64,000 nucleotides of DNA from Methanomassiliicoccaceae archaeon (lineage in GTDB: Archaea; Thermoplasmatota; Thermoplasmata; Methanomassiliicoccales; Methanomethylophilaceae): NCBI GenBank assembly GCA_003555025.1, contig PWHV01000011.1, positions 76,101 through 140,100 of the forward strand. The letters are read 5' to 3'. Positions within the stretch are counted from its first letter, which is position 1, and each line of letters starts with the position of its first letter. The notes beneath the pieces are model-generated. The model saw only the letters and a program-made list of their open reading frames with translations, did no database searches and was not told the DNA's origin. Made by a program: the position numbers and the translations under genes. Of this stretch, positions 1 to 64,000 are shown piece by piece.

Positions 1-20
1 TTTTCGCGCCCCTGGACAAT

Positions 21-30
21 TCTTTATACA
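21..30 (+). promoter_or_regulatory. TATA-like promoter of the DUF211 gene
   Basis: The sequence TCTTTATACA lies about 35 bases before the GTG start at 64, as expected for an archaeal TATA box with a short leader. Confidence 0.5.
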
Positions 31-63
31 ACCAAGGGCATTAGAGCGTAAGAGGAATATGAG

Positions 64-354
64 GTGAGTGACATTAGGAGACTCGTATTAGATGTTCTGA
101 AACCCCATCACCCCTCAATCATCGACATGGCGGAGAAGCTTTCGGTGTCCACAGGGGTGCTGGGTGTCAACTGCACCGTTTCAGAGGTCGACCAGGAGAC
201 TCAGAAGATCAAGATCACGATCGAGGGCAACATGATCGACTACGACTCGGTGTCGGACGTGATCGCCGAGAGCGGCGCGGTCGTTCATTCCATCGACTCG
301 GTGTCGGCGGGCAAGACGCTTGTGGAAGAGGTGGAAACGCCTCAGGACCGCTGA
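64..354 (+). CDS. DUF211 family protein
   Basis: A 96-residue protein that looks full length for DUF211, a small archaeal family with a ferredoxin-like (ACT-like) fold. It opens with RRLVLDVLKPHHPSI and continues through an alternating beta/alpha pattern (VNCTVSEVDQETQKIKITIEG, then GAVVHSIDSV), which is how I recognise the family. The biochemical role of DUF211 is not established, so no function is assigned. The start is GTG at 64, preceded by a TATA-like box. Its 3' end overlaps the convergent SRP19 gene by 13 bases. Confidence 0.75.
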   Translation: MSDIRRLVLDVLKPHHPSIIDMAEKLSVSTGVLGVNCTVSEVDQETQKIKITIEGNMIDYDSVSDVIAESGAVVHSIDSVSAGKTLVEEVETPQDR

Positions 355-632
355 GCGACAAGCTCGCGTCCCAATCTCTGCAACAGCTCGGTCTTGCCGA
401 GCGACCTTTCCACCCTTATCCTTCCCTGGGACTCGGACCAGTTGGCGGGATAGAGTTTGTCGCTCTCTAGCTTGTACTCCAAGCCCAAGGCGCGGACGGC
501 CTTCTCCACCGCCTCCAATGTGGGGCCGTGAACCGCGAGCCGGCGATTGACCCTCCGCCCCTGGGCACGGGACCTCGATTTGTCGAAGTATTCCGGCCAG
601 ATTATCCAGGCGGTGTCCTCGTCGTAGCTCAT
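342..632 (-). CDS. srp19: Signal recognition particle 19 kDa protein (SRP19)
   Basis: A 96-residue protein that is full length for archaeal SRP19. SRP19 binds the tips of helices 6 and 8 of 7S RNA and prepares it for SRP54, so the particle can target nascent membrane and secreted proteins. Family marks are the N-terminal WIIWPEYFD block, the basic RRVNRRLAV stretch that corresponds to the RNA-contacting loop, and the LYPANWSESQGRIRV segment. It lies just downstream of rps8e on the same strand with a 24-base gap, so the two are probably co-transcribed. The SRP RNA itself is not seen in the window. Confidence 0.9.
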   Translation of the reverse strand: MSYDEDTAWIIWPEYFDKSRSRAQGRRVNRRLAVHGPTLEAVEKAVRALGLEYKLESDKLYPANWSESQGRIRVERSLGKTELLQRLGRELVAQRS

Positions 633-656
633 GTCACGGATTCAGAATCAAGGGGA

Positions 657-1037
657 TCACTCGACGAGCACCGCGTCGACCGAACCCTTCTGCCCTGGCC
701 TGGAGGTCACCACCGCGTCGCCCACCTCGGTGACGATGGTGGTCCCCTTGTTGATGATGTTGCGCTGGACATAGTTGGGGTTGGCAGGGTTGCTCTTCAC
801 GCTGATGATCTTGGCCCGCGTCACCTCGTTGGTCTTGCGGTCCATGACGTTGGCGAGGTCCCCGGAGAGCATCCTGGTCTTGCTGTTGGCACCCTTGGTG
901 CGATACTTCTTCAGGCTCTGAGGGCCGACCTTGGTGTACTGCTTCTCCCTGCCGATCTCGAACTTCCTCTTGCCACGGCTGAGCTTAATACGTCCGCCGG
1001 ACGGCTTCCTCTTAGACTTACCCTGCCAAAGTGCCAT
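657..1037 (-). CDS. rps8e: 30S ribosomal protein S8e
   Basis: A 126-residue ribosomal protein of the archaeal and eukaryotic S8e family, part of the small subunit. The start MALWQGKSKRKPSGGR and the central NPANPNYVQRNIINKGTTI block are typical. On the minus strand a TATA-like TTTTATACAT lies about 30 bases before the ATG, giving a short leader. It is followed by srp19, a pairing of translation and protein-targeting genes. Confidence 0.95.
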   Translation of the reverse strand: MALWQGKSKRKPSGGRIKLSRGKRKFEIGREKQYTKVGPQSLKKYRTKGANSKTRMLSGDLANVMDRKTNEVTRAKIISVKSNPANPNYVQRNIINKGTTIVTEVGDAVVTSRPGQKGSVDAVLVE

Positions 1038-1155
1038 GTCTATTCCTGCTGTGCTAATTATAGTGATGTATAAAACGTTTTGCTTTCCTCAGTAACATCA
1101 TGGTATCATCCAGCCCTCCGCCTCCTATTAAATGGGCCACCGTGGTCGGGGGTCC

Positions 1156-1797
1156 TCAGTCCTGGGGGCCGAGCAGCTCGATGGAGATGTCGTCCTCGTC
1201 AATGTCCAGAAGGGCGGCGTAACCGTCCCTGGCCGGTCCAGGGTTCATGAATATTATGCCGTCCTCCTCGATGACGCCGCGGGCCTCGTGCACATGCCCC
1301 GCCATTACCAGGAGGGGGCGGTGCTTGTCCACCAGCTCCCTGATGGAATGGCTGCCCACGCTTATGCCCGAGGGGATCTCGTCGTTCCTGCCGTAGGGCG
1401 GGGTGTGCAGCATCAGCACCATGGCGTCCTCCGCGATGGGGTCCAGCATCTCCCTGATGACCTCCTCGTCCAGCTCGAAGGGGGTCTCGAATATGGTGGG
1501 GTTCGAGCCGCCCAGGCCGGCGAACACCATGCCGCCTATGTCCATGGAGACTCCGTGCAGGGACGTGCCCGCTGACGATATCGCCTCCATAATCTCCGGG
1601 GGGTCGCAGTTGCCAGGTATGGCATACACGTCCGTTCCCAGGGCGGAGATGAATTCGGCCGCCCACTCGGCGGGTCCGAAATGGGTGATGTCGCCGAGGA
1701 TCAGGACCGCATCGGCCCCATGGCGCTCTATCCTTTCCTTGGCGGAATTCAGGGACGCCTTCTTGGCGTGTATGTCTGAGATGACTAAGAACCTCAT
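1156..1797 (-). CDS. YfcE/MJ0936-like calcineurin-fold metallophosphoesterase
   Basis: A 213-residue metallophosphoesterase. The five metal-binding blocks are in order: SDIHAKK (DxH), LGDITHFG (GD), PGNCDP (GN), MLHTPPYG (H) and AGHVHEAR (GHxH). Family members hydrolyse phosphodiesters or nucleotides with two metal ions; the substrate here is unknown. I place the start at the Met opening MRFLVISDIHA rather than ten codons upstream, because a minus-strand TATA-like TTTAATGTATC lies about 25-30 bases before it, implying a leaderless transcript. Confidence 0.85.
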   Translation of the reverse strand: MRFLVISDIHAKKASLNSAKERIERHGADAVLILGDITHFGPAEWAAEFISALGTDVYAIPGNCDPPEIMEAISSAGTSLHGVSMDIGGMVFAGLGGSNPTIFETPFELDEEVIREMLDPIAEDAMVLMLHTPPYGRNDEIPSGISVGSHSIRELVDKHRPLLVMAGHVHEARGVIEEDGIIFMNPGPARDGYAALLDIDEDDISIELLGPQD

Positions 1798-1840
1798 GGC
1801 GCTTGCGGATATCCTTTGGTGATACATTAAACTTTCAATC

Positions 1841-2692
1841 TCAGAGTAACGGGAAGAGCAACGGGTAGGACGCCAGCAGGCCCAGCAGCGCCCCGCCGTT
1901 GATCCATGGCAGTCCGGGGGCGGGATCTTCGTCCAGCCTCCTCATCAGCATCCAAAGCCCCAGGGCGCCGCCCGCTGCCACCGCCGCCGCCACGCCCGCG
2001 TGGGACCACGTGAAGTACCCTTGCACCGCGGACAGATGATAGTACGCCGACGCGGTCAGCAGACCCGGGACGGCAACGTCCCCCAGACCCATCACGGTGT
2101 CGGCGTAGCGCTCGTCCCCTGAACCCAATACGAACATGAGCGGTAGCCGGGACCTGGCGACCCCCTCTGCCAACTTGATCATGTGCCCGCTGCCCTTCAC
2201 CGCCCAATGGTCGTAAGCGGCCAGCAGAAAAAGCAGTATCGCCGCCGGCAGAGGTGATAGCGAGGCCCCGATGAGCGCCGCCGCCCCCACGCAGAGCACC
2301 AAGGCCGCCAGGTTCCTGAAGGCCGTTCCCTTCAGTAGGAACGAGCCACCCAACAGTGCCACGGCGCCGCCGCCGGCGCCCGCCAGGGACGGGATGAAAG
2401 CCCCGGTCGCGGCGTGCAAGGGGATGAAGAGGGTGGCCGTTACGGCCACCAGCATAGCCCCTGCCATCATGACGCCAAGGAACATCGTTCTTCCCAGGGT
2501 CACAAGGAGCAGCACAACGGCCGTGGCGGCGGCGAACAGTGCCAGGTACACGAGCGTGTTGCTGGGGTCTCCGGGGTCCTCGAACGCCTGCGTCCCCTCG
2601 GGAATGAGGGTCACAAGCAGGACGGCGGCGGCGTTGACGGCGAGGAACAACGAAACGAAAGCGGCGGCTTCGCGCATGCCCGTCATACTCAT
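1841..2692 (-). CDS. Presenilin/signal-peptide-peptidase-like intramembrane aspartyl protease
   Basis: A 283-residue polytopic membrane protein with about nine hydrophobic segments. Three marks of family A22 (DUF1119 group) are visible: a YD motif in LLFLLAAYDHWAV, a GxGD motif in MGLGDVAVPG, and a PGLPWINGGALLG segment in the position of the PAL motif. The two aspartates would form the catalytic pair that cuts helices within the membrane. Archaeal homologues include the presenilin homologue PSH used for structural work. The start at 2692 fits a TATA-like element (RC of TTATACATATT) about 25 bases upstream. Substrates are unknown. Confidence 0.8.
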   Translation of the reverse strand: MSMTGMREAAAFVSLFLAVNAAAVLLVTLIPEGTQAFEDPGDPSNTLVYLALFAAATAVVLLLVTLGRTMFLGVMMAGAMLVAVTATLFIPLHAATGAFIPSLAGAGGGAVALLGGSFLLKGTAFRNLAALVLCVGAAALIGASLSPLPAAILLFLLAAYDHWAVKGSGHMIKLAEGVARSRLPLMFVLGSGDERYADTVMGLGDVAVPGLLTASAYYHLSAVQGYFTWSHAGVAAAVAAGGALGLWMLMRRLDEDPAPGLPWINGGALLGLLASYPLLFPLL

Positions 2693-2743
2693 CAAGAAGG
2701 CATAACGCGCATTATACATATTATCTCAGGGAGAATGATGGGA

Positions 2744-2830
2744 TGGCGCGGAGAGGGGGATTTGAACCCCCGTGTCCTTACGGACAATAGATTAGCAGTC
2801 TATCGCCTTACCAGGCTGGGCCATCTCCGC
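2744..2830 (-). tRNA. tRNA-Ser (anticodon GCT)
   Basis: An 87-base tRNA with the long variable arm of serine tRNAs. The acceptor stem pairs GCGGAGA with TCTCCGC, followed by discriminator G and an encoded CCA. The anticodon loop reads CTGCTAA with anticodon GCT (codons AGC/AGU), and the T arm shows GGGGGTTCAAATCCCCC in the RNA sense. Confidence 0.95.
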
Positions 2831-2965
2831 AGCATTGTTGAAAAAGGGAAGCTGTTATTAAATCTTTGTATACAATGAAAATAAAGCTTTCGCTTCGCCG
2901 CCCCGGCCCCCCTTGCTTATTCCGAGAGACGCCGGGCCTACCATTCTCCGACGCAACAGCAAATG

Positions 2966-2973
2966 TTTATATA
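2966..2973 (+). promoter_or_regulatory. TATA box of the 16S rRNA gene
   Basis: TTTATATA is the strongest TATA-like element upstream of 16S and would start transcription near 2998, giving a leader of about 290 bases. A weaker TTAAATAC at about 3031 could be a second promoter. Confidence 0.55.
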
Positions 2974-3285
2974 CCGTTGATGAGACTTAGAATAGCGCCT
3001 CCCGAAGCGAGAGGGGCGCCCTCGAAACGGTTAAATACAACATCGATGTTCGAGGGATTGCGTCAAATGCGGGATGCCCCGGAACACCGGGGAATACCGA
3101 CATCTGGACGCGGAAGATGTATGGAGAAGCAAGATCTCCGCCTAATCGGCGTGCCCTCTTGTTTCTGACGTTCGATGCTGTACCATTAATTGTGTCGTCG
3201 TAAGACGGGACACAACCATAGGTGAAACCTGGTGTAACCTGCCAAGTTTCCTTCATCCTAGACGTATAATAATGTCAAATGGATT
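2974..3285 (+). other. Structured 16S leader region
   Basis: About 310 bases lie between the likely promoter and 16S with no convincing gene. The stretch can fold: a perfect six-pair hairpin CCCCGG-AACA-CCGGGG near 3078-3093, GGAGA/TCTCC near 3121-3140, and a GTC-GTAA-GAC hairpin inside outer TGTGTC/GGGACACA arms near 3190-3213. It is most simply the pre-rRNA leader, but a separate small RNA is not excluded. Confidence 0.4.
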
Positions 3286-4755
<1,470 letters not shown>

Positions 4756-4760
4756 ACGCT

Positions 4761-4801
4761 GGGAAGACTCAGTCTTCCCGAGGGGGGCTTCGGCCCCCCT
4801 C
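4761..4801 (+). terminator. Two tandem hairpins just after 16S
   Basis: Two strong inverted repeats follow the mature 16S end: GGGAAGACT/AGTCTTCCC at 4761-4779 and a GC-rich stem GAGGGGGG/CCCCCCTC with a CTTCGG tetraloop at 4780-4801. They could terminate transcription or guide 3' processing. The known archaeal terminator signal is a T-rich run rather than a hairpin, and none follows at once, so a processing role is at least as likely. Confidence 0.45.
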
Positions 4802-4952
4802 ACAACCAGTATTGCAAGGAAGTCGAAATGATTTCCCGGACAATTCCTGTGCAGGGACACCAGGCACCAAATCAGCATCGAACGTCATCTTCCCAAAACA
4901 TCTCTGTTCTACGAGCCAATGTTTATTTCTTCCCAACCCCTACTCCAAGTCA

Positions 4953-6011
4953 ATGGACCGAGGCGAGGACTCTCCCGACGGGAGGAAAAGCATAGACCAG
5001 CGGATAATGGAGCTCCTCAACCGCCGCGCGGAGCTTCTGTCCGAGGGCCCTGCTGGGCAAAGAGCAGACATGCTCTCCGAGGACGAGCGAATCCTCAAGG
5101 AGGTCCTGGCGGAGAACCCCGGCCCGGTGAGGGGCGAGGATGCCGCCGCCGTCTTCCGCGAGGTGTTCTCGCTGTCACGCCGTATCCTCGCCGTTGCGGA
5201 GGTGTCCTATCTCGGCCCTGATGCGTCATTCACCCACCAGGCGGCCTACCGCCGTTTCGGCTCCGCCGCCCGCATGGTGTCCTGCGACAGCATACCCTCG
5301 GTGTTCCGCGACGTGGAGTCCGGCCGCTCCTCTTTCAGCGTGGTCCCGGTGGAGAACTCCACCGAAGGGGCTGTGACCTACACCCTGGACCTTCTGGTGC
5401 AGTCATCGGTGCAGATATGCGCGGAGATCAACCTCCGCATCAGCCATTGCCTGATGTCCGACACTCCTATGGAGTCCATCGATGCGGTGTACTCCCACTC
5501 GCAGGTCTTCGGCCAATGCCGCGAGTGGATATCGGAGCGCCTGCCGCACGCGGAGCTGCGCGATGTGAAGAGCACCGCCGACGCCGCCGCCAAGGCCAAG
5601 CTCGACGGCAACGCCGCCATCGCCTCGCGCATGGCGTCGGAGCTCTACGGCCTTCCCATACTGCGGGAGTCCATCGAGGACAATCCCGACAACAGCACCC
5701 GTTTCCTGGTACTCGCCCGCGACTCCCCGCCGCCCACCGGCGACGACAAGACATCGATATGCTTCGCCCTGCGCGACCGCTCCGGCGCCCTGTACGATGC
5801 CCTTAACCCCTTCAAGGAGGGGGACATAAACCTGACCATGATCCAGAGCCGGCCGTCGCGGATGCGCAACTGGGACTACGTGTTCTTCCTCGATATGGAG
5901 GGCCACATGCAGGACGATGATATCTCTCAGGCCCTCGCCGAGCTGGAGGAGGGTTGCATCTTCCTCCGCGTCCTGGGCAGCTACCCGCGCAACGACGACC
6001 TTCTCCAATAA
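4953..6011 (+). CDS. pheA: Prephenate dehydratase with chorismate-mutase-like N-terminus and ACT domain
   Basis: A 352-residue P-protein-like enzyme converting prephenate to phenylpyruvate, the phenylalanine branch. From about residue 90 the dehydratase begins with [14 protein letters not shown] and carries [18 protein letters not shown] and the catalytic-site DNSTRFLVL motif; the last 80 residues form an ACT regulatory domain with [22 protein letters not shown], matching the phenylalanine-binding ESRP site. The first 80 residues resemble a degenerate AroQ chorismate mutase ([16 protein letters not shown]), and the usual mutase lysine and DxxRE cluster is not obvious. The ATG at 4953 is chosen because GTTTATTTCT at 4921 serves as a TATA box with a near-leaderless start. 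It lies apart from the aromatic operon at 24.9-32.2 kb. Confidence 0.9.
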
Positions 6012-6064
6012 ACGTTCAAGAACAAATAAATACAATCCAGACCATCTTCTGGTCCCGTGAAAAC

Positions 6065-7675
6065 ATGAAGTTCATTTTCGTCACGGGAGGAGTCCTCTCC
6101 GGTCTGGGGAAGGGCATCACCGCTTCTTCGATAGGCAAGCTGCTCATGTGCAGGGGCCTGAAGGTATCCGCCATCAAGATAGACCCCTATCTGAACATCG
6201 ACGCCGGAACCATGAATCCATTCGAGCACGGCGAGGTCTATGTGCTCGATGACGGCGGCGAGGTTGACCTGGACCTCGGCAATTACGAGCGTTTCCTCGA
6301 CATATCGATAAGCAGCGAGCACAACATCACCACCGGCAAGGTCTATCAGACAGTCATCGATAAGGAGCGCCGCGGCGACTACCTCGGCAAGACGGTGCAG
6401 ATCATCCCCCACGTTACCAACGAGATCAAGGGGAGGATAACAAGCATCGCCCGCGGCAGCAACGCCGACCTCACCATCGTTGAGCTGGGAGGTACGGTGG
6501 GCGACATCGAGTCCATGCCCTTCCTGGAGTCCGTCAGACAGTTGGCGGTAGAGGTGGGCAGGGAGAACTGCATATTCCTGCACACCACCCTGATTCCCAT
6601 ATTGGGCTCGGTCGGAGAGCAGAAGACCAAGCCCACCCAGCACTCGGTCAAGGAGCTCATGGCCCTGGGTATCAAGCCCGACCTCATCGTCGGTCGGTCC
6701 TCGGTGGAGCTGGACGAAGCGATTAAATCAAAGATTTCCATGTTCTGCGATGTTTCCAAGGAGGCCGTCATCTCCGCGCCCGACTCCCGCTCCATATACG
6801 AGGTGCCGCTGGTGCTGGAGAAGCAGGGCGTCTCCGAGCTCATAATCGACAGGATGAGGCTCAAGCCCCTGACCAGGGACATGGACCTGTCGGAATGGAA
6901 AGGCTTCCTGCAGAGTGTCCTGTCTCCCAGCATGACGGTGGATATCGCCCTGGTGGGGAAGTACACCGACCTGGCCGACTCCTATCTCAGCCACCTCGAG
7001 GCCCTTACACACGCCGCCGCCCAGGAGGACTGCGGCGTGAACGTGCTGTTCACGGACAGCGACCGTCTCCTGTCGGAGGGGCCGGAGGCGGTGCTGGGGA
7101 AGGCACACGGGATACTGGTGCCCGGTGGATTCGGCACCCGCGGGGTGGAGGGGAAGATCGTCGCCGCCCGCTACGCCCGGGAGCAAGGCATTCCCTTCGC
7201 CGGTGTCTGCCTAGGGTTCCAGGTGGCGACCGTCGAGTTCGCCCGCAACGTAATCGGCCTGGAGAGGGCCAACAGCACCGAGTTCGACCCCCGGTCACTC
7301 CACCCGGTCATCGATCTGATGCCGGAGCAGCGTGAGCTCAACTCCAAGGGCGCCACCATGAGGCTGGGGTCCATGAAGGTCATGATAAGGGAAGGCAGCA
7401 GGGCCCATTCCCTCTATGGTAGCACCGAGGCCTGGGAAAGGCACAGGCACCGCTTCGAGGTCAATCCCGAGTACATCGACCAGTTCGAGCGGGCGGGATG
7501 GCGATTCAGCGGTCGTTGCGAGGAGGGCCGCCGCATGGAGATTGGCGAGCTGGAGGACCACCCCTTCTTCATGGCCTCCCAGTTCCATCCGGAGTTCAAA
7601 TCGCGGCCTGGAAGGCCGTCCGCCATGCACTCCGGCCTGGTGCAAGCGGCGATGCAAAGGAAGCGGGACTCCTGA
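6065..7675 (+). CDS. pyrG: CTP synthase
   Basis: A 536-residue full-length CTP synthase that aminates UTP to CTP using ATP and glutamine. The N-terminal synthetase domain opens [21 protein letters not shown] and has the [19 protein letters not shown] and [12 protein letters not shown] motifs. The C-terminal class I glutamine amidotransferase carries the nucleophile elbow FAGVCLGFQ and the His/Glu pair [13 protein letters not shown]. The start at 6065 is the family start; an in-frame ATG 37 codons upstream lies within pheA. An AATAAATAC element about 35 bases upstream could be its promoter. Confidence 0.96.
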
Positions 7676-7729
7676 AGGGCGTGAAGCCAAACCTTTTATA
7701 ACCCTTACCCATAATCGAGCCCCGATACC

Positions 7730-8359
7730 ATGGCAGACGATTACCTGGAGTTGTTGGACAGGGCCAAAGAGACGCTTCCCGAGACCATCGAGAAGCATGA
7801 GAGGTTCAAGATCCCCGAGCCCGACATCCTCCAGGAGGGTAAGATAACCGTCCTGAGGAATTTCGTGGATATCACCGACTCCCTGCGCCGGGAACCGGAG
7901 CACATGCTCCAGTTCCTGCTACGCGAGATGGGCGCCCCCGGCAACCTCGAGGGCAGGAGGGCCGTCTTCAAGGCCAAGCTCAGCGCCAGCCAGTTGATGG
8001 AGCGCATCGAGAACTACAGCGACACCTTCGTGGTCTGCTCGGAGTGCGGACGCCCGGACACCCGCATGGTGAAGGACGGCAGGATCATGACGCTGGAATG
8101 CGACGCCTGCGGCGCCCACCGGCCCGTGCACGTCCGAAGGACGATCAAGTCCGACCTCTCCAACCAGCTACGCGAGGGCGGCGTGTACGAGCTCTTCATC
8201 CAGGATGTGGGCAAGAAGGGCGACGGCGTGGCCAAGTTCAACAACCGCGTGATATTCGTGCCCGGGGCGGTCAAGGGCACAAGGGTCAAGGTCAAGGTGA
8301 CCAAGATATCGGGCAGCACCGCCTACGGCATGGTCACCCAGGAGCCGGTCACGCAGTGA
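7730..8359 (+). CDS. aif2b: Translation initiation factor aIF2 subunit beta fused to a TRAM domain
   Basis: A 209-residue protein. Residues 1-140 are aIF2 beta: the helical N-terminal part, the alpha-beta core around LLREMGAPGNLEGRRAVFKAKLSA, and a zinc ribbon with CSECGRPDTR and CDACGAHRP. The subunit helps aIF2 deliver initiator Met-tRNA. Residues 150-209 form a TRAM domain (YELFIQDVGKKGDGVAKFNNRVIFVPGAVKGTRVKVKV), a small RNA-binding barrel found fused to this factor in some euryarchaeal lineages. A TATA-like TTTTATAACC lies about 30 bases before the ATG. The next gene, a TRAM-bearing tRNA modifier, starts 14 bases on. Confidence 0.93.
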   Translation: MADDYLELLDRAKETLPETIEKHERFKIPEPDILQEGKITVLRNFVDITDSLRREPEHMLQFLLREMGAPGNLEGRRAVFKAKLSASQLMERIENYSDTFVVCSECGRPDTRMVKDGRIMTLECDACGAHRPVHVRRTIKSDLSNQLREGGVYELFIQDVGKKGDGVAKFNNRVIFVPGAVKGTRVKVKVTKISGSTAYGMVTQEPVTQ

Positions 8360-8372
8360 CCGCCAGGCAGCG

Positions 8373-9611
8373 ATGAAGTTCCACGTCGAATCGTACGGCT
8401 GCACCATGAACCAGGGCGAGGGCGGGGAGCTCTCGCGCAAGCTCGCGGCATTGGGCCATTGTCCCGAAGGCTGCGCAGAGGACGCTGAGATCGTCGTACT
8501 CAACACCTGCACGGTGGTCGAGACCACCGAGCTGCGCATGCTCAGACGTCTGCAGGAGCTGCGCTCCCATGGCAAGGAGCTGGTCCTGACCGGATGCATG
8601 GCCAAAGTCCAGGCGCCGGTGCTGTCAGAGGCCTCTCCCGAGTCGATGATCGTTCCGCCCCAGCAGTATCCGGCCTTCTGCGAGGAATTCCGCTCCCGTT
8701 ACGGGGAGGGAGGACCGCCCCAGGCCGTCCTGAGGTCGGGGCCGGCAATAATCCCCATAGCCCAAGGATGCCGTGGCTCGTGCAGCTACTGCATAACCCG
8801 CTTCGCCCGTGGCGGGCTGCGCAGCGTGCCCGTCGAGGAGGTGGAGGAGAGCTTCCAAGAGGCCATCGGACAAGGGGCGAAGGAGCTGCTTCTGACATCC
8901 CAGGACAACGGGTGCTACGGGCAGGACATAGGAAAGGACCTCCCCTCGCTTCTCGAGGCGCTGCTGAGTCAAGAGGGTGATTTCCGCATCCGGCTGGGGA
9001 TGATGAACCCCGAGCATTTCCTTACGATGGCGGACGAACTGATGGACTGCATGGAGGACCCCCGCGTCTTCCGCTTCCTGCACCTCCCGGTGCAGAGCGG
9101 CAGCGGCCGGGTGCTCAAGGCCATGAACAGACGCTATCAGCCCGACGAGTTCCTCACAGCGGTTGATGAAGCGAGGGAGAGGCTCCCCGACATCGCCCTC
9201 TCGACCGATGTGATAGTCGGATTCCCCGGTGAGGGGGAGGAGGACCACCGCGCCACCGTGGAGCTTTTGGAGCAAGCGAGGCCGGACACGATCAACGTCA
9301 CCCGCTTCTCCCCTCGGCCGGGCACGGAGGCCGCCACGATGCCAGGGGCCCCGCACGGCAGGGTGAGTAAGTCCCGGTCGCGGGAGGTGAGCTCCCTGAG
9401 GATGACATTGGGGTGGAGCATCAACAATGCCATGGTGGGGACGGAGGCGCAGGCCCTGGTCAGCGAGCGGGGCACGGAAGGGAGCATGATATGCCGCAGC
9501 GACTGCTACCGCCCGGTGGTCATCCCCGCAGGGCCGGACATCGGCGAGAGGCTGACGCTGCGCATAGTCGATGCGGCGCCCACCCACCTCTTCGGCGAGC
9601 CAGCCGACTGA
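8373..9611 (+). CDS. tRNA t6A37 methylthiotransferase (MtaB/CDKAL1-type radical SAM)
   Basis: A 412-residue radical SAM methylthiotransferase that would convert t6A to ms2t6A at position 37 of ANN-decoding tRNAs. Three domains are seen: an N-terminal UPF0004 domain whose cysteines lie in YGCTMNQ, NTCTV and TGCMA; the radical SAM core with the CxxxCxxC cluster in GCRGSCSYC, followed by LTSQDNGCYG, LPVQSGSGRVLKAMNRRY and STDVIVGFPGE; and a C-terminal TRAM domain from about residue 350. It probably shares a transcript with aIF2 beta. Confidence 0.92.
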   Translation: MKFHVESYGCTMNQGEGGELSRKLAALGHCPEGCAEDAEIVVLNTCTVVETTELRMLRRLQELRSHGKELVLTGCMAKVQAPVLSEASPESMIVPPQQYPAFCEEFRSRYGEGGPPQAVLRSGPAIIPIAQGCRGSCSYCITRFARGGLRSVPVEEVEESFQEAIGQGAKELLLTSQDNGCYGQDIGKDLPSLLEALLSQEGDFRIRLGMMNPEHFLTMADELMDCMEDPRVFRFLHLPVQSGSGRVLKAMNRRYQPDEFLTAVDEARERLPDIALSTDVIVGFPGEGEEDHRATVELLEQARPDTINVTRFSPRPGTEAATMPGAPHGRVSKSRSREVSSLRMTLGWSINNAMVGTEAQALVSERGTEGSMICRSDCYRPVVIPAGPDIGERLTLRIVDAAPTHLFGEPAD

Positions 9612-9648
9612 CCATCGTTATATATTCGAACTAGAATCACGACAACAC

Positions 9649-9724
9649 AGTCCCGTGGTGTAGTGGTCAATCATGCCGGCCTTTGGAGCCAGCGACGGGG
9701 GTTCGAATCCTCCCGGGACTACCA
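9649..9724 (+). tRNA. tRNA-Gln (anticodon TTG)
   Basis: A 76-base cloverleaf. The acceptor AGTCCCG pairs with CGGGACT, then discriminator A and encoded CCA; the anticodon loop CTTTGGA holds TTG, which reads CAA; the T arm is GGGGGTTCGAATCCTCC. A TATA-like TTATATATTC lies about 35 bases upstream. Confidence 0.94.
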
Positions 9725-9758
9725 TCCATACCCTCCTGGCCGCGGATTGTGTTCGGGA

Positions 9759-10181
9759 CTACTTGTTAATGAGATATGCCGAGCCTATCATCATCAATCC
9801 TCCGATGATCGCCAGGATCATTCCATAACCGATTGAGAACTCAATCGTCCCGACGAGGAAATCGATTCCGTACTCCATCAACGATTGGTAGGTGAGTATG
9901 CAGCTGATAACGACCGCCAGGCCTAAAGAGATCCCCACGATGGTTGACGGCAGCCCCTTCCTGTCAATTAGTACCAACGCACCGAACAGGACGGCCGCGA
10001 TAACCGCATACGCTGGATAGCTTCGATACTCCTGCTCCCCATCATTGTATATGTCCGTGCCCGTCAGCTCGGTGTCCTCCGACACCCCCAAGACCGTGGT
10101 GGTCGCGACCATCCAAGGCATAAACACCGATACGATCACGATCGCCGCCGCCACGATGCCTATGGCCTTGATATTGCTCAT
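9759..10181 (-). CDS. Hypothetical four-helix membrane protein
   Basis: A 140-residue protein with four hydrophobic segments: IGIVAAAIVIVSVFMPWMV near the N-terminus, YAVIAAVLFGALVLI, STIVGISLGLAVVISCIL, and GYGMILAIIGGLMMIGSAYLI at the end. A short acidic loop (about residues 35-55) follows helix 1 and is probably external. No family is recognised. I prefer the Met opening MSNIKAIG over one five codons upstream. The gene borders a decayed accessory region, and its A/T content is visibly higher than that of its neighbours to the left. Confidence 0.6.
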   Translation of the reverse strand: MSNIKAIGIVAAAIVIVSVFMPWMVATTTVLGVSEDTELTGTDIYNDGEQEYRSYPAYAVIAAVLFGALVLIDRKGLPSTIVGISLGLAVVISCILTYQSLMEYGIDFLVGTIEFSIGYGMILAIIGGLMMIGSAYLINK

Positions 10182-10467
10182 GCCCGTCATCCCCATTCAC
10201 ATCCCCTTCTTCTCTGACCGTGTGTATTCACACAGGACAGCTAGAGTGTGACAGAATGCAATCGTGCAATGATCATCTTTTCAAATCATGACCTAGATGC
10301 AGACTGATCAACTCAATGTGGTCTATAAACAACATGTCCTGTATTTATAAAATACTCAATTTCAATTGTGAGGAATGATACATGATATCGGTCATCTCCT
10401 GTATTCCTCTGTTTAGAAGAGAAAAAGTTCATCTAAATCAGTCTCCGCGGCCCGCAATGAGCACATT
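10182..10467. other. Non-coding, A/T-rich spacer
   Basis: No supportable gene. The stretch is A/T-rich with TATA-like segments such as TTTATAAAATAC near 10344-10356, and it marks the left edge of the decayed island. Confidence 0.5.
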
Positions 10468-10883
10468 CTAGCTCGCAGGGATAGCAATGACGAGTGACAG
10501 TATCACAAAGGACCAACCTCGAATGCTCCAATCAAAGGATTGGAGGCGTGCGGTCAACAACACCCCCCTCCCGAAGACGAACTTCGTGTAGCCCTCTGAG
10601 ATGAACGGGTCAAGGTCGATAGGTCACCGAGGGGAGGCCGGAGGCCACCGAAGTCAAAAATTTGTTGCGACGGGACCGCATGCCCTCGGCCGTCGAAACG
10701 GGGGTCTTATCGGATCGGCCCGATTTCATGCACATCATCCGGGCGAATAGCATGCCCAGGCCCATGTGCTGAGAGGCCGCCTCCAGTGCATCGGGTATTT
10801 CTCCGAGATGAGTTACAAGATCCTCACGGGCATAAGGAATGCGATCGCTTGCTCTACCATGTCTCAAAGGAGCCTGTGCCCGA
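10468..10883 (-). pseudogene. Degraded membrane-protein remnant
   Basis: On the minus strand two frames together look like the C-terminal part of a protein. The first reads about LVTHLGEIPDALEAASQH to GLPSVTYR. After a shift near 10620 the second continues LDPFISEGYTKFVFGRG and ends in a hydrophobic helix SFVILSLVIAIPAS before TAG at 10468-10470. No intact start or family is recognised. It lies directly downstream of the broken PH-domain gene and may have shared an operon with it. Confidence 0.35.
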
Positions 10884-11383
10884 TCATCCAATGATTCCGT
10901 CCAAGGCTCTGAGCGGGTCCTCCCGCCTGTCCGTGCCCACCAATACCCCGATCGCCGTAAACGGTGCTCAGCATGACGCCCTGATGACCGCTCATGGTGT
11001 AGGCCTTGTTACGGTGGGTAAGAAGCCGGGATCGTATGCCCCCGCCGCCGTATTACGTTATGCCGCGGTAGCCTACCGTACTGACGGAGGCGATCTCACT
11101 GGCGAATATACGCCTTTTTATGAGGGGGCGGCAGTCGATCAGCAAACCATCCTCATCGACGGTGACGGCCGTCCTGTTGTGGAGAAGCAGCGCGTGGGCG
11201 GCTATGCCGACAATGGCAGTCATGAGTGTCAGACCCAGCCCGGGAGGGGGTGGCCGCTCACCTTGATGTCGAATCCCGATCGATTACAGGCATCAAGACC
11301 GCCATCATCGCCAGGAATCCGCAGACCAAATGGATGAAAGGCGGTTTCTCATTCTGTATCACTTGGAATACGATTCTGCCCAT
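10884..11383 (-). pseudogene. Broken bacterial-PH-domain membrane protein
   Basis: The minus strand from ATG at 11383 encodes MGRIVFQVIQNEKPPF and a hydrophobic helix FIHLVCGFLAMMAVLMPV, then in another frame GFDIKVSGHPLPG, then in a third LGLTLMTAIVGIAAHALLL followed by VTVDEDGLLIDCRPLIKRRI and FASEIASVSTVGYRGI. This is the two-helix plus PH-domain plan of bPH-type membrane proteins. An in-frame TAA at 11053-11055 interrupts it, then AYTMSGHQGVMLSTVYGDR follows, and one more shift leads to VLVGTDRREDPLRALDGIIG and TGA at 10884. At least three frameshifts and one nonsense codon mean it is dead. Confidence 0.65.
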
Positions 11384-11530
11384 GCCGCCTTTTCGTCAAA
11401 CGCATATAACAACCCGCGTCCAAGGCCGTGGCGAAGAATGGGACCATAACGACCCGACGGAGGGACAGTTACAAGAATATGGAAGGGTAAAGCGTTGAAG
11501 TGGTTTGGTCACTGCGGAAGCAGATCTGTC

Positions 11531-11692
11531 CTAGAACCTGTCACGTCGCGGGGGGGCGTGCTTCTTGAAGCAGTCCCTGCAATAGACGGGCTTGCCCTGG
11601 GTAGGCTTGAAGGGCACTTCGCACTCCTGATTGCAGTCAGTGCATGTGGCCTTGTGGAACTCCCTAGGGGGTCTATCCCTGTCAAAAGACAT
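11531..11692 (-). CDS. 53-residue CxxC zinc-binding protein
   Basis: A small intact gene below most length cut-offs. The product reads MSFDRDRPPREFHKATCTDC, then NQECEVPFKPTQGKPVYCRD and CFKKHAPPRRDRF. Two CxxC knuckles (CTDC and CRDC) about 20 residues apart, with the ECEVPFKPTxGxPVYCRDC core, match a zinc-ribbon family common in archaea and some bacteria (CxxC-x17-CxxC type). Such proteins are presumed to bind zinc and possibly nucleic acid; the role is unknown. A minus-strand TATA-like TCTTATAAGA lies about 20-30 bases before the ATG, so the transcript is nearly leaderless. It is one of the few intact genes in the decayed island. Confidence 0.8.
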   Translation of the reverse strand: MSFDRDRPPREFHKATCTDCNQECEVPFKPTQGKPVYCRDCFKKHAPPRRDRF

Positions 11693-11858
11693 CTTTTTCT
11701 CATCTCCTTTTCTTATAAGATCGATTCCCGTTTTCTACGCCCAACTCAACCAATATCTTGTTCTCAGGGATATGACCAGGCTATAGTCTTCCGTATGACC
11801 AATCTGTAGGGTGACTCAGCGCTCTACTATATTAACGGTTGTATGCTATACCGACCGT

Positions 11859-11890
11859 AAACGCTGTCATGCGGGTTATTGACAGCGTTT
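11859..11890. repeat. Perfect 11-bp inverted repeat with 10-base spacer
   Basis: AAACGCTGTCA at 11859-11869 and its exact reverse complement TGACAGCGTTT at 11880-11890 flank a 10-base spacer. It lies about 35 bases from the terminal repeat of an IS remnant and about 170 bases upstream of the small zinc-protein gene. It could be an operator, a recombinase site or a hairpin; the sequence alone does not decide. Confidence 0.6.
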
Positions 11891-11925
11891 CCTAGTATTT
11901 GCACACATTACGAATGTCTATGAAA

Positions 11926-12320
11926 CCCGGGTTAGACACATAACGCGTTTTCAACCTCGCATCCGCTGAGGCTAGGCGCCTTCAACGAGCGTGCCGCGTT
12001 CTCAGTCACGTCCGTTACGCCTCGAATCGCTACAGGATTAAATGTCCGGGCGCCTTCGGCGCCGGGACGGGCGGTCCTTTGCCCCTGAGACGTCAGGGGT
12101 CTGAAATCGTTGAAATGTGCATTTTGATCCGTCCTCCCTTCTTCATCACCGTAATTGAGAACGAACCCAGCCCCTCCACCGGCGTTTCCGCCTTCATGGT
12201 GCTGAACTCCGGGCATAGGAACGTACCATGGAAAGTCGGGGAGGGAATTAGTGACACCAGGATTCGATCCTCGATCTCATCCACGGAGATGCACCGGGCG
12301 GCCGCGCTGCCAGAGCAGCC
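11926..12320 (-). mobile_element. Remnant of the 3' end of an IS1634/IS4-like element
   Basis: CCCGGGTTAGACACATAA at 11926-11943 resembles the terminal repeat of the element at 60.9-62.6 kb (CCCGGGTTCGACACTTAG). Inward, shared blocks include CCTCGCATCCGCTGAGG and a GTCCGGGCGCCTTCGGCGCC hairpin followed by GGCGGTCCT, as in the other copy. Further in, the minus strand encodes VDEIEDRILVSL and FLCPEFSTMKAETPVEGLGSFSITVMK, matching the transposase C-terminus (IDAIKGRILVSFL, FLYPEFKRKTAESLVEDLSSFSLTVVK). Similarity fades near 12320, where a frame-shifted WRPARCTS-like stretch is seen. Only the 3' end remains. Confidence 0.75.
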
Positions 12321-12556
12321 CCTCTCGGGCCGAGAGTCACAGCATCCTCATGGTCCCCTGCCGTGACAGTCAGCCAGATGGTATCGAAGGTCTTTATCCG
12401 ACGAACTCGCAATGGCCAGAGGGGATGAGGTCCAAACCATCATGAAAGCAGGATGCAACCACGGTCATCGCCAGGGCGGCATAAGAATAATGATGAAAAA
12501 TAGGTCCGGCCGAGCGTCTCGCTCCCTTCGTATCATGGCGGATGCTACAATAAACT

Positions 12557-12592
12557 CTTATACTGAAAAAGTATTTCAAATTTAATTGAAAT
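12557..12592 (+). promoter_or_regulatory. TATA box with overlapping dyad operator
   Basis: A TATA-like CTTATACT at 12557-12564 is followed by the palindrome ATTTCAA-ATTTAA-TTGAAAT at 12573-12592, placed where transcription would begin. A nearly identical arrangement occurs at 14011-14054. The next intact gene downstream is the thioredoxin-like gene about 180 bases on. The geometry suits a repressor that blocks initiation, for example an ArsR-type regulator; that identity is inferred. Confidence 0.5.
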
Positions 12593-12773
12593 CATCTAAG
12601 CGAACATGGCGCCAGTCGAAAACGTTAGGCCGCAGCGTGGCCGAAGAAGGCCCCGTCCCTCGCCCGGGAAATCGTAGCCTGGAAGGGGCGGCATTCTTCA
12701 GCGCTAACCGGTCCAGGGGGCCGTGTTGGCGGATTAAGTACCAGGTACATCGATCACGAGAGGAGGCGATAAC

Positions 12774-13016
12774 ATCAAGATAGAGATATTGGGGACCGGA
12801 TGCGCGAAATGCAAGAAGCTGTACAAACTCGTCGAAAAGGCGGTGCAGGAGCTGGGCGTTGAGGCGGACGTGGTAAAGGTCGAGGACATCGAGGCCATGC
12901 TGGAGCGCGGTGTGATGATCACACCCTCTCTGTTCATAGACGGCGAAGAGGTCAGCGGCGGACGCATACCGGGGAAGGACGAGCTCAAAGAGCTCATCTC
13001 TGCGGCGAAAGCATGA
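12774..13016 (+). CDS. Small thioredoxin-like protein (redox-active disulfide protein 2 type)
   Basis: An 80-residue thioredoxin/glutaredoxin-fold protein of the MTH895/TIGR00412 kind. After the first strand IKIEILG comes TGCAKCKKL with the redox CAKC motif, then helix LVEKAVQELG, the cis-proline block ITPSLFIDGEEVSGGRIP and a final helix. Homologues are dithiol oxidoreductases often near ArsR regulators and permeases. The start is odd: a perfect AGGAGG (12761-12766) sits seven bases before ATC at 12774, where homologues begin, and there is no ATG. The next possible start is TTG at 12789, which would remove most of the first strand and lie 22 bases from the Shine-Dalgarno site. Confidence 0.75.
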   Translation: MKIEILGTGCAKCKKLYKLVEKAVQELGVEADVVKVEDIEAMLERGVMITPSLFIDGEEVSGGRIPGKDELKELISAAKA

Positions 13017-13475
13017 TCTCAAGCCTGGCGAACCCCCTCCGCTCCTGCGATGGTGCCGTGATAGGGCTCATGGTCCATACATGCTCAGAACCATGCAGCT
13101 CGGACGGCGGCGACGTGTTGACCACAGGGCGATCGCGGCCGTGGAAAGCCTTCACTGGCTCCCTGGTCGGCCCCTGGCAGGCGTCTCCGCATCGGAATGG
13201 CGCGGAACGCCAAGCGGAGGCATGATGTCGGTGATGTACGGCTGTGAATATAGGAGCTCGCATAATGATAGCCGATTCCAGGAACAGGGGCTTTCTGTCA
13301 CGTGCCGGCAAAAGGCAAGGTTTAGGCGGATCACGACCCGGCGAGGGGCCGCGCCGATGCCATTCGATGTAAGAACAAATTCCCCGCACACCGACTCATA
13401 CGCAGGTCAGGACCGATGGCCGGCCGAGTCCGTGATGTTGGATAAGCGAAGATAAAGGATTGAAGGAGGAAAAGC
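13017..13475. other. Spacer without a recognisable gene
   Basis: About 460 bases with several short overlapping open frames on both strands, none with a recognisable motif or a supported start. It sits in the decayed island and may be the remains of a gene that followed the thioredoxin-like one. Confidence 0.4.
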
Positions 13476-13808
13476 ATGACCAGCAAGGTAATGGTGCACA
13501 TGAACATTTGTGACAAGGTCAGCACCGTCACAGTAACCACCAATGAGAACGACAACTATGATGTGAGCGTCGCCAGTTCCTGTGCCAATGTAAAGGACTA
13601 CGTGGAAGAGCTGAAGGATCTGACATTGGTGGACTTGACGGACAAGATGAACGGCAGGGTGTTGGACAGGTTCCGGACGGTGAAGATGAGCGCCAATTGC
13701 GCCGTGCCTTCCGGCGTTCTGACCGCCGCCTGGATAGAGGCGGGGCTTATCGCCAAATCGCGGGCCAGGGAGAAGGGGAGCAACGTCATAGAGTTCCTTC
13801 AAGACTGA
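13476..13808 (+). CDS. DUF6951-like conserved archaeal protein
   Basis: A 110-residue soluble protein. Visible features are an N-terminal beta hairpin with Cys (VHMNICDKVSTVTVTT), a second Cys in SVASSCANVKDYVEEL, and a third in the block SANCAVPSGVLTAAWIEAGL near residues 72-91. The pattern Cys, SxC, and CxVPSGxLxAxxxExGL matches my recollection of the DUF6951 family in methanogens; the family number should be confirmed. No function is known, though conserved cysteines suggest metal binding or redox chemistry. A good Shine-Dalgarno site GGAGGAAAA lies seven bases before the ATG. Confidence 0.7.
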   Translation: MTSKVMVHMNICDKVSTVTVTTNENDNYDVSVASSCANVKDYVEELKDLTLVDLTDKMNGRVLDRFRTVKMSANCAVPSGVLTAAWIEAGLIAKSRAREKGSNVIEFLQD

Positions 13809-14010
13809 CATGGGGGGCGGCCGTTCCATATGATTTTGGCAGCGAGTCCTGGCCTTTGGAGCGGATGAAAGGGATGCATGATGGGGCCGTCCTCGGACCT
13901 GAGCCATCATTGAAAGGCCCTCAGACATCGGCGTACCATGTTCGTGAAATCCAAAATATATCCGTTTAAAGATGCTGATGCATGGGCGCCAAGGCTCAGC
14001 CGATAGGCAT

Positions 14011-14054
14011 TTTTATATAACATGCAATCAATTCCATTTCAAAATAGTTTGAAA
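14011..14054 (+). promoter_or_regulatory. TATA box with overlapping TTTCAAA/TTTGAAA dyad
   Basis: TTTTATATAA at 14011-14020 is followed by the perfect palindrome TTTCAAA-ATAG-TTTGAAA at 14037-14054, over the expected start of transcription. It resembles the site at 12573-12592, so one regulator probably controls both promoters. Confidence 0.55.
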
Positions 14055-14083
14055 CACTTTGGGTCAAGAACAGAACAAGGACT

Positions 14084-14277
14084 ATGAGTGAAGGCATTGA
14101 GCACGAAGAAGCACGCATGATCTGTGATATCAGCACATATTTACAGACTCATTGGATGATGACTCCTGCACCGGTCACGGTCTGTGGGAATCAAGAATGC
14201 TTGCTGAGACCATCCCGCTGATAGCTGAAGAACTCAACCTGTGCGAACCCAGCGGAAACGCCATAAACGGAATGTGA
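14084..14277 (+). pseudogene. Short frame-broken gene after the dyad promoter
   Basis: From ATG at 14084 the frame encodes MSEGIEHEEARMICDISTYL before losing sense; a second frame supplies DDDSCTGHGLWESRMLAETI followed by PLIAEELNLCEPSGNAINGM up to TGA at 14277. Joined, these would make a protein of about 64 residues with three cysteines. The break is near 14155. No family is recognised; it could also be two unrelated short peptides. Confidence 0.4.
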
Positions 14278-14302
14278 GGAACACAACGAGGAGAGATCGA
14301 GC

Positions 14303-14557
14303 ATGTTGAACGAAAGAGAGAAGGAGATCGCTGCGATAGCCGCCTCAGTGGCCGGTCACTGCCAACCTTGCCTTGAGCACCATCTCAGCAAGGCAAGGGA
14401 CCTTGGAATCGAGAACGAGGAGATAGAGAAGATCTATAAGATAGCGGGTACGGTCAGCGACAAAGGTGACGAGAGGATGATGGAGTTCGCTCTGAACGCT
14501 CTGAAGAATCACAACGAAATTCCAGTTTGCGGATGCGATCCCGGTTGCGACTGTTGA
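14303..14557 (+). CDS. Carboxymuconolactone decarboxylase/AhpD-like protein with Cys-rich tail
   Basis: An 84-residue helical protein. The segment AGHCQPCLEHHLSKARDLG carries the CxxCxxxH motif of the AhpD/CMD fold, in which the two cysteines act as a redox pair or proton relay. The length suits a single CMD repeat. The last ten residues, VCGCDPGCDC, hold four cysteines and look like an added metal-binding tail. It lies 26 bases after the broken short gene and is probably under the TTTCAAA/TTTGAAA promoter at 14011. The substrate is unknown; a thiol stress or metalloid role is an inference from its setting. Confidence 0.8.
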   Translation: MLNEREKEIAAIAASVAGHCQPCLEHHLSKARDLGIENEEIEKIYKIAGTVSDKGDERMMEFALNALKNHNEIPVCGCDPGCDC

Positions 14558-14763
14558 GACATAGGAGGAACTCTGGCATTGCTCCATTTTGGAGCCTCAA
14601 ACAACTTTCATCACCCTTGTCTGTTCCTAAATTCGTTCTTCCATTGACGTTTAGGCCTGTACGGCGGATGGTCGTGAGCGAAAATGTCCTATGGGTCACA
14701 TCCCCACGTCGCTCGTCCGATAATCAGAAAGTATTATCTTGCTCCCCGTAGAATGGACTGACC

Positions 14764-14958
14764 ATGGCATGGAAACCGATATTCTGCGAGAAGCTCTGCC
14801 CGGTCTGCAAGAAGGCAAGGGCTGGAGACCCGAAAGCCGTGCAGTCCCAGAGGAAGCAACTCGCCAAGTTCGGGCCCGAAGGATGCATGTTCGGAAGGGC
14901 GCGGACGAAATACTACGGCGTCACCCCCGACAAGCCAGTGCCTCCTGAGAAGAGATGA
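14764..14958 (+). CDS. Small CxxC protein upstream of Pcc1
   Basis: A 64-residue basic protein beginning MAWKPIFCEKLCPVCKKARAG, with cysteines at FCEKLCPVC (CxxxCxxC) and one more in PEGCMFGR. The arrangement suggests a zinc or cluster site, but no family is recognised. A TATA-like GTATTATC at about 14729 implies a near-leaderless transcript. Its stop overlaps the Pcc1 start as ATGA, so the two are translationally coupled and may work together. Confidence 0.65.
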   Translation: MAWKPIFCEKLCPVCKKARAGDPKAVQSQRKQLAKFGPEGCMFGRARTKYYGVTPDKPVPPEKR

Positions 14959-15188
14959 TTGCTCCAAGGCGTTATTCCTTGGAGATAATGGTGCATTGTC
15001 CCGAGGGCCGTAGAGCGCAAACGTTGTCGGAATCCTTGGGCCCTGACAACGAAGGCTATGTCGAGGGGATCAGAGAGGGCGAATGGCTCATCTTCCGCAT
15101 GTCTGCCGTCGATGCCGGAACGCTCAAGCAGAGCGCCGATGACCTGTTGTCCTGCCTGAAGGTCGCTGACGAGGTCTCATCCCTTTGA
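14955..15188 (+). CDS. pcc1: KEOPS complex subunit Pcc1
   Basis: A 77-residue protein that is full length for archaeal Pcc1, the dimerising subunit of KEOPS, which attaches threonylcarbamoyl to A37 of ANN-decoding tRNAs. Signature parts are the strand YSLEIMVHCPEGRRAQTLSE, central EGIREGEWLIFRMSAVDAGTLKQSADDLLSCLKVAD. The gene overlaps the small CxxC gene by four bases, and its 3' end overlaps convergent tgtA by 12. The window also holds a t6A methylthiotransferase that acts on the KEOPS product. Confidence 0.85.
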   Translation: MIAPRRYSLEIMVHCPEGRRAQTLSESLGPDNEGYVEGIREGEWLIFRMSAVDAGTLKQSADDLLSCLKVADEVSSL

Positions 15189-17090
15189 TGGAACACCGTC
15201 ACGGGTCTTGACGGCCACGCCCTTGCTGAATGCCAGCATCTCGTCCATGGTCATCATCGCCCTCCCCACGGCCACCAGCTCGTCGTCGGCCGAGACCACC
15301 ATCACCTCGTCCATGGGCCTCGTCTCCGGGTCGCAGTCGGAGACGAAGGCGCAGAACACGTTCCTACCCTCGCGGTTGAAGGGCACCGCATCGTCCATCA
15401 CCGTGACCCTCATCGTCGGCGCCTCGAGGCCACCGATGAGCTTGGCGGCGCCTTCGGGCCTCAGGGTGTAGAAGCCGTCGGAGGCGCGCATCGACAGGAC
15501 GTGCTCGCCCGCGACCAGTACATTGCGGATCTTCCCCGTCTTCCGGGACACGACCAGCTCCAGCGGCCCATCGAGGAGCAGCGAGGCGGCCTCGTCTCCG
15601 AACTGATACCTGGCAACGGCGACCGCCCGCAGGGCGTTCACGTCGTAATCGCCGCCCGCGGGGATCTTGCCGCTGCGCGCCAGCCCGTGGGCGGCCACGA
15701 AGCTCTCCATCCCCGCGTCCGCCGATGTCTCGGCGTCGCCGTCGCTGAGGCCGGGGAACAACGACTGCGCCAGCGGATAGATCTCATCGAGCTCGGGCGG
15801 GACGGCGCCGAAGACGGTCCTCACCAAGGGCAGCGCCCCTTGTGAAAGCAAGGACTGGAAATCCTCGCCTTGGTAACGGCCGTGGGGCTTGCCCCGCTCC
15901 TCCAACTGGACGTATTCCGCGAACGGAGGCTGGTAGCGGTGCCGTGACCGTTGATGATAGCGTTGGAACACAGGACGCCCCAAGGTCTCCGGGCCGGTGT
16001 AGAACATCGCCCCGTCGCGGCTGAGGGGCTCGTGCCTCTCCAGGAAATCGGCGTGGTCGCCGACGCGGCGCAGCCCGTCCAAGAGGGCGGGGTGGGCGCG
16101 GCAGCGCGACTCCGTCAGCTCCCACAGCGTCCCCTCCGATATGGCCCTTCTCACCCGTGCCATCTCCTTCTTCAGCTCGTAGAGGTTGTGGCGCGCGATG
16201 ACAGCCCCCCTCTCTTTGGAGGGCAGCCCCCGTAGCGACTCCAGGTCGTGGACGCCGCAGGCGGGGCAGTCGCATTCGAGACCGTGCATGTCCTGTAGCC
16301 GAGCGGTGCCGTCGACGAACATCAAGCGGTCGTCGCGGGCGAACTTGGCATAGGAGGCGGAATCGAACATGTCGCATCCCAGCAGCGTGGCCAGAGCGAT
16401 CAGCATGGGGTGCCCGGCGCCGAAAAGATGCACCGGCCTCGCCGGGGACATCCCTTTCTTCGAGGACACGATGACGTCCACCAGCTCGCGGTAGCGGTAC
16501 TGCTCCATCAGCGGCACCACCCCGCCGATGGGGTGCACGTCAACTTCCATGGCGGCCATGGAGCTGCCGCAGTCCTCTCTGAGGCGAGGGTACACCGACC
16601 CCTGCACGACGCCGGCGAGCATCATGTCCCCCTTCATGGCGGCGGCCTCCTCCGTCCGTTGCAAAGTAATCTCGACGGAGGCGGCGGTCTGCTCTTCGGT
16701 CCAATACGGTTCGGCGAAGATGTCAAGCACGGTGCCTATGTCGCTTCCCACCGACCTCTGGAATCCGATGATCTCTTCGTTACTGACCTCGACCTCGCCG
16801 TACATGTGCGATTGGAAGGTGCCGGAGTCGGTCATGACCACACCCGGGTAGTCAAGGAGACCGTGCAGGCCTTCGGCCAGCGCTCTCTCCCTCAGCGTCT
16901 CGCTGTTGCGTATTATGTACGAGTTGGTTATCAGACCTTTGAAACCGAAGTGATGGTAGAGCTCGGAGGGGCTGACGGTCGCCAGCTTGGGATTGATCAC
17001 TGGCAGCAGAGCGGGGGTCTCGAGCTTGGCCCTGGGGGTGTGCAGCACGCCTATACGGGCCAGCCCGTCCCGCTTGACGATCTCGAACAT
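15177..17090 (-). CDS. tgtA: Archaeosine tRNA-ribosyltransferase (TgtA) with C-terminal PUA domain
   Basis: A 637-residue enzyme that exchanges guanine 15 of archaeal tRNAs for preQ0, the first step to archaeosine. The N-terminal TIM barrel has the nucleophile/acid regions VMTDSGTFQSHMYGEVEVSN and DMFDSASYAKFARDDRLMFVDG, with a zinc site in LECDCPACGVH. The C-terminal part includes the C1/C2 and PUA domains (NVLVAGEHVLSMRASDGFYTLRPEGAAKLI). I choose the Met opening MFEIVKRDG at 17090 because a minus-strand TATA-like TTTATATAGG lies about 25 bases away, making the mRNA leaderless; a Met four codons earlier would lie at or before the transcription start. Confidence 0.93.
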   Translation of the reverse strand: MFEIVKRDGLARIGVLHTPRAKLETPALLPVINPKLATVSPSELYHHFGFKGLITNSYIIRNSETLRERALAEGLHGLLDYPGVVMTDSGTFQSHMYGEVEVSNEEIIGFQRSVGSDIGTVLDIFAEPYWTEEQTAASVEITLQRTEEAAAMKGDMMLAGVVQGSVYPRLREDCGSSMAAMEVDVHPIGGVVPLMEQYRYRELVDVIVSSKKGMSPARPVHLFGAGHPMLIALATLLGCDMFDSASYAKFARDDRLMFVDGTARLQDMHGLECDCPACGVHDLESLRGLPSKERGAVIARHNLYELKKEMARVRRAISEGTLWELTESRCRAHPALLDGLRRVGDHADFLERHEPLSRDGAMFYTGPETLGRPVFQRYHQRSRHRYQPPFAEYVQLEERGKPHGRYQGEDFQSLLSQGALPLVRTVFGAVPPELDEIYPLAQSLFPGLSDGDAETSADAGMESFVAAHGLARSGKIPAGGDYDVNALRAVAVARYQFGDEAASLLLDGPLELVVSRKTGKIRNVLVAGEHVLSMRASDGFYTLRPEGAAKLIGGLEAPTMRVTVMDDAVPFNREGRNVFCAFVSDCDPETRPMDEVMVVSADDELVAVGRAMMTMDEMLAFSKGVAVKTRDGVPSKG

Positions 17091-17143
17091 CGATGTCCCC
17101 ATCGGCTAACCTATATAAATGGTGATAGCCGCAGGGGCTTAGC

Positions 17144-17554
17144 TCAGTTGTCGCGGGCGTCCGCCAAGGCCTTGGATATGGCGTTCTTGAGGACGATGTC
17201 GGGTATGTCCTCGATGATGCATCGGTTCCAGTCCAACGGGTCGCGCTCCTCCTCGTCGACGCCGCAGCCGCCGGAGCCGCAGGCGCCGCTGCAGGTGCCG
17301 CAGTCCTTGGATGAGGGTATGACCAGGTCCAGGCCTTCTAGCACCTCCGCCACGGCCCTTCCGTTTATGAGGACCTCGTTGCTCTCTTCGGAGTCGTCGG
17401 GCAGCTCGGTCTCCCGCAGGCGGATGCTGACCCCCGCGTACTTCACCTCGCCCACCAAGGAGCCCAGGTACTCACTGAAGTCGTAGACGTCCCGACGGCT
17501 CTCCTCGAAGGGCCGGTCCAAGGAGTATTTGCGACGGTACTCGATGTCCAACAT
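17144..17554 (-). CDS. DUF2703-like thioredoxin-fold protein
   Basis: A protein of about 136 residues starting MLDIEYRRKYSLDRPFEESR. The order of an N-terminal strand, a helix, IRLRETELPDDSEESNEVLINGRAVAEVLEGL, a Cys cluster CGTCSGACGSGGCG near residue 85-98, and a final IPDIVLKNAISKALAD helix fits the DUF2703 plan, although the first Cys pair usual after strand 1 is missing. Function is unknown; a metal or thiol role is plausible. The longer open frame starts at a TTG close to a TATA-like element, so the ATG at 17554 is preferred. It is divergent from pth2. Confidence 0.6.
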   Translation of the reverse strand: MLDIEYRRKYSLDRPFEESRRDVYDFSEYLGSLVGEVKYAGVSIRLRETELPDDSEESNEVLINGRAVAEVLEGLDLVIPSSKDCGTCSGACGSGGCGVDEEERDPLDWNRCIIEDIPDIVLKNAISKALADARDN

Positions 17555-17635
17555 GGGGATGGATTCCCCGCCACGGTAGAAAAATCCTTCCAAGCTACGA
17601 TAATCTTTTAACGTCAGCGGCGCTCAGGCATTCAG

Positions 17636-18001
17636 ATGAGCAGCTCCTACGGCCACAAGATGATCATCGCCGTGCGCGACGACCTCAAGCTCTCCAAAGG
17701 CAAGACCGCCGTGCAGGTCGCTCATGCATCGGTCAACTGCGCCCTCGCATCCAGCAAGAACGACAAGAAACGATTCAAGGCCTGGCATGATGAGGGGCAG
17801 AAGAAGGTCACGCTCCGTCTCAAGGACCTGCAACAACTGTACGAGCTCAAGTCCAAGGTGGAGGCGGCAGGGGTAACAACTTCGGTGATCAGTGACGCGG
17901 GCCATACGGAGGTGGAGCCCGGTACCGTCACCTGCATCGGCGTTGGGCCCGCGGACGAAAGGCTCATCGACCGATTGACGGGCGACCTCAAGCTGATGTG
18001 A
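17636..18001 (+). CDS. pth2: Peptidyl-tRNA hydrolase, archaeal/eukaryotic type (Pth2)
   Basis: A 121-residue full-length Pth2, which frees tRNA from peptidyl-tRNA dropped by the ribosome. Typical blocks are KMIIAVRDDLKLSKGKTAVQVAHAS with the catalytic Lys and His region, WHDEGQKKVTLRL, SVISDAGHTEVEPGTVTCIGVGPA and the C-terminal IDRLTGDLKLM. A TATA-like TCTTTTAACG about 28 bases upstream gives a near-leaderless start. Confidence 0.95.
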   Translation: MSSSYGHKMIIAVRDDLKLSKGKTAVQVAHASVNCALASSKNDKKRFKAWHDEGQKKVTLRLKDLQQLYELKSKVEAAGVTTSVISDAGHTEVEPGTVTCIGVGPADERLIDRLTGDLKLM

Positions 18002-18190
18002 AGTGCCGTGCTACCCGTTCCCGCCGTCCACGACCAATACCGAGCCGGACCCTTTGGATTGGCCCCCCTGGGCTGGAAAAGATTTTAATAGTATCTCAAG
18101 TTAGACCATCAGGGTTGAATCGGTTCAAAAAACCATCAACCTTTAATACAACAATACGAATCGCAGAACGCTTCAGATAGAGGTGAAATA

Positions 18191-18619
18191 GTGGGAAGAG
18201 GTCTACACACCGCAAGGAAACTGGCGAGCGACCGTCAGAAATTCCGATGGCATGACAGGGCGTACAATAAAAGGATGATGAAGACCAAGCAGAAGGCGGA
18301 CCCGCTGGAGGGCTCCGCCCAGGCCCGCGGCATCGTCCTGGAGAAAGTAGGCATCGAGGCCAAGCAGCCCAACTCCGCCATACGCAAGTGCGTCAAGATA
18401 CAACTCATCAAGAACGGCCGTCAGATCACTGCCTTCGCGGTCGGTGACGGCGCCATCAACTTCATCGACGAGCACGACGAGGTGGTCGTCGAAGGCATCG
18501 GCGGCAGGATGGGCCGTTCATACGGCGACATCCCCGGTGTCCGTTACAAAGTCATCAAGGTGAACGAGGTGTCCCTGAACGAGATGGTCAGGGGCCGCAA
18601 GGAGAAACCGGTACGGTGA
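18191..18619 (+). CDS. rps12: 30S ribosomal protein S12
   Basis: A 142-residue S12 at the decoding centre of the small subunit. The conserved loop [15 protein letters not shown] and the tail [30 protein letters not shown] identify it. The start is GTG at 18191, giving [22 protein letters not shown], and a GAGGTGA Shine-Dalgarno site lies eight bases before it. TATA-like CTTTAATAC near 18142 is the likely promoter of the S12-S7-EF2 string. Confidence 0.96.
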
Positions 18620-18625
18620 TACTGA

Positions 18626-19207
18626 ATGTCTGAGAATACTTATGGCGACGTTCTCGTTTTCGGGAAGTACGACCTCTCTGAGGTCACTGTCGAGGATGGC
18701 GGCCTGGCCAAATACATAGACCTCACCCCCACGAACATACCCCACTCCGGCGGCAAACATGCCAACCGCTGGTTCGGGAAGGCCAAGGTGAACATCGTCG
18801 AGAGGCTGGTCAACAACGTGATGCGGACCGAGGACTTCACCGGCAAGAAGACCAAGGCTTACAAGGCGGTATCTGAAGCGTTCGACATAATCGCCGAGAA
18901 AACCAAGAAGAACCCGGTGCAGGTGTTGGTGGAGGCGTTGCAGAACGCCGCCCCCCGTGAGGAGGTCACCCGCCTGCGGTTCGGGGGCATATCCGTCCCC
19001 AAGGCGGTGGACGTATCACCCTCGCGGAGGCTCGACATCGCCCTGCGCAACATAAGCAGGGGAGCGGTGAAGGCCTCGTTCAAGAACAAGAAGTCCGTCT
19101 CCGTCTGCATCGCCGAGGAGCTAATATTCGGCAGCAAGAACGAGATGAACAGCCAGGGCGTGTCCAAGAAGGAAGAGATAGAGCGTGTCGCCCAGTCGGC
19201 GAGGTGA
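18626..19207 (+). CDS. rps7: 30S ribosomal protein S7
   Basis: A 193-residue archaeal S7, which nucleates the head of the small subunit. The core IVERLVNNVMRTEDFTGKKTKAYKAVSEAFDIIAEKTKKNPVQVLVEALQNAAPREEVTRLRFGGISVPKAVDVSPSRRLD is characteristic, and the C-terminus ends EIERVAQSAR. It starts six bases after the rps12 stop, in the ancient str-operon order S12-S7-EF2-EF1A-S10. Confidence 0.96.
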   Translation: MSENTYGDVLVFGKYDLSEVTVEDGGLAKYIDLTPTNIPHSGGKHANRWFGKAKVNIVERLVNNVMRTEDFTGKKTKAYKAVSEAFDIIAEKTKKNPVQVLVEALQNAAPREEVTRLRFGGISVPKAVDVSPSRRLDIALRNISRGAVKASFKNKKSVSVCIAEELIFGSKNEMNSQGVSKKEEIERVAQSAR

Positions 19208-19233
19208 ATGTGCCGTTAAGTTAAGTGATATTC

Positions 19234-21429
19234 ATGGGCAGGAAAGAGGACAACATAAAGAAGGCCACGCTCCTGATGAACAAGCCTGAGTTCATCCGCA
19301 ACATCGGGACCGCGGCGCACATCGATCACGGAAAGACCACCCTCAGCGACAACCTGATCGCCGGGGCGGGAATGATGTCCGAGGAACTCGCCGGCAAGCA
19401 GCGGTTCATGGACTACGATGAGCAGGAGCAGGCCCGGGGCATAACCATCAACGCCGCCAACGCATCGATGGTGCACGAGTACAATGGCAAAGAGTACCTC
19501 ATCAACCTCATCGACACCCCCGGCCACGTCGACTTCGGCGGAGACGTCACCAGGGCCATGCGCGCCTTGGACGGGGTGCTGATCCTCGCCTGCGCCGTGG
19601 AGGGCGTCATGCCCCAGACCGAGACCGTCATCCGGCAGGCTCTCAAGGAGAGAGTGAAGCCGATGCTGTTCATAAACAAGGTAGACAGGCTCATCAACGA
19701 GCTCCAGGTCACGCCGGAGTCGATGATGGAGAAGTTCACCAAGATCATCACCGAATTCAACAAGCGCGTCGCCACCCAGCTGCCCGCGCCTCTTAACAAG
19801 GAGTGGCAGGTGAAGGTGGAGGACGGCACCGTGGCCTTCGGCTCCGCCTACAACAACTGGGCGATATCCGCCCCTTACATGCAGAAGAGCGGCATCACCT
19901 TCAAGGACGTCTTCGACTACTGCGTCAACGGGAATCAGAAGGAGCTGGCCAAGAAATCGCCGCTCCACGATGTGGTCCTCGACATGACCATCAAGCACAT
20001 CAAGGACCCCGTGGCCTCGCAGAGGATCAGGATACCCATCATATGGAAGGGCGAGACCGAGTCCAAGATCGGCACCCAGATGTACAATTGCGAGCCCAAC
20101 GGCGACGTGGCCCTGATGGTGAACAAGATCATCATAGACCCCCACGCCGGAGAGGTGGCGGTGGGGAGGCTGTTCTCGGGAACGGTGAAGAAGGGCCAGA
20201 GCCTCTGGATCCCCGGGATGCCCAACCAGCAGAGGGTGCAGACCGTGGCCCTCGCCGTGGGCGCCGACCGCATCGCCGTGGAGACCTGCTGCGCCGGCAA
20301 CATCGTCGCCGTGACCGGTCTCAGGGACGCGGTGTCCGGATCAACGGTGTCCACCATCAAGGAGATGGAACCGTTCGAGAAGATCACCCATTACTCCGAG
20401 CCGGTGGTCACCAAGGCCATCGAGGCCAAGCACATGAAGGACCTCCCCAAGCTGGTGGAGCTCCTGCGCTCGGTGGCCAAGGCCGACCCCTCACTCAACA
20501 TCGAGATCAACAACGAGACCGGCGAGCACCTGATGTCCGGTATGGGCGAGCTCCACCTGGAGATCACCGAGTACCGCATCACCCACGAGCAGGGGGTGGA
20601 GATCACCGCCTCGCCGCCGATCGTGGTCTACCGCGAGTCGGTGGCCAAGAGGGCGGGCCCATTCGAGGGCAAATCCCCCAACAAGCACAACAAGTTCTAC
20701 ATCGTTGTGGAGCCCCTGGACCCCGAGATAGCCAAGGCCATCAAGGCCAACGAGCTCCCTCAGGGCAAGCTCAAGGACCCCAAGGCCATCGCCCGCCAGC
20801 TGGTGGAGATGGGCATGGACAAGGAGGAGGCCAAGGGCATCATCATGTTCAAGGACGACAACGCCTTCTTCGACAACACCAAGGGGATCCAGTACCTGCA
20901 CGAGACGATGGAGCTAATCAAACAGGCCTTCGAGGAGACCGTCACCGTCGGGCCGCTCGCGGCCGAGAGGGTCAGCGGAGTCAAGGTCAAACTCATGGAC
21001 GCCAGGCTGCACGAGGACACCATACACCGTGGGCCGGCGCAGGTGATACCGGCCGTGAGGTCGGGCATCTACGGCGCCATGTGCCAGGCGGGCAGGGTCC
21101 TCACCGAGCCGGTGCAGAAGGTCTTCATCAACGTCCCCCAGGACTACATGGGCGATGCGGTGAGGGAGATCCAGTCCCGGCGCGGTGTCATCGATGAGAT
21201 GGGCCAGGACGGCCCGGACGCAGCGGTGACGGCCATCACTCCGGTGGCGGAGATGTTCGGTTTCGCCAGCGCCATCCGCGGCGCCACGCAGGGGCGGGCG
21301 CTGTGGTCCACCGAGAACTCGGGTTTCGTAACGTTGCCCGGAGAGCTGCAGCCTCAGGTGGTGAAAGAGATCCGGCAGAGGAAAGGGCTCAACCCCGAGC
21401 CATACGATGCCAACTACTACTCCGCATGA
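19234..21429 (+). CDS. fusA: Translation elongation factor EF-2
   Basis: A 731-residue GTPase driving translocation. The G domain has AHIDHGKTT, the switch RGITINAANASM, DTPGHVDFG and NKVDRL. Domain IV near residue 600 contains HEDTIHRGPAQVIPA, whose His is the site of the archaeal/eukaryotic diphthamide modification. Domain V ends with GFASAIRGATQGRALWSTENSGF. I use the Met of MGRKEDNIKKA at 19234; an ATA three codons earlier extends the open frame but is not a normal start. Confidence 0.97.
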   Translation: MGRKEDNIKKATLLMNKPEFIRNIGTAAHIDHGKTTLSDNLIAGAGMMSEELAGKQRFMDYDEQEQARGITINAANASMVHEYNGKEYLINLIDTPGHVDFGGDVTRAMRALDGVLILACAVEGVMPQTETVIRQALKERVKPMLFINKVDRLINELQVTPESMMEKFTKIITEFNKRVATQLPAPLNKEWQVKVEDGTVAFGSAYNNWAISAPYMQKSGITFKDVFDYCVNGNQKELAKKSPLHDVVLDMTIKHIKDPVASQRIRIPIIWKGETESKIGTQMYNCEPNGDVALMVNKIIIDPHAGEVAVGRLFSGTVKKGQSLWIPGMPNQQRVQTVALAVGADRIAVETCCAGNIVAVTGLRDAVSGSTVSTIKEMEPFEKITHYSEPVVTKAIEAKHMKDLPKLVELLRSVAKADPSLNIEINNETGEHLMSGMGELHLEITEYRITHEQGVEITASPPIVVYRESVAKRAGPFEGKSPNKHNKFYIVVEPLDPEIAKAIKANELPQGKLKDPKAIARQLVEMGMDKEEAKGIIMFKDDNAFFDNTKGIQYLHETMELIKQAFEETVTVGPLAAERVSGVKVKLMDARLHEDTIHRGPAQVIPAVRSGIYGAMCQAGRVLTEPVQKVFINVPQDYMGDAVREIQSRRGVIDEMGQDGPDAAVTAITPVAEMFGFASAIRGATQGRALWSTENSGFVTLPGELQPQVVKEIRQRKGLNPEPYDANYYSA

Positions 21430-21512
21430 AGGTAAGCTTAAATAAGAAAGATAGTATGGTGAAAAAGAATCCAAGGACTCATAATGAGTGATCAATAGTA
21501 GGAGGAAAAGAA

Positions 21513-22781
21513 ATGGCAGCAGACAAGCCCCATATCAACATGGTAGTTATCGGTCACGTCGACCATGGAAAGTCCACCCTGGTGGGCAGGTTACTACTCG
21601 AGACCGGTTCCATAGAGCCCCACATCGTCGAGAAGTACAAGAAACAGGCCGCTGAGAAGGGGAAAGGCTCCTTCTATTTCGCCTGGGTCATGGACGGACT
21701 GAAGGAAGAGAGGGAGCGCGGCGTCACTATCGACGTCGCCCACAAGAAGTTCTACACCGACAAGTACTTCTTCACCGTTATCGACGCCCCCGGTCACCGT
21801 GACTTCGTCAAGAACATGATCACCGGCACCAGCCAGGCCGACTGCGCGGTCATAACCGTCTCCGCCATCGAGGGCCCGCAGGCCCAGACCAAGGAGCATG
21901 TGTTCCTGGCCACCACCCTCGGCGTCAAGCAGATCATCATCGTCGTCAACAAGATGGACGCCGTCGACTTCGACGAGGCGAAGTTCAACGAGGTCAAGAC
22001 CGCCACCTCCAAGCTCCTGGCAATGGTGGGCGCCAAGCCCGACACCGTTCCGTTCATACCCGCGTCCGCCCTCACCGGCGACAACGTGGCGAAACTCTCC
22101 GACAACACACCCTGGTACAAGGGCAAGACAGTCCTCCAGGCCCTGGACGACTTCAAGGAGACCGACAGGCCGGTCGACAAGGCGCTGAGGATGCCCATAC
22201 AGGACGTCTACACCATCACCGGCATCGGCACTGTCCCCGTGGGGCGTGTGGAGACCGGCGTGTTGAAGCCCAACATGAAGCTCTCCTTCCAACCCTCCAA
22301 CAAGGTGGGCGAGGTCAAGAGCATCGAGATGCACCACGAGGTCCTTTCCAAGGCGGAGCCCGGCGACAACGTCGGCTTCAACGTCAGGGGCATCGCCAAG
22401 AACGACGTGCGCAGGGGGGACGTAGCCGGTCCGGCGGACAACCCGCCGACCGTCGCCAAGTCCTTCACCGCCCAGATCGCGGTGCTGAACCACCCCTCGG
22501 TGATGACAGTCGGTTACACCCCGGTGTTCCACTGCCACACCGCCCAGGTGGCCTGCAGGTTCGTCGAGCTCATCAAGACCATCGACCCCAAATCCGGCCA
22601 GCCGAAGGAGGAGAACCCGCAGTTCCTGAAGACCGGCGACATCGCCCTGGTCAGGGTGGAGCCCACCCGGCCCATGGTCATCGAGAACGCCAAGGAGTTC
22701 CCCCAGCTGGGCAGGTTCGCCATCAGGGACATGGGACAGACCGTCGCCGCCGGTATGTGCGTCGACATCGAAAAGAGGTAA
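21513..22781 (+). CDS. tuf: Translation elongation factor EF-1 alpha
   Basis: A 422-residue aEF-1A carrying aminoacyl-tRNA to the ribosome. Motifs: [47 protein letters not shown], then the beta-barrel domains II and III with [12 protein letters not shown] and [25 protein letters not shown]. An excellent Shine-Dalgarno site AGGAGGAAAAGAA precedes the ATG, and TATA-like GCTTAAATAAG at about 21435 indicates its own promoter in addition to read-through from EF-2. Confidence 0.97.
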
Positions 22782-22817
22782 AACACCTCCCTTCCCTTTT
22801 TATATTCGGGGTAGAAC

Positions 22818-23132
22818 ATGTCACAGCGAGCTAGGATTTCACTCAGCGGCACCGACCCGGAGAAGGTCGACAGCGTATGCACCCAGATCCGTGGCATATC
22901 CACAAGGACCGGTGTGGCCATACGCGGCCCGGTCCCGTTGCCCACCAAGAAGCTCAAGGTCCCGTGCCGCAAGTGCCCCGACGGAGAGGGCACGGAGACA
23001 TGGGACCGATGGGAGATGCGCATCCACAAGAGGCTCATAGACCTCGACGCGGACGAGCGCGCCCTTCGCCAGCTGATGAGGATACAGGTCCCCGATGGCG
23101 TCAACATCGAGATCGTCCTCCGCAGCACGTAA
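22818..23132 (+). CDS. rps10: 30S ribosomal protein S10
   Basis: A 104-residue S10 of the small-subunit head. The archaeal start [26 protein letters not shown], the [16 protein letters not shown] block, and [36 protein letters not shown] are diagnostic. It follows the EF-1 alpha gene by 36 bases, as in most archaea, and is probably co-transcribed with it; the TTTTTATAT just before it is too close to act as its own promoter for this start. Confidence 0.95.
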
Positions 23133-23229
23133 AAACTGACTCCAACGAGTCTCCTTTAACACAAACCATCTCTTCTTCCGAAGTTATTAATCCTAATTCA
23201 TCATCCACCACCTCGCAGAGGTAGGATCG

Positions 23230-24876
23230 ATGAGGAGCGACAAGATAAAGACCGGCCTGGACAAGGCGCCTTCGCGCAGCCTGCTGCGGGCCACCGGCCT
23301 CAGCGACGAGGATTTCGTCAAACCGTTCATCGGCATTGCCAACTCATGGAACGACATCGTTCCTGGCCATGTGCACCTCGATCGCATAGCCGACGCGGTG
23401 CGGGAGGGCATCGAGGAGGCCGGAGGCGTCGCCTTCACCTTCGGCGTGCCCGGCGTCTGCGATGGCGTCGCCATGGGCCACCAGGGGATGCGCTATTCAC
23501 TGGTCTCGCGCGAGACCATCGCCGACTGCTGCGAGGTAATGGTGCAGTCCCACTCCCTGGACGGATGGGTGGGCGTCACCAACTGCGACAAGATCACCCC
23601 GGGCATGCTAATGGCGGCCGGCCGTTTGGACGTTCCTGCGGCCATGGTCACCGGGGGGCCGATGGAGGCCGGAAAACTGGAGGGCGTGCCCGCCGACCTG
23701 CAGACGGTGTTCGAGGCGCTTGGCCAGTACCGCGCAGGCAAGCTCGACGAATCAGCGGTGCACCGCGCTGAATGCGCCGCCTGCCCGGGCGAGGGCAGCT
23801 GCTCCGGTCTGTTCACTGCCAACACCATGGCTTGCCTCACCGAGGTCATGGGCCTTAGCCTGGAGGGCTGCGGCACCATGATGGCCAATGACCCGCGCAA
23901 GCTGGAGCTGGCGCGGGAGACCGGTAGGAGGATGGTAGAGCTCGCCAAGAAAGGCGTTACCCCGCGGACGATAGTCGATGCCGCGTCCATAAGGAACGCG
24001 GTGCGCGTGGACATGGCCATCGGTGGCTCCACCAACACCGCACTGCACATACCCGCCATCGCCAGGGAGTTCGGCGTCGACATGAACCTCGACCTCTTCG
24101 ATTCGATATCGCGCGAGATACCGCACATAACCAGCCTGAGGCCGGGAGGTCCATACCACATGCGCGACCTGGAGGAGGCGGGAGGCATCCCGGCGGTGCT
24201 CAACCGCCTCCTCCCTCACCTGGAGGACGCTCCCACCGTGAGCGGCCCGTCGTTGAGGGAGATAGCGTCCCGCTCATCGGTGAAGGACCACGAGGTGCTG
24301 CGCCCCCTGGACAGGCCGTACCATGAGGAAGGGGGCATCGCGGTGCTCAAGGGGAACCTTGCGCCTGAAGGGTCAGTGGTGAAACAGTCCGCCGTCAGCG
24401 ATTCGATGCTGCGCTTCACCGGCAAGGCCAAAGTTTACGACTCCGAGCGCGAGGCAATGGAATCCATCATGGGCGGCGAGGTCGAGGAAGGCATGGTGCT
24501 GGTCATCCGGTACGAAGGGCCGAAGGGCGCCCCGGGAATGCCGGAGATGCTATCCCCCACCAGCCTCATCGCCGGCATGGGGCTCTCGGAGGGCGTGGCC
24601 CTGATAACCGACGGGCGCTTCTCCGGAGCCACGAGAGGAGGCAGCATAGGCCATGTTTGCCCCGAGGCCTACGACATGGGGCCGATAGCGGCTCTGCGGG
24701 ACGGCGATGTCATAACCATAGACATACCCGCCCGAAGACTCGAGGTGGACCTCAGCGCCGAGGAGATCTCCGCCAGGCTTTATGACGTTAAGCCTATCGA
24801 CAAGGCCCCCCGCGGCGTCCTTAGGAAGTACCGGCAGCTGGTGCAGAGCGCCTCGAAGGGAGCCTACCTGGACTGA
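23230..24876 (+). CDS. ilvD: Dihydroxy-acid dehydratase
   Basis: A 548-residue full-length iron-sulfur dehydratase for the third common step of valine and isoleucine synthesis, also leading to leucine and pantothenate. Cluster cysteines lie in [11 protein letters not shown] and [19 protein letters not shown], with [21 protein letters not shown] and the [19 protein letters not shown] signature near the end. A TATA-like GTTATTAATCC near 23183 marks its promoter. It is convergent with the aromatic operon and overlaps the tyrA 3' end by 13 bases. A TPP enzyme resembling acetolactate synthase occurs separately at 54.1-55.7 kb. Confidence 0.96.
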
Positions 24877-25925
24877 GCATCGAAGAACACCCTCCCCCTC
24901 TCCATTATCTCCACGAACTTGTCCGGCTCGTCGTCCAGCGAAGCGTCCATGACCTTGTCCACCGCATCCATGAAACGGGACCAGGTCACCTTGGCGGTCT
25001 CATTCAGATTCTGGATCTCATAGTAAAGGAGAGGGTTCTCCCGCGCGACCTCCGCCGCCCCCTCCACCATCTTGCTGAATGTGGTTGAGGCGGCCTCGTT
25101 CAGCTCATCGAACGAGAGGCCGCTGTCCGCCAGGGCGGTGAAGAAGGCGATGTTGATGGCATGGCTCATCCCCAGCACATAGGACATCCGGCGGTCATGC
25201 TCCTCCACCGGAAGCCGTGTCAGGTTGGCACCGTGCCCGTTGAACAGGGACATGGCCTCGTTGACTGCCTCTTCGTTGCCGCAGTCGCAGAAGATCACGT
25301 TGCGGTCGTACAACGACGGTATCGATGGTCCGAACATCGGATGTACAGAGCATATTCTCATACTCTGAGCCATACTCTTCAATTGATCAATGAAAGGAGA
25401 TTTGAGCGATGAGAGGTCGAATATCAGTGAATCGGGGGATATCTCATTGAGCTCTTCCAGGACTCCTCCGATGCTTGATATCGGGGTCGATATTATGATG
25501 ACATCCTGGCCGGGGACGAGCTCCTCTAGAGGAGGCCCTCCGCTCCCTACCGCGGTAACCCGGTGGCCGTTGCCCTCGAGGAAACCGGCCAGCCATCTGC
25601 CCATCTTGCCGGTCCCTCCCAGTATAAGGACGTCTTTACCCTCGCCCTTGCGCGGCAGGGCGGCCTGAACATCCACCGCTTCTCTTATGAGGGCCACCGC
25701 CATATCGCGAGAGGTCCTTGGACTGACGCCGTTATCTTTGCCGGCGGAAACATAGCGCTCGATGACCTTGCCCTCCACTCCAGGGTCCCTGATCTCGCGG
25801 TCGTGCCTGATCTTCCAAGCTCCTATCTTCTTGGCCACCTCCATCCTCTCTCCGGCGGTGTCCATTATCTCGCGGTCAAGCTCGGCTATCCTTCTGCGCA
25901 GGGCGTCAATGTCCAATGAATCCAC
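24864..25925 (-). CDS. tyrA: Chorismate mutase-prephenate dehydrogenase fusion
   Basis: A 353-residue bifunctional enzyme making prephenate and then hydroxyphenylpyruvate for tyrosine. Residues 1-88 form an AroQ chorismate mutase with the expected basic residues and helices ([47 protein letters not shown]). Residues 95-353 form an NAD(P)-dependent dehydrogenase with the Rossmann [23 protein letters not shown] and [15 protein letters not shown]. It is the last gene of the aromatic operon, starting inside the end of aroC by 20 bases. Confidence 0.93.
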
Positions 25926-26979
25926 CTCTTTCCAGCATGTCCAAGGCCATTATCCTCGTCATGGCCTCCACCGCCGCCACCGCGCGGGGGACTATGCAGG
26001 GGTCGTGCCTTCCTCTGATGGCGATCTGCACATTGTCCAGAGTCTCCAGGTCAACCGTCCTCTGCGTCATGGATATCGACGGTGTGGGCTTGAAGAAGCA
26101 ACGGAAGACCAATGGCATTCCGCTGCTTATTCCTCCGAGCACACCGCCGTGCCGGTTGGCGCCGGTGAGCAGCTCCCCGTCGTGGAAGATGAAGGGGTCG
26201 TTGTTCTGCGACCCGGTGACGCGCGACGACTCTATCCCCTCACCGATCTCGAAGGCGCGCATGGCGGGTATCGAGAACATCGCTTTGGCGAGAGAGCCGT
26301 CGAGAGTGTCGAACCATGGCTCGCCCATGCCGGCGGGCAGTCCTTCGATGCGGCATTCCACCACGCCGCCGAGGCTGTCCCCCTCCTCCGATCGGCCTTT
26401 CACGGCCTCCATGAATGAGAAGTCCAAGGACTCGTCGCAGGCCCGGGTGGGATGCCTGCGTGACGCGCGGGCCTCCGCCAACGATCGCGGCTCCGGGTCC
26501 TCGATCCCTCCGATGGCCCGTGTGAACCCTCTCACCTCGATGCCCTCCTCGGCGAGGGCGAGGCCGCATATGGCCCCCGCGGCCACCAATGGGGCCGTCA
26601 TCCTGCCTGAGAACATTCCTCCGCCCCTGATGTCATGATGCGGGTTGCGCATCATGGCCGTGAGGTCGGCATGACCGGGCCGGGGACGGCTGCGGAACTG
26701 CTCGTAATCGCCGCTCCTGGTGTCCTTGTTGGCTATCATTATGGAAAGAGGGTCTCCGTTGCTGACACCATCGGTCTCGCCGGCGGCGATGATCACCTCA
26801 TCGCCCTCCTTCCTATTCGTTCCTATGCCCGCGCTGGGCTTGCGTAGGGCCATCTCCGTGGCTATGGCCTCCTCGTCGAGAGGAAGCCCCCCCCGCACTC
26901 CTTGGAGCACGCAGCCGACATAAGGCCCGTGGCTGCTCCCCCACAAGGTGACGCGCACCTTCTCACCCATGCTGTTCAT
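25906..26979 (-). CDS. aroC: Chorismate synthase
   Basis: A 357-residue FMN-dependent lyase making chorismate from EPSP. Signatures are GSSHGPYVGCVLQGVRGGLP, the RSRPRPGHADLTAMMRNPHHDIRGGGMFSGRMTA block and the C-terminal RGRHDPCIVPRAVAAVEAM. I choose the Met of MNSMGEKVRVTLWG at 26979; Met residues two codons before and three after are also possible. The gene begins inside the end of aroA and its end overlaps tyrA. Confidence 0.95.
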   Translation of the reverse strand: MNSMGEKVRVTLWGSSHGPYVGCVLQGVRGGLPLDEEAIATEMALRKPSAGIGTNRKEGDEVIIAAGETDGVSNGDPLSIMIANKDTRSGDYEQFRSRPRPGHADLTAMMRNPHHDIRGGGMFSGRMTAPLVAAGAICGLALAEEGIEVRGFTRAIGGIEDPEPRSLAEARASRRHPTRACDESLDFSFMEAVKGRSEEGDSLGGVVECRIEGLPAGMGEPWFDTLDGSLAKAMFSIPAMRAFEIGEGIESSRVTGSQNNDPFIFHDGELLTGANRHGGVLGGISSGMPLVFRCFFKPTPSISMTQRTVDLETLDNVQIAIRGRHDPCIVPRAVAAVEAMTRIMALDMLERGGFIGH

Positions 26980-28228
26980 CGTCATCCTCCTCGAACACCG
27001 CCCCTATGGACCTCATCTGATTAAGGAACATGGGGTATGAGACCTGATGCTCCCCTTTGGAATCTATCTCGGTGACGCCGTCGGCGGAGAGCCCGGCCAC
27101 GAACGCGGCCATCATGATACGGTGGTCGCCATGGGTCTCCACCACGGCACCGCGCAAGCGTTTGCCGCCCCGTATCACGCAGCCATCGTCAGTGGCTTCG
27201 ATATCGGCTCCCATCGCTTTGAGCATGGCCACGGTGGTGGCTATCCTGTCGCTCTCCTTGAACCTCAGCTGACGGGCGTTGTGGAGTCTGCTCTCACCCT
27301 CGGCGTTGGCGGCCAATACGGCGACCGCCGGAAAAAGGTCCGGCACATCCCCCATGTCCACCCTGGCGCCATGGAGCTCTGACCGAGAAGCACTGGCCCG
27401 CTCCTCCCCCGTCTCAACATCGGCACCGAAGGACCGCAGTATGTCAAGTATCGCCTTGTCCCCCTGCAGGTCGTTAAGGTCCAGGCCGTTGACGGTGACG
27501 TCTCCGCACAGCGCCCCCGCCACCAGGGGGAAGGCCGCGGAGGAGAAGTCCCCCGGGACGCGGTAGTCGCAGGGATTATACCCCCCGCCCTCGACCACGA
27601 AGCATCCGTTCCTCTTGGCCACATTGCATCCGAAACGGCGCATCAGGTCCATGGTGATGTCCACGTAAGGGCGTGAGGAGATGGCGCCGAGGACCTCCAC
27701 CTCCATTCCCTCGTCCCTCAGCCCGCCCGCCATCAACAGCGAGCTGATGTACTGGGAGCTCATGTCGCCCCTGATGGAGGCCCTGTGGCCGGTCAGAGGC
27801 CCCTCCACCGTGACCGGGGGCCTGCCGCCACTCGAGAGGCAGCGGGCGCCCAGGGACTCCAGGCAGTCCAGCAACGGACCCATGGGCCTGCTGCGCAAGG
27901 ATCCGTCCCCGTCTATCACCGTGCGATGGGGAAAAAGGGAGGCGAGTCCGGCGAGCAACCGAAGCGTCGTGCCTGAATTCCCCACGTCGACCTCGCCCCC
28001 CTGGCCTTCCAGACCACCTTCTATCACCAGCGCCGTGTCATCGCGCTCGATTCTGGCGCCCATATGCTCCATGGCGCGGCAGGAGGCCATGGTGTCGGCG
28101 GACAGCAGAGGGGCGCCGACGACGGAGCGCCCCTCGGCCATCGCCGCCATGAAGACAGCGCGGTGGGTGTGGCTTTTGGATGGTGCTGCTCGCACCTCGC
28201 CGCCGAGCTCGCTGCGGCGGACCCTCAC
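26963..28228 (-). CDS. aroA: 3-phosphoshikimate 1-carboxyvinyltransferase (EPSP synthase)
   Basis: A 421-residue EPSP synthase, sixth step of the shikimate pathway. Visible blocks are the N-terminal APSKSHTHRAVFMAAMAEG, VGNSGTTLRLLAGLAS, DGDGSLRSRPMGPLLDCLESLGA, SSQYISSLLMAGG, PGDFSSAAFPLVAGAL, the RFKESDRIA signature and GDHRIMMAAFVAGL. The start overlaps the aroK stop as ATGA, so translation is coupled. Confidence 0.96.
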   Translation of the reverse strand: MRVRRSELGGEVRAAPSKSHTHRAVFMAAMAEGRSVVGAPLLSADTMASCRAMEHMGARIERDDTALVIEGGLEGQGGEVDVGNSGTTLRLLAGLASLFPHRTVIDGDGSLRSRPMGPLLDCLESLGARCLSSGGRPPVTVEGPLTGHRASIRGDMSSQYISSLLMAGGLRDEGMEVEVLGAISSRPYVDITMDLMRRFGCNVAKRNGCFVVEGGGYNPCDYRVPGDFSSAAFPLVAGALCGDVTVNGLDLNDLQGDKAILDILRSFGADVETGEERASASRSELHGARVDMGDVPDLFPAVAVLAANAEGESRLHNARQLRFKESDRIATTVAMLKAMGADIEATDDGCVIRGGKRLRGAVVETHGDHRIMMAAFVAGLSADGVTEIDSKGEHQVSYPMFLNQMRSIGAVFEEDDDEQHG

Positions 28229-29058
28229 TCCTTCACACCCCTGAGGTGGCTGAGGATGAAGCGTCCACGGCCCTCTTCCAGTATCAGCTCCTTGCAGAGG
28301 CTCTCATCGGCGATCACCGCCACCGCCGGGCCGGTGCCGCTCATGCCCGCCGCCGCCGCGCCCTTTTCGAGCGCTCGGCGGGCCAGACCGTCGTCCGCCC
28401 CGACCAGCTCCGCCACCAGCCTGCCGTTCTCGGACATGGCGTCGAACGGGTCGGTGGCGCTGCGCTCTATCAGCCTCTCGAAGTCCTCCCGCCTACGGCG
28501 GAAGGCCTCTATGTCGAGGGTGTTCTTCTCGATGCGCTCCTCGGGCACATGCAGCAGCACCGAATGCTCGCCCACGCTCGGCACCATGGACTCGATGTGC
28601 ATCCTCACGTTGTCCGTGACCACCAGGCCTCCGAAGTGGCAGCCGCATGCATCATCGAACGCCCCGGTGACGGAGACGCCGGCATCGATGGAGCTGTGGC
28701 ATCCTATCCTCACGGCCTCCAGCTCGTCCATCGTTCCGCCGTGGGCGTCGTTCACCGCCAGGCAGACGGCGTTCGCAGCGGAGCTGGAACTCTTCAACCC
28801 ACGAGAGACGGGTATCTCCGACCAAATCTTCAGGGTGCCGGCGCAAGGAAGGCCCAACGCCTCGTGCATCCTTTTGGCGCAGATCCTAGCCAGCCTGTCG
28901 TCGGTCCTGTCCCCTCCTTCCACCTCGATCCTGAGCTCCCCGCCTCCGGGGTCGAAGGCGGCCACCGTCTTCAGGTCGATGCCGAGCGTCGCCCCCTTCC
29001 CGCAAGGGATGGCGTTAACAACCGTGACAGCTCCGAACGACTCTCCCCAACCGCTCAT
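28225..29058 (-). CDS. aroK: Archaeal shikimate kinase (GHMP family)
   Basis: A 277-residue kinase of the GHMP superfamily, the archaeal replacement for bacterial AroK. Motifs: N-terminal GAVTVVNAIPCGKGATLGID, the phosphate-binding PVSRGLKSSSSAANAV, and the C-terminal GMSGTGPAVAVIA. The open frame extends 121 codons upstream into aroDE in another frame, but the Met of MSGWGESFG at 29058 overlaps the aroDE stop as ATGA and is the family start. Confidence 0.94.
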   Translation of the reverse strand: MSGWGESFGAVTVVNAIPCGKGATLGIDLKTVAAFDPGGGELRIEVEGGDRTDDRLARICAKRMHEALGLPCAGTLKIWSEIPVSRGLKSSSSAANAVCLAVNDAHGGTMDELEAVRIGCHSSIDAGVSVTGAFDDACGCHFGGLVVTDNVRMHIESMVPSVGEHSVLLHVPEERIEKNTLDIEAFRRRREDFERLIERSATDPFDAMSENGRLVAELVGADDGLARRALEKGAAAAGMSGTGPAVAVIADESLCKELILEEGRGRFILSHLRGVKE

Positions 29059-30398
29059 AGCGCCGCCTCCATCATAACGTCCTTGGACACCTCTATTCCG
29101 GTCCAAATGCGGAACGAGGCCATGGCCTGATGCACCAGCATCTCCAACCCTTCTATCGTCATCGCCCCTCTGGCGGACGCCTCGCGGATGAGGGGCGTCT
29201 CGCGGGGGCGGTACACCATGTCGAACACCGTGTGCCTTTCGTCGAGGAGGTCCACATCCAATGGTGCGAGCGAAGGATACCCCTCCATCCCCAGAGGGGT
29301 GCAGTTGACGATCAGGTCGAAGCGTTCCAGGTTCCGCGGGACGCCCGCCGCGGAGCATCCGTACCGCTGCGCCAAAGCCTCCGCCTTCGACATGTCCCGG
29401 TTGCTCACCGTAACGCCGCAACCTTCGGACTGGAGAGCGTAACAGCAGGCCATGGCCGCGCCGCCCGCTCCCAGCACCAGGGCCTCGGAGCCGGCGATGG
29501 TGACGCCGGCCTCGGCCAAAGCCTCCTTCACCCCCAGCACATCGGTGTTGTAACCCACCAGCCTGCCGTCCTCTTTGCTTATGGTGTTCACCGCCCCCAC
29601 GGCGGCGGCGGACGCGTCCAGGGCGTCCAGGTGCGCCAAGGCCTCCACCTTGTACGGTATCGTGACATTGAGCCCGCGGACATCGTAGAACTTCATGAAA
29701 GCCGCCAGGCCGTCCAGTCCGGGGGTATCGAACCGCATGTATCTGCCGGCAAGGCCCGCCGCCTCCATGGCGGCGCGGTGCATCGCCGGCGAGGAGCTGT
29801 GCCCCAGCGGCCGTCCCACTATCCCCAGCAACAGCGGGTCGCCCCCCATCCTCCTCATCTCCTGCACGGACATCTGCCCCGGGGCGGTGGCCTTGCCGGC
29901 ATGGGCGAAGGTGAACTCGTTCCCCAAGAGCCGTGACCTCGCCCGGGTGATCGCACCCAGATCTCCCATGCCCAGTATAACGTGCCTTCCCGCGATGAGG
30001 TCGGCGGCCTGTTTTATGCTCACCAGGTCCCGGAGGGAATTCACCATGAACGCGCCTTTGCGCAGCTCGCAGCGCATGCCGCCCATCAAGCGGATGATGC
30101 CCTCCCAGTCCGGAGTGCGCTCCCAGTCGTGATGGGACGCTATGGTCATGGTATCATCGATATCGTCGCATTCCTCGCCGACGTCGATTAGTGAGGCGCC
30201 GGCGGCCGCCGCCCATGCGGCCGCCTCCCTCCTGTCCGTGTCCCTCAGGTCGCCCAGGGTGGCTATGAAGGGCTTGGCCGGCAGAGGCTCCACCGGCCAT
30301 CCTAGCCGGTCCAGCCTGAGCTCGGCCATGTCCGCCATTAGCATCGCGTCCGATTCCAGATCCTCGACGCGGCCCACTGATAGGCAGATGCGGGTCAT
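29055..30398 (-). CDS. aroDE: Fused 3-dehydroquinate dehydratase-shikimate dehydrogenase
   Basis: A 447-residue bifunctional enzyme. Residues 1-185 are type I dehydroquinase: AELRLDRLGW with the substrate-binding EhR-like pair, ASHHDWERTP with the catalytic His, ELRKGAFMVN with the Schiff-base Lys, and GDLGAITRA. Residues 190-447 are AroE: GIVGRPLGHSSSPAMHRAAM, GLNVTIPYKVEAL with its catalytic Lys, GAVNTISKEDGRLVGYNTD, the NADP site VLGAGGAAMACCYAL, and GLEMLVHQAMASF. Fusion of these consecutive activities is known in some lineages. The start overlaps the aroB' stop by four bases. Confidence 0.93.
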   Translation of the reverse strand: MTRICLSVGRVEDLESDAMLMADMAELRLDRLGWPVEPLPAKPFIATLGDLRDTDRREAAAWAAAAGASLIDVGEECDDIDDTMTIASHHDWERTPDWEGIIRLMGGMRCELRKGAFMVNSLRDLVSIKQAADLIAGRHVILGMGDLGAITRARSRLLGNEFTFAHAGKATAPGQMSVQEMRRMGGDPLLLGIVGRPLGHSSSPAMHRAAMEAAGLAGRYMRFDTPGLDGLAAFMKFYDVRGLNVTIPYKVEALAHLDALDASAAAVGAVNTISKEDGRLVGYNTDVLGVKEALAEAGVTIAGSEALVLGAGGAAMACCYALQSEGCGVTVSNRDMSKAEALAQRYGCSAAGVPRNLERFDLIVNCTPLGMEGYPSLAPLDVDLLDERHTVFDMVYRPRETPLIREASARGAMTIEGLEMLVHQAMASFRIWTGIEVSKDVMMEAAL

Positions 30399-31408
30399 GT
30401 CTCCCTTATGGTCTCATCGACGCTCATGCCGAAATGCCTTCCGCCCTCCGACACCGCACCGAGTACCTTGTCACCCGCTTGCAGATCGCTGACGGAGATG
30501 GAGCCGTCGGGACCTATCAGTTTTACCGTCTCCGCGTTCTGGACGACGGCGCTGAACCGCCTCCCGTCATGCTCCAGCTCCAGCAGCAGCATGGGTCTGC
30601 TCTCGGTCTTGCAGCGTCCCACCACCGAGCGTCTGGCGCCGCCGTCGGCGCCGACGACGAGGACCTCATCGCCGCTCTTGAGCTCGGACAGGTACCTGGT
30701 CTTGCCCCCCGGCGTCATGACGTAGGCGTGCACCGCCCCGGCGTTGACGCGGAACGGCCGCGAGGCCACGTAGCCGCTCTCCTCGCTCTCCGATTGGACC
30801 AGCAGCATGCAGGCCGACTGCGAGCCGATGAGCATCCCCTCCCCTGGCACCATGATGTTGCAGGTGTCCACGCAGACCCGGTCCGCCAACGGCAGTTTCC
30901 TCACCTCTTTGACGCTGACCGCCTGCAGCTCCACCGAACTCTCTTCCTGCAGCAAGGACGCAATCGCATCATCGCTCCAGGCCTCCGGTTCGAGGAGCAC
31001 CGCGTCCACCCCTCCCTCCAGGGTCTGGAGGAAGAGCCTCGCCTCGCCGACGCTGTCGGCGGTGGCTAGTAGGCGGGAGCCGCTGCCTTGGAACGCGGCC
31101 ACGAGATTCTCCACGGGTATGACCTTCCAATCGGTGGTGCTGACCACGAAGGACCCTATTCCTGCGGAGGCCATCACCTCCGCCATACCCTCGGGATCAT
31201 CCACGGAGACGATGCGCAGCTCGCCCCACGGCGAGCGGATGCCATCGCCGTCGCGGAAATGCAATGTCATCTTCCCCAGGCTTTCGAAGTGCTCGTCGCC
31301 CTCGCGCACCACTATGTCCTCGATGCCCTTCTCCAGCGCGCCGGTGACCAGGCTCTTCCTGTCATCGGCGGAATCGGGAAGGTCCGCCCGCGCCCATATG
31401 CGTCCCAT
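30395..31408 (-). CDS. aroB': 3-dehydroquinate synthase II
   Basis: A 337-residue archaeal dehydroquinate synthase that oxidatively deaminates and cyclises the ADH product, replacing bacterial AroB. Recognised by the start RIWARADLPDSADDRKSLVTGALEKGIEDIVV and the block DTCNIMVPGEGMLIGSQSACMLLVQSESEESGYVASRPFRVNAGAVHAYVMTPGGKTRYLSELKSGDEVLVV. It begins inside the 3' end of aroA' with an overlap of 47 bases, and the family-typical N-terminus shows the overlap is real. Confidence 0.94.
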   Translation of the reverse strand: MGRIWARADLPDSADDRKSLVTGALEKGIEDIVVREGDEHFESLGKMTLHFRDGDGIRSPWGELRIVSVDDPEGMAEVMASAGIGSFVVSTTDWKVIPVENLVAAFQGSGSRLLATADSVGEARLFLQTLEGGVDAVLLEPEAWSDDAIASLLQEESSVELQAVSVKEVRKLPLADRVCVDTCNIMVPGEGMLIGSQSACMLLVQSESEESGYVASRPFRVNAGAVHAYVMTPGGKTRYLSELKSGDEVLVVGADGGARRSVVGRCKTESRPMLLLELEHDGRRFSAVVQNAETVKLIGPDGSISVSDLQAGDKVLGAVSEGGRHFGMSVDETIRET

Positions 31409-32204
31409 GGTATCCCTCCAGCAGCTTCATGGCCTCTTCCACGTCGGCGCCGTGGAGGACCATCTTGGATATCGCTTTGGTCATCCCTTCAACGTTGCGG
31501 TGCTGGAACACGTTGCGTCCGATGGAGACTCCCTTTCCGCCGGCATCCAAGGACTCCCCCACGATGGTGAGGAGCTCCTTGTCGGAGGACACCTTGGGCC
31601 CGCCGGCGATCACCACCGGCGCCATGGATCCCCTGACGACCTCACGGAAGCTGTCCGGGTCGCCGGTGTAATTGGTCTTGACGAGGTCCGCCCCCAGCTC
31701 CACCGCCACCCGGGCGGAGTGCTTCACCAGGTCCACATCGAACGGGTCCTTTATCCCCGGACCGCGGGGGTAGGCCATGGCCAGCAGGGGCATGCCCCAC
31801 TCCATGCATTTGCGGGAGACGCCGCCGATGTCATGGAGCATGGCCGGCTCGGTGTCGGAGCCGATGTTCAGATGCACCGACACCGCGTCGGCGCCCAGTT
31901 TTATACCCTCCTCCACGTTGGCCACCAGCACCTTTTCGTCGGAGGTGGTGCCCATGTTGGTGGACGCTGAGAGGTGGAGTATGAGACCGATGTCGTGGCC
32001 GCTGCTGCGATGGCCGTAGGGGACGATTCCCTTGTGCATGACCACTGCGGTGGCCCCTCCCCTGGATATGCCGTCTATGGTGTGGCGCATATCGGTGAGG
32101 CCCTCTATGGGACCGACGGACATGCCGTGGTCAACGGGTATTATCACCGCGTTTCCTGAGTTGCGGTCGATAATCCTCTCCATGCGGATCTGCTTTCCGA
32201 ACAT
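31362..32204 (-). CDS. aroA': 2-amino-3,7-dideoxy-D-threo-hept-6-ulosonate synthase
   Basis: A 280-residue class I aldolase that condenses 6-deoxy-5-ketofructose 1-phosphate with aspartate semialdehyde, the archaeal entry to aromatics. Marks: MERIIDRNSGNAVIIPVDHGMSVGP, VSVHLNIGS, ADLVKTNYTGD with the Schiff-base Lys, VVIAGGPKVSS and GVSIGRNVFQHRN. First gene of the seven-gene operon, with a TATA box on the minus strand at 32241-32250. I start at the Met of MFGKQIRM; a Met nine codons upstream would leave almost no leader. Confidence 0.94.
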   Translation of the reverse strand: MFGKQIRMERIIDRNSGNAVIIPVDHGMSVGPIEGLTDMRHTIDGISRGGATAVVMHKGIVPYGHRSSGHDIGLILHLSASTNMGTTSDEKVLVANVEEGIKLGADAVSVHLNIGSDTEPAMLHDIGGVSRKCMEWGMPLLAMAYPRGPGIKDPFDVDLVKHSARVAVELGADLVKTNYTGDPDSFREVVRGSMAPVVIAGGPKVSSDKELLTIVGESLDAGGKGVSIGRNVFQHRNVEGMTKAISKMVLHGADVEEAMKLLEGYHGTHMGAGGPSRFRR

Positions 32205-32240
32205 CTGATCCCTCGTGATACGTGCTAACACATGACACGG

Positions 32241-32250
32241 TATATTAACC
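32241..32250 (-). promoter_or_regulatory. TATA box of the aromatic amino acid operon
   Basis: On the minus strand the sequence is GGTTAATATA, about 40 bases before the aroA' ATG, putting the start of transcription near 32218. No regulator site is obvious. Confidence 0.55.
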
Positions 32251-32328
32251 CTTCGCCAACCCCTAGATGCGGGGGCAACGGGGTGCTTCGAAAGCTATTT
32301 ATTGTATCTTAGGTTTGGACGCCTGAAC

Positions 32329-32405
32329 GGGCCAATAGATCAGCTCGGAAGATCGCCTGCTTTGCAAGCAGGAGGGCGCGGGTTCAAATCCCGCTTGGTC
32401 CACCA
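32329..32405 (+). tRNA. tRNA-Ala (anticodon TGC)
   Basis: A 77-base cloverleaf: acceptor GGGCCAA pairs with TTGGTCC, discriminator A and encoded CCA; the anticodon stem CCTGC/GCAGG encloses loop TTTGCAA with anticodon TGC; the T arm is GCGGGTTCAAATCCCGC. A TATA-like TATTTATTG lies about 35 bases upstream. Confidence 0.94.
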
Positions 32406-32730
32406 TCCCCGTCACTTGTTCACACGCTGCAATCCATGTTGAATCCTTTTTTCGTCCCGAACTCGGATTCAAAGGACGGCTCATGCTGTCAATCCATAGG
32501 ATTGTGGTCATGATTACATACTGCCCGTGAACGTGATCAAAAAATCATGTGCGGCCTGAGCATGTCCTCACTCAGATAGGTCAATTGGCAGAAAGGAGGA
32601 ATCCCATTGTGGATTCTGTCTTTTCATGTCCCATCCAAATACGTTGATAATTGATAAACGGTATGTTATGAATACGTTTAAGGTTGAAGATAACGAAGAT
32701 AATTATTAACACAATCATACTGAAAATATT
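32406..32730. other. A/T-rich spacer before the DUF1538 operon
   Basis: No gene is seen. The right half is strongly A/T-rich (AATTATTAACACAATCATAC near 32700) and probably holds the promoter of the DUF1538 operon. Confidence 0.45.
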
Positions 32731-32733
32731 GTG

Positions 32734-33424
32734 ATGTGTGGTTTGCAGGAGGATGCTAAGGAGGTTTTGATCGCCACCGTACCCTTGTTGCTTTCGGTGC
32801 TAATTGCAAAGGCGGCATTCCTCCAGAGCAGCCTTGGCGATATTCTCATATATCTGGCGTCATCGGTGATGCTGATAGCCGGATTCTTCTTTTTCATCAT
32901 CGGAGTCCGGCGGGATACAACCTATCGGCGAGGCAATGGGTTCAGAGATGGTCCAGCATGGCAGTCTGCCAGTGGTCGCCGTGACCGTGTTCGTTTTCAT
33001 TCTGGTCATCACAATGGCCGAACCCTCCTTGGCCGTGTTCACAAGCGCTGTCGCTTCGGTGGTCGAGAACGACCTTATCTCAACATATCTGATGATGGTG
33101 ATACCCGTCAGTGCCGCCATCCTCGTCGTTGTGTCGGTGTTCCGTGTGCTCTTGGGGATAAGCATGAAGAAGTTACTCATGGTCGGATACGGGGCGATAA
33201 TAGTCCTATCCCTACTCGTGCCCACTGATTTCCTGGCATTGGCCTATGACTCCGGAGGGGCAGCCGCCGGGGCGCTGGTTCTGCCGGTGATATTGTCCTT
33301 CGGAGTGGGTATGAGCTCCGTTCTGTCTGATAGGACTGACCTCTCCGATGTGTTCGGTTACATAGCATTGGCGACGATGGGTCCGATACTGGGCGTATTG
33401 CTCATGGGGGTGCTTCTGTTTTGA
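32734..33424 (+). pseudogene. DUF1538 membrane protein, first subunit, frameshifted
   Basis: The gene encodes a DUF1538-type protein of about 230 residues. It starts MCGLQEDAKEVLIATVPLLLSVLIAKAAF and has about six hydrophobic segments, including SVMLIAGFFFFIIGV, SLPVVAVTVFVFILVITMAEP, YLMMVIPVSAAILVVVSVF and the YDSGGAAAGALVLPVILSFGVG block repeated in the second subunit. One extra base near 32908-32914 (CGGCGGGA) breaks the frame: upstream ends at IIGVRR, downstream resumes GIQPIGEAMGSEMVQHG. The second gene starts within its stop (TTGA). It could be a true frameshift mutation, a sequence error, or recoding. Confidence 0.7.
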
Positions 33425-34149
33425 ACGCCGAACTCTCCATCCTCTACGATACCGCAGTGGAGGTTTCGTTGATGGTGCTGCCCGTTCTGGCTTTCTTCCT
33501 GCTCTTCCAATTCTTCTTCCTTGGATACCCAAGGGTGACATTCAATAGGATAATGGTGAACCTCTTACTGGCGACCCTCGGCATATTCCTGTTCCTTGGA
33601 GGGGTGTATATGGGACTGATGCCGGCCGCCCAATCCATCGGCGAGTACGTGGGTAGCAATCTTCAAAGATGGTACCTGCCCCTGATGGGAGCTGTCGTCG
33701 GATTCCTGGCCACATTCGCTGAGCCTACGGTTAGGCTTTTGTCCGACCAGGTGGACCGCAGCTCCTCCGGCTATCTTCCATCCAAGGTCCTCGTGCTGGT
33801 GATATCATTGGGCGTGGCCTTCACGGTCGCATTGGGGATGGCGCGTATAGCCTATGGCTGGGACTTCATTTATATCATCGTACCCGGATACCTACTGGCG
33901 ATGATGTTTATGTGGAGGACCAGCCCCAAGTTCGTTTCAATGGCGTTCGATTCCGGAGGGATGGTGACCGGACCTCTGGCGGTGTTCATAGTGATGTCAA
34001 TGGCCATCGGAGCCGCCTCAGGGATAGAGGGGGCTTCCCCGATAAGGGATGGTTTCGGGATGATAGCGATGATCGCGCTTGCGCCGTTGAAATCAATATC
34101 TGCGCTTGGTAACCATCTTACGATGAAGGAGGGAGAGTATGATAATTGA
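33421..34149 (+). CDS. DUF1538 membrane protein, second subunit
   Basis: A 242-residue intact integral membrane protein with about seven hydrophobic segments. It repeats the plan of the preceding gene: AEPTVRLLSDQVD matches the AEPSLAVFTSAV block, and FDSGGMVTGPLAVFIVMSMAIG matches YDSGGAAAGALVLP. The paired DSGG re-entrant-like motifs suggest a two-domain transport or channel protein made of two related halves. DUF1538 has no proven function. The start is TTG at 33421 overlapping the previous stop; the end overlaps the P-II-like gene by 11 bases, so all three genes are coupled. Confidence 0.8.
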   Translation: MNAELSILYDTAVEVSLMVLPVLAFFLLFQFFFLGYPRVTFNRIMVNLLLATLGIFLFLGGVYMGLMPAAQSIGEYVGSNLQRWYLPLMGAVVGFLATFAEPTVRLLSDQVDRSSSGYLPSKVLVLVISLGVAFTVALGMARIAYGWDFIYIIVPGYLLAMMFMWRTSPKFVSMAFDSGGMVTGPLAVFIVMSMAIGAASGIEGASPIRDGFGMIAMIALAPLKSISALGNHLTMKEGEYDN

Positions 34150-34547
34150 AGAAGATGTCGACATGATTCTCACAGTCGTCAGGAAAGGTTGGGCTGAATC
34201 TGTTTTCCATGCTGCCATCGAGGCAGGTGCGAGAGGGGGGCACCATATTCCACGGCCGAGGGACCAGTACAGATGAGTGGATGATATTCTTGGGCGTTCT
34301 TGTAGAGCCTGAAAAGGAAGTGGTCCTAACCGTCGTACCACGGGACATCAGCAGGGAAGTGCTAATTAGTATAAGCAAGGCCGCCGAACTGGAGAAGACC
34401 GGAAACGGCATATCCGTGGTATGGCCATTGTCTATGGCTGTGGGAAGGGTCGAAAAAATCCCCACAGCCGATGGACGGGACGCCCTCGAAAGGCAAGAAG
34501 AAGTGAGGAACATGACGGGGCCTAACCGCGACCCATCAGAGAAATGA
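34139..34547 (+). pseudogene. P-II-like regulator, frameshifted in a G6 run
   Basis: The first frame encodes MIIEEDVDMILTVVRKGWAE and SVFHAAIEAGARGG. A single extra G in the run at 34235-34240 (GAGAGGGGGGCACC) takes it out of frame. Removing one G joins it to GTIFHGRGTSTDEWMIFLGV, then EPEKEVVLTVVPRD and AELEKTGNGISVVWPLSMAVGRVE, giving a P-II (GlnB) fold: trimeric core strands, a T-loop region after GARGG, and the GxGI-WP-VGR C-terminal block. P-II proteins sense nitrogen or energy metabolites and bind membrane transporters, so regulation of the DUF1538 pair is a reasonable inference. Confidence 0.7.
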
Positions 34548-34595
34548 AACAGTAGAGGATGGAGAGTAAGCATATGCGGCCAAGGGGAAACAACG

Positions 34596-34883
34596 ATGGC
34601 CTCCATGTGCCAGCCCAAATTGGAGGTCGTCCGATCCCCGCCGGTATGGGACGACGTCAATGCCTGGAAGGCGACCGCTCGGGACGCGCTCTTCACCGAG
34701 GATGGTTTTCAGTGATCGGATGCCCGGAGGATCCTGGTCGCCAACTGCCACGCCGCTGTGGCGCGGTCCCCGCTCTACGGCCGCTCGTTGGCTCTCATCC
34801 GGTCGCCGCCGGGATGGGACGACCTCCACGCATGGAAAGAAAAGGTCCAAAGGGCCCTTATATCGGGGCCCCAGGGACGGTAA
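34596..34883 (+). pseudogene. Broken gene with a repeated RSPPxWDD motif
   Basis: One frame of 96 codons, interrupted only by TGA at 34713-34715, encodes VRSPPVWDDVNAWKATARDA before the stop and IRSPPGWDDLHAWKEKVQRA near its end. The two motifs are about 60 codons apart and diverged, so the DNA holds an internal duplication. Between them lies ARRILVANCHAAVARSPLYG. The unbroken character of the frame favours a once-real protein. Its 3' end overlaps the convergent amiS gene. No family is recognised. Confidence 0.4.
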
Positions 34884-35370
34884 GTATGTAGTAGGCGTAG
34901 ACGCCGGTTATGATGGCCACCGCCATCGTGGACCACGCGGCCAGCTTCTTTATCTCCAGGCGCAGGCCCATGAGCAGGAAGAACACGAACCACAGGTACG
35001 CCCACACCGCCCATATCACCGCCAGCACCGCCAGCTTGTCCACCATGAAGGTGTAGGCGGCGGTGGGGGCGGCGGTCACCGCCACGAAGAGGCAGTAGAA
35101 GCCCAGTGCCCGGTTGTCGTCTATCCCCCACCAGAAGGCCACGAACAGCCAAAGGTAGGTGAAGGAGAACAGCAGGGTCTGGGCGGCGGCGAACGCCGAT
35201 TCCATCACGAAGACGAAATAGGCGGCGTTCAGGAACGTCAGCGCTCCCGCGAACAGGTTGATAACCGCCGTGTCCTTGGCGGTGGCGTAGCCCATGATGT
35301 AGAGCGCGTTGACGAAGAGCACCGCGCCCACGTACAGCAGGCCGAGTCCGAGCAGGTTGGGGTCCGACAT
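34858..35370 (-). CDS. amiS: AmiS/UreI family amide or urea channel
   Basis: A 170-residue membrane protein with six predicted helices, the usual size of AmiS/UreI. It starts MSDPNLLGLGLLYVGAVLFVNALYIMG and contains the FLNAAYFVFV, LLFSFTYLWLFVAFWWG and WAVWAYLWFVFFLLMGLRLEIKK blocks typical of the family, which form proton-gated channels for urea or short-chain amides. It follows amiE by 40 bases on the same strand, so it probably admits the amide substrate or releases products. Confidence 0.9.
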   Translation of the reverse strand: MSDPNLLGLGLLYVGAVLFVNALYIMGYATAKDTAVINLFAGALTFLNAAYFVFVMESAFAAAQTLLFSFTYLWLFVAFWWGIDDNRALGFYCLFVAVTAAPTAAYTFMVDKLAVLAVIWAVWAYLWFVFFLLMGLRLEIKKLAAWSTMAVAIITGVYAYYILTVPGAPI

Positions 35371-35410
35371 TCGCTCCCTCCTTGGAAAAAAAAGGAGAGG
35401 GGTTGAGCCC

Positions 35411-36442
35411 CTACTTGCTCCTGATCCCCGGCACAGGGCACTCGTCGGTCCCCGGCGTCGACCTGGTCACCTTCTCTATCTGCTTCCTCGCCTTGGCCGG
35501 GTCCTGGATCCAGTCCTTGTAGAAGTCGAAGGGGCATTCGACGTGCCCCTCCTTCTCCCCGGCGGCGAGCTCGGCGGTGTAGCCGCGGTGAAGCAGCTTG
35601 TAGAGATGGTTCTGGCTCTGCCAGTTCTTGCGCGCGTCCCTTATCGCCGAAACGGAGAGCTCGGCGTACTGGTTCTCCATCTCGTTGGTCTCCGTCTCCC
35701 CCAGCACGCGGCCGTCGAAGCCGATGATGGCGGAGTGGCCGAAGAACGAGTACGCCCCGTCATGGCCGGCCATGTTGGCCACCGCCACGTAGCTGGTGTT
35801 CTGCCAGGCGGCGGCGCGGGCATTGATGCACTGCTGCTCCTTGGACGGGTACATGTACCCTTGGCACCGGATTATGAGCTCGGCGCCCTTGTAGGCGCAG
35901 TCCCTCCATATCTCCGGGTAGTTGCCGTCGTCGCAGATTATGAGGCTGGTCTTCAGCCCCTTGGGCCCGTCGGAAACATAGGTCTTGTGCGCCGCCGTCC
36001 ACCCCTCGATGGGGCACCACGGCATTATCTTGCGGTACTGCTGCACGATCTCCCCGTTGTCGTCGATGAGTATCAACGTGTTGTAGGGGTGCCTGTTCGG
36101 ATGGTCCTCATGCAGCTCCCCGGTGATGGAGAACACCCCCCAGACGCCGTTGTCCTTGCACGCCTGGGCGAAGATGTCGGTCTCCGGTCCGGGGACCGTG
36201 GTGGAGAGGTCCATCATCTCGTTCTTGTCGTACAGGACGCCCTCGGTGCTGTACTCGGGGAAGATTATCAGGTCCAGGCCCGGGTGGCTGGCCTTCATCC
36301 CCTTGATGTAATCAGCGATCCCCTGGCAGTTCTCCATTATCTTGTCCTTGCCTCCAAGCCTCGGAAAGGTCTTGAGGGGCGGATAGTTGACAACCCCTAC
36401 CCCCACCGTGTCGTTGGAGGACGAGATATCGCCATGTCTCAT
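35411..36442 (-). CDS. amiE: Aliphatic amidase
   Basis: A 343-residue nitrilase-superfamily amidase hydrolysing short aliphatic amides to acid plus ammonia. The catalytic triad is visible: Glu in [10 protein letters not shown], Lys in [13 protein letters not shown], and Cys in [16 protein letters not shown]. The start [20 protein letters not shown] and the end [12 protein letters not shown] are close to bacterial AmiE such as that of Pseudomonas, and the length matches. Such similarity in an archaeon points to transfer from bacteria. The A/T-rich upstream region has TATA-like TATAAATAAC on the minus strand near 36510. Formamidase is a near relative and cannot be excluded. Confidence 0.93.
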
Positions 36443-36740
36443 TTCTTTTCACCTCCTTCCCCGCTTGCGATTGAATCACAAGGTAAAAATATCATTGATA
36501 TTACACGTTATTTATAGTTAACTTGAAATCAGTTATTATTCTACAATAAAGTTTATAAACAATCGTTTTGAAAAAAGGACATCCAGTTTATATTCTAACT
36601 GTTTTATCCAAAAAAAGCATCCACGATCTCAGGACGGACTACGGAGGACTCCGGCAGACGCGTTCCGCGACCCCGGAACCACGGGTGAAAGACGGATACC
36701 TGACAACGGTTAATAATGCAAACGCGCATACCGAACAACG
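36443..36740. other. A/T-rich divergent promoter region
   Basis: About 300 bases between the divergent amidase and hydrolase genes. The left half is very A/T-rich, with TATA-like elements for the minus strand (near 36510) and TTTATAAACAATCG near 36552-36565. No gene is supported. Confidence 0.5.
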
Positions 36741-38741
36741 ATGCTGGAGCGCGCGGTGAGGGAGATCGAGAACGCTTGGATAGAGATGTCGGACGGCTGC
36801 CGGCTGGCGGCGAGGATATGGTTGCCGGAAGGTGCCGAGGACGACCCCGTGCCCGCCGTGCTGGAGTACATACCCTACCGCAAAAGGGACTTCAAGGCGG
36901 TCCGCGACGCGGAGGTGCACAGCTTCTTCGCCGCCCACGGCTACGCATCGCTGCGGGTGGACCTACGCGGCAGCGGTGACTCCGAGGGCGTTCTCGAGGA
37001 CGAGTACCTCCCGTTGGAGCTCGAGGACGGCCTCCGTGTTCTGGAATGGATAGCGGAGCAGGAATGGTGCTCGGGCAAGGTGGGCTTGTTCGGCCTCTCC
37101 TGGGGCGGCTTCAACGGACTGCAGCTCGCATCGCTCAGGCCCGAGCAGCTGGGGGCGGTGGTCACCGTCTGCTCCTCCGACGATCGCTACGAGGACGACG
37201 TGCATTACATGGGGGGATGCCTGCTCACCGACAACCTCTCCTGGGCATCGGTGATGTTCTCCTACAACTCCCTGCCCCCCGACCCCGAGGTCGTCGGCGA
37301 GGCGTGGATGGACATGTGGATTCAGCGTCTCGAAGGCAGCGGCCTGTGGTTGAAGAAATGGCTGGAGCACCAGAAGAGGGATGGTTACTGGCGCCACGCC
37401 TCGGTGGCGGAGGACCACCGCTCCATACGCTGCCCGGTGTTCGCCGTCTCCGGCTGGGCCGACGGCTATTCCAACGCGGTGTTCCGGCTGATGGAGAACC
37501 TCGATGCGCCCCGAAAGGGGCTCATCGGCCCTTGGGGGCACAAGTACCCCCATATGGGAGGCCCGGGGCCGACCATCGACTTCCTGGGCGAGTGCGTTCG
37601 CTGGTGGGACCGATGGCTGAAGGGGATCCAGAACGGGGTGGACGAGGAGCCCCTGATGCGGATGTGGATGCAGGACACCATATCACCCACATCGGAACGC
37701 CGCCCCGGCCGTTGGGTGGCAGAGGAGGAATGGCCCTCCTCGCGAACATTAGAACGCAGCTATCCATTGCTGCCCGGGTTCATCGACATGGGCTCCACCG
37801 GCTATCCCGCCTGGGACATGCCCATACAGAGCCCGCTGAGCGTGGGGCTCTTCGCCGGCAAATGGTACTCCTATGCGGAGTCCACCGACCTCCCCAATGA
37901 CCAGAGGGAGGATGACGGCGGGGCGCTGGTCTTCGACACCCCTCCCCTGGATGAGACCTGGGAGATACTCGGCGCCCCCGAAGTCAAGCTGGTGCTGAGC
38001 TCGGACCGGCCGCAGGCGATGGTCGCCGTGAGGCTCTCCGACGTCGCCCCCGACGGCAGGGCCACCAGGGTGACCTACGGGCTGCTGAACCTCAGCCACC
38101 GCGATGGCCACTCCTCCCCCCGTGAGCTCGAGGAGGGAGAGGAGTACGAAGTCACCGTGTCGATGAACCACGTGGCCCAGAGCTTCCCCGCAGGGCATCG
38201 TTTGCGTCTGTCGGTATCGACGTCCTATTGGCCGCTGGCCTGGCCGTCGCCGCGCCCCGCCCGCCTCACCATCAAGCCGGAGGTCAGCAGCATCACCGTG
38301 CCGTGGAGGCCGTTGCGGCGGGAGGACGACGAGCTCCACCCGCTCGGCGCCCCTCGACAGGGCCAATCGCCGCCGACCACGGGGCTGGTGCCCCCGCTGC
38401 GCGAATGGACGGTGACGCACAACCTCGCCAGCAACGAGGTGACGCAGAGGATAGTCAACAACGACGCCCGCTACCGCATCGAGAACATAGACCTGGAGCT
38501 CGGGAACGAGAGCACCGAGTCCTACAGCTACGTGAACAACAGCTATGAGACCCTTCGGGCGGAGGTCAGGTCGCACCGGCACCTCGGACGGGGCGACTGG
38601 CAGGTGGACACCCACACCCGGACCATCCTGACATCGGACGAGGGGCATTTCCGCGTCCAAGCGTCCCTGGACGCCTATCTTGGCGACACGCGGGTGTTCT
38701 GCCGCAGCTGGGACGAGCGCATACCGAGGGACATGATATGA
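36741..38741 (+). CDS. CocE/NonD-type serine hydrolase (peptidase S15 family)
   Basis: A 666-residue cytosolic hydrolase. The N-terminal alpha/beta-hydrolase shows the oxyanion strand PAVLEYIPYRKRDF, RVDLRGSGDSEG, the nucleophile elbow LFGLSWGGFNG (Ser about residue 115), the acid in SGWADGYSNA (about 240) and the His in GPWGHKYPH (about 268). The region around 320-540 is the X-Pro dipeptidyl-peptidase C-terminal jelly roll (APEVKLVLSSDRPQAMVAVRLSDVAPDG, SFPAGHRLRLSVSTSYWPLAWPSPRPARL). The last ~100 residues are an extra segment. It cleaves an unknown ester or amide. The ATP-grasp gene follows 13 bases on. Confidence 0.88.
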   Translation: MLERAVREIENAWIEMSDGCRLAARIWLPEGAEDDPVPAVLEYIPYRKRDFKAVRDAEVHSFFAAHGYASLRVDLRGSGDSEGVLEDEYLPLELEDGLRVLEWIAEQEWCSGKVGLFGLSWGGFNGLQLASLRPEQLGAVVTVCSSDDRYEDDVHYMGGCLLTDNLSWASVMFSYNSLPPDPEVVGEAWMDMWIQRLEGSGLWLKKWLEHQKRDGYWRHASVAEDHRSIRCPVFAVSGWADGYSNAVFRLMENLDAPRKGLIGPWGHKYPHMGGPGPTIDFLGECVRWWDRWLKGIQNGVDEEPLMRMWMQDTISPTSERRPGRWVAEEEWPSSRTLERSYPLLPGFIDMGSTGYPAWDMPIQSPLSVGLFAGKWYSYAESTDLPNDQREDDGGALVFDTPPLDETWEILGAPEVKLVLSSDRPQAMVAVRLSDVAPDGRATRVTYGLLNLSHRDGHSSPRELEEGEEYEVTVSMNHVAQSFPAGHRLRLSVSTSYWPLAWPSPRPARLTIKPEVSSITVPWRPLRREDDELHPLGAPRQGQSPPTTGLVPPLREWTVTHNLASNEVTQRIVNNDARYRIENIDLELGNESTESYSYVNNSYETLRAEVRSHRHLGRGDWQVDTHTRTILTSDEGHFRVQASLDAYLGDTRVFCRSWDERIPRDMI

Positions 38742-38754
38742 GAGGAGTGATGAT

Positions 38755-40038
38755 ATGAAGAACGTGTTCGTCGTAGGCCTGGACGAGTTCAACCTCGCCA
38801 TGCTGGAGAGGCTGCCGGAGGCGGAGCACTGCCGTTTCCTGCCGGCGTTGGACATCAGCGAGATAAGGAACGTGGAGAGCTATGACCTGGAGAGCCTGAT
38901 CTCCACCGCCGTCCGCCGCATGAGGGCGGAGCCCGGCGGGGTGGACGCGGTTGTAACGTATTACGACTTCCCCGGCACCGACATGGTGCCCATCCTCGCC
39001 GAGGAGTTCGGGGTCATAGGCCCCACGCTGGAGTCGGTGCTCAAGTGCGAGCACAAGTACTGGAGCCGCCTGGAGCAGCAGAAGGCCATACCGGACAACA
39101 TACCGGCGTTCAAGGCCTTCGACCCCGAGGACGACGAAGCATATCAGAAGCTGGACATGATACCGCCCTTCTGGATCAAGCCGTTCAAGTCCTTCAAGTC
39201 CTACCTTTCCTACAAGATAAACGACGAGTACAGCTTCCGTGCCAACACCCAGGAGATCGCCGAGAACCTGGGCTTCGTGCAGGAGCCCTTCAATTACCTC
39301 CTGGAGGCGTACAACATGCCCAAGGAGTTCGTGGAGATGAAGGAGAGCTGCATCGCCGAGAGCTCTCTCAGCGGCCGGATGTGCACCCTGGAGGGCTACG
39401 TGTTCCAAGGGGAGGTGGTGGCCTACGGCATCGTGGACTCGGTGCGCGAGACCGACCGCTCCTCCTTCTCCCGCTACGAGTATCCCTCGTCCCTGCCGTT
39501 GGAGATACAGTTCCGCATGGCCGACGTGGCCCGCAGGGCCATCAACTCCGTAGGCCTTGACAACTCGGCGTTCAACATCGAGTTCTTCTACGACCCGAAC
39601 CACGACAGCGTGTCGCTGCTGGAGATCAACCCGCGGATATCGCAGGCGCACACCGACATCTTCGAGAAGGTCCATGGCATCTCCCATCACCGCATCATGC
39701 TGCAGATCGCCCTGGGCATCCGCCCCAAATCGATGGCCTACGACGGCGAATTCCAGGTGGCGGCAAACTTCATGGTGCGGACCTTCGAGCCCGGCAGGAT
39801 GGTGAACGTTCCCGACCGCAACACCATCGAGGAGCTGCAGGCGGAGATCCCCGGCACGATAGTGAACGTGGCGGTGTCCCCGGGGCAGGAGCTGAGCGAG
39901 CTCCAGTACCAGGACTCGTACAGCTTCCAGCTGGCCAACGTCTTCATCGGCGCCGCCCACCGCCTGGAGCTCCTGGACAAGTACAACCGCTGCATAGAGA
40001 AGCTGGACTTCCAGGTTGAGCGGGGGACCCCCATATGA
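38755..40038 (+). CDS. ATP-grasp ligase paired with the CocE-type hydrolase
   Basis: A 427-residue protein of the ATP-grasp superfamily (carboxylate-amine ligase fold). After an N-terminal pre-ATP domain (MKNVFVVGLDEFNLAMLERL), ATP-binding parts are FWIKPFKSFKSYLSYKI (Lys, nucleotide-binding strand), the flexible-loop region near LLEAYNMPKEFVEM, and the Mg/ATP block AFNIEFFYDPNH followed by SLLEINPRISQAHTD. The substrate cannot be told from sequence; known family members join a carboxylate to an amine or thiol through an acyl phosphate. A GAGGAGTGAT Shine-Dalgarno region precedes it. The tight link to the hydrolase suggests opposed making and breaking of one amide-type bond. Confidence 0.82.
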   Translation: MKNVFVVGLDEFNLAMLERLPEAEHCRFLPALDISEIRNVESYDLESLISTAVRRMRAEPGGVDAVVTYYDFPGTDMVPILAEEFGVIGPTLESVLKCEHKYWSRLEQQKAIPDNIPAFKAFDPEDDEAYQKLDMIPPFWIKPFKSFKSYLSYKINDEYSFRANTQEIAENLGFVQEPFNYLLEAYNMPKEFVEMKESCIAESSLSGRMCTLEGYVFQGEVVAYGIVDSVRETDRSSFSRYEYPSSLPLEIQFRMADVARRAINSVGLDNSAFNIEFFYDPNHDSVSLLEINPRISQAHTDIFEKVHGISHHRIMLQIALGIRPKSMAYDGEFQVAANFMVRTFEPGRMVNVPDRNTIEELQAEIPGTIVNVAVSPGQELSELQYQDSYSFQLANVFIGAAHRLELLDKYNRCIEKLDFQVERGTPI

Positions 40039-40082
40039 GGGGACGGTAACCCTCTTATATCCCCGGAGGGGGATGGAGTACC

Positions 40083-40355
40083 ATGAAGCGTGTCGAAGCG
40101 ATCGCGAGCGGACGGGTGCAGGGCGTCAACTTCCGCCGGCACGTCAAGAACATCGCCGCCGGGCACGTCGTGGGCGGATACGTGAGGAACCTGGAGTCCG
40201 GAGACGTGGAGATCGTCGCCGAGGGCAGCGAGCCCGAGCTCAAAAGCTTTCTGTCGGCGGTGATGGAAGCGAGCCCGCCCATAGACGTCAGGAACATCGA
40301 GGTCCGGTGCCTGGAGCCCAGCGAGGGTTTCGGATCCTTCGAGATACGGCGCTGA
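40083..40355 (+). CDS. acyP: Acylphosphatase
   Basis: A 90-residue full-length acylphosphatase that hydrolyses carboxyl-phosphate mixed anhydrides. The active-site loop GRVQGVNFRRHVKNIA holds the phosphate-binding Arg, and VGGYVRNLESGDVEIVAEG holds the catalytic Asn. The strand order beta-alpha-beta-beta-alpha-beta is evident. It follows the ATP-grasp gene by 44 bases with its own GGAGGGGGA site, so it could belong to that unit, where ATP-grasp enzymes form acyl phosphates; equally it may be a housekeeping gene. Confidence 0.92.
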   Translation: MKRVEAIASGRVQGVNFRRHVKNIAAGHVVGGYVRNLESGDVEIVAEGSEPELKSFLSAVMEASPPIDVRNIEVRCLEPSEGFGSFEIRR

Positions 40356-40377
40356 ACACGTCACCGAGGCGGAATGC

Positions 40378-40791
40378 TCAATCTCCGGGCCGGAGCACGC
40401 ATTCCTCGATGATGCGGCGGTGGTCGAAGGCCAGCTCCGGCAGCTCGTCCAACGGGTACCAGCCCGCCGCCGCCGCGTCGTCGCCGCCCACGGGCCGCCC
40501 GCTGACATGGCGGAGCTCGAACACCACGCTGACGGTGTGGCCGCGCGGGTCGCGTTCCGGGTCGGAGTAGACTCCCAGCAGTCTCTCCGCCTCAGTCTCC
40601 AGATCGGTCTCCTCCCTCATCTCCCTCATGACCGCCGCCTCCACGGTCTCGCCGTTGTCGACGAAACCCCCGGGCAGGGCCATGAGGCCCTTGAAGGGCT
40701 CTCTGCCCCTCTCCACCAACAGTATCATCCCATCCTCCACCAGCACACCGTCGACGGTGAGGGCGGGCCCCGCTCCTTCACGCATGATCAT
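40378..40791 (-). CDS. Nudix hydrolase
   Basis: A 137-residue Nudix protein. The Nudix box is complete: GGFVDNGETVEAAVMREMREETDL fits Gx5Ex7REUxEExGU except for the last Gly. It starts MIMREGAGPALTVDGVLVEDGMILLVERGREPFKGLMALPGG, resembling ADP-ribose or nucleotide pyrophosphatases of the MutT group. The substrate is not determinable. It is convergent with acyP and divergent from the NOG1 gene, sharing a promoter region with TATA-like elements on both strands (40815-40848). Confidence 0.88.
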   Translation of the reverse strand: MIMREGAGPALTVDGVLVEDGMILLVERGREPFKGLMALPGGFVDNGETVEAAVMREMREETDLETEAERLLGVYSDPERDPRGHTVSVVFELRHVSGRPVGGDDAAAAGWYPLDELPELAFDHRRIIEECVLRPGD

Positions 40792-40848
40792 GACATCCTC
40801 CTCGATAGTGATGACAGGGTTTAAACGGTAAACACACTATCGCTAAAT

Positions 40849-41841
40849 ATGCTTAACCAGCAGCGGAGGATACCCACGGTCCTGACGGCGGAGGAGCTGA
40901 TGGACAAGGCCTTCCACCGCGCTTCGAAGATCAGGAAGGAGGGCAGCGGGGCGTTCGACGGCAAGAAGAAGACCGCCCTGGCGAAGGTAACGGCCTCCGG
41001 GGACATCGTGATCAGCACCTTGGACGGCTATCTCAAGGCCTTCCCCCGCCTGGAGAACACCGAGGACTTCTACCCGCAGCTGGTGGACCTGGTGGTCGGT
41101 CTCGACTCTTTGAAGAAGTCCCTGGGCGCCCTCAGCTGGGCCTCGTACCGCACCGAGAGGCTGAAGAACGGCTACCTGGCGATGATGCGCCGCGCCAAGG
41201 ACATCGAGCGGGTGGAGTCGCTGCGCCGCGGCTTCTACGGCAGGCTGTCATCGGTCATCAAGCAGATATCCTCGGACCTGGTGAACGTCAACCGCGCCCG
41301 CAACGCCATGCGCCAGCTGCCCTCGGTCGACCCCGACAAGCCCACCGCGGTCATCGCCGGATTCCCCAACGTCGGCAAGAGCCAGCTCATAACCGCCCTC
41401 AGCAACGCCACCCCGCAGGTGGCGCCCTACCCGTTCACCACCAAGGGGATAGTGGTGGGGCACATGGATCACCGATGGCAAACATTCCAGCTCATCGACA
41501 CCCCCGGTCTGCTCGACCGCCGCCTGGAGGAGAGGAACGACATCGAGCGCCAGGCGGTCCTGGCGCTGCAGTACCTCACCGATGTGATGGTCTTCCTCAT
41601 CGACCGCTCCGAGACCTGCGGCTACCCGCTGGAGAAACAGATGGCGCTGCTCGAGTCGGTACGGCAAGGCTTTTCCGGGCTGCCGATAATCGAGGTGGAG
41701 TCCAAGGCGGACATGTCCCCGTCCGGGGAGGGGAGGCTGAGGGTCTCCGCCGTCGACGGCCAAGGGATGGACGAGCTCCGCGCCCTTCTCATCGAGGAGC
41801 TGGTAAAGATAGCAGAGAGGAAGGAAACCGAGGCGACATGA
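40849..41841 (+). CDS. NOG1-family GTPase
   Basis: A 330-residue OBG/NOG1-type GTPase, implicated in large-subunit assembly. An N-terminal helical domain of about 160 residues (RRIPTVLTAEELMDKAFHRASKIRKEG) precedes the G domain with AGFPNVGKSQLITALS (G1), TTKGI (G2), IDTPGLLDRRLEERNDIE (G3) and VESKAD in the G4 position instead of NKxD. Its stop overlaps the DNA polymerase start (ATGA), an unusual coupling of ribosome assembly and replication genes. Confidence 0.92.
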   Translation: MLNQQRRIPTVLTAEELMDKAFHRASKIRKEGSGAFDGKKKTALAKVTASGDIVISTLDGYLKAFPRLENTEDFYPQLVDLVVGLDSLKKSLGALSWASYRTERLKNGYLAMMRRAKDIERVESLRRGFYGRLSSVIKQISSDLVNVNRARNAMRQLPSVDPDKPTAVIAGFPNVGKSQLITALSNATPQVAPYPFTTKGIVVGHMDHRWQTFQLIDTPGLLDRRLEERNDIERQAVLALQYLTDVMVFLIDRSETCGYPLEKQMALLESVRQGFSGLPIIEVESKADMSPSGEGRLRVSAVDGQGMDELRALLIEELVKIAERKETEAT

Positions 41842-44800
41842 GAAGAGTGGCATGCGGCGAGGGGATGGAGCAATACTTCCAGGACCTCGCCTCCCGCACC
41901 GACGACTGTTACAGCATCGCCCGCCGCGCCCGTTCCCGCGGCAAGGACCCCGAGGTCAGGATAGAGATACCGCAGGCCGAGGACCTCGCCTCGCGGGTGG
42001 AGAAGCAGCTCGAGGAATGGGGGGTCGAGGGCGTGGCGGAGCGCATCCGCGAGCTCAGCGAGGAGCACGGCAACCGTGAGGTGGTGTCGCTGCTCATCGC
42101 CAAGGAGATCGCCACCCGCCCGGCGCGCACCCGCGAGGAGGCCATCGACCGCGCCGTTCGCGTAGGGTTGGCGGTTCTCACCGAGGGCATACTGGTCGCC
42201 CCTCTGGAGGGTATAGCTTCGGTCCGTATCGGGCGCAACAGCGATAACTCCGAATACCTTTCGATCCTCTTCGCCGGGCCGATACGCGCCGCCGGGGGGA
42301 CGGGGCAGGCGATGAGTGTCCTCATCGGTGACGTGGTCCGGCGCGAGCTCAACATCGGCGAGTACCGCCCCAACTCTCAGGAGGTGGCGCGCTTTCATGA
42401 GGAGATCCCCCTGTACAAGAACTGCCAGCACCTGCAGTACACGCCCAGCGGCGATGAGATAGACCTCATCGTGGAGAACTGCCCGGTCTGCATCGACGGC
42501 GAGGGGACGGAGAAGGAGGAGATCTCCGGCCACCGCGACCTGCCGCGGGTGGAGACCAACCGCGTCCGCGGCGGCGCCTGCCTGGTCATCGCCGAGGGCC
42601 TCACCCAGAAGGCCGCCAAGATCCAGAAGCACGTCGATAGCCTGGGCATCGACGGCTGGGAGTTCATCGAGAACCTGCTCAGCCCCAAGGAGGCCAACGA
42701 GGATGAGGGCGAGCAGAAGGCCAAGCCCGGGGACAAATACCTCAAGGACATCGTCGCCGGCAGGCCGATATTCGGCCACCCCTCACGTCCAGGGGGCTTC
42801 CGTCTGCGCTACGGCCGCGGCCGCACCTGCGGCCTGGCGGCCATCGCCATCAGTCCGGCGTCGATGTACGCCCTGGACGAGTTCCCCGCCATCGGCACGC
42901 AGATCAAGCTGGAGAGGCCGGGCAAGGCGGGGGCGGTCACGCCTTGCGACTCCATCGAAGGGCCCATCGTGCTGCTGAGGAACGGCGACCTGCTGCAGTG
43001 CCACAGCAGCGAAGAGCTGAAGGCGCTGAGCAAGGACGTCGCCGAGCTGGTGGACATCGGCGAGATGCTCATCCCATTCGGGGAGTTCTCGGAGAACAAC
43101 CACCCCCTGGTGCCGGCGGGCTATTGTATGGAGTGGCATCGCGAGGAGCTGCGTGAGGCGCTCGGAGAGCCGCCGCCGGGCTGGGAGACCCAGAGCCTGG
43201 ACGACGCTCTGCGCGCCAGCCGGGACCACGGCGTCCCGCTGCATCCCCGCCATAATCTCTTCTGGTCCGACATCGCCCTCGAGGACCTGCTCTCCCTCAA
43301 GGAGCACATCCTTTCCCACGGAAGGATGGAGGACGGCCGCCTTGTGCTGCAGAACGATGAGGCCGCCAAGCGGACCTTGGAGTCCCTGGGGGCGCTGCAC
43401 CGCATGGCCTCCGGATCGATAACCCTTGAAGGGTGGGCGCGGCCGCTGATGCTCGGCCTGGGCCTGGAAGAGGGGGACGGTTCGTTAGCGGACGTCGCGC
43501 CTCTGCGGGGTGACGACGCGCTGAAGGCGGTTTCCGCGGCCATGGGCGTCACGGTGATGCCCCGGGCCCAGACCCGCATCGGCAGCCGCATGGCCCGCCC
43601 CGAGAAGGCCAAGGAGCGCCGGATGAACCCTCCGGTCCACTCCCTCTTCCCCATCGGCATGGAGGGCGGGGCGCAGAGGCTGATGAGCGCCGCCCTGGAG
43701 AAGAGCAAGGAGAGCAACGGCGCCAACGGCGACAGGGGGACGATAATGGTGGAGATGGGCCTGCGTCATTGCCCGGGCTGCGGCTCCAAGGGCTATCTGA
43801 TAACCTGTCCGCGATGCGACGGCCGCACGGTGATACCGGAGGACAGCCGCTCCTTCGAGCGCCGCCCCAAGACCAAAGTGCAGCTGGTGGAGGACTACGC
43901 CCGCGCCCTGGGATGCCTTGGTCTGAGCAACTCCGCCCCCGAGGTCAAGGGGGTGCAGGGCATGACGTCGCGGGAGAAGGTGCCCGAGCCGCTGGAGAAG
44001 GGCATCCTGCGCGCCAAGCACGAGGTCTACGTGTTCAAGGACGGCACCTGCCGCTTCGACATGACCGACCTCCCCCTCACCCACTTCCGGCCGCGGGAGA
44101 TCGGCCTCAGCGTGGAGAAGGCCATCGAGCTCGGCTACGAACGGGACATGCACGGCGAGCCACTCACCGACGGGGAGCAGCTCTGCGAGCTCAAGGTGCA
44201 GGACTTCGTCCCCTCCACCAGCTGCGGCGACTACATGGCCAAGGTGGCCGCCTTCATCGACGAGCTGCTCGCCAAGTTCTATGGCCTGGAGCGGTTCTAC
44301 GACGTGTCGGGAAGGGAGGACCTCATCGGGCACCTGGGCATCGGGCTCGCCCCGCACACCTCCGGCGGTGTGCTGCTGCGGATCATCGGCTTCATGCCCG
44401 CCAGCGGCGGTTACGCGCACCCCTTCTTCCACGCTGCCAAGCGGAGGAACTGCGACGGCGACGAGGACAGCATAATACTCCTGCTCGACGGGCTGATCAA
44501 CTTCTCCCGTCTCTTCCTGCCCGACCGCCGCGGCGGCCTCATGGACGCGCCGCTGGTCCTCACCACCCGCCTCGACCCCGACGAGGTGGACAAGGAGGCC
44601 CACAACCTCGACTGCCTGCACTCGTATCCGCTGGAGCTCTACCACGCGGCGGCGGAGTACCGCCATCCCCGTGACATCGAGGGCATGATGGACATGGTCG
44701 GCTCGAGGATCGGGAGCAACTTGCAGTTCGAGGGCCTAGGGTTCACCCACGACACCGCCGACATCGCCGAGGGCCCGTTCCACTCCAAGTACACCACCCT

Positions 44801-45200
44801 GGAGACGATGATGGACAAGATGTACGGGCAGCTGGAGCTGGGGAGAAAGATCCGAGCCGTGGATGAGAAGGACGTCATCACCCGGGTGGTGGACAAGCAC
44901 TTTCTTCCCGACATGGTGGGCAACCTGAGGTCGTTCTCCGCCCAGAACCTGAGGTGCACCCGCTGCGGCGAGAAGTACCGCCGCATCCCCCTCGCCGGCA
45001 AGTGCCGCTGCGGCAACCCTCTCACCCTGACGGTGCATGAGGCCAGCGTCAAGAAGTACCTGCAGGCGTCCAAGGAGATGGGGGAGCGCTACGGCCTCTC
45101 CGAGTACACCCGCCAGCGCATCGAGGTGCTGGAGATGAGCATGGCCTCACTGTTCGACAACGACAAGGTGCGCAAGTGCAAGCTCAGCGACTTCATGTGA
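41838..45200 (+). CDS. polC: DNA polymerase D (PolD) large subunit DP2
   Basis: A 1120-residue catalytic subunit of the replicative polymerase unique to archaea. Recognised by the start EQYFQDLASRTDDCYSIARRAR, the long conserved stretch RAAGGTGQAMSVLIGDVVRREL, NCPVCIDGEGTEKEEISGHRDLPRVETNRVRGG, zinc-finger CPGCGSKGYLITCPRC, the catalytic-core HAAKRRNCDGDEDSIILLLDGLINFSRLFLPDRRGGLMDAPLVL (the DGDED aspartates) and the C-terminal CTRCGEKYRRIPLAGKCRCG. The length fits an intein-free gene, although this core motif is a common intein site. ATG 41838 is chosen for its overlap with the NOG1 stop. The small subunit is not in the window. Confidence 0.96.
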   Translation: MRRVACGEGMEQYFQDLASRTDDCYSIARRARSRGKDPEVRIEIPQAEDLASRVEKQLEEWGVEGVAERIRELSEEHGNREVVSLLIAKEIATRPARTREEAIDRAVRVGLAVLTEGILVAPLEGIASVRIGRNSDNSEYLSILFAGPIRAAGGTGQAMSVLIGDVVRRELNIGEYRPNSQEVARFHEEIPLYKNCQHLQYTPSGDEIDLIVENCPVCIDGEGTEKEEISGHRDLPRVETNRVRGGACLVIAEGLTQKAAKIQKHVDSLGIDGWEFIENLLSPKEANEDEGEQKAKPGDKYLKDIVAGRPIFGHPSRPGGFRLRYGRGRTCGLAAIAISPASMYALDEFPAIGTQIKLERPGKAGAVTPCDSIEGPIVLLRNGDLLQCHSSEELKALSKDVAELVDIGEMLIPFGEFSENNHPLVPAGYCMEWHREELREALGEPPPGWETQSLDDALRASRDHGVPLHPRHNLFWSDIALEDLLSLKEHILSHGRMEDGRLVLQNDEAAKRTLESLGALHRMASGSITLEGWARPLMLGLGLEEGDGSLADVAPLRGDDALKAVSAAMGVTVMPRAQTRIGSRMARPEKAKERRMNPPVHSLFPIGMEGGAQRLMSAALEKSKESNGANGDRGTIMVEMGLRHCPGCGSKGYLITCPRCDGRTVIPEDSRSFERRPKTKVQLVEDYARALGCLGLSNSAPEVKGVQGMTSREKVPEPLEKGILRAKHEVYVFKDGTCRFDMTDLPLTHFRPREIGLSVEKAIELGYERDMHGEPLTDGEQLCELKVQDFVPSTSCGDYMAKVAAFIDELLAKFYGLERFYDVSGREDLIGHLGIGLAPHTSGGVLLRIIGFMPASGGYAHPFFHAAKRRNCDGDEDSIILLLDGLINFSRLFLPDRRGGLMDAPLVLTTRLDPDEVDKEAHNLDCLHSYPLELYHAAAEYRHPRDIEGMMDMVGSRIGSNLQFEGLGFTHDTADIAEGPFHSKYTTLETMMDKMYGQLELGRKIRAVDEKDVITRVVDKHFLPDMVGNLRSFSAQNLRCTRCGEKYRRIPLAGKCRCGNPLTLTVHEASVKKYLQASKEMGERYGLSEYTRQRIEVLEMSMASLFDNDKVRKCKLSDFM

Positions 45201-45234
45201 GCAAAAGAGGGGAAAGGTGATTTATTAAGGGGTT

Positions 45235-46068
45235 TCAGGCCTGGAGCTCCGAGACCATTTCGGAGAACTCCTCGAAACCGGCCTCCAACGAAGCCAGGGC
45301 CACCTCCAGCGCCTTAGCGCAGGTCATGGACCCATCGGTCTCGAGGCCGAAGACGAAGCTCCGCTGATCGCTGCGGACGGTTATCGCCTGCTGGTCGCAC
45401 TCCTCGGCGCAGGTGTTGCACAGGGTGCAGTCCTCCAGCCGGGCGGGGAACGGTTTGCCGTCCACCTCGTCGAAGACCTTGCGCGGGCAGCCGTTCACGC
45501 ACTGCATGCCCTGGTCGCAAAGGGACTCATCGATCTCCACGATGGGCTGGTACTTGTAGCCCACGCCGGTGGTGGCCTGCCATTTGACGTGGCGGCGGCC
45601 GGTACCCATCTCCGCAATGGCGTAGATGAGTATGGCCTGCCCGTCGCCCAGGTCCACGATGGGTATCAATGTGTCCTCGACCTTGAAGGCGTCATTCCCC
45701 AACGGGATGAGGTCGCCGGAGTACACCGTGCACGGCCCGATCTTGTTGAGGGAGTACATCACTATGCAGTTGGGGCAGCCCTCGCCCTCGCAGACGCAGT
45801 CCTCGCGGAAGGTCATCAGCTCCATGTCGGTGGGTATCGGCACCTGGCCGAGGCGGTGGGCGACGATCTCGTCGAAGAGCGGGGTGATGCTCTCGTACTC
45901 CTTCCCATCGGCCATTATCGGGCCGAGGTGGAACTCCACCTGGTCGATGGCCATCTTGGGTATGTCCGATATGAGAGCACGGCGCAGGGCGTTGGCGTCC
46001 GAATGCGACGCGTCCTTGAGCAGGAAGCGGCAACGGCTCTCCTCCAATTCCATTATCTCGATATTCAT
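45235..46068 (-). CDS. rpoD: RNA polymerase subunit D (Rpo3) with iron-sulfur domain
   Basis: A 277-residue subunit D, equivalent to the bacterial alpha N-terminal domain and eukaryotic Rpb3, which starts RNA polymerase assembly with subunit L. The dimerisation part has DANALRRALISDIPKMAIDQVEF. An inserted ferredoxin-like domain has CDQGMQCVNGCPRKVF and CTLCNTCAEECDQQAI, seven cysteines, enough for at least one 4Fe-4S cluster. Such domains are known in some archaeal subunits D. It ends the S13-S4-S11-D operon. Confidence 0.94.
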   Translation of the reverse strand: MNIEIMELEESRCRFLLKDASHSDANALRRALISDIPKMAIDQVEFHLGPIMADGKEYESITPLFDEIVAHRLGQVPIPTDMELMTFREDCVCEGEGCPNCIVMYSLNKIGPCTVYSGDLIPLGNDAFKVEDTLIPIVDLGDGQAILIYAIAEMGTGRRHVKWQATTGVGYKYQPIVEIDESLCDQGMQCVNGCPRKVFDEVDGKPFPARLEDCTLCNTCAEECDQQAITVRSDQRSFVFGLETDGSMTCAKALEVALASLEAGFEEFSEMVSELQA

Positions 46069-46079
46069 GGCAATTGCCT

Positions 46080-46472
46080 CTAGACTCTGCGTCCCCGGCG
46101 GCCGCCTCTCTTCTTGGTGCCGTCATGCGGCACGGGGGTGACGTCCTCGATCCTGCCGATGCGCATCCCCGCCCGGGCGAGGGCGCGGATGGCGGCCTGC
46201 GCTCCGGGGCCAGGAGAACCTGATTTGTTCCCTCCCGGCGCGCGCACCTTGACGTGTATGCCGCTGATCCCTTTGTCCTTGGCGATGTCCGCGACGCGCT
46301 CCGCCGCCTTCTGGGCGGCGTAGGGCGAGGACTCGTCCTTGGCCTGTTTGACCACCATGCCGCCGGTGGCCTTGGTGATGGTCTCGGCGCCGGTGATGTC
46401 GGTCAGCGTTATCAGTATGTTGTTGTAGCTGGCATAGATGTTGGCTATGCCCCACTTGGCACTGTTGGACAT
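46080..46472 (-). CDS. rps11: 30S ribosomal protein S11
   Basis: A 130-residue S11 of the small-subunit platform. Typical: [79 protein letters not shown] and the basic tail [11 protein letters not shown]. Between rps4 and rpoD in the conserved archaeal order with gaps of only 2 and 11 bases. Confidence 0.96.
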
Positions 46473-46474
46473 CT

Positions 46475-47095
46475 TTACTCCTCCTTCTTCTCCGCCGTTG
46501 GCTGCTCTGCTTCAGCGGCGGGCGCCGCCTCGGGGGCGGGCTGAGGCGCCGGGGCGTCATGGCCTTTGCCCTGCTTCATCCTCATGGGGTGCATGTCATC
46601 GGTGAAGGGCGACGAGGGGTTGTACTCGATGGTGGACTCCTCCGCTCTCTTCACGATGTAACCGGGCACGGTGACCCTGCGCCCGTCCAGGAACACATGG
46701 CCGTGGACGATCATCTGGCGCGCCTGCTTGGGGGTGTTGGAGAGCCCTTTGCTCGCCACCACGGTCTGCAGGCGGCGCTCCAGGACCTTCTCCTCGTTCA
46801 GGGCGAGGATGTCGTCGAGCGTCGAACCCTCCATCGGCAGAAGCCCCATGCGGGCGCACTTGCCCAGGAGCTTATCGGTCTCGATGGTGGCCTGTTCCTC
46901 GCCGGTGCGGAGCCGCGCCTGGAGCTCACGGGACTGGCCGCGGAGGTTCCTGAGGACGGTCTGTGCTTTCCAGAACTCCCTCTTGTTCTTGAGGCCGTAG
47001 TTCTTCACCAGCTCGTGCTCGTTCTTGATCCTCTCGCCCTGCCAGGGGTGCGCGGGGGTGTCGAAGGAGCGACGTGGTTTCTTCGGGTCTCCCAT
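46475..47095 (-). CDS. rps4: 30S ribosomal protein S4
   Basis: A 206-residue S4, an early-assembly protein binding the 5' domain of 16S. The S4 fold is shown by [33 protein letters not shown] and the S4 RNA-binding motif [39 protein letters not shown]. The C-terminus is an Ala/Pro/Glu-rich tail ([20 protein letters not shown]) that is probably disordered. Confidence 0.96.
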
Positions 47096-47100
47096 TCAGT

Positions 47101-47571
47101 TCACCTCCTCTTCCTGCTGACACCGAGGGTCAGGCCCCTGCGGCCGTTGGACCTGGTCCTCTGGCCGCGCACTTTGTGCCTGGTCTCGTGCCTGATGCCG
47201 CGGTAGCATCGTATCATCTTCATACGGTTCAAATCATCCAGGCCAACCATCTCCAGCTCGTTGCCTATCAGGTGCAGGTCAGCACCCGATACGTAATCCA
47301 TCTGGCGGTTCAGGGCCCAAGAGGGGACCATCTCAGCATAGTTGAGGAGGAGCTCCTCGAGCTCCTTCACCTTTTCATCAGGCACCTCGCCTATCCTGAG
47401 AGCGGGGTCTATTTCGGCCCTGTTCACAATGATGTGGGCCACCCTCTTGCCAACGCCCTTGATCGACTGGATGCCAATTATAGAGTTCTTGGCACCGTCG
47501 ATGTCGGTGTTGGCGATGCGGACGATGAAATTGAAGTTCTCGTCTTCCATGGGCTTCTTCTGTTCGGACAT
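47101..47571 (-). CDS. rps13: 30S ribosomal protein S13
   Basis: A 156-residue S13 of the small-subunit head, contacting the P-site tRNA. Marks are FIVRIANTDIDGAKNSIIGIQSIKGVGKRVAHIIV, the central DYVSGADLHLIGNELEMVGLDDLNRMKMIRCYRGIRH and the RGQRTRSNGRRGLTLGVSRK tail. First gene of the operon, with a minus-strand TATA-like TTATATATGG about 55 bases upstream. Confidence 0.96.
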   Translation of the reverse strand: MSEQKKPMEDENFNFIVRIANTDIDGAKNSIIGIQSIKGVGKRVAHIIVNRAEIDPALRIGEVPDEKVKELEELLLNYAEMVPSWALNRQMDYVSGADLHLIGNELEMVGLDDLNRMKMIRCYRGIRHETRHKVRGQRTRSNGRRGLTLGVSRKRR

Positions 47572-47988
47572 TCCTATCCTCCAGCATGTCCTGGTGTATC
47601 ACTCAGGTCGTTTCCCATACTGGAAGTCCATATATAAGGATTTCTAATCGGCGGCGAGGGCGCCGTGAAGGGAGCAAAATATACGGGACAGGGGGAACCA
47701 GATGGCGGATTTTAACCTTTCACCCTTTTTCGCATTCCTAGGCTTGTCGGAAATTGCGCAGGATTGTTCATAAACAACAGTTTTCTAAATTCTTTGCGAC
47801 ATCGAGACCGAACAAAAATAACCAATATCGACAATAAATTAGGGGGTTGTGTCATTTTTACCCGAATATTATATCCAATATAAACATTGTGCAACAAATT
47901 ACTTATACCCTGATTCCGTGGGAAAGGACAACAAAATGCCCGAATGACCGATTAGTCGCTAGGGACAACGTATAGTATTCATTTCACA
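47572..47988. other. A/T-rich spacer between ribosomal and betaine operons
   Basis: About 415 bases with no supported gene. The right half becomes strongly A/T-rich and contains TATA-like ACTTATACCC near 47899-47908. A six-pair dyad ATTCAT-TTCACA-ATGAAT at 47977-47994 straddles the proposed start of the transporter gene and may regulate it. Confidence 0.45.
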
Positions 47989-49404
47989 ATGAATGTGGTG
48001 AACATGCTCTCCGAAATACTGAATAAAAAGCCTTTAAAGGCCGCTGATGATAAGGTCTATGAGTGGTTAAGGGCGCAAATAGATCCGGTAATTCTGGATA
48101 TAAAAAAACCATTCAAATATGCATTTACATACATCAACAGAAAAATGGATCGCAGCCTTTCTGTTGAACAGATATACGAGAATGTAGATTGCCCTGTCGA
48201 TGATGAAGGCAATAGGTTGACCATCCAAGTCAGAAATCTGTCAAAAATATTCGGAAAATTCCCTGAAACAGCGATACCACTTCTTGAAAAGGGTATGACA
48301 AAGGACGAGATCCTTAAAACCACTGGAATGACGGTCGGTCTATACGGTGTGGATTTCGATGTTAGAGAGGGGGAGATATTCGTATTGATGGGTCTCTCAG
48401 GTTCAGGTAAATCCACATTGGAACGTTGTTTGAACAGGCTTCACGAACCAACTACTGGAGAGGTCAATATAGAGGGTCTCAATCTCACTAAGTTGAGTAA
48501 TCAGAACCTCAGGGCCATAAGGCGAAAAAAGATGTCCATGGTCTTCCAAAACTTCGGTTTGTTGCCACATCGGAACGTCTTGAACAATGTTGCATATGGT
48601 CTGGAGGTCCAAGGCATTCCTGAGTCTGAACGTTTGGAGGCCGCTCAGAAAGCAATTGATATGGTAGGACTCTCAGGATACGAGAAATCCAAACCATCCA
48701 GTTTGAGTGGCGGTATGAAACAGAGGGTCGGATTGGCAAGAGGCCTTGCCAATGATCCTGGCATACTATTCATGGACGAGGCTTTCAGTGCCCTCGATCC
48801 ACTTATTCGAAGCGACATGCAGGATGAATTATTGAAGATTCAGGCCAAATTGTCGAAGACCATTGTTTTCGTCACTCATGATCTAGATGAGGCTTTGAAG
48901 ATCGGCGACCGCATCGCTCTTATGAACGATGGTAAGGTTGTGCAGATTGGCACTGCAGAGGATATTTTGCAGAGGCCTGCCGATGATTATGTGTCTAGGT
49001 TCGTAGAGGATGTTGACCGCTCTAAGGTTCTGACCGCTGGTGTCTTTATGAAGAGGCCCCGTGAATTGGTAAAAAGCAACCAAGGCCCGAGAACTGTACT
49101 GAAACTCATGGAAGGGTCGAATTGGAACGTGGCGTTCGCAGTGGACAAAGCAGGGAAGTTCCAGGGAATAGTGGAGACTGATGATGCATTGAGGGCTGTA
49201 AGGGACAATCTGCCTTTGGCTAGCATCATTGATGGGGATGTACCCACAGTCGGTATCGACACACCAATGAGCGAGGTCATACAACACCTCGTCACTACAC
49301 ATTATTCGATACCAGTTTTAGATGATGAGAATTACTTGGTTGGAGTCGTAAGGCCCAGTTCTGCCGTGGACGTCATGAACGTAGGGGGGAATAACAATGA
49401 GTGA
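47989..49404 (+). CDS. proV: Glycine betaine/proline ABC transporter ATP-binding protein
   Basis: A 471-residue ATPase of the OpuA/ProU osmoprotectant importers. The ABC domain starts near residue 77 (LTIQVRNLSKIFGK), with Walker A GLSGSGKST, Q-loop MVFQNFGLLPH, signature SSLSGGMKQRVGLARGLA, Walker B ILFMDEAFSALD and switch VTHDLDEA. Two CBS repeats follow from about residue 355, the ionic-strength sensors in OpuA. The first ~75 residues (MNVVNMLSEILNKKPLKAAD onward) are an extension not normal for the family; a later Met at about residue 53 would shorten it. The operon is A/T-richer than its surroundings. Confidence 0.93.
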   Translation: MNVVNMLSEILNKKPLKAADDKVYEWLRAQIDPVILDIKKPFKYAFTYINRKMDRSLSVEQIYENVDCPVDDEGNRLTIQVRNLSKIFGKFPETAIPLLEKGMTKDEILKTTGMTVGLYGVDFDVREGEIFVLMGLSGSGKSTLERCLNRLHEPTTGEVNIEGLNLTKLSNQNLRAIRRKKMSMVFQNFGLLPHRNVLNNVAYGLEVQGIPESERLEAAQKAIDMVGLSGYEKSKPSSLSGGMKQRVGLARGLANDPGILFMDEAFSALDPLIRSDMQDELLKIQAKLSKTIVFVTHDLDEALKIGDRIALMNDGKVVQIGTAEDILQRPADDYVSRFVEDVDRSKVLTAGVFMKRPRELVKSNQGPRTVLKLMEGSNWNVAFAVDKAGKFQGIVETDDALRAVRDNLPLASIIDGDVPTVGIDTPMSEVIQHLVTTHYSIPVLDDENYLVGVVRPSSAVDVMNVGGNNNE

Positions 49405-50215
49405 AGTGGGTGTCTGGGCAGAACGCGGAGTCGATTTCGTATCCGACAATTTAGATTGGTTTTTGACCGGTTTGGATAATCTGTTGGACTGGGCCCTTTC
49501 CGGTCTTGGAGGATTTCTAAGCGGATTGCCCCCCGCGCTCTTCATAATGATGGCCTTCGTGGTTTCATTATTGATTACAAAAAGGGCAATGCTTTCAGTT
49601 CTTGTTGGGTTCGCGTTCTACATCATCTATTGGATGGGTTATTGGCCCAGCGCTATGATAACTCTCAATATGACATTGATCGCGACCCTCTTAGCGGTTC
49701 TGATAGGCATACCTCTCGGCATCGCCGCTGCAAAAAGTGACAGGATCAATCCTTACATCAAGGTTGTCCTGGATTTCATGCAGACAATGCCAGCCTTCGT
49801 TTATCTTATCCCCGCCGTGGTCTTCTTCGGCTTGGGCTTGGTGCCCGGCGTCATAGCTACTGTGATATTCGCTTTGCCGCCGGCAGCAAGATTTACGAAT
49901 CTGGGCATTAGGCAGGTCGCTGAGGAGATGGACGAGGTCGCTGAATCATTTGGTTCCAACGCCTCGCAGAAACTAACGATGGTACAACTTCCCATTGCTA
50001 TGCCAACAATAATGGGAGGTGTCAACCAAACCATCATGCTATCACTCTCAATGGTGGTCATCGCCGCCTTGATCGGCGGCGGAGGTCTCGGCGAAGACAT
50101 AGTTCGTTCCTTGTCGCGTGTCGATGTTGGAATGGGTGTCGAAGCAGGCCTGGCAATAGTGCTGATCGCCATGATTTTGGACAGGCTCACGCAGTCTGCC
50201 AAATCTGAAGACTGA
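49397..50215 (+). CDS. proW: Glycine betaine ABC transporter permease
   Basis: A 272-residue permease with about six membrane helices of the BPD_transp_1 family. It shows FVYLIPAVVFFGLGLVPGVIATVIFALPPAARFTNLGIRQVAEEMDEVAESFGSNASQKLTMVQLPIAMPTIMGGVNQTIMLSLSMVVIAALIGGGGLGEDI, including the EAA loop contacting the ATPase. It starts eight bases inside the end of proV, so the two are coupled. Confidence 0.94.
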   Translation: MSEVGVWAERGVDFVSDNLDWFLTGLDNLLDWALSGLGGFLSGLPPALFIMMAFVVSLLITKRAMLSVLVGFAFYIIYWMGYWPSAMITLNMTLIATLLAVLIGIPLGIAAAKSDRINPYIKVVLDFMQTMPAFVYLIPAVVFFGLGLVPGVIATVIFALPPAARFTNLGIRQVAEEMDEVAESFGSNASQKLTMVQLPIAMPTIMGGVNQTIMLSLSMVVIAALIGGGGLGEDIVRSLSRVDVGMGVEAGLAIVLIAMILDRLTQSAKSED

Positions 50216-50246
50216 GCGCGTGACGCTCAGAAACGGAGGAAAAAAT

Positions 50247-51158
50247 ATGGAACAAAGCCAATACAAAACGATAGCAGTAGTTGCTATAGCCGTGATCTTG
50301 GTTGCGGCTCTCGCCTGGGTTTTCGTTGTTGATTCCGAGGACGAATGGGAGCTCCAAGCAAGTAGCGATGCGGCAATGATGGCTGCACTGGGCTCCGCCA
50401 TGGACGATGAAGAGCATATCGTTGTGACACTATGGATCCCACACTGGGCGTTTGCCGAGTATGACAACCTAGTATTCTTGGAGGACCCTGAGAACATCTA
50501 CGGTGACGCGGAAGAGATCCAGACCATAGCCAACGACGGCTGGAAGAACGACAATCCTGATGCCTATGATATAGCTGCCAATTTCAACTGGACAGCTGAG
50601 GAAATAGGTGAGGTGATGGATCTCCAGAATGAACATGGTGAAGCAGAAGGCGCCCAGAAGTGGATTGACGCCAACAATGCCACCGTGGACGCCTGGATCA
50701 ACGGCACCTCAGGTACTGGAACCATTGAGGTCGGATTAGTTGACTGGGCCTGCGCTCAGGCATCAACCAATGTTATGAAGCTGGTGCTAGAGGAGGCCGG
50801 TTTCAATGTTGAGGTCACAACATCCGACGCTGGGCCCATGTATACAGACCTTGCTGCTGGCGGTTTGGATGTGACCTTCACAGCATGGATGCCACTGACT
50901 CATGGCGACTACTGGGACAAGTACGGAGATGATTTAGAAGTTGTCGGCACCAGCCTCGAGGGCGCTAAGACCGGCCTCGTTGTGCCTCAGTACACCGCTG
51001 ACGAGCTGGGGCTTACAACCATCGCCGACCTGAAGGACAATGGCGAACACTTCGACTGGAAGATAACAGGCATTGATGCCGGTGCTGGTATCATGTCTGC
51101 CACCGAAGATGCTATTGAAGAGTACTTGATTTCTCAAGACGCCGATGAAGGCTATTAA
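50247..51158 (+). CDS. proX: Glycine betaine-binding protein, membrane-anchored and circularly permuted
   Basis: A 303-residue OpuAC-type receptor held by an uncleaved N-terminal helix (YKTIAVVAIAVILVAALAWVFVV). There is no lipobox cysteine. The binding modules are all present but reordered: it opens WELQASSDAAMMAAL and the Trp-rich IVVTLWIPHWAFAEYDNLVF, then EVGLVDWACAQASTNV and TFTAWMPLTHGDYW, and ends with ITGIDAGAGIMSATEDAIEEY, which in Bacillus OpuAC stands at the N-terminus just before the WTLISASSAAM segment. The ATG 50247 has AACGGAGGA seven bases upstream. The receptor works outside the cell for ProVW. Confidence 0.9.
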   Translation: MEQSQYKTIAVVAIAVILVAALAWVFVVDSEDEWELQASSDAAMMAALGSAMDDEEHIVVTLWIPHWAFAEYDNLVFLEDPENIYGDAEEIQTIANDGWKNDNPDAYDIAANFNWTAEEIGEVMDLQNEHGEAEGAQKWIDANNATVDAWINGTSGTGTIEVGLVDWACAQASTNVMKLVLEEAGFNVEVTTSDAGPMYTDLAAGGLDVTFTAWMPLTHGDYWDKYGDDLEVVGTSLEGAKTGLVVPQYTADELGLTTIADLKDNGEHFDWKITGIDAGAGIMSATEDAIEEYLISQDADEGY

Positions 51159-51375
51159 ACGGAAGACAAGTTCTCTTCTCTAAACTCTTTATTTAAAACT
51201 CTTTAAAATAATTTATTTTTCTAGTGTTTATGGGTATTTCCATTCTTAATCGTACCAGTAGGGTTATAATATGTCTAAACGGGTTGTTTTATACAGACAC
51301 AAAAAACCAATCGAATCCAACGTCATTCTAGATTACAATAATTGTAAAATATTATATGTATCTATGAACAAAACA
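51159..51375. other. A/T-rich intergenic region with T-runs
   Basis: Between convergent proX and alaS. T-rich stretches such as TTTATTTTTCTAG near 51210-51225 could end transcription of the transporter operon. No gene is seen. Confidence 0.4.
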
Positions 51376-54057
51376 TTAGCGACTCCGTAGTTGTCGCAAA
51401 AGAAATGGCACGGAATCTAACACAGTTCGAAGTTTAGAAGGATTACCACCTCCTCCTTGGGCGAAGTCTGGCTTGCCGCCGCCTCCACCGCCGACCACGG
51501 CCATTATCTCCTTGAGCAGCTCTCGGCAGTCGATGTCGACGTCCTTGCTGCGGGACACGAGCACCCTCGGCTTGGGATGGGCCCTGGCCACCACCGCGAC
51601 CACCCCCGGCTGCGAGGACAGCGCCTTGGAGATCTCGTCGATGTCCTCCCCCTCCTCGGTGATGTGGCACACCACCTTCATGCCTTCGACGTCGACCGCT
51701 TTGGACATAAGGTCGCCGGTGGCGTTCTGGCTCATCTCGCATTTCAAGGCCTCCAGGGCCTTCTGCGAGTTCCTGAGCTCAACCCTCGTCCTCTCGACGG
51801 CGCGTATCGCGTCCTGACGGGGGACGTTGAGCTCCTCGCTTATGGCCGCCACGGCGTCGCGGTCCTCTTGCATAGCCTTCACCGCCGCCATGCCAGAGAC
51901 GTACTCCACCCTGACCACTCCATCTTGAATCCTTTTCGATCTTATGATCCTTATAGGTCCTATCTTTCCTGTACGGTCAACATGCAGGCCGCCGCATGCT
52001 TCGGAGTCCACCCCCGGCACGCTTACGACCCGGATCATCTTGCCAGGCACTGCCCCGCCCTGGTAGAGGCGGAAGCCGTACCTCCCCTCCGCCTCGTCCC
52101 GGGGGATGGTCTCGATAACGGTGGCGATGTCCTCCATCACCGTGCGGTTGGCCTCCTCCTCTATCATCGATAGCTGCTCATGGCTGAAGTTCTCGTAATG
52201 GGTGACGTCTAACCTGGCGGAGTTCACGTTCTTGTTGGCCCCCGCCTGCCAGACGTGATTGCCGAACATACTCTGGCACACTCCGTTTATGATATGTGCC
52301 GCGGTGTGATGGCTCATCAGTTGACGTCTCCTCTCCAGATCGATGGAGCCGGTCACGACGTCACCTTCCTGGAAACGGTGGCCAGGGACGGTATGGAACA
52401 CGGTCCTGCCGCTCTTCACCACGCCCTTGACATTAAGCCCATCGATCTCGCCGAGATCCCACTCCTGACCACCGCCTTCCGGGAAGAACGCGGTCTTGTC
52501 AAGGACAACATCATCGCCTGAGACGGCGATCACTGTGGCCTGGAATTCAGATTCTTTGACGTCCTCGTAATATAGAGGATATGTTCCAGGTAGGTCTTTA
52601 CGTATCTCTGGGCCATTCCCTGTTGCTTCCTCTATTGCCTCATGCCTCGATGTGACTTGTATGTAGAAGTCATCAGGTATATGAACGGGGACATCGGCGA
52701 ACTCCTCCACGATCTCCGGGTTAAGGCCGTGGGAGTCGTACAGTTCGATGAGCCTCTCTCCACCGATGCCTTCTCCAGGGGTGAGGTCCTTGGTCAATCT
52801 CTCCACCAGCTGCTTGCCTCTGGTGAGAGTGTCGTGATAACGCTCCTCCTCCACATCGACCAGGTGCAGGATGTCCTCCCGGTTCTCGTTGAGTTCGGGT
52901 ATGACCTTCGTGAAATAATCAACCTGTTTGGCGACAACATCCGACAATCTTACTTCCAGTCCGAGTTTGCGGATGGACCTCAAAGCTCGCCTCACCAGCA
53001 GTCTGGCGAAATACCCCTCCTGAACGTTGGAAGGCACAACGGCGTCATTCAGCATGATGGCCAACGCCCGGGAGTGGTCGCATATCACGTAGACGTCCTC
53101 CAGCGGGCCAACGGTGGCCATCAGCTCCTCGTAGGACATACCCAGGCGGGCGGCGGTCTCCTCGCGGATGTGCCTTATATCGGCGGCGGTGCGCGCGTTC
53201 GTCATTCCCGCAACCTTGGCATACTCCTTCATCACCCGAGGGTCGTACTCTATCCCCGCCATTGACTTGAGGTCCTCGACGACGCTGCCGAAGACCGCCT
53301 CGTAGGCGGAGGAGCTGCCCTGCGAGACCCAGCATATCCTCTCCAGGCCGTAGCCGGTGTCCACCACCTGCATGTCCATCATCTCCCGGCCCTGGGGGGT
53401 CTCGCGGTACATCATGAAGACCAGGGTGGCCACCTCCACGCCGTCGAGTATCACCTCGAGGCAGGGGCCGGAGTTGCCTCCCCCCTCCCACCACTCCTCG
53501 ATGAAACGGAGTTTCCCGGGGTCGGTTCCCAGCCTCTCGGTGAAGAAGCGGTGGCAGAGCTCGGCGGTCTTCGATTTGAAGTAGATCTCCTCATGGTCCC
53601 TGTGGTTGAACACGTGATGCGCCAGCATCTCGAAGAAGGTGAAGTGCCTGCCCGTCTTGCCGACGTTGTCGATGTCGTTGAAGCGGACGCAGGTCTGTGA
53701 TATGGTGAGGGGGTTGGCCGGCGGGTCGATGGTGCCGTCGATAACGTAAGGCTGGAAGTCGTAGATCGACGCCTGAGTGAAGAAGACGTCGTTCCTCCAG
53801 CGGGCGACGATAGGATAGCGGGCGATGCGCTCGTGGTCGTTCTCCTCGAAGAAGGAGAGGAAGGCCTCGCGGGTCTGATGCAGGTCCATGGGGGAGTCCA
53901 TGGGGGGATCGCCGATGAACGAGTACTCATCACAGGGGGGCTCGCCGCAGTTGTCCCACTCCTCCAACGACCAGAAGGCGCGGCCGCACGACGGGCACGA
54001 TTGCCGTATGAATCCGTTGTCATTGAAGAACTCGAGGTCGAAGTCCGATTCCTTCAT
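51376..54057 (-). CDS. alaS: Alanyl-tRNA synthetase, archaeal type
   Basis: An 893-residue class II synthetase with editing domain. Archaeal marks are the N-terminal zinc-ribbon-like FIRQSCPSCGRAFWSLEEWDNCGEPPCDEYSFIG and MDLHQTREAFLSFFEENDHERIARYPIVARWRNDVFFTQASIYDFQPYV; catalytic GGNSGPCLEVI and DTGYGLERI; editing motifs SHHTAAHIINGV and ACGGLHVDRTG; and a Gly-rich C-terminal VGGGGGGKPDFAQGGGGNPSKLRTVL of the DHHA1 domain. I start at the Met of MKESDFDLEFF because TATA-like GGTTAAATAG lies about 30 bases before it, while the longer frame's Met would fall upstream of that box. Confidence 0.95.
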   Translation of the reverse strand: MKESDFDLEFFNDNGFIRQSCPSCGRAFWSLEEWDNCGEPPCDEYSFIGDPPMDSPMDLHQTREAFLSFFEENDHERIARYPIVARWRNDVFFTQASIYDFQPYVIDGTIDPPANPLTISQTCVRFNDIDNVGKTGRHFTFFEMLAHHVFNHRDHEEIYFKSKTAELCHRFFTERLGTDPGKLRFIEEWWEGGGNSGPCLEVILDGVEVATLVFMMYRETPQGREMMDMQVVDTGYGLERICWVSQGSSSAYEAVFGSVVEDLKSMAGIEYDPRVMKEYAKVAGMTNARTAADIRHIREETAARLGMSYEELMATVGPLEDVYVICDHSRALAIMLNDAVVPSNVQEGYFARLLVRRALRSIRKLGLEVRLSDVVAKQVDYFTKVIPELNENREDILHLVDVEEERYHDTLTRGKQLVERLTKDLTPGEGIGGERLIELYDSHGLNPEIVEEFADVPVHIPDDFYIQVTSRHEAIEEATGNGPEIRKDLPGTYPLYYEDVKESEFQATVIAVSGDDVVLDKTAFFPEGGGQEWDLGEIDGLNVKGVVKSGRTVFHTVPGHRFQEGDVVTGSIDLERRRQLMSHHTAAHIINGVCQSMFGNHVWQAGANKNVNSARLDVTHYENFSHEQLSMIEEEANRTVMEDIATVIETIPRDEAEGRYGFRLYQGGAVPGKMIRVVSVPGVDSEACGGLHVDRTGKIGPIRIIRSKRIQDGVVRVEYVSGMAAVKAMQEDRDAVAAISEELNVPRQDAIRAVERTRVELRNSQKALEALKCEMSQNATGDLMSKAVDVEGMKVVCHITEEGEDIDEISKALSSQPGVVAVVARAHPKPRVLVSRSKDVDIDCRELLKEIMAVVGGGGGGKPDFAQGGGGNPSKLRTVLDSVPFLLRQLRSR

Positions 54058-54105
54058 CCTCCGGAGTATTGGAAGGTCTCTATTTAACCTTTCCATGCAC
54101 TGGGT

Positions 54106-55692
54106 TCAGACCAGCAGATCGCGGTTGCGGGAGTAGTCCACCGCCATGTCGATGACCGTGGGAAGGTCGTTCCTCCGCCCCTCCTCCAATGCCGCCGGGA
54201 GCTGCGAGGCCCTCTCGACGCTCAGGCCCGTCGCGCCCAAGGACTCGGCCACCTTGGCCATGTCGTTCCTTCCCAGGCGGTAGGCCTCGCACCCTCCCAG
54301 CGCCAGCTCGTGCCTGGTCTCGATCAGGCCGAGGGCAGCATCGTTCCACACCATCACCGTGACCGGCACGTCATGCTCGATGGCGGTCTGCAGCTCCCCC
54401 AGGCACATCATCAGACCGGCGTCCCCGGTGACGGTGATGCAATTCTTATCTGGAGAGGAGAACTTGACCCCCATCGCTCCCGGGAGGCCTATGCCCATCG
54501 GTATCATGCCGTTGCTCAGCAGCACCTGCCCCTCGCGCCGGCAGGGCAGGTGTTCGGCAATCCACAGCATATGCGCGCCCACGTCGGACACCAGCACGTC
54601 GTCGTCCCCCATGAACGAGTCCAAGGCGCGAAGGATCGAGAGCGGGTCCATCCCCCTCTCCGAGGGCACGGTCCTCTCCATGTGTTTGACCACCTCCTCG
54701 CGAAGGTGCGCCGCCCATTCCCCACCTCTCCTAGCAGGCGACAATGAGGACAAGATGTGGTTGAGGTCCCCCACCGCCGCCCGGGGGCGGTAGCAGGGCA
54801 CGTCCTGGGGGGGATTGGCGCTCAGATGCAGCACGCTCTTCTCCCCCTCGGGGTCCCATATCGAGGGCTGGAACTCCTGCTCGTCGTACCCGACGGTCAC
54901 CACCAGGTCCGCCTCCGCCAACGCCCGCATGGGGGCGCGGTGGCAGGGCAGCCCCACGTTCCCCAGGCACAGCGGGTCCTGGAAAGGGACGGTGCCGGCC
55001 CCCTGCCAGGTGTGCAGCGCCGGGATGCTGTTGCTCGACACGAAACGCCTCGCCGCCTCCCCCGCGGCGGAGCGCAGCACCCCTGCCCCCAGCAACGCCA
55101 CCGGCCTCTCGGCCCCGGCCAGCATCCCCTCGGCGGCGATGAGCTCGGACGCTGGCTCCTCAATTGGCTCCGGTCGATACGAGTGGGGCGTGGAGGGCTT
55201 GGCCGCCAGGTCCGCCGGCAGCGAGAGATGGACCGCCCCCGGTCTCTCCGCCGTCGCCAGGTCCAGGGCTTGAAGGCAGCAGGCGTCCGGGCCGTTCTCC
55301 GTCAACTCGTAGGAGCCCTTGCAGACGGTGTTGAACAACTCCCTCTGCGGGACCTTCTGCTTACGGGGGTGCCCCCGCTCTGCGGCAGGGAGCTCGCCGC
55401 TGATAACCAGCAGCGGGGAGAAGTCCAGCGTGGCGGTGCCCGCGCCCATGACTATGTTGCTGGCGCCGGGTCCGATGGTGGTCATGCACACCCCTGGCCG
55501 CCCGTCGTGCCTGGCGCCCGTCAGGCCCATGAACGCCGCCGAGTTCTCATGCCGGGTGACCACGAGATCGATGCCATGCGCCAAGAGGGAGTCCACCAGG
55601 TGCACCGTCTCCCCGCCGGGGATGCCGTAGACCCTCTCCACCCCTCGTGAGCGCAGGGCGCGGGCGACGGCGTCGGAGCAGCTCTCAGGCAT
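54106..55692 (-). CDS. Thiamine-diphosphate enzyme, acetolactate synthase-like
   Basis: A 528-residue three-domain TPP enzyme. The N-terminal PYR domain starts CSDAVARALRSRGVERVYGIPGG and contains the activating Glu in VVTRHENSAAFM; the middle domain is about residues 185-330; the C-terminal PP domain has TGDAGLMMCLGELQTAIEHDVPVTVMVWND, the GDG-N motif binding Mg-TPP. It resembles acetolactate synthase large subunits and related decarboxylases, but the FAD-binding residues cannot be judged here. No small regulatory subunit is adjacent. Its start overlaps the nifB stop by eight bases, making it the second gene of an unusual pair. Confidence 0.82.
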   Translation of the reverse strand: MPESCSDAVARALRSRGVERVYGIPGGETVHLVDSLLAHGIDLVVTRHENSAAFMGLTGARHDGRPGVCMTTIGPGASNIVMGAGTATLDFSPLLVISGELPAAERGHPRKQKVPQRELFNTVCKGSYELTENGPDACCLQALDLATAERPGAVHLSLPADLAAKPSTPHSYRPEPIEEPASELIAAEGMLAGAERPVALLGAGVLRSAAGEAARRFVSSNSIPALHTWQGAGTVPFQDPLCLGNVGLPCHRAPMRALAEADLVVTVGYDEQEFQPSIWDPEGEKSVLHLSANPPQDVPCYRPRAAVGDLNHILSSLSPARRGGEWAAHLREEVVKHMERTVPSERGMDPLSILRALDSFMGDDDVLVSDVGAHMLWIAEHLPCRREGQVLLSNGMIPMGIGLPGAMGVKFSSPDKNCITVTGDAGLMMCLGELQTAIEHDVPVTVMVWNDAALGLIETRHELALGGCEAYRLGRNDMAKVAESLGATGLSVERASQLPAALEEGRRNDLPTVIDMAVDYSRNRDLLV

Positions 55693-56947
55693 CTGCACCC
55701 AACTCTTCAAGCGTGGTCCTGAGGCCGTCATCCACCGTGCCGCGGTGCACGATGACCTTGACGCCGCGGGCCTTCATCATCGCCTCTCCCAGATGGCCGA
55801 TCTCGGAGACCACCACCGCCGCGTGCTCGCTCAGCTGGTCGGCGACGAGCTCTAGACGGCGGCGGTGGGCCTCGCCCACCAGGGGGACGTCCATGTACTG
55901 GTTTACCTCCGTGCTCCCCGAGGGCAGGACCTCTCCGTCCTTAATCTCGAACAGATGGAACAGGGCGCTGTTGCCCAATCCTCCGTCCACGTTCACGCCG
56001 TCGTCGCTGGCAACCGCCACGCTGTGGCAGGGAGGCGGCCCGCTGACCTGCTTCGCCTCCCCTGGTCCGCAGGACGAGCCGCAGGCGGCCTTGTCGAACT
56101 CGGCGGAACGGTCCTTCTCCAGCAGGCCGATCGCATCGGCGCGGCACTGCTTGCAGTGGCGCATCATCTTGACGCCTCCGCCGGAGCAGCGGTCCTGCAG
56201 CTCCTTCCTCTCCATGGCGGTCGGCGCCCTCTGTTCGGCGAAGGCGGTGCCCTCCACCGGTATCAGCGGCAGTATGTTGATGATGTAGACGCCCAGCTCC
56301 TTCAGCCTCTCCACCGCCTCCGGTATGTGCTCGCCGTTGATCTCAGGGATGAGGACCATGTTCGCCTTGACGAGTATGTCCCTGTCCACGCAGCCCTTGA
56401 TCCCCTCCAGTTGCCTCTGCAGCAGGATCTCCGCCGCCTCGCGGCCGCGGTGGTTCTTGCCATCGAAGCTCACGAACTCGTAGATCTTCTTGCTCACGTC
56501 GGGGTCGACCGCGTTTATGGTGACGGTAACGAAACCTATGCCCAGTCCCTTGATGCGGTCAAGGCTGTCCGGCAGCATGAGGCCGTTGGTGGAGAGGCAG
56601 AGGGTGAGCTCGGGGAACGCCTCCTTCACCATCCTCATGGCTGTGAATGTCTCCTCGTTCGCCAACGGGTCCCCGGGGCCGGCCACCGCCACTACGCTCA
56701 GCTCGGGTATCCTCTCCTTGACCGTCTTCACCTTCTCCAAGGCCTCCTGGGGGCTGAGGAGCTCGCTGGTGACGCCGGGGCGGGATTCGTTGCTGCAGTC
56801 GTAGCGCCGGTTGCAATAGTTGCACTGGATGTTGCATCTCGGCGCGACTGGAAGGTGCATGCGCGCGAAGTTGCGGTGGGCCTTCTCGTTGTAGCAGGGG
56901 TGTGAATCGAGGGCCTGCTGCAGCCCAGGGGGTATTTCTCGGGTCAT
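55685..56947 (-). CDS. nifB: NifB-type radical SAM protein fused to a NifX-like domain
   Basis: A 420-residue protein. Residues 1-295 are a NifB-like radical SAM enzyme with HRNFARMHLPVAPRCNIQCNYCNRRYDC (CxxxCxxC plus an extra Cys), VAGPGDPLANEETF and LPLIPVEGTAFAEQRAPTAMERKELQDRC, plus CKQCRADAIGLL. Residues 310-420 form a dinitrogenase iron-molybdenum cofactor domain (VAVASDDGVNVDGGLGNSALFHLFEI, ending GVKVIVHRGTVDDGLRTTL). NifB builds the NifB-co precursor of nitrogenase cofactors. This two-domain plan is common in bacteria, while most archaeal NifB lack the NifX part. No nitrogenase genes are in the window. TATA-like TTTACATAAGG lies about 25-30 bases upstream. Confidence 0.88.
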   Translation of the reverse strand: MTREIPPGLQQALDSHPCYNEKAHRNFARMHLPVAPRCNIQCNYCNRRYDCSNESRPGVTSELLSPQEALEKVKTVKERIPELSVVAVAGPGDPLANEETFTAMRMVKEAFPELTLCLSTNGLMLPDSLDRIKGLGIGFVTVTINAVDPDVSKKIYEFVSFDGKNHRGREAAEILLQRQLEGIKGCVDRDILVKANMVLIPEINGEHIPEAVERLKELGVYIINILPLIPVEGTAFAEQRAPTAMERKELQDRCSGGGVKMMRHCKQCRADAIGLLEKDRSAEFDKAACGSSCGPGEAKQVSGPPPCHSVAVASDDGVNVDGGLGNSALFHLFEIKDGEVLPSGSTEVNQYMDVPLVGEAHRRRLELVADQLSEHAAVVVSEIGHLGEAMMKARGVKVIVHRGTVDDGLRTTLEELGADA

Positions 56948-57053
56948 TTGCAGGACTATATGTTCAAGCCCTTATGTAAATCCTTCAAGGCCACCGAGGA
57001 CGGCGCCGCTTCGGGGGGAAGGGCTTTTCTTTCCCGCCGACACTCTCATCAGC

Positions 57054-57452
57054 GTGCAGGACAAATTCGATGTGGAGAGGATAATCCAGACGATGAACCG
57101 GCACATGCCCCGGCAGAGGCCCTCGATCGACGAGCTGCTGGAGGCGGAGTCGCCGGGTTACACCACCAGGGACGGTGACGCGGTGCCCGTTTCCAAGGAG
57201 GAGCTAACGGATCTTCGTTCCTTCGTCAATGAGCTCGAGGCCCGCCGCCTGCGTGTCCCGATCTATGTGAGCACCGACACCGCGGCGCAGAGCGGAACCT
57301 GGAGGGTGGACGGCAAGCTGGAATCCGATGTGGTCTCGCGCATACTGGGCCGCAAGAAGCACCTCGAGGACACGCTCCGCTTCTACCCTCCGCACCTGCG
57401 TGAACTGAGAAAGAGGTTCCCCAGCTGCTTCACAATCCTCTACATGCCCTGA
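57054..57452 (+). CDS. UPF0216 (DUF61) family protein
   Basis: A 132-residue archaeal protein of unknown function. Recognised by the helix IIQTMNRHMPRQRPSIDELLEAE, the RRLRVPIYVSTDTAAQSGTWRVDGKLESDVVSRILG block and the ending FPSCFTILYMP. The start is GTG at 57054. It is divergent from nifB and followed by the 23S promoter. Confidence 0.8.
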   Translation: MQDKFDVERIIQTMNRHMPRQRPSIDELLEAESPGYTTRDGDAVPVSKEELTDLRSFVNELEARRLRVPIYVSTDTAAQSGTWRVDGKLESDVVSRILGRKKHLEDTLRFYPPHLRELRKRFPSCFTILYMP

Positions 57453-57492
57453 CCCTCTTTCGGCAGAGGCAAGGCCAGGGGCGGCTAAGAAA

Positions 57493-57502
57493 CTTTAAAT
57501 AC
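57493..57502 (+). promoter_or_regulatory. TATA box of the 23S rRNA gene (distal)
   Basis: CTTTAAATAC would start transcription near 57527, giving a leader of about 250 bases before 23S. Confidence 0.5.
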
Positions 57503-57587
57503 CAATTGCCATGTAACGGAAGTTGCGCGATTGTGATACATCGCGTCGCCCCGTATTCGGAGGCGATTGGGCCGGTGTTGGGAAAGG

Positions 57588-57598
57588 GTTATATACCA
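57588..57598 (+). promoter_or_regulatory. TATA box of the 23S rRNA gene (proximal)
   Basis: GGTTATATACC is a strong TATA-like element about 95 bases after the first, so 23S may have tandem promoters. The leader that follows is G/C-rich and contains complementary GGTGGCCCA/TGGGCC segments near 57622-57643. Confidence 0.5.
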
Positions 57599-57755
57599 CC
57601 CCGATAATCGGGACATTCGCCGGTGGCCCAGTAAGATGGGCCGTGAATACTGGCTAACGATTAACAGACCGTGCACCCGCGAAGCAGCATGTTTCCCGGG
57701 GAAGAGGTATAGAACCCTGATTCAAGGAAGAGGTCGGGTGTTTCGATGATTACCG

Positions 57756-57768
57756 TTCATACGCAACC
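57756..57768 (+). other. 5' strand of the pre-23S processing stem
   Basis: TTCATACGCAACC is the exact reverse complement of GGTTGCGTATGAA at 60735-60747, just after 23S. The two would form a 13-pair helix holding the ends of 23S together, the substrate for archaeal pre-rRNA splicing endonuclease and circularisation. Confidence 0.75.
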
Positions 57769-57776
57769 TGGACGTG

Positions 57777-60726
<2,950 letters not shown>

Positions 60727-60861
60727 GTCAAACGGGTTGCGTATGAAGAAGATCTTCCTAAACAAACACCTTAAACACCCCACCCTTTGAAGGGTACCGT
60801 TATTTTGGTTGAAAGCTCACAATCCAGAGCGCCAGCGCTGTGATGCCTTTTCACTCAGTAG

Positions 60862-62639
60862 CCCGAGTTCGACACTTAGGGTCCTGAATTGAGCGCCTAC
60901 AATCAATTTCTTCAAGATGCTACGGGACATTCTGGGGAAGGAAGAAGAGTGGCCTTTCGATTGTCGTTGTCGCCAAACATCAAAACAGATCGAAAGGCCG
61001 TCTTCTGCATGGGAATGGTATGCATTAAGGTTGCGGCCCTCGACCTTCGATGTTCGGCGGGAGGAACGATGAGATGTCCCGCAGGAGAAGCCGCATTCAC
61101 GCCCGAGTACCGCAGCCGAATGAGAACGTGACGATGACCGCAGGCAATCGAATCCTAACGGAATCGGTGTTCAAGGACACCGGTTTGGATGAGTTCCTGG
61201 AAGGGTTGAAGAGGTCTCAGGGCAACTCTGTTGCCTCTGAGACCATCGCCCTCGTGGCCAACTCGGTGGAGATGACCGGCCTCTCGATCAACAGACTCGA
61301 CCGCATCCTGGCGGATGAGCATGTCAGGAAAGAGTACGGCCTAGACCGCTCCGCTCCTCGCTCGATTCGTCGTACCGTTGAGCGCCTAGGCCGAAACAGC
61401 GACGCAATCGTCCGTTTCCTCGGAGATGTTATGAAACAGCGGTACGGCGTGGGCATGGACACAGTCTTCATGGACTGGACGTCCATGTACTTCGAGGCGC
61501 CGGAGAACGCCCTCGTACGTTTAGGATTCTCACGATAGAATCGCCCCGACCGTCCGCAGGGGACCGTGGGACTGAGCATGGGCCGTGAGACCGGAATGCC
61601 GATGGGCCTAACGGTCAATCCGGGAAACATGATGGACGTGACCCATTTCGACGACACCTTCCGGCAGGTGCTGCCGCTCCTGCCGGAACACGCGACCATA
61701 GTGTTCGACAACGGCGCCTACTCCAAGGACAACGCCAAGGTCCTCGACTCCTTCGGCCTGGGATTCGTGACCCGGCTGCAGCTGAACAAGTCGGACGATG
61801 CTTTCGTCCTTAAGCACGAGGAAGACTGGGATCCATTGGACGGCGACATCTCACCTCAGAATCAACGGGAACCTAGGCCGCATCCGCTACATCTTCCATT
61901 CTCAGAAGCTTGAAGAGGAAGCCCTGGTACGCTACCGCAAGCGAGCGGAACGCGACTGGGAACGCATGGTGGAACTTAAAGGCGCGTTGAACAAAGGAAG
62001 GAAACCGAGGAAGAAGTACCGCATCTCCAACTGGTTCGTGGACACCTACCTCTCCTACCGATTCCCTTTGAGATTCAGCTGCAAGGAGGGGGCGGTTGAG
62101 CATGCGGTACGGTCGATGATCGGCGGCCGGGGGGCTTTTCGTGATGCTAACGAACAAGGAGTCGTCAGCTTCCGAGACCTTGGAGCTGTACCGGTCCAGG
62201 AATGCGGTGGAGGCCGCATTCCTGGACCTGAAGCATGGCATCTACTGGAGGCCAGCCAGGTGCACCTCCATCGATGCGATCAAGGGACGTATACTCGTGT
62301 CGTTCCTCGCCCTCTTCTGCCTATCCATGGTCCGTTTCCTGTACCCGGAGTTCAAAAGAAAGACCGCAGAATCATTGGTGGAGGATCTGAGCTCGTTCTC
62401 ACTTACGGTCGTGAAGTAGAGCGGCGTATTGAAAAGGCGGTTCTTTAGCAACTTCGGCCCCATAATCAGGCGTTTGAGGGGTGGAAAACCGCTTGTCACG
62501 GCGCCGAAGGCGCCCGGACAGGCGGTCCTAGACGCGTTTCCCGCTTGAAAACCGCTAAGTGAGAACGAGGAACGTTTCCGGAGAACGCATTTGCTTCAGC
62601 GGATACGAGGCTTAGAGATGGCTAAGTGTCGAACCCGGG
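60862..62639 (+). mobile_element. IS1634/IS4-like insertion sequence, inactivated
   Basis: A 1.78 kb element bounded by near-perfect 18-base inverted repeats: CCCGAGTTCGACACTTAG at 60862-60879 and CTAAGTGTCGAACCCGGG at 62622-62639. Inside are one broken transposase gene and about 200 bases of 3' non-coding DNA with a CGGCGCCGAAGGCGCC hairpin near 62495. No clear target duplication is seen. It sits about 135 bases downstream of 23S. A degraded relative lies at 11.9-12.3 kb. Confidence 0.8.
61050..62419 (+). pseudogene. IS1634/IS4-type DDE transposase, broken
   Basis: Three frames together give one transposase of about 455 residues. The first carries MTAGNRILTESVFKDTGLDEFL and the first catalytic Asp in TVFMDWTSMYFE, and is cut by TAG at 61536-61538 just after LVRLGFSR. 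The same frame resumes with TVGLSMGRETGMPMGL and has the second Asp in IVFDNGAYSKDN. A +1 shift near 61850 leads to LRINGNLGRIRYIFHSQKLE, and another near 62100-62140 to the catalytic Glu in LYRSRNAVEAAFLDLKHGIYWRP and the end LSSFSLTVVK. One nonsense codon and two frameshifts make it inactive. Confidence 0.85.
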
Positions 62640-62929
62640 GTCTATGTGAACAAGGACAAGAGAGAAGGGTCAACAGCATAGCGAACAATCGACAGGAACA
62701 AGGATGCGACAATGGGGTTGGAACAGGGATCGTCTTCACGAAGAATCCGCTGATAACAACCACATGGAACGGCAACAGGGATCAGGAGCATCGCTTGTCG
62801 GCCTCTTGTCCGCAATGCCATGAGGGCCTCAAAATCGGCGGCTTCGATTCGAGGAAACAGAGCTCACCTTCTCCTCAGCACGGAAGACATCCCGAGCACG
62901 AGCATTAGGGTGATATACATTGGGCAGAT
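62640..62929. other. Spacer after the insertion sequence
   Basis: About 290 bases with short frames on both strands and no recognisable gene. It lies between the IS right end and the frameshifted anchored protein. Confidence 0.4.
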
Positions 62930-63458
62930 TTAATCATTAAAGACGCTATTTTTCAGATATTCCCAATTGTTCAAGTTGAAGAAGGCCCACCAATCCTGTT
63001 CAAAATCGACGAGGTAGAAATTTATGTAAATAAAGTCCTCAGTCGCATTCATTTTGTATAAAACCCCATCTTCGCTGCCAACGTACATCTTTGTTGTCAT
63101 GTTCTCTTCGACATCGATGTAAACGTCTACTTCCTTCTCTCCCCATTCGGTGTGAATCGTCTCAGTATGGTTCTTTACAGATGTATCGGATGCGCCTGTT
63201 TCCTTGTCGATCAATATGTTGCCAACATCACTCTCTCGTTCACCCATGAAAATCAATGTAGTCTTCATTTCGACTTCAAAATTAGAATCAGATTCGTCCA
63301 ATATTTTCCATTCCATAGCCGTCTATCTCGTAGATATATGTGTTTCCCACGTTCAATTCGCCTGGTTGACTCTGTAGAATGTTTGGAACTATCAAGACAA
63401 CAGCCGCCAGTAATACCACTGCCAACACAATTTTTGTCTGTTTTGATAAAGCGTCCAT
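62930..63458 (-). pseudogene. Frameshifted membrane-anchored extracellular protein
   Basis: From ATG at 63458 the minus strand encodes MDALSKQTKIVLAVVLLAAVVLIVPNIL, a basic start and one membrane anchor, then QPGELNVGNTYIYEIDGYG. A one-base shift near 63316-63325 moves it to EWKILDESDSNFEVEMKTTL, then TIHTEWGEKEVDVYIDVEEN and FEQDWWAFFNLNNWEYLKNS before the stop at 62930. The joined product of about 175 residues would be a small beta-rich protein outside the membrane. No family is recognised. It is A/T-rich compared with housekeeping genes. Confidence 0.55.
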
Positions 63459-63568
63459 AGCCGTAACTACCCCACCAATAAGATATTGTTACGTCAGAGT
63501 GAATATTAGTACTTAATCTTCGGGTTGCAGAACATGTATTCTCATCAGTTGATTCAAGGTCGAAGAAG

Positions 63569-63587
63569 GTCTAAGTGTCGAACTCCA
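63569..63587 (-). repeat. Extra copy of the IS terminal repeat
   Basis: GTCTAAGTGTCGAACTCC matches the right-end repeat of the IS at 62622 (CTAAGTGTCGAACCC) and matches the left end at 60862 even better through GAACTC. It lies about 0.95 kb beyond the IS and just before the next gene's promoter. It may be the end of a larger or older element. Confidence 0.65.
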
Positions 63588-63628
63588 GTCAGTAGCAGTT
63601 AAATAATTGTTCTCAATACCTTCAACCG

Positions 63629-64000
63629 ATGTCGTTCAGAATTCTGGAGCAGACGCTGTTGTTCGACGCGAACAGGATATTCGTCGACGGCGACCGCCCT
63701 TTGTTGGTGGACGCCGGCACCGGTTTCAAGGTAGAGGACGCCATCGCCGAGCTCAAGGACCTGCTGGACGGTAGGGACCTGGAGCGCATCGTGCTCACCC
63801 ACCGCCACTTCGACCATGTCGGCGGCGCGAAGAGGATCGCCGACGAGTTCTCCTCCGAGCTGCTGATGGCCCCGGCGGACGCCGAGGTGCTGCGCCAAGG
63901 CGACTCCGAGGCCACCCTGGGCACCGACTTCGGCGGCCGCATCGAGCCCATGGAGGTGACTGACCTCGCCGAGGGCGAGCTGTTGTCCACTGGAGGGCAC
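63629..64000 (+). CDS. Metallo-beta-lactamase-fold hydrolase (N-terminal part, runs off the window)
   Basis: The first 124 residues of an MBL-fold protein, cut by the window end. It opens MSFRILEQTLLFDANRIFVD, reaches LLVDAGTGFK, and has the zinc-binding THRHFDHVGGAKRI (HxHxDH). The fold includes glyoxalase II, RNases and many other hydrolases, so the substrate is open. TATA-like GTTAAATAAT near 63597 is about 28 bases before the ATG, indicating a leaderless mRNA. Confidence 0.85.
   Translation, partial: MSFRILEQTLLFDANRIFVDGDRPLLVDAGTGFKVEDAIAELKDLLDGRDLERIVLTHRHFDHVGGAKRIADEFSSELLMAPADAEVLRQGDSEATLGTDFGGRIEPMEVTDLAEGELLSTGGH

Follow-up and report, generated by a model that had tools for sequence, protein, structure and literature searches.

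A cluster of three overlapping genes on one contig of a Methanomassiliicoccaceae archaeon raises the question of whether a PII-like protein controls the pair of DUF1538 membrane proteins encoded beside it, and whether this copy of the system still works. In the window, by which we mean the whole 64,000-nucleotide stretch of DNA that was analysed, the cluster occupies positions 32731-34547 of the + strand in the order UmpA-type DUF1538, UmpB-type DUF1538 and PII-like gene (Table 1). The original prediction described two DUF1538 genes with DSGG segments followed by a PII-like gene; the gene types and their order stand, all on the + strand, but frameshifts in umpA and in the PII-like gene had been missed, and UmpB alone is intact. 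In a profile search, UmpB (33421-34149) scored 194.2 bits against PF07556 and the C-terminal piece of UmpA 143.5 bits over profile positions 44-211, both above the curated cut-off of 22.6 bits. The overlap is 4 nt between UmpA and UmpB and 11 nt between UmpB and the PII start. The PII-like gene carries one extra base in the G-run at 34235-34240, visible as a one-base gap against the sister genome; taken by itself, this frameshift may have arisen recently or reflect an error of sequencing. In the profile search, neither piece of the PII gene came up as Pfam P-II, and both match a PII subfamily model built from relatives. Near the operon, an Rfam search returned nothing except the tRNA and a promoter scan gave no excess over shuffled sequences, while the few terminator-like matches were left unused. 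On the - strand, a shikimate-pathway cluster lies upstream at 28225-32231 (GHMP kinase, fused dehydroquinase/shikimate dehydrogenase, 3-dehydroquinate synthase II and a DeoC/LacD-family aldolase), and just downstream of the operon, at 34858-36442, an AmiS/UreI-family channel gene stands beside one for a carbon-nitrogen hydrolase, like amide/urea uptake pairs.

Table 1. Features at and around the DUF1538-PII locus, in window coordinates.
Feature	Positions	Strand	Remark
tRNA-Ala (TGC)	32329..32405	+	Insertion-site landmark; marks the same site in five sister genomes
UmpA-type DUF1538, N-terminal piece, frame 1	32731..32910	+	Frame comparison against the intact UmpA of L005
umpA one-base frameshift	32908..32912	+	
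UmpA-type DUF1538, C-terminal piece, frame 2	32912..33424	+	PF07556 match
UmpB-type DUF1538, intact, 242 aa	33421..34149	+	PF07556 match
PII-like gene, N-terminal piece, in frame from ATG 34139	34139..34240	+	PII subfamily model
G-run (G6) holding the one-base frameshift of the PII-like gene	34235..34240	+	Against the intact sister copy
PII-like gene, C-terminal piece, frame of ORF 34209-34547	34242..34547	+	PII subfamily model
Gene remnant with in-frame TGA	34593..34880	+	Counterpart reads open in sister G005 (L148)

The window genome (G000; 1.41 Mb in 36 contigs, 97% complete) holds a second umpA-umpB-PII operon on contig C18, diverged from the window copy, and here all three reading frames are open, as they are not in the window. 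The next gene on C18, for a hydrogenase maturation protease (L005 3076-3579), overlaps the tail end of the intact PII. Intact operons of the C18 type are also present in five sister species and in one genome of another genus (G012), and in G014 a contig starts within a DUF1538 gene adjoining PII; in other genera of the family the two DUF1538 are fused into one protein of ~490 aa, and no PII lies close by. The UmpB of the window was matched in only 11 of 293 sampled genomes of its phylum, all 11 of them in its family, and in the tree it groups as sister with the C18-type clade of its genus, with a local support of 0.89 and a branch length of 0.96 substitutions/site. Its partner UmpA has the signature DxGGVTTGP changed to DSGGAAAGA, with the TTGP part gone; the [TS]GP of this signature is present in 58 of 62 UmpA. 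In the closest sister genome (G005), the same site beside tRNA-Ala has no DUF1538 gene and an intact, orphan PII, and an intact UmpAB is retained in trans. Since this sister keeps an orphan PII and no DUF1538 at the same site, we read the window copy as most likely a paralogue of the umpA-umpB-PII operon in decay, with the C18 copy as the working one. With two of its three genes frameshifted, the window copy is probably no working system, and the original prediction, which treated it as one, fails on this point. Two sister contigs that extend several kb past the tRNA (L149 and L151) gave no match to the operon sequence. In G005 the stretch after tRNA-Ala (L148 1-2869) holds, besides the orphan PII, genes that by sequence reading appear to code for an acetyltransferase and a PAP2-type phosphatase, and this gene content makes the site look like a gene-turnover spot. 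Another case of decay is a DUF1538 remnant with six internal stops (G882:C1:2161174-2161551), in a genome that lacks this PII type.

The frameshifts themselves admit two other readings. If both were sequencing or assembly errors, the operon would be a second working copy, with which the intact UmpB would agree, and a single-base indel in a G-run is a classic error type; the window PII pieces also show a dN/dS of ~0.05 against the G005 PII, a ratio obtained with dS saturated. Compared with the sister, however, we counted about one uncompensated single-base coding indel in 4.35 kb of flank, against two frameshifts in the 1.4 kb of the operon. The motif loss and long branch of the window proteins, the stop carried by the neighbouring remnant and the sister without a DUF1538 pair at this site likewise speak for decay, and we regard the error reading as unlikely. 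Between copies at C18, dS is ~0.4-0.6, less saturated than at the window site; as synonymous saturation between the window and G005 PII exceeds that of C18, the genes at the site may predate the species split or be partly exchanged. Programmed +1 frameshifting, by which the window locus would yield full-length UmpA and PII, could account for both shifts having the same direction and for one falling within a G6 run. We rejected this reading as very improbable indeed, since the same-site sister PII and the intact relatives are read without any shift.

A decaying copy in one genome leaves the association of the two families to be judged elsewhere, and the original prediction had named their linkage across genomes as its check. 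A scan of one genome per species yielded 80 DUF1538 loci across several groups of archaea and bacteria; they are the best matches to an archaeal query and not a random draw. PII-like domains lay directly downstream on the same strand at 74 of the 80 loci, a median of 23 nt from the DUF1538 stop; the six loci without PII comprise two at contig ends, three from Bacillaceae and one fused archaeal form. In the three Bacillaceae genomes (L043, L059 and L100) this PII is absent genome-wide, which, together with the fused archaeal forms that have none close by, indicates that the PII is dispensable. DUF1538 occurs in 126 of 398 Pseudomonadota genomes, where PII adjoined it at all of the 30 best-scoring loci and at 30 of 30 in a second sample, the two samples sharing some genomes. 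In the phylum of Enterococcus dispar (199 genomes), PII was found in 67 genomes and DUF1538 in 67, with both in 66; the discordant genomes are one with PII only and one with a broken DUF1538 only. This co-occurrence has a Fisher p of ~1e-50 when genomes are counted as independent despite their relatedness, and of 97 PII matches in the phylum, 91 have a listed DUF1538 match no more than 1.2 kb away. Plasmids follow the same order, with DUF1538 and then a 'P-II family nitrogen regulator' in all five records with annotated genes (six examined), and in a Bradyrhizobium genome of 8.4 Mb the PII model gives a single match, which adjoins DUF1538. The predicted linkage is thus borne out, and the recurrence of the three-gene order, intact on C18 and in many phyla, puts the observation far beyond chance. 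Moreover, these data show a PII-like subfamily dedicated to the DUF1538 transporter.

Two PII domains are present in 47 of the 74 linked loci, namely in 21 of 22 loci with fused DUF1538 versus 26 of 52 with split genes (L036-L115), a pattern that may reflect ancestry. Members of the subfamily were also found apart from DUF1538, on contig C13 of G928 and in G005. The intact member at L238 1471-1830 has no DUF1538 gene closer than 1.5 kb, although its genome carries the usual operon as well. In the open-access literature, to which our search was directed, only five papers mention DUF1538, and we found no statement of the DUF1538-PII linkage or study of this PII; the paper on UmpAB makes no mention of P-II or PII (PMC5484666). 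The parts are known and annotated separately.

What the membrane pair does is better documented than the original prediction assumed when it described DUF1538 as lacking an assigned function. UmpAB of Halomonas zhaodongensis was shown in 2017, with both subunits co-expressed, to be a heterodimeric Na+(Li+,K+)/H+ antiporter with a pH optimum of 9.0 (PMC5484666), and NCBIfam models exist for both subunits (NF041627/NF041628). For growth pH, DUF1538 also ranks among the 20 Pfam families that carry the most information (PMC13255231). The proposal that the two DUF1538 proteins act as one unit fared well, as UmpA and UmpB form a heterodimer by co-immunoprecipitation (PMC5484666) and single-chain fusions occur naturally; we found the homologous subunits paired either in one operon or in one fused chain. 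The window pair resembles that of Halomonas in its paired homologous membrane proteins of one family and its overlapping genes, and differs in its frameshifted umpA and in scores that match clearly and lie far below the equivalog cut-offs of 490 and 500 bits (NF041627/NF041628: 81.3/85.5 bits for the window UmpB and 106.5/95.5 bits for that of C18). Among the sampled genomes no Halomonas-type UmpA exceeded the NCBIfam cut-off; the best reached 416 bits, and PII was present at that locus.

To look at the fold, a fused archaeal DUF1538 of the same family was modelled (mean pLDDT 87.6, pTM 0.88). The conserved AEP and DxGG motifs fall at or beside helix breaks in the model, which would suit an ion carrier. 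In both halves, the acidic residues of these signatures (the E of AEP and the D of DxGG) hardly vary, if at all, across archaea and bacteria. An alignment of fused and split DUF1538 together (A4) seemed to assign both subunits to the C-terminal half; it was given up in favour of another (A6). Foldseek returned 305 weak matches to solved structures, none at E <= 0.001 and with TM-scores of at most 0.21 among the best 50, so we claim no structural relative; a sequence search of the PDB for DUF1538 gave no match at E up to 1.

The PII-like protein lies at the edge of its family, with Pfam P-II scores of 24.8 bits for the C18 protein and 28.2 bits for its Bradyrhizobium relative against a cut-off of 25 bits. 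The model of the C18 homologue has the PII fold, with a Foldseek E of 4.3e-6 to 3lf0, and resembles many GlnK. As in canonical PII (GlnB/GlnK, PF00543), several residues are mostly kept among the 126 PII-like domains, namely T29 in 105, G35 in 119, G87 in 96, G89 in 120 and F92 in 106. Unlike canonical PII, the residues that hold the triphosphate are replaced: the equivalent of K90 is I, L, V, M or A in all 126 domains, that of R101 is G in 119, and the R103 column has no dominant R. The column of K58, the residue for 2-oxoglutarate, has K or R in 123 of 126 domains in one alignment, in which gap placement is ambiguous. The T-loop, which begins with a conserved RGxGxHE loop, is ~5 residues shorter than the canonical one, and the equivalent of Y51 is absent, no Y being among the commonest residues in its column, so that canonical uridylylation residues are missing as well. 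A further difference from canonical PII is that bacterial DUF1538 operons often have two PII domains. With the triphosphate residues replaced, the T-loop short and Y51 missing, canonical sensing of ATP and 2-oxoglutarate appears unlikely from the sequence, as does a GlnK-style plug, though docking may occur by another route. Control in the form of AmtB-GlnK, as originally predicted, therefore finds no support in a PII that lacks Y51, K90, R101 and R103 and has a T-loop shortened by ~5 residues.

Taking the locus and its relatives together, we consider it rather probable that the second operon copy, the one in the window, is degenerating and that, in the intact module, a dedicated PII-like trimer binds and restrains the UmpAB antiporter. 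UmpA and UmpB would form one membrane cation/proton antiporter, as shown in Halomonas and by homology expected here, and the third gene supplies a PII-like member dedicated to UmpAB, as linkage and co-occurrence show. The trimer would dock on UmpAB from the cytoplasmic side, much as GlnK does on AmtB and SbtB on SbtA, and once bound it may keep the antiporter inactive or rate-limited until a signal is sensed. Linkage leaves binding unproven, and docking of PII on UmpAB is a step that we infer. PII-regulated transporters reportedly function as trimers (PMC10710835), and a trimeric UmpAB is hypothetical, which weighs against the scheme. Halomonas UmpAB was active from a 4.2 kb clone, and the ORFs listed for that fragment include no PII (PMC5484666), which argues against PII being needed for transport and makes inhibition likelier than activation. 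Because the triphosphate-holding residues are replaced, the signal would probably not be ATP plus 2-oxoglutarate in their canonical mode. As with SbtB, the first candidate ligand might be AMP or cAMP, nucleotides carrying fewer phosphates, a speculation prompted by T29, G87, G89 and F92 being largely kept. Like the GlnK-AmtB system, this one has a PII-fold gene adjoining a transporter gene and a proposed control by docking, but it involves another transporter family and a PII without the equivalents of Y51, K90, R101 and R103 and with a shorter T-loop. It shares with SbtB-SbtA a non-canonical PII-like partner dedicated to a secondary transporter, the transporter family again being different.

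Both ends of this scheme can be questioned. Antiport has been shown for one Halomonas pair only, and with archaeal scores so far under the equivalog cut-offs the substrate may differ; a single assayed family member leaves room for archaeal DUF1538 pairs that carry, under PII control, a cargo other than Na+/K+ against H+, such as a small metabolite. The near invariance of the E of AEP and the D of DxGG across archaea and bacteria in both halves weighs against such a cargo, which we think improbable. So does the setting of the genus, whose close relatives bear sample names with CSSed, which we take to mean soda-lake sediment, a place where an antiporter fits. Information might also flow the other way, with UmpAB as a membrane anchor that responds to ions or pH and sequesters a PII-like protein acting elsewhere, like GlnK on AmtB. 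Intact orphan PII genes without an adjoining DUF1538 in G005 and G928, together with the low dN/dS between the G005 orphan and the window pieces, would fit this direction, but the near-perfect co-occurrence of PII and DUF1538 does not, and since G005 has an intact UmpAB in trans, its orphan PII may still serve UmpAB. We hold this reversal to be quite improbable, and the restraint of the UmpAB antiporter by its PII-like partner remains our preferred reading.

Chances seem evenly balanced for the broader view, in which UmpAB is a three-component system whose cation/H+ antiporter has a fold without a solved relative and whose own PII-like subfamily has given up canonical sensing of triphosphate and 2-oxoglutarate for another signal. 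On that view the system occurs in several methanogen groups and, among the genomes sampled from two large bacterial phyla, in about one in three. What PII proteins are mainly known for is sensing nitrogen and carbon. If this picture is true, PII control would extend to pH and salt homeostasis in both prokaryotic domains, with gut Clostridia, enterococci and soda-lake methanogens among the carriers, and the sole biochemical study of UmpAB would have examined the transporter without its regulator. The module points to a widespread and unstudied way of switching an ion antiporter in archaea and in many bacteria.
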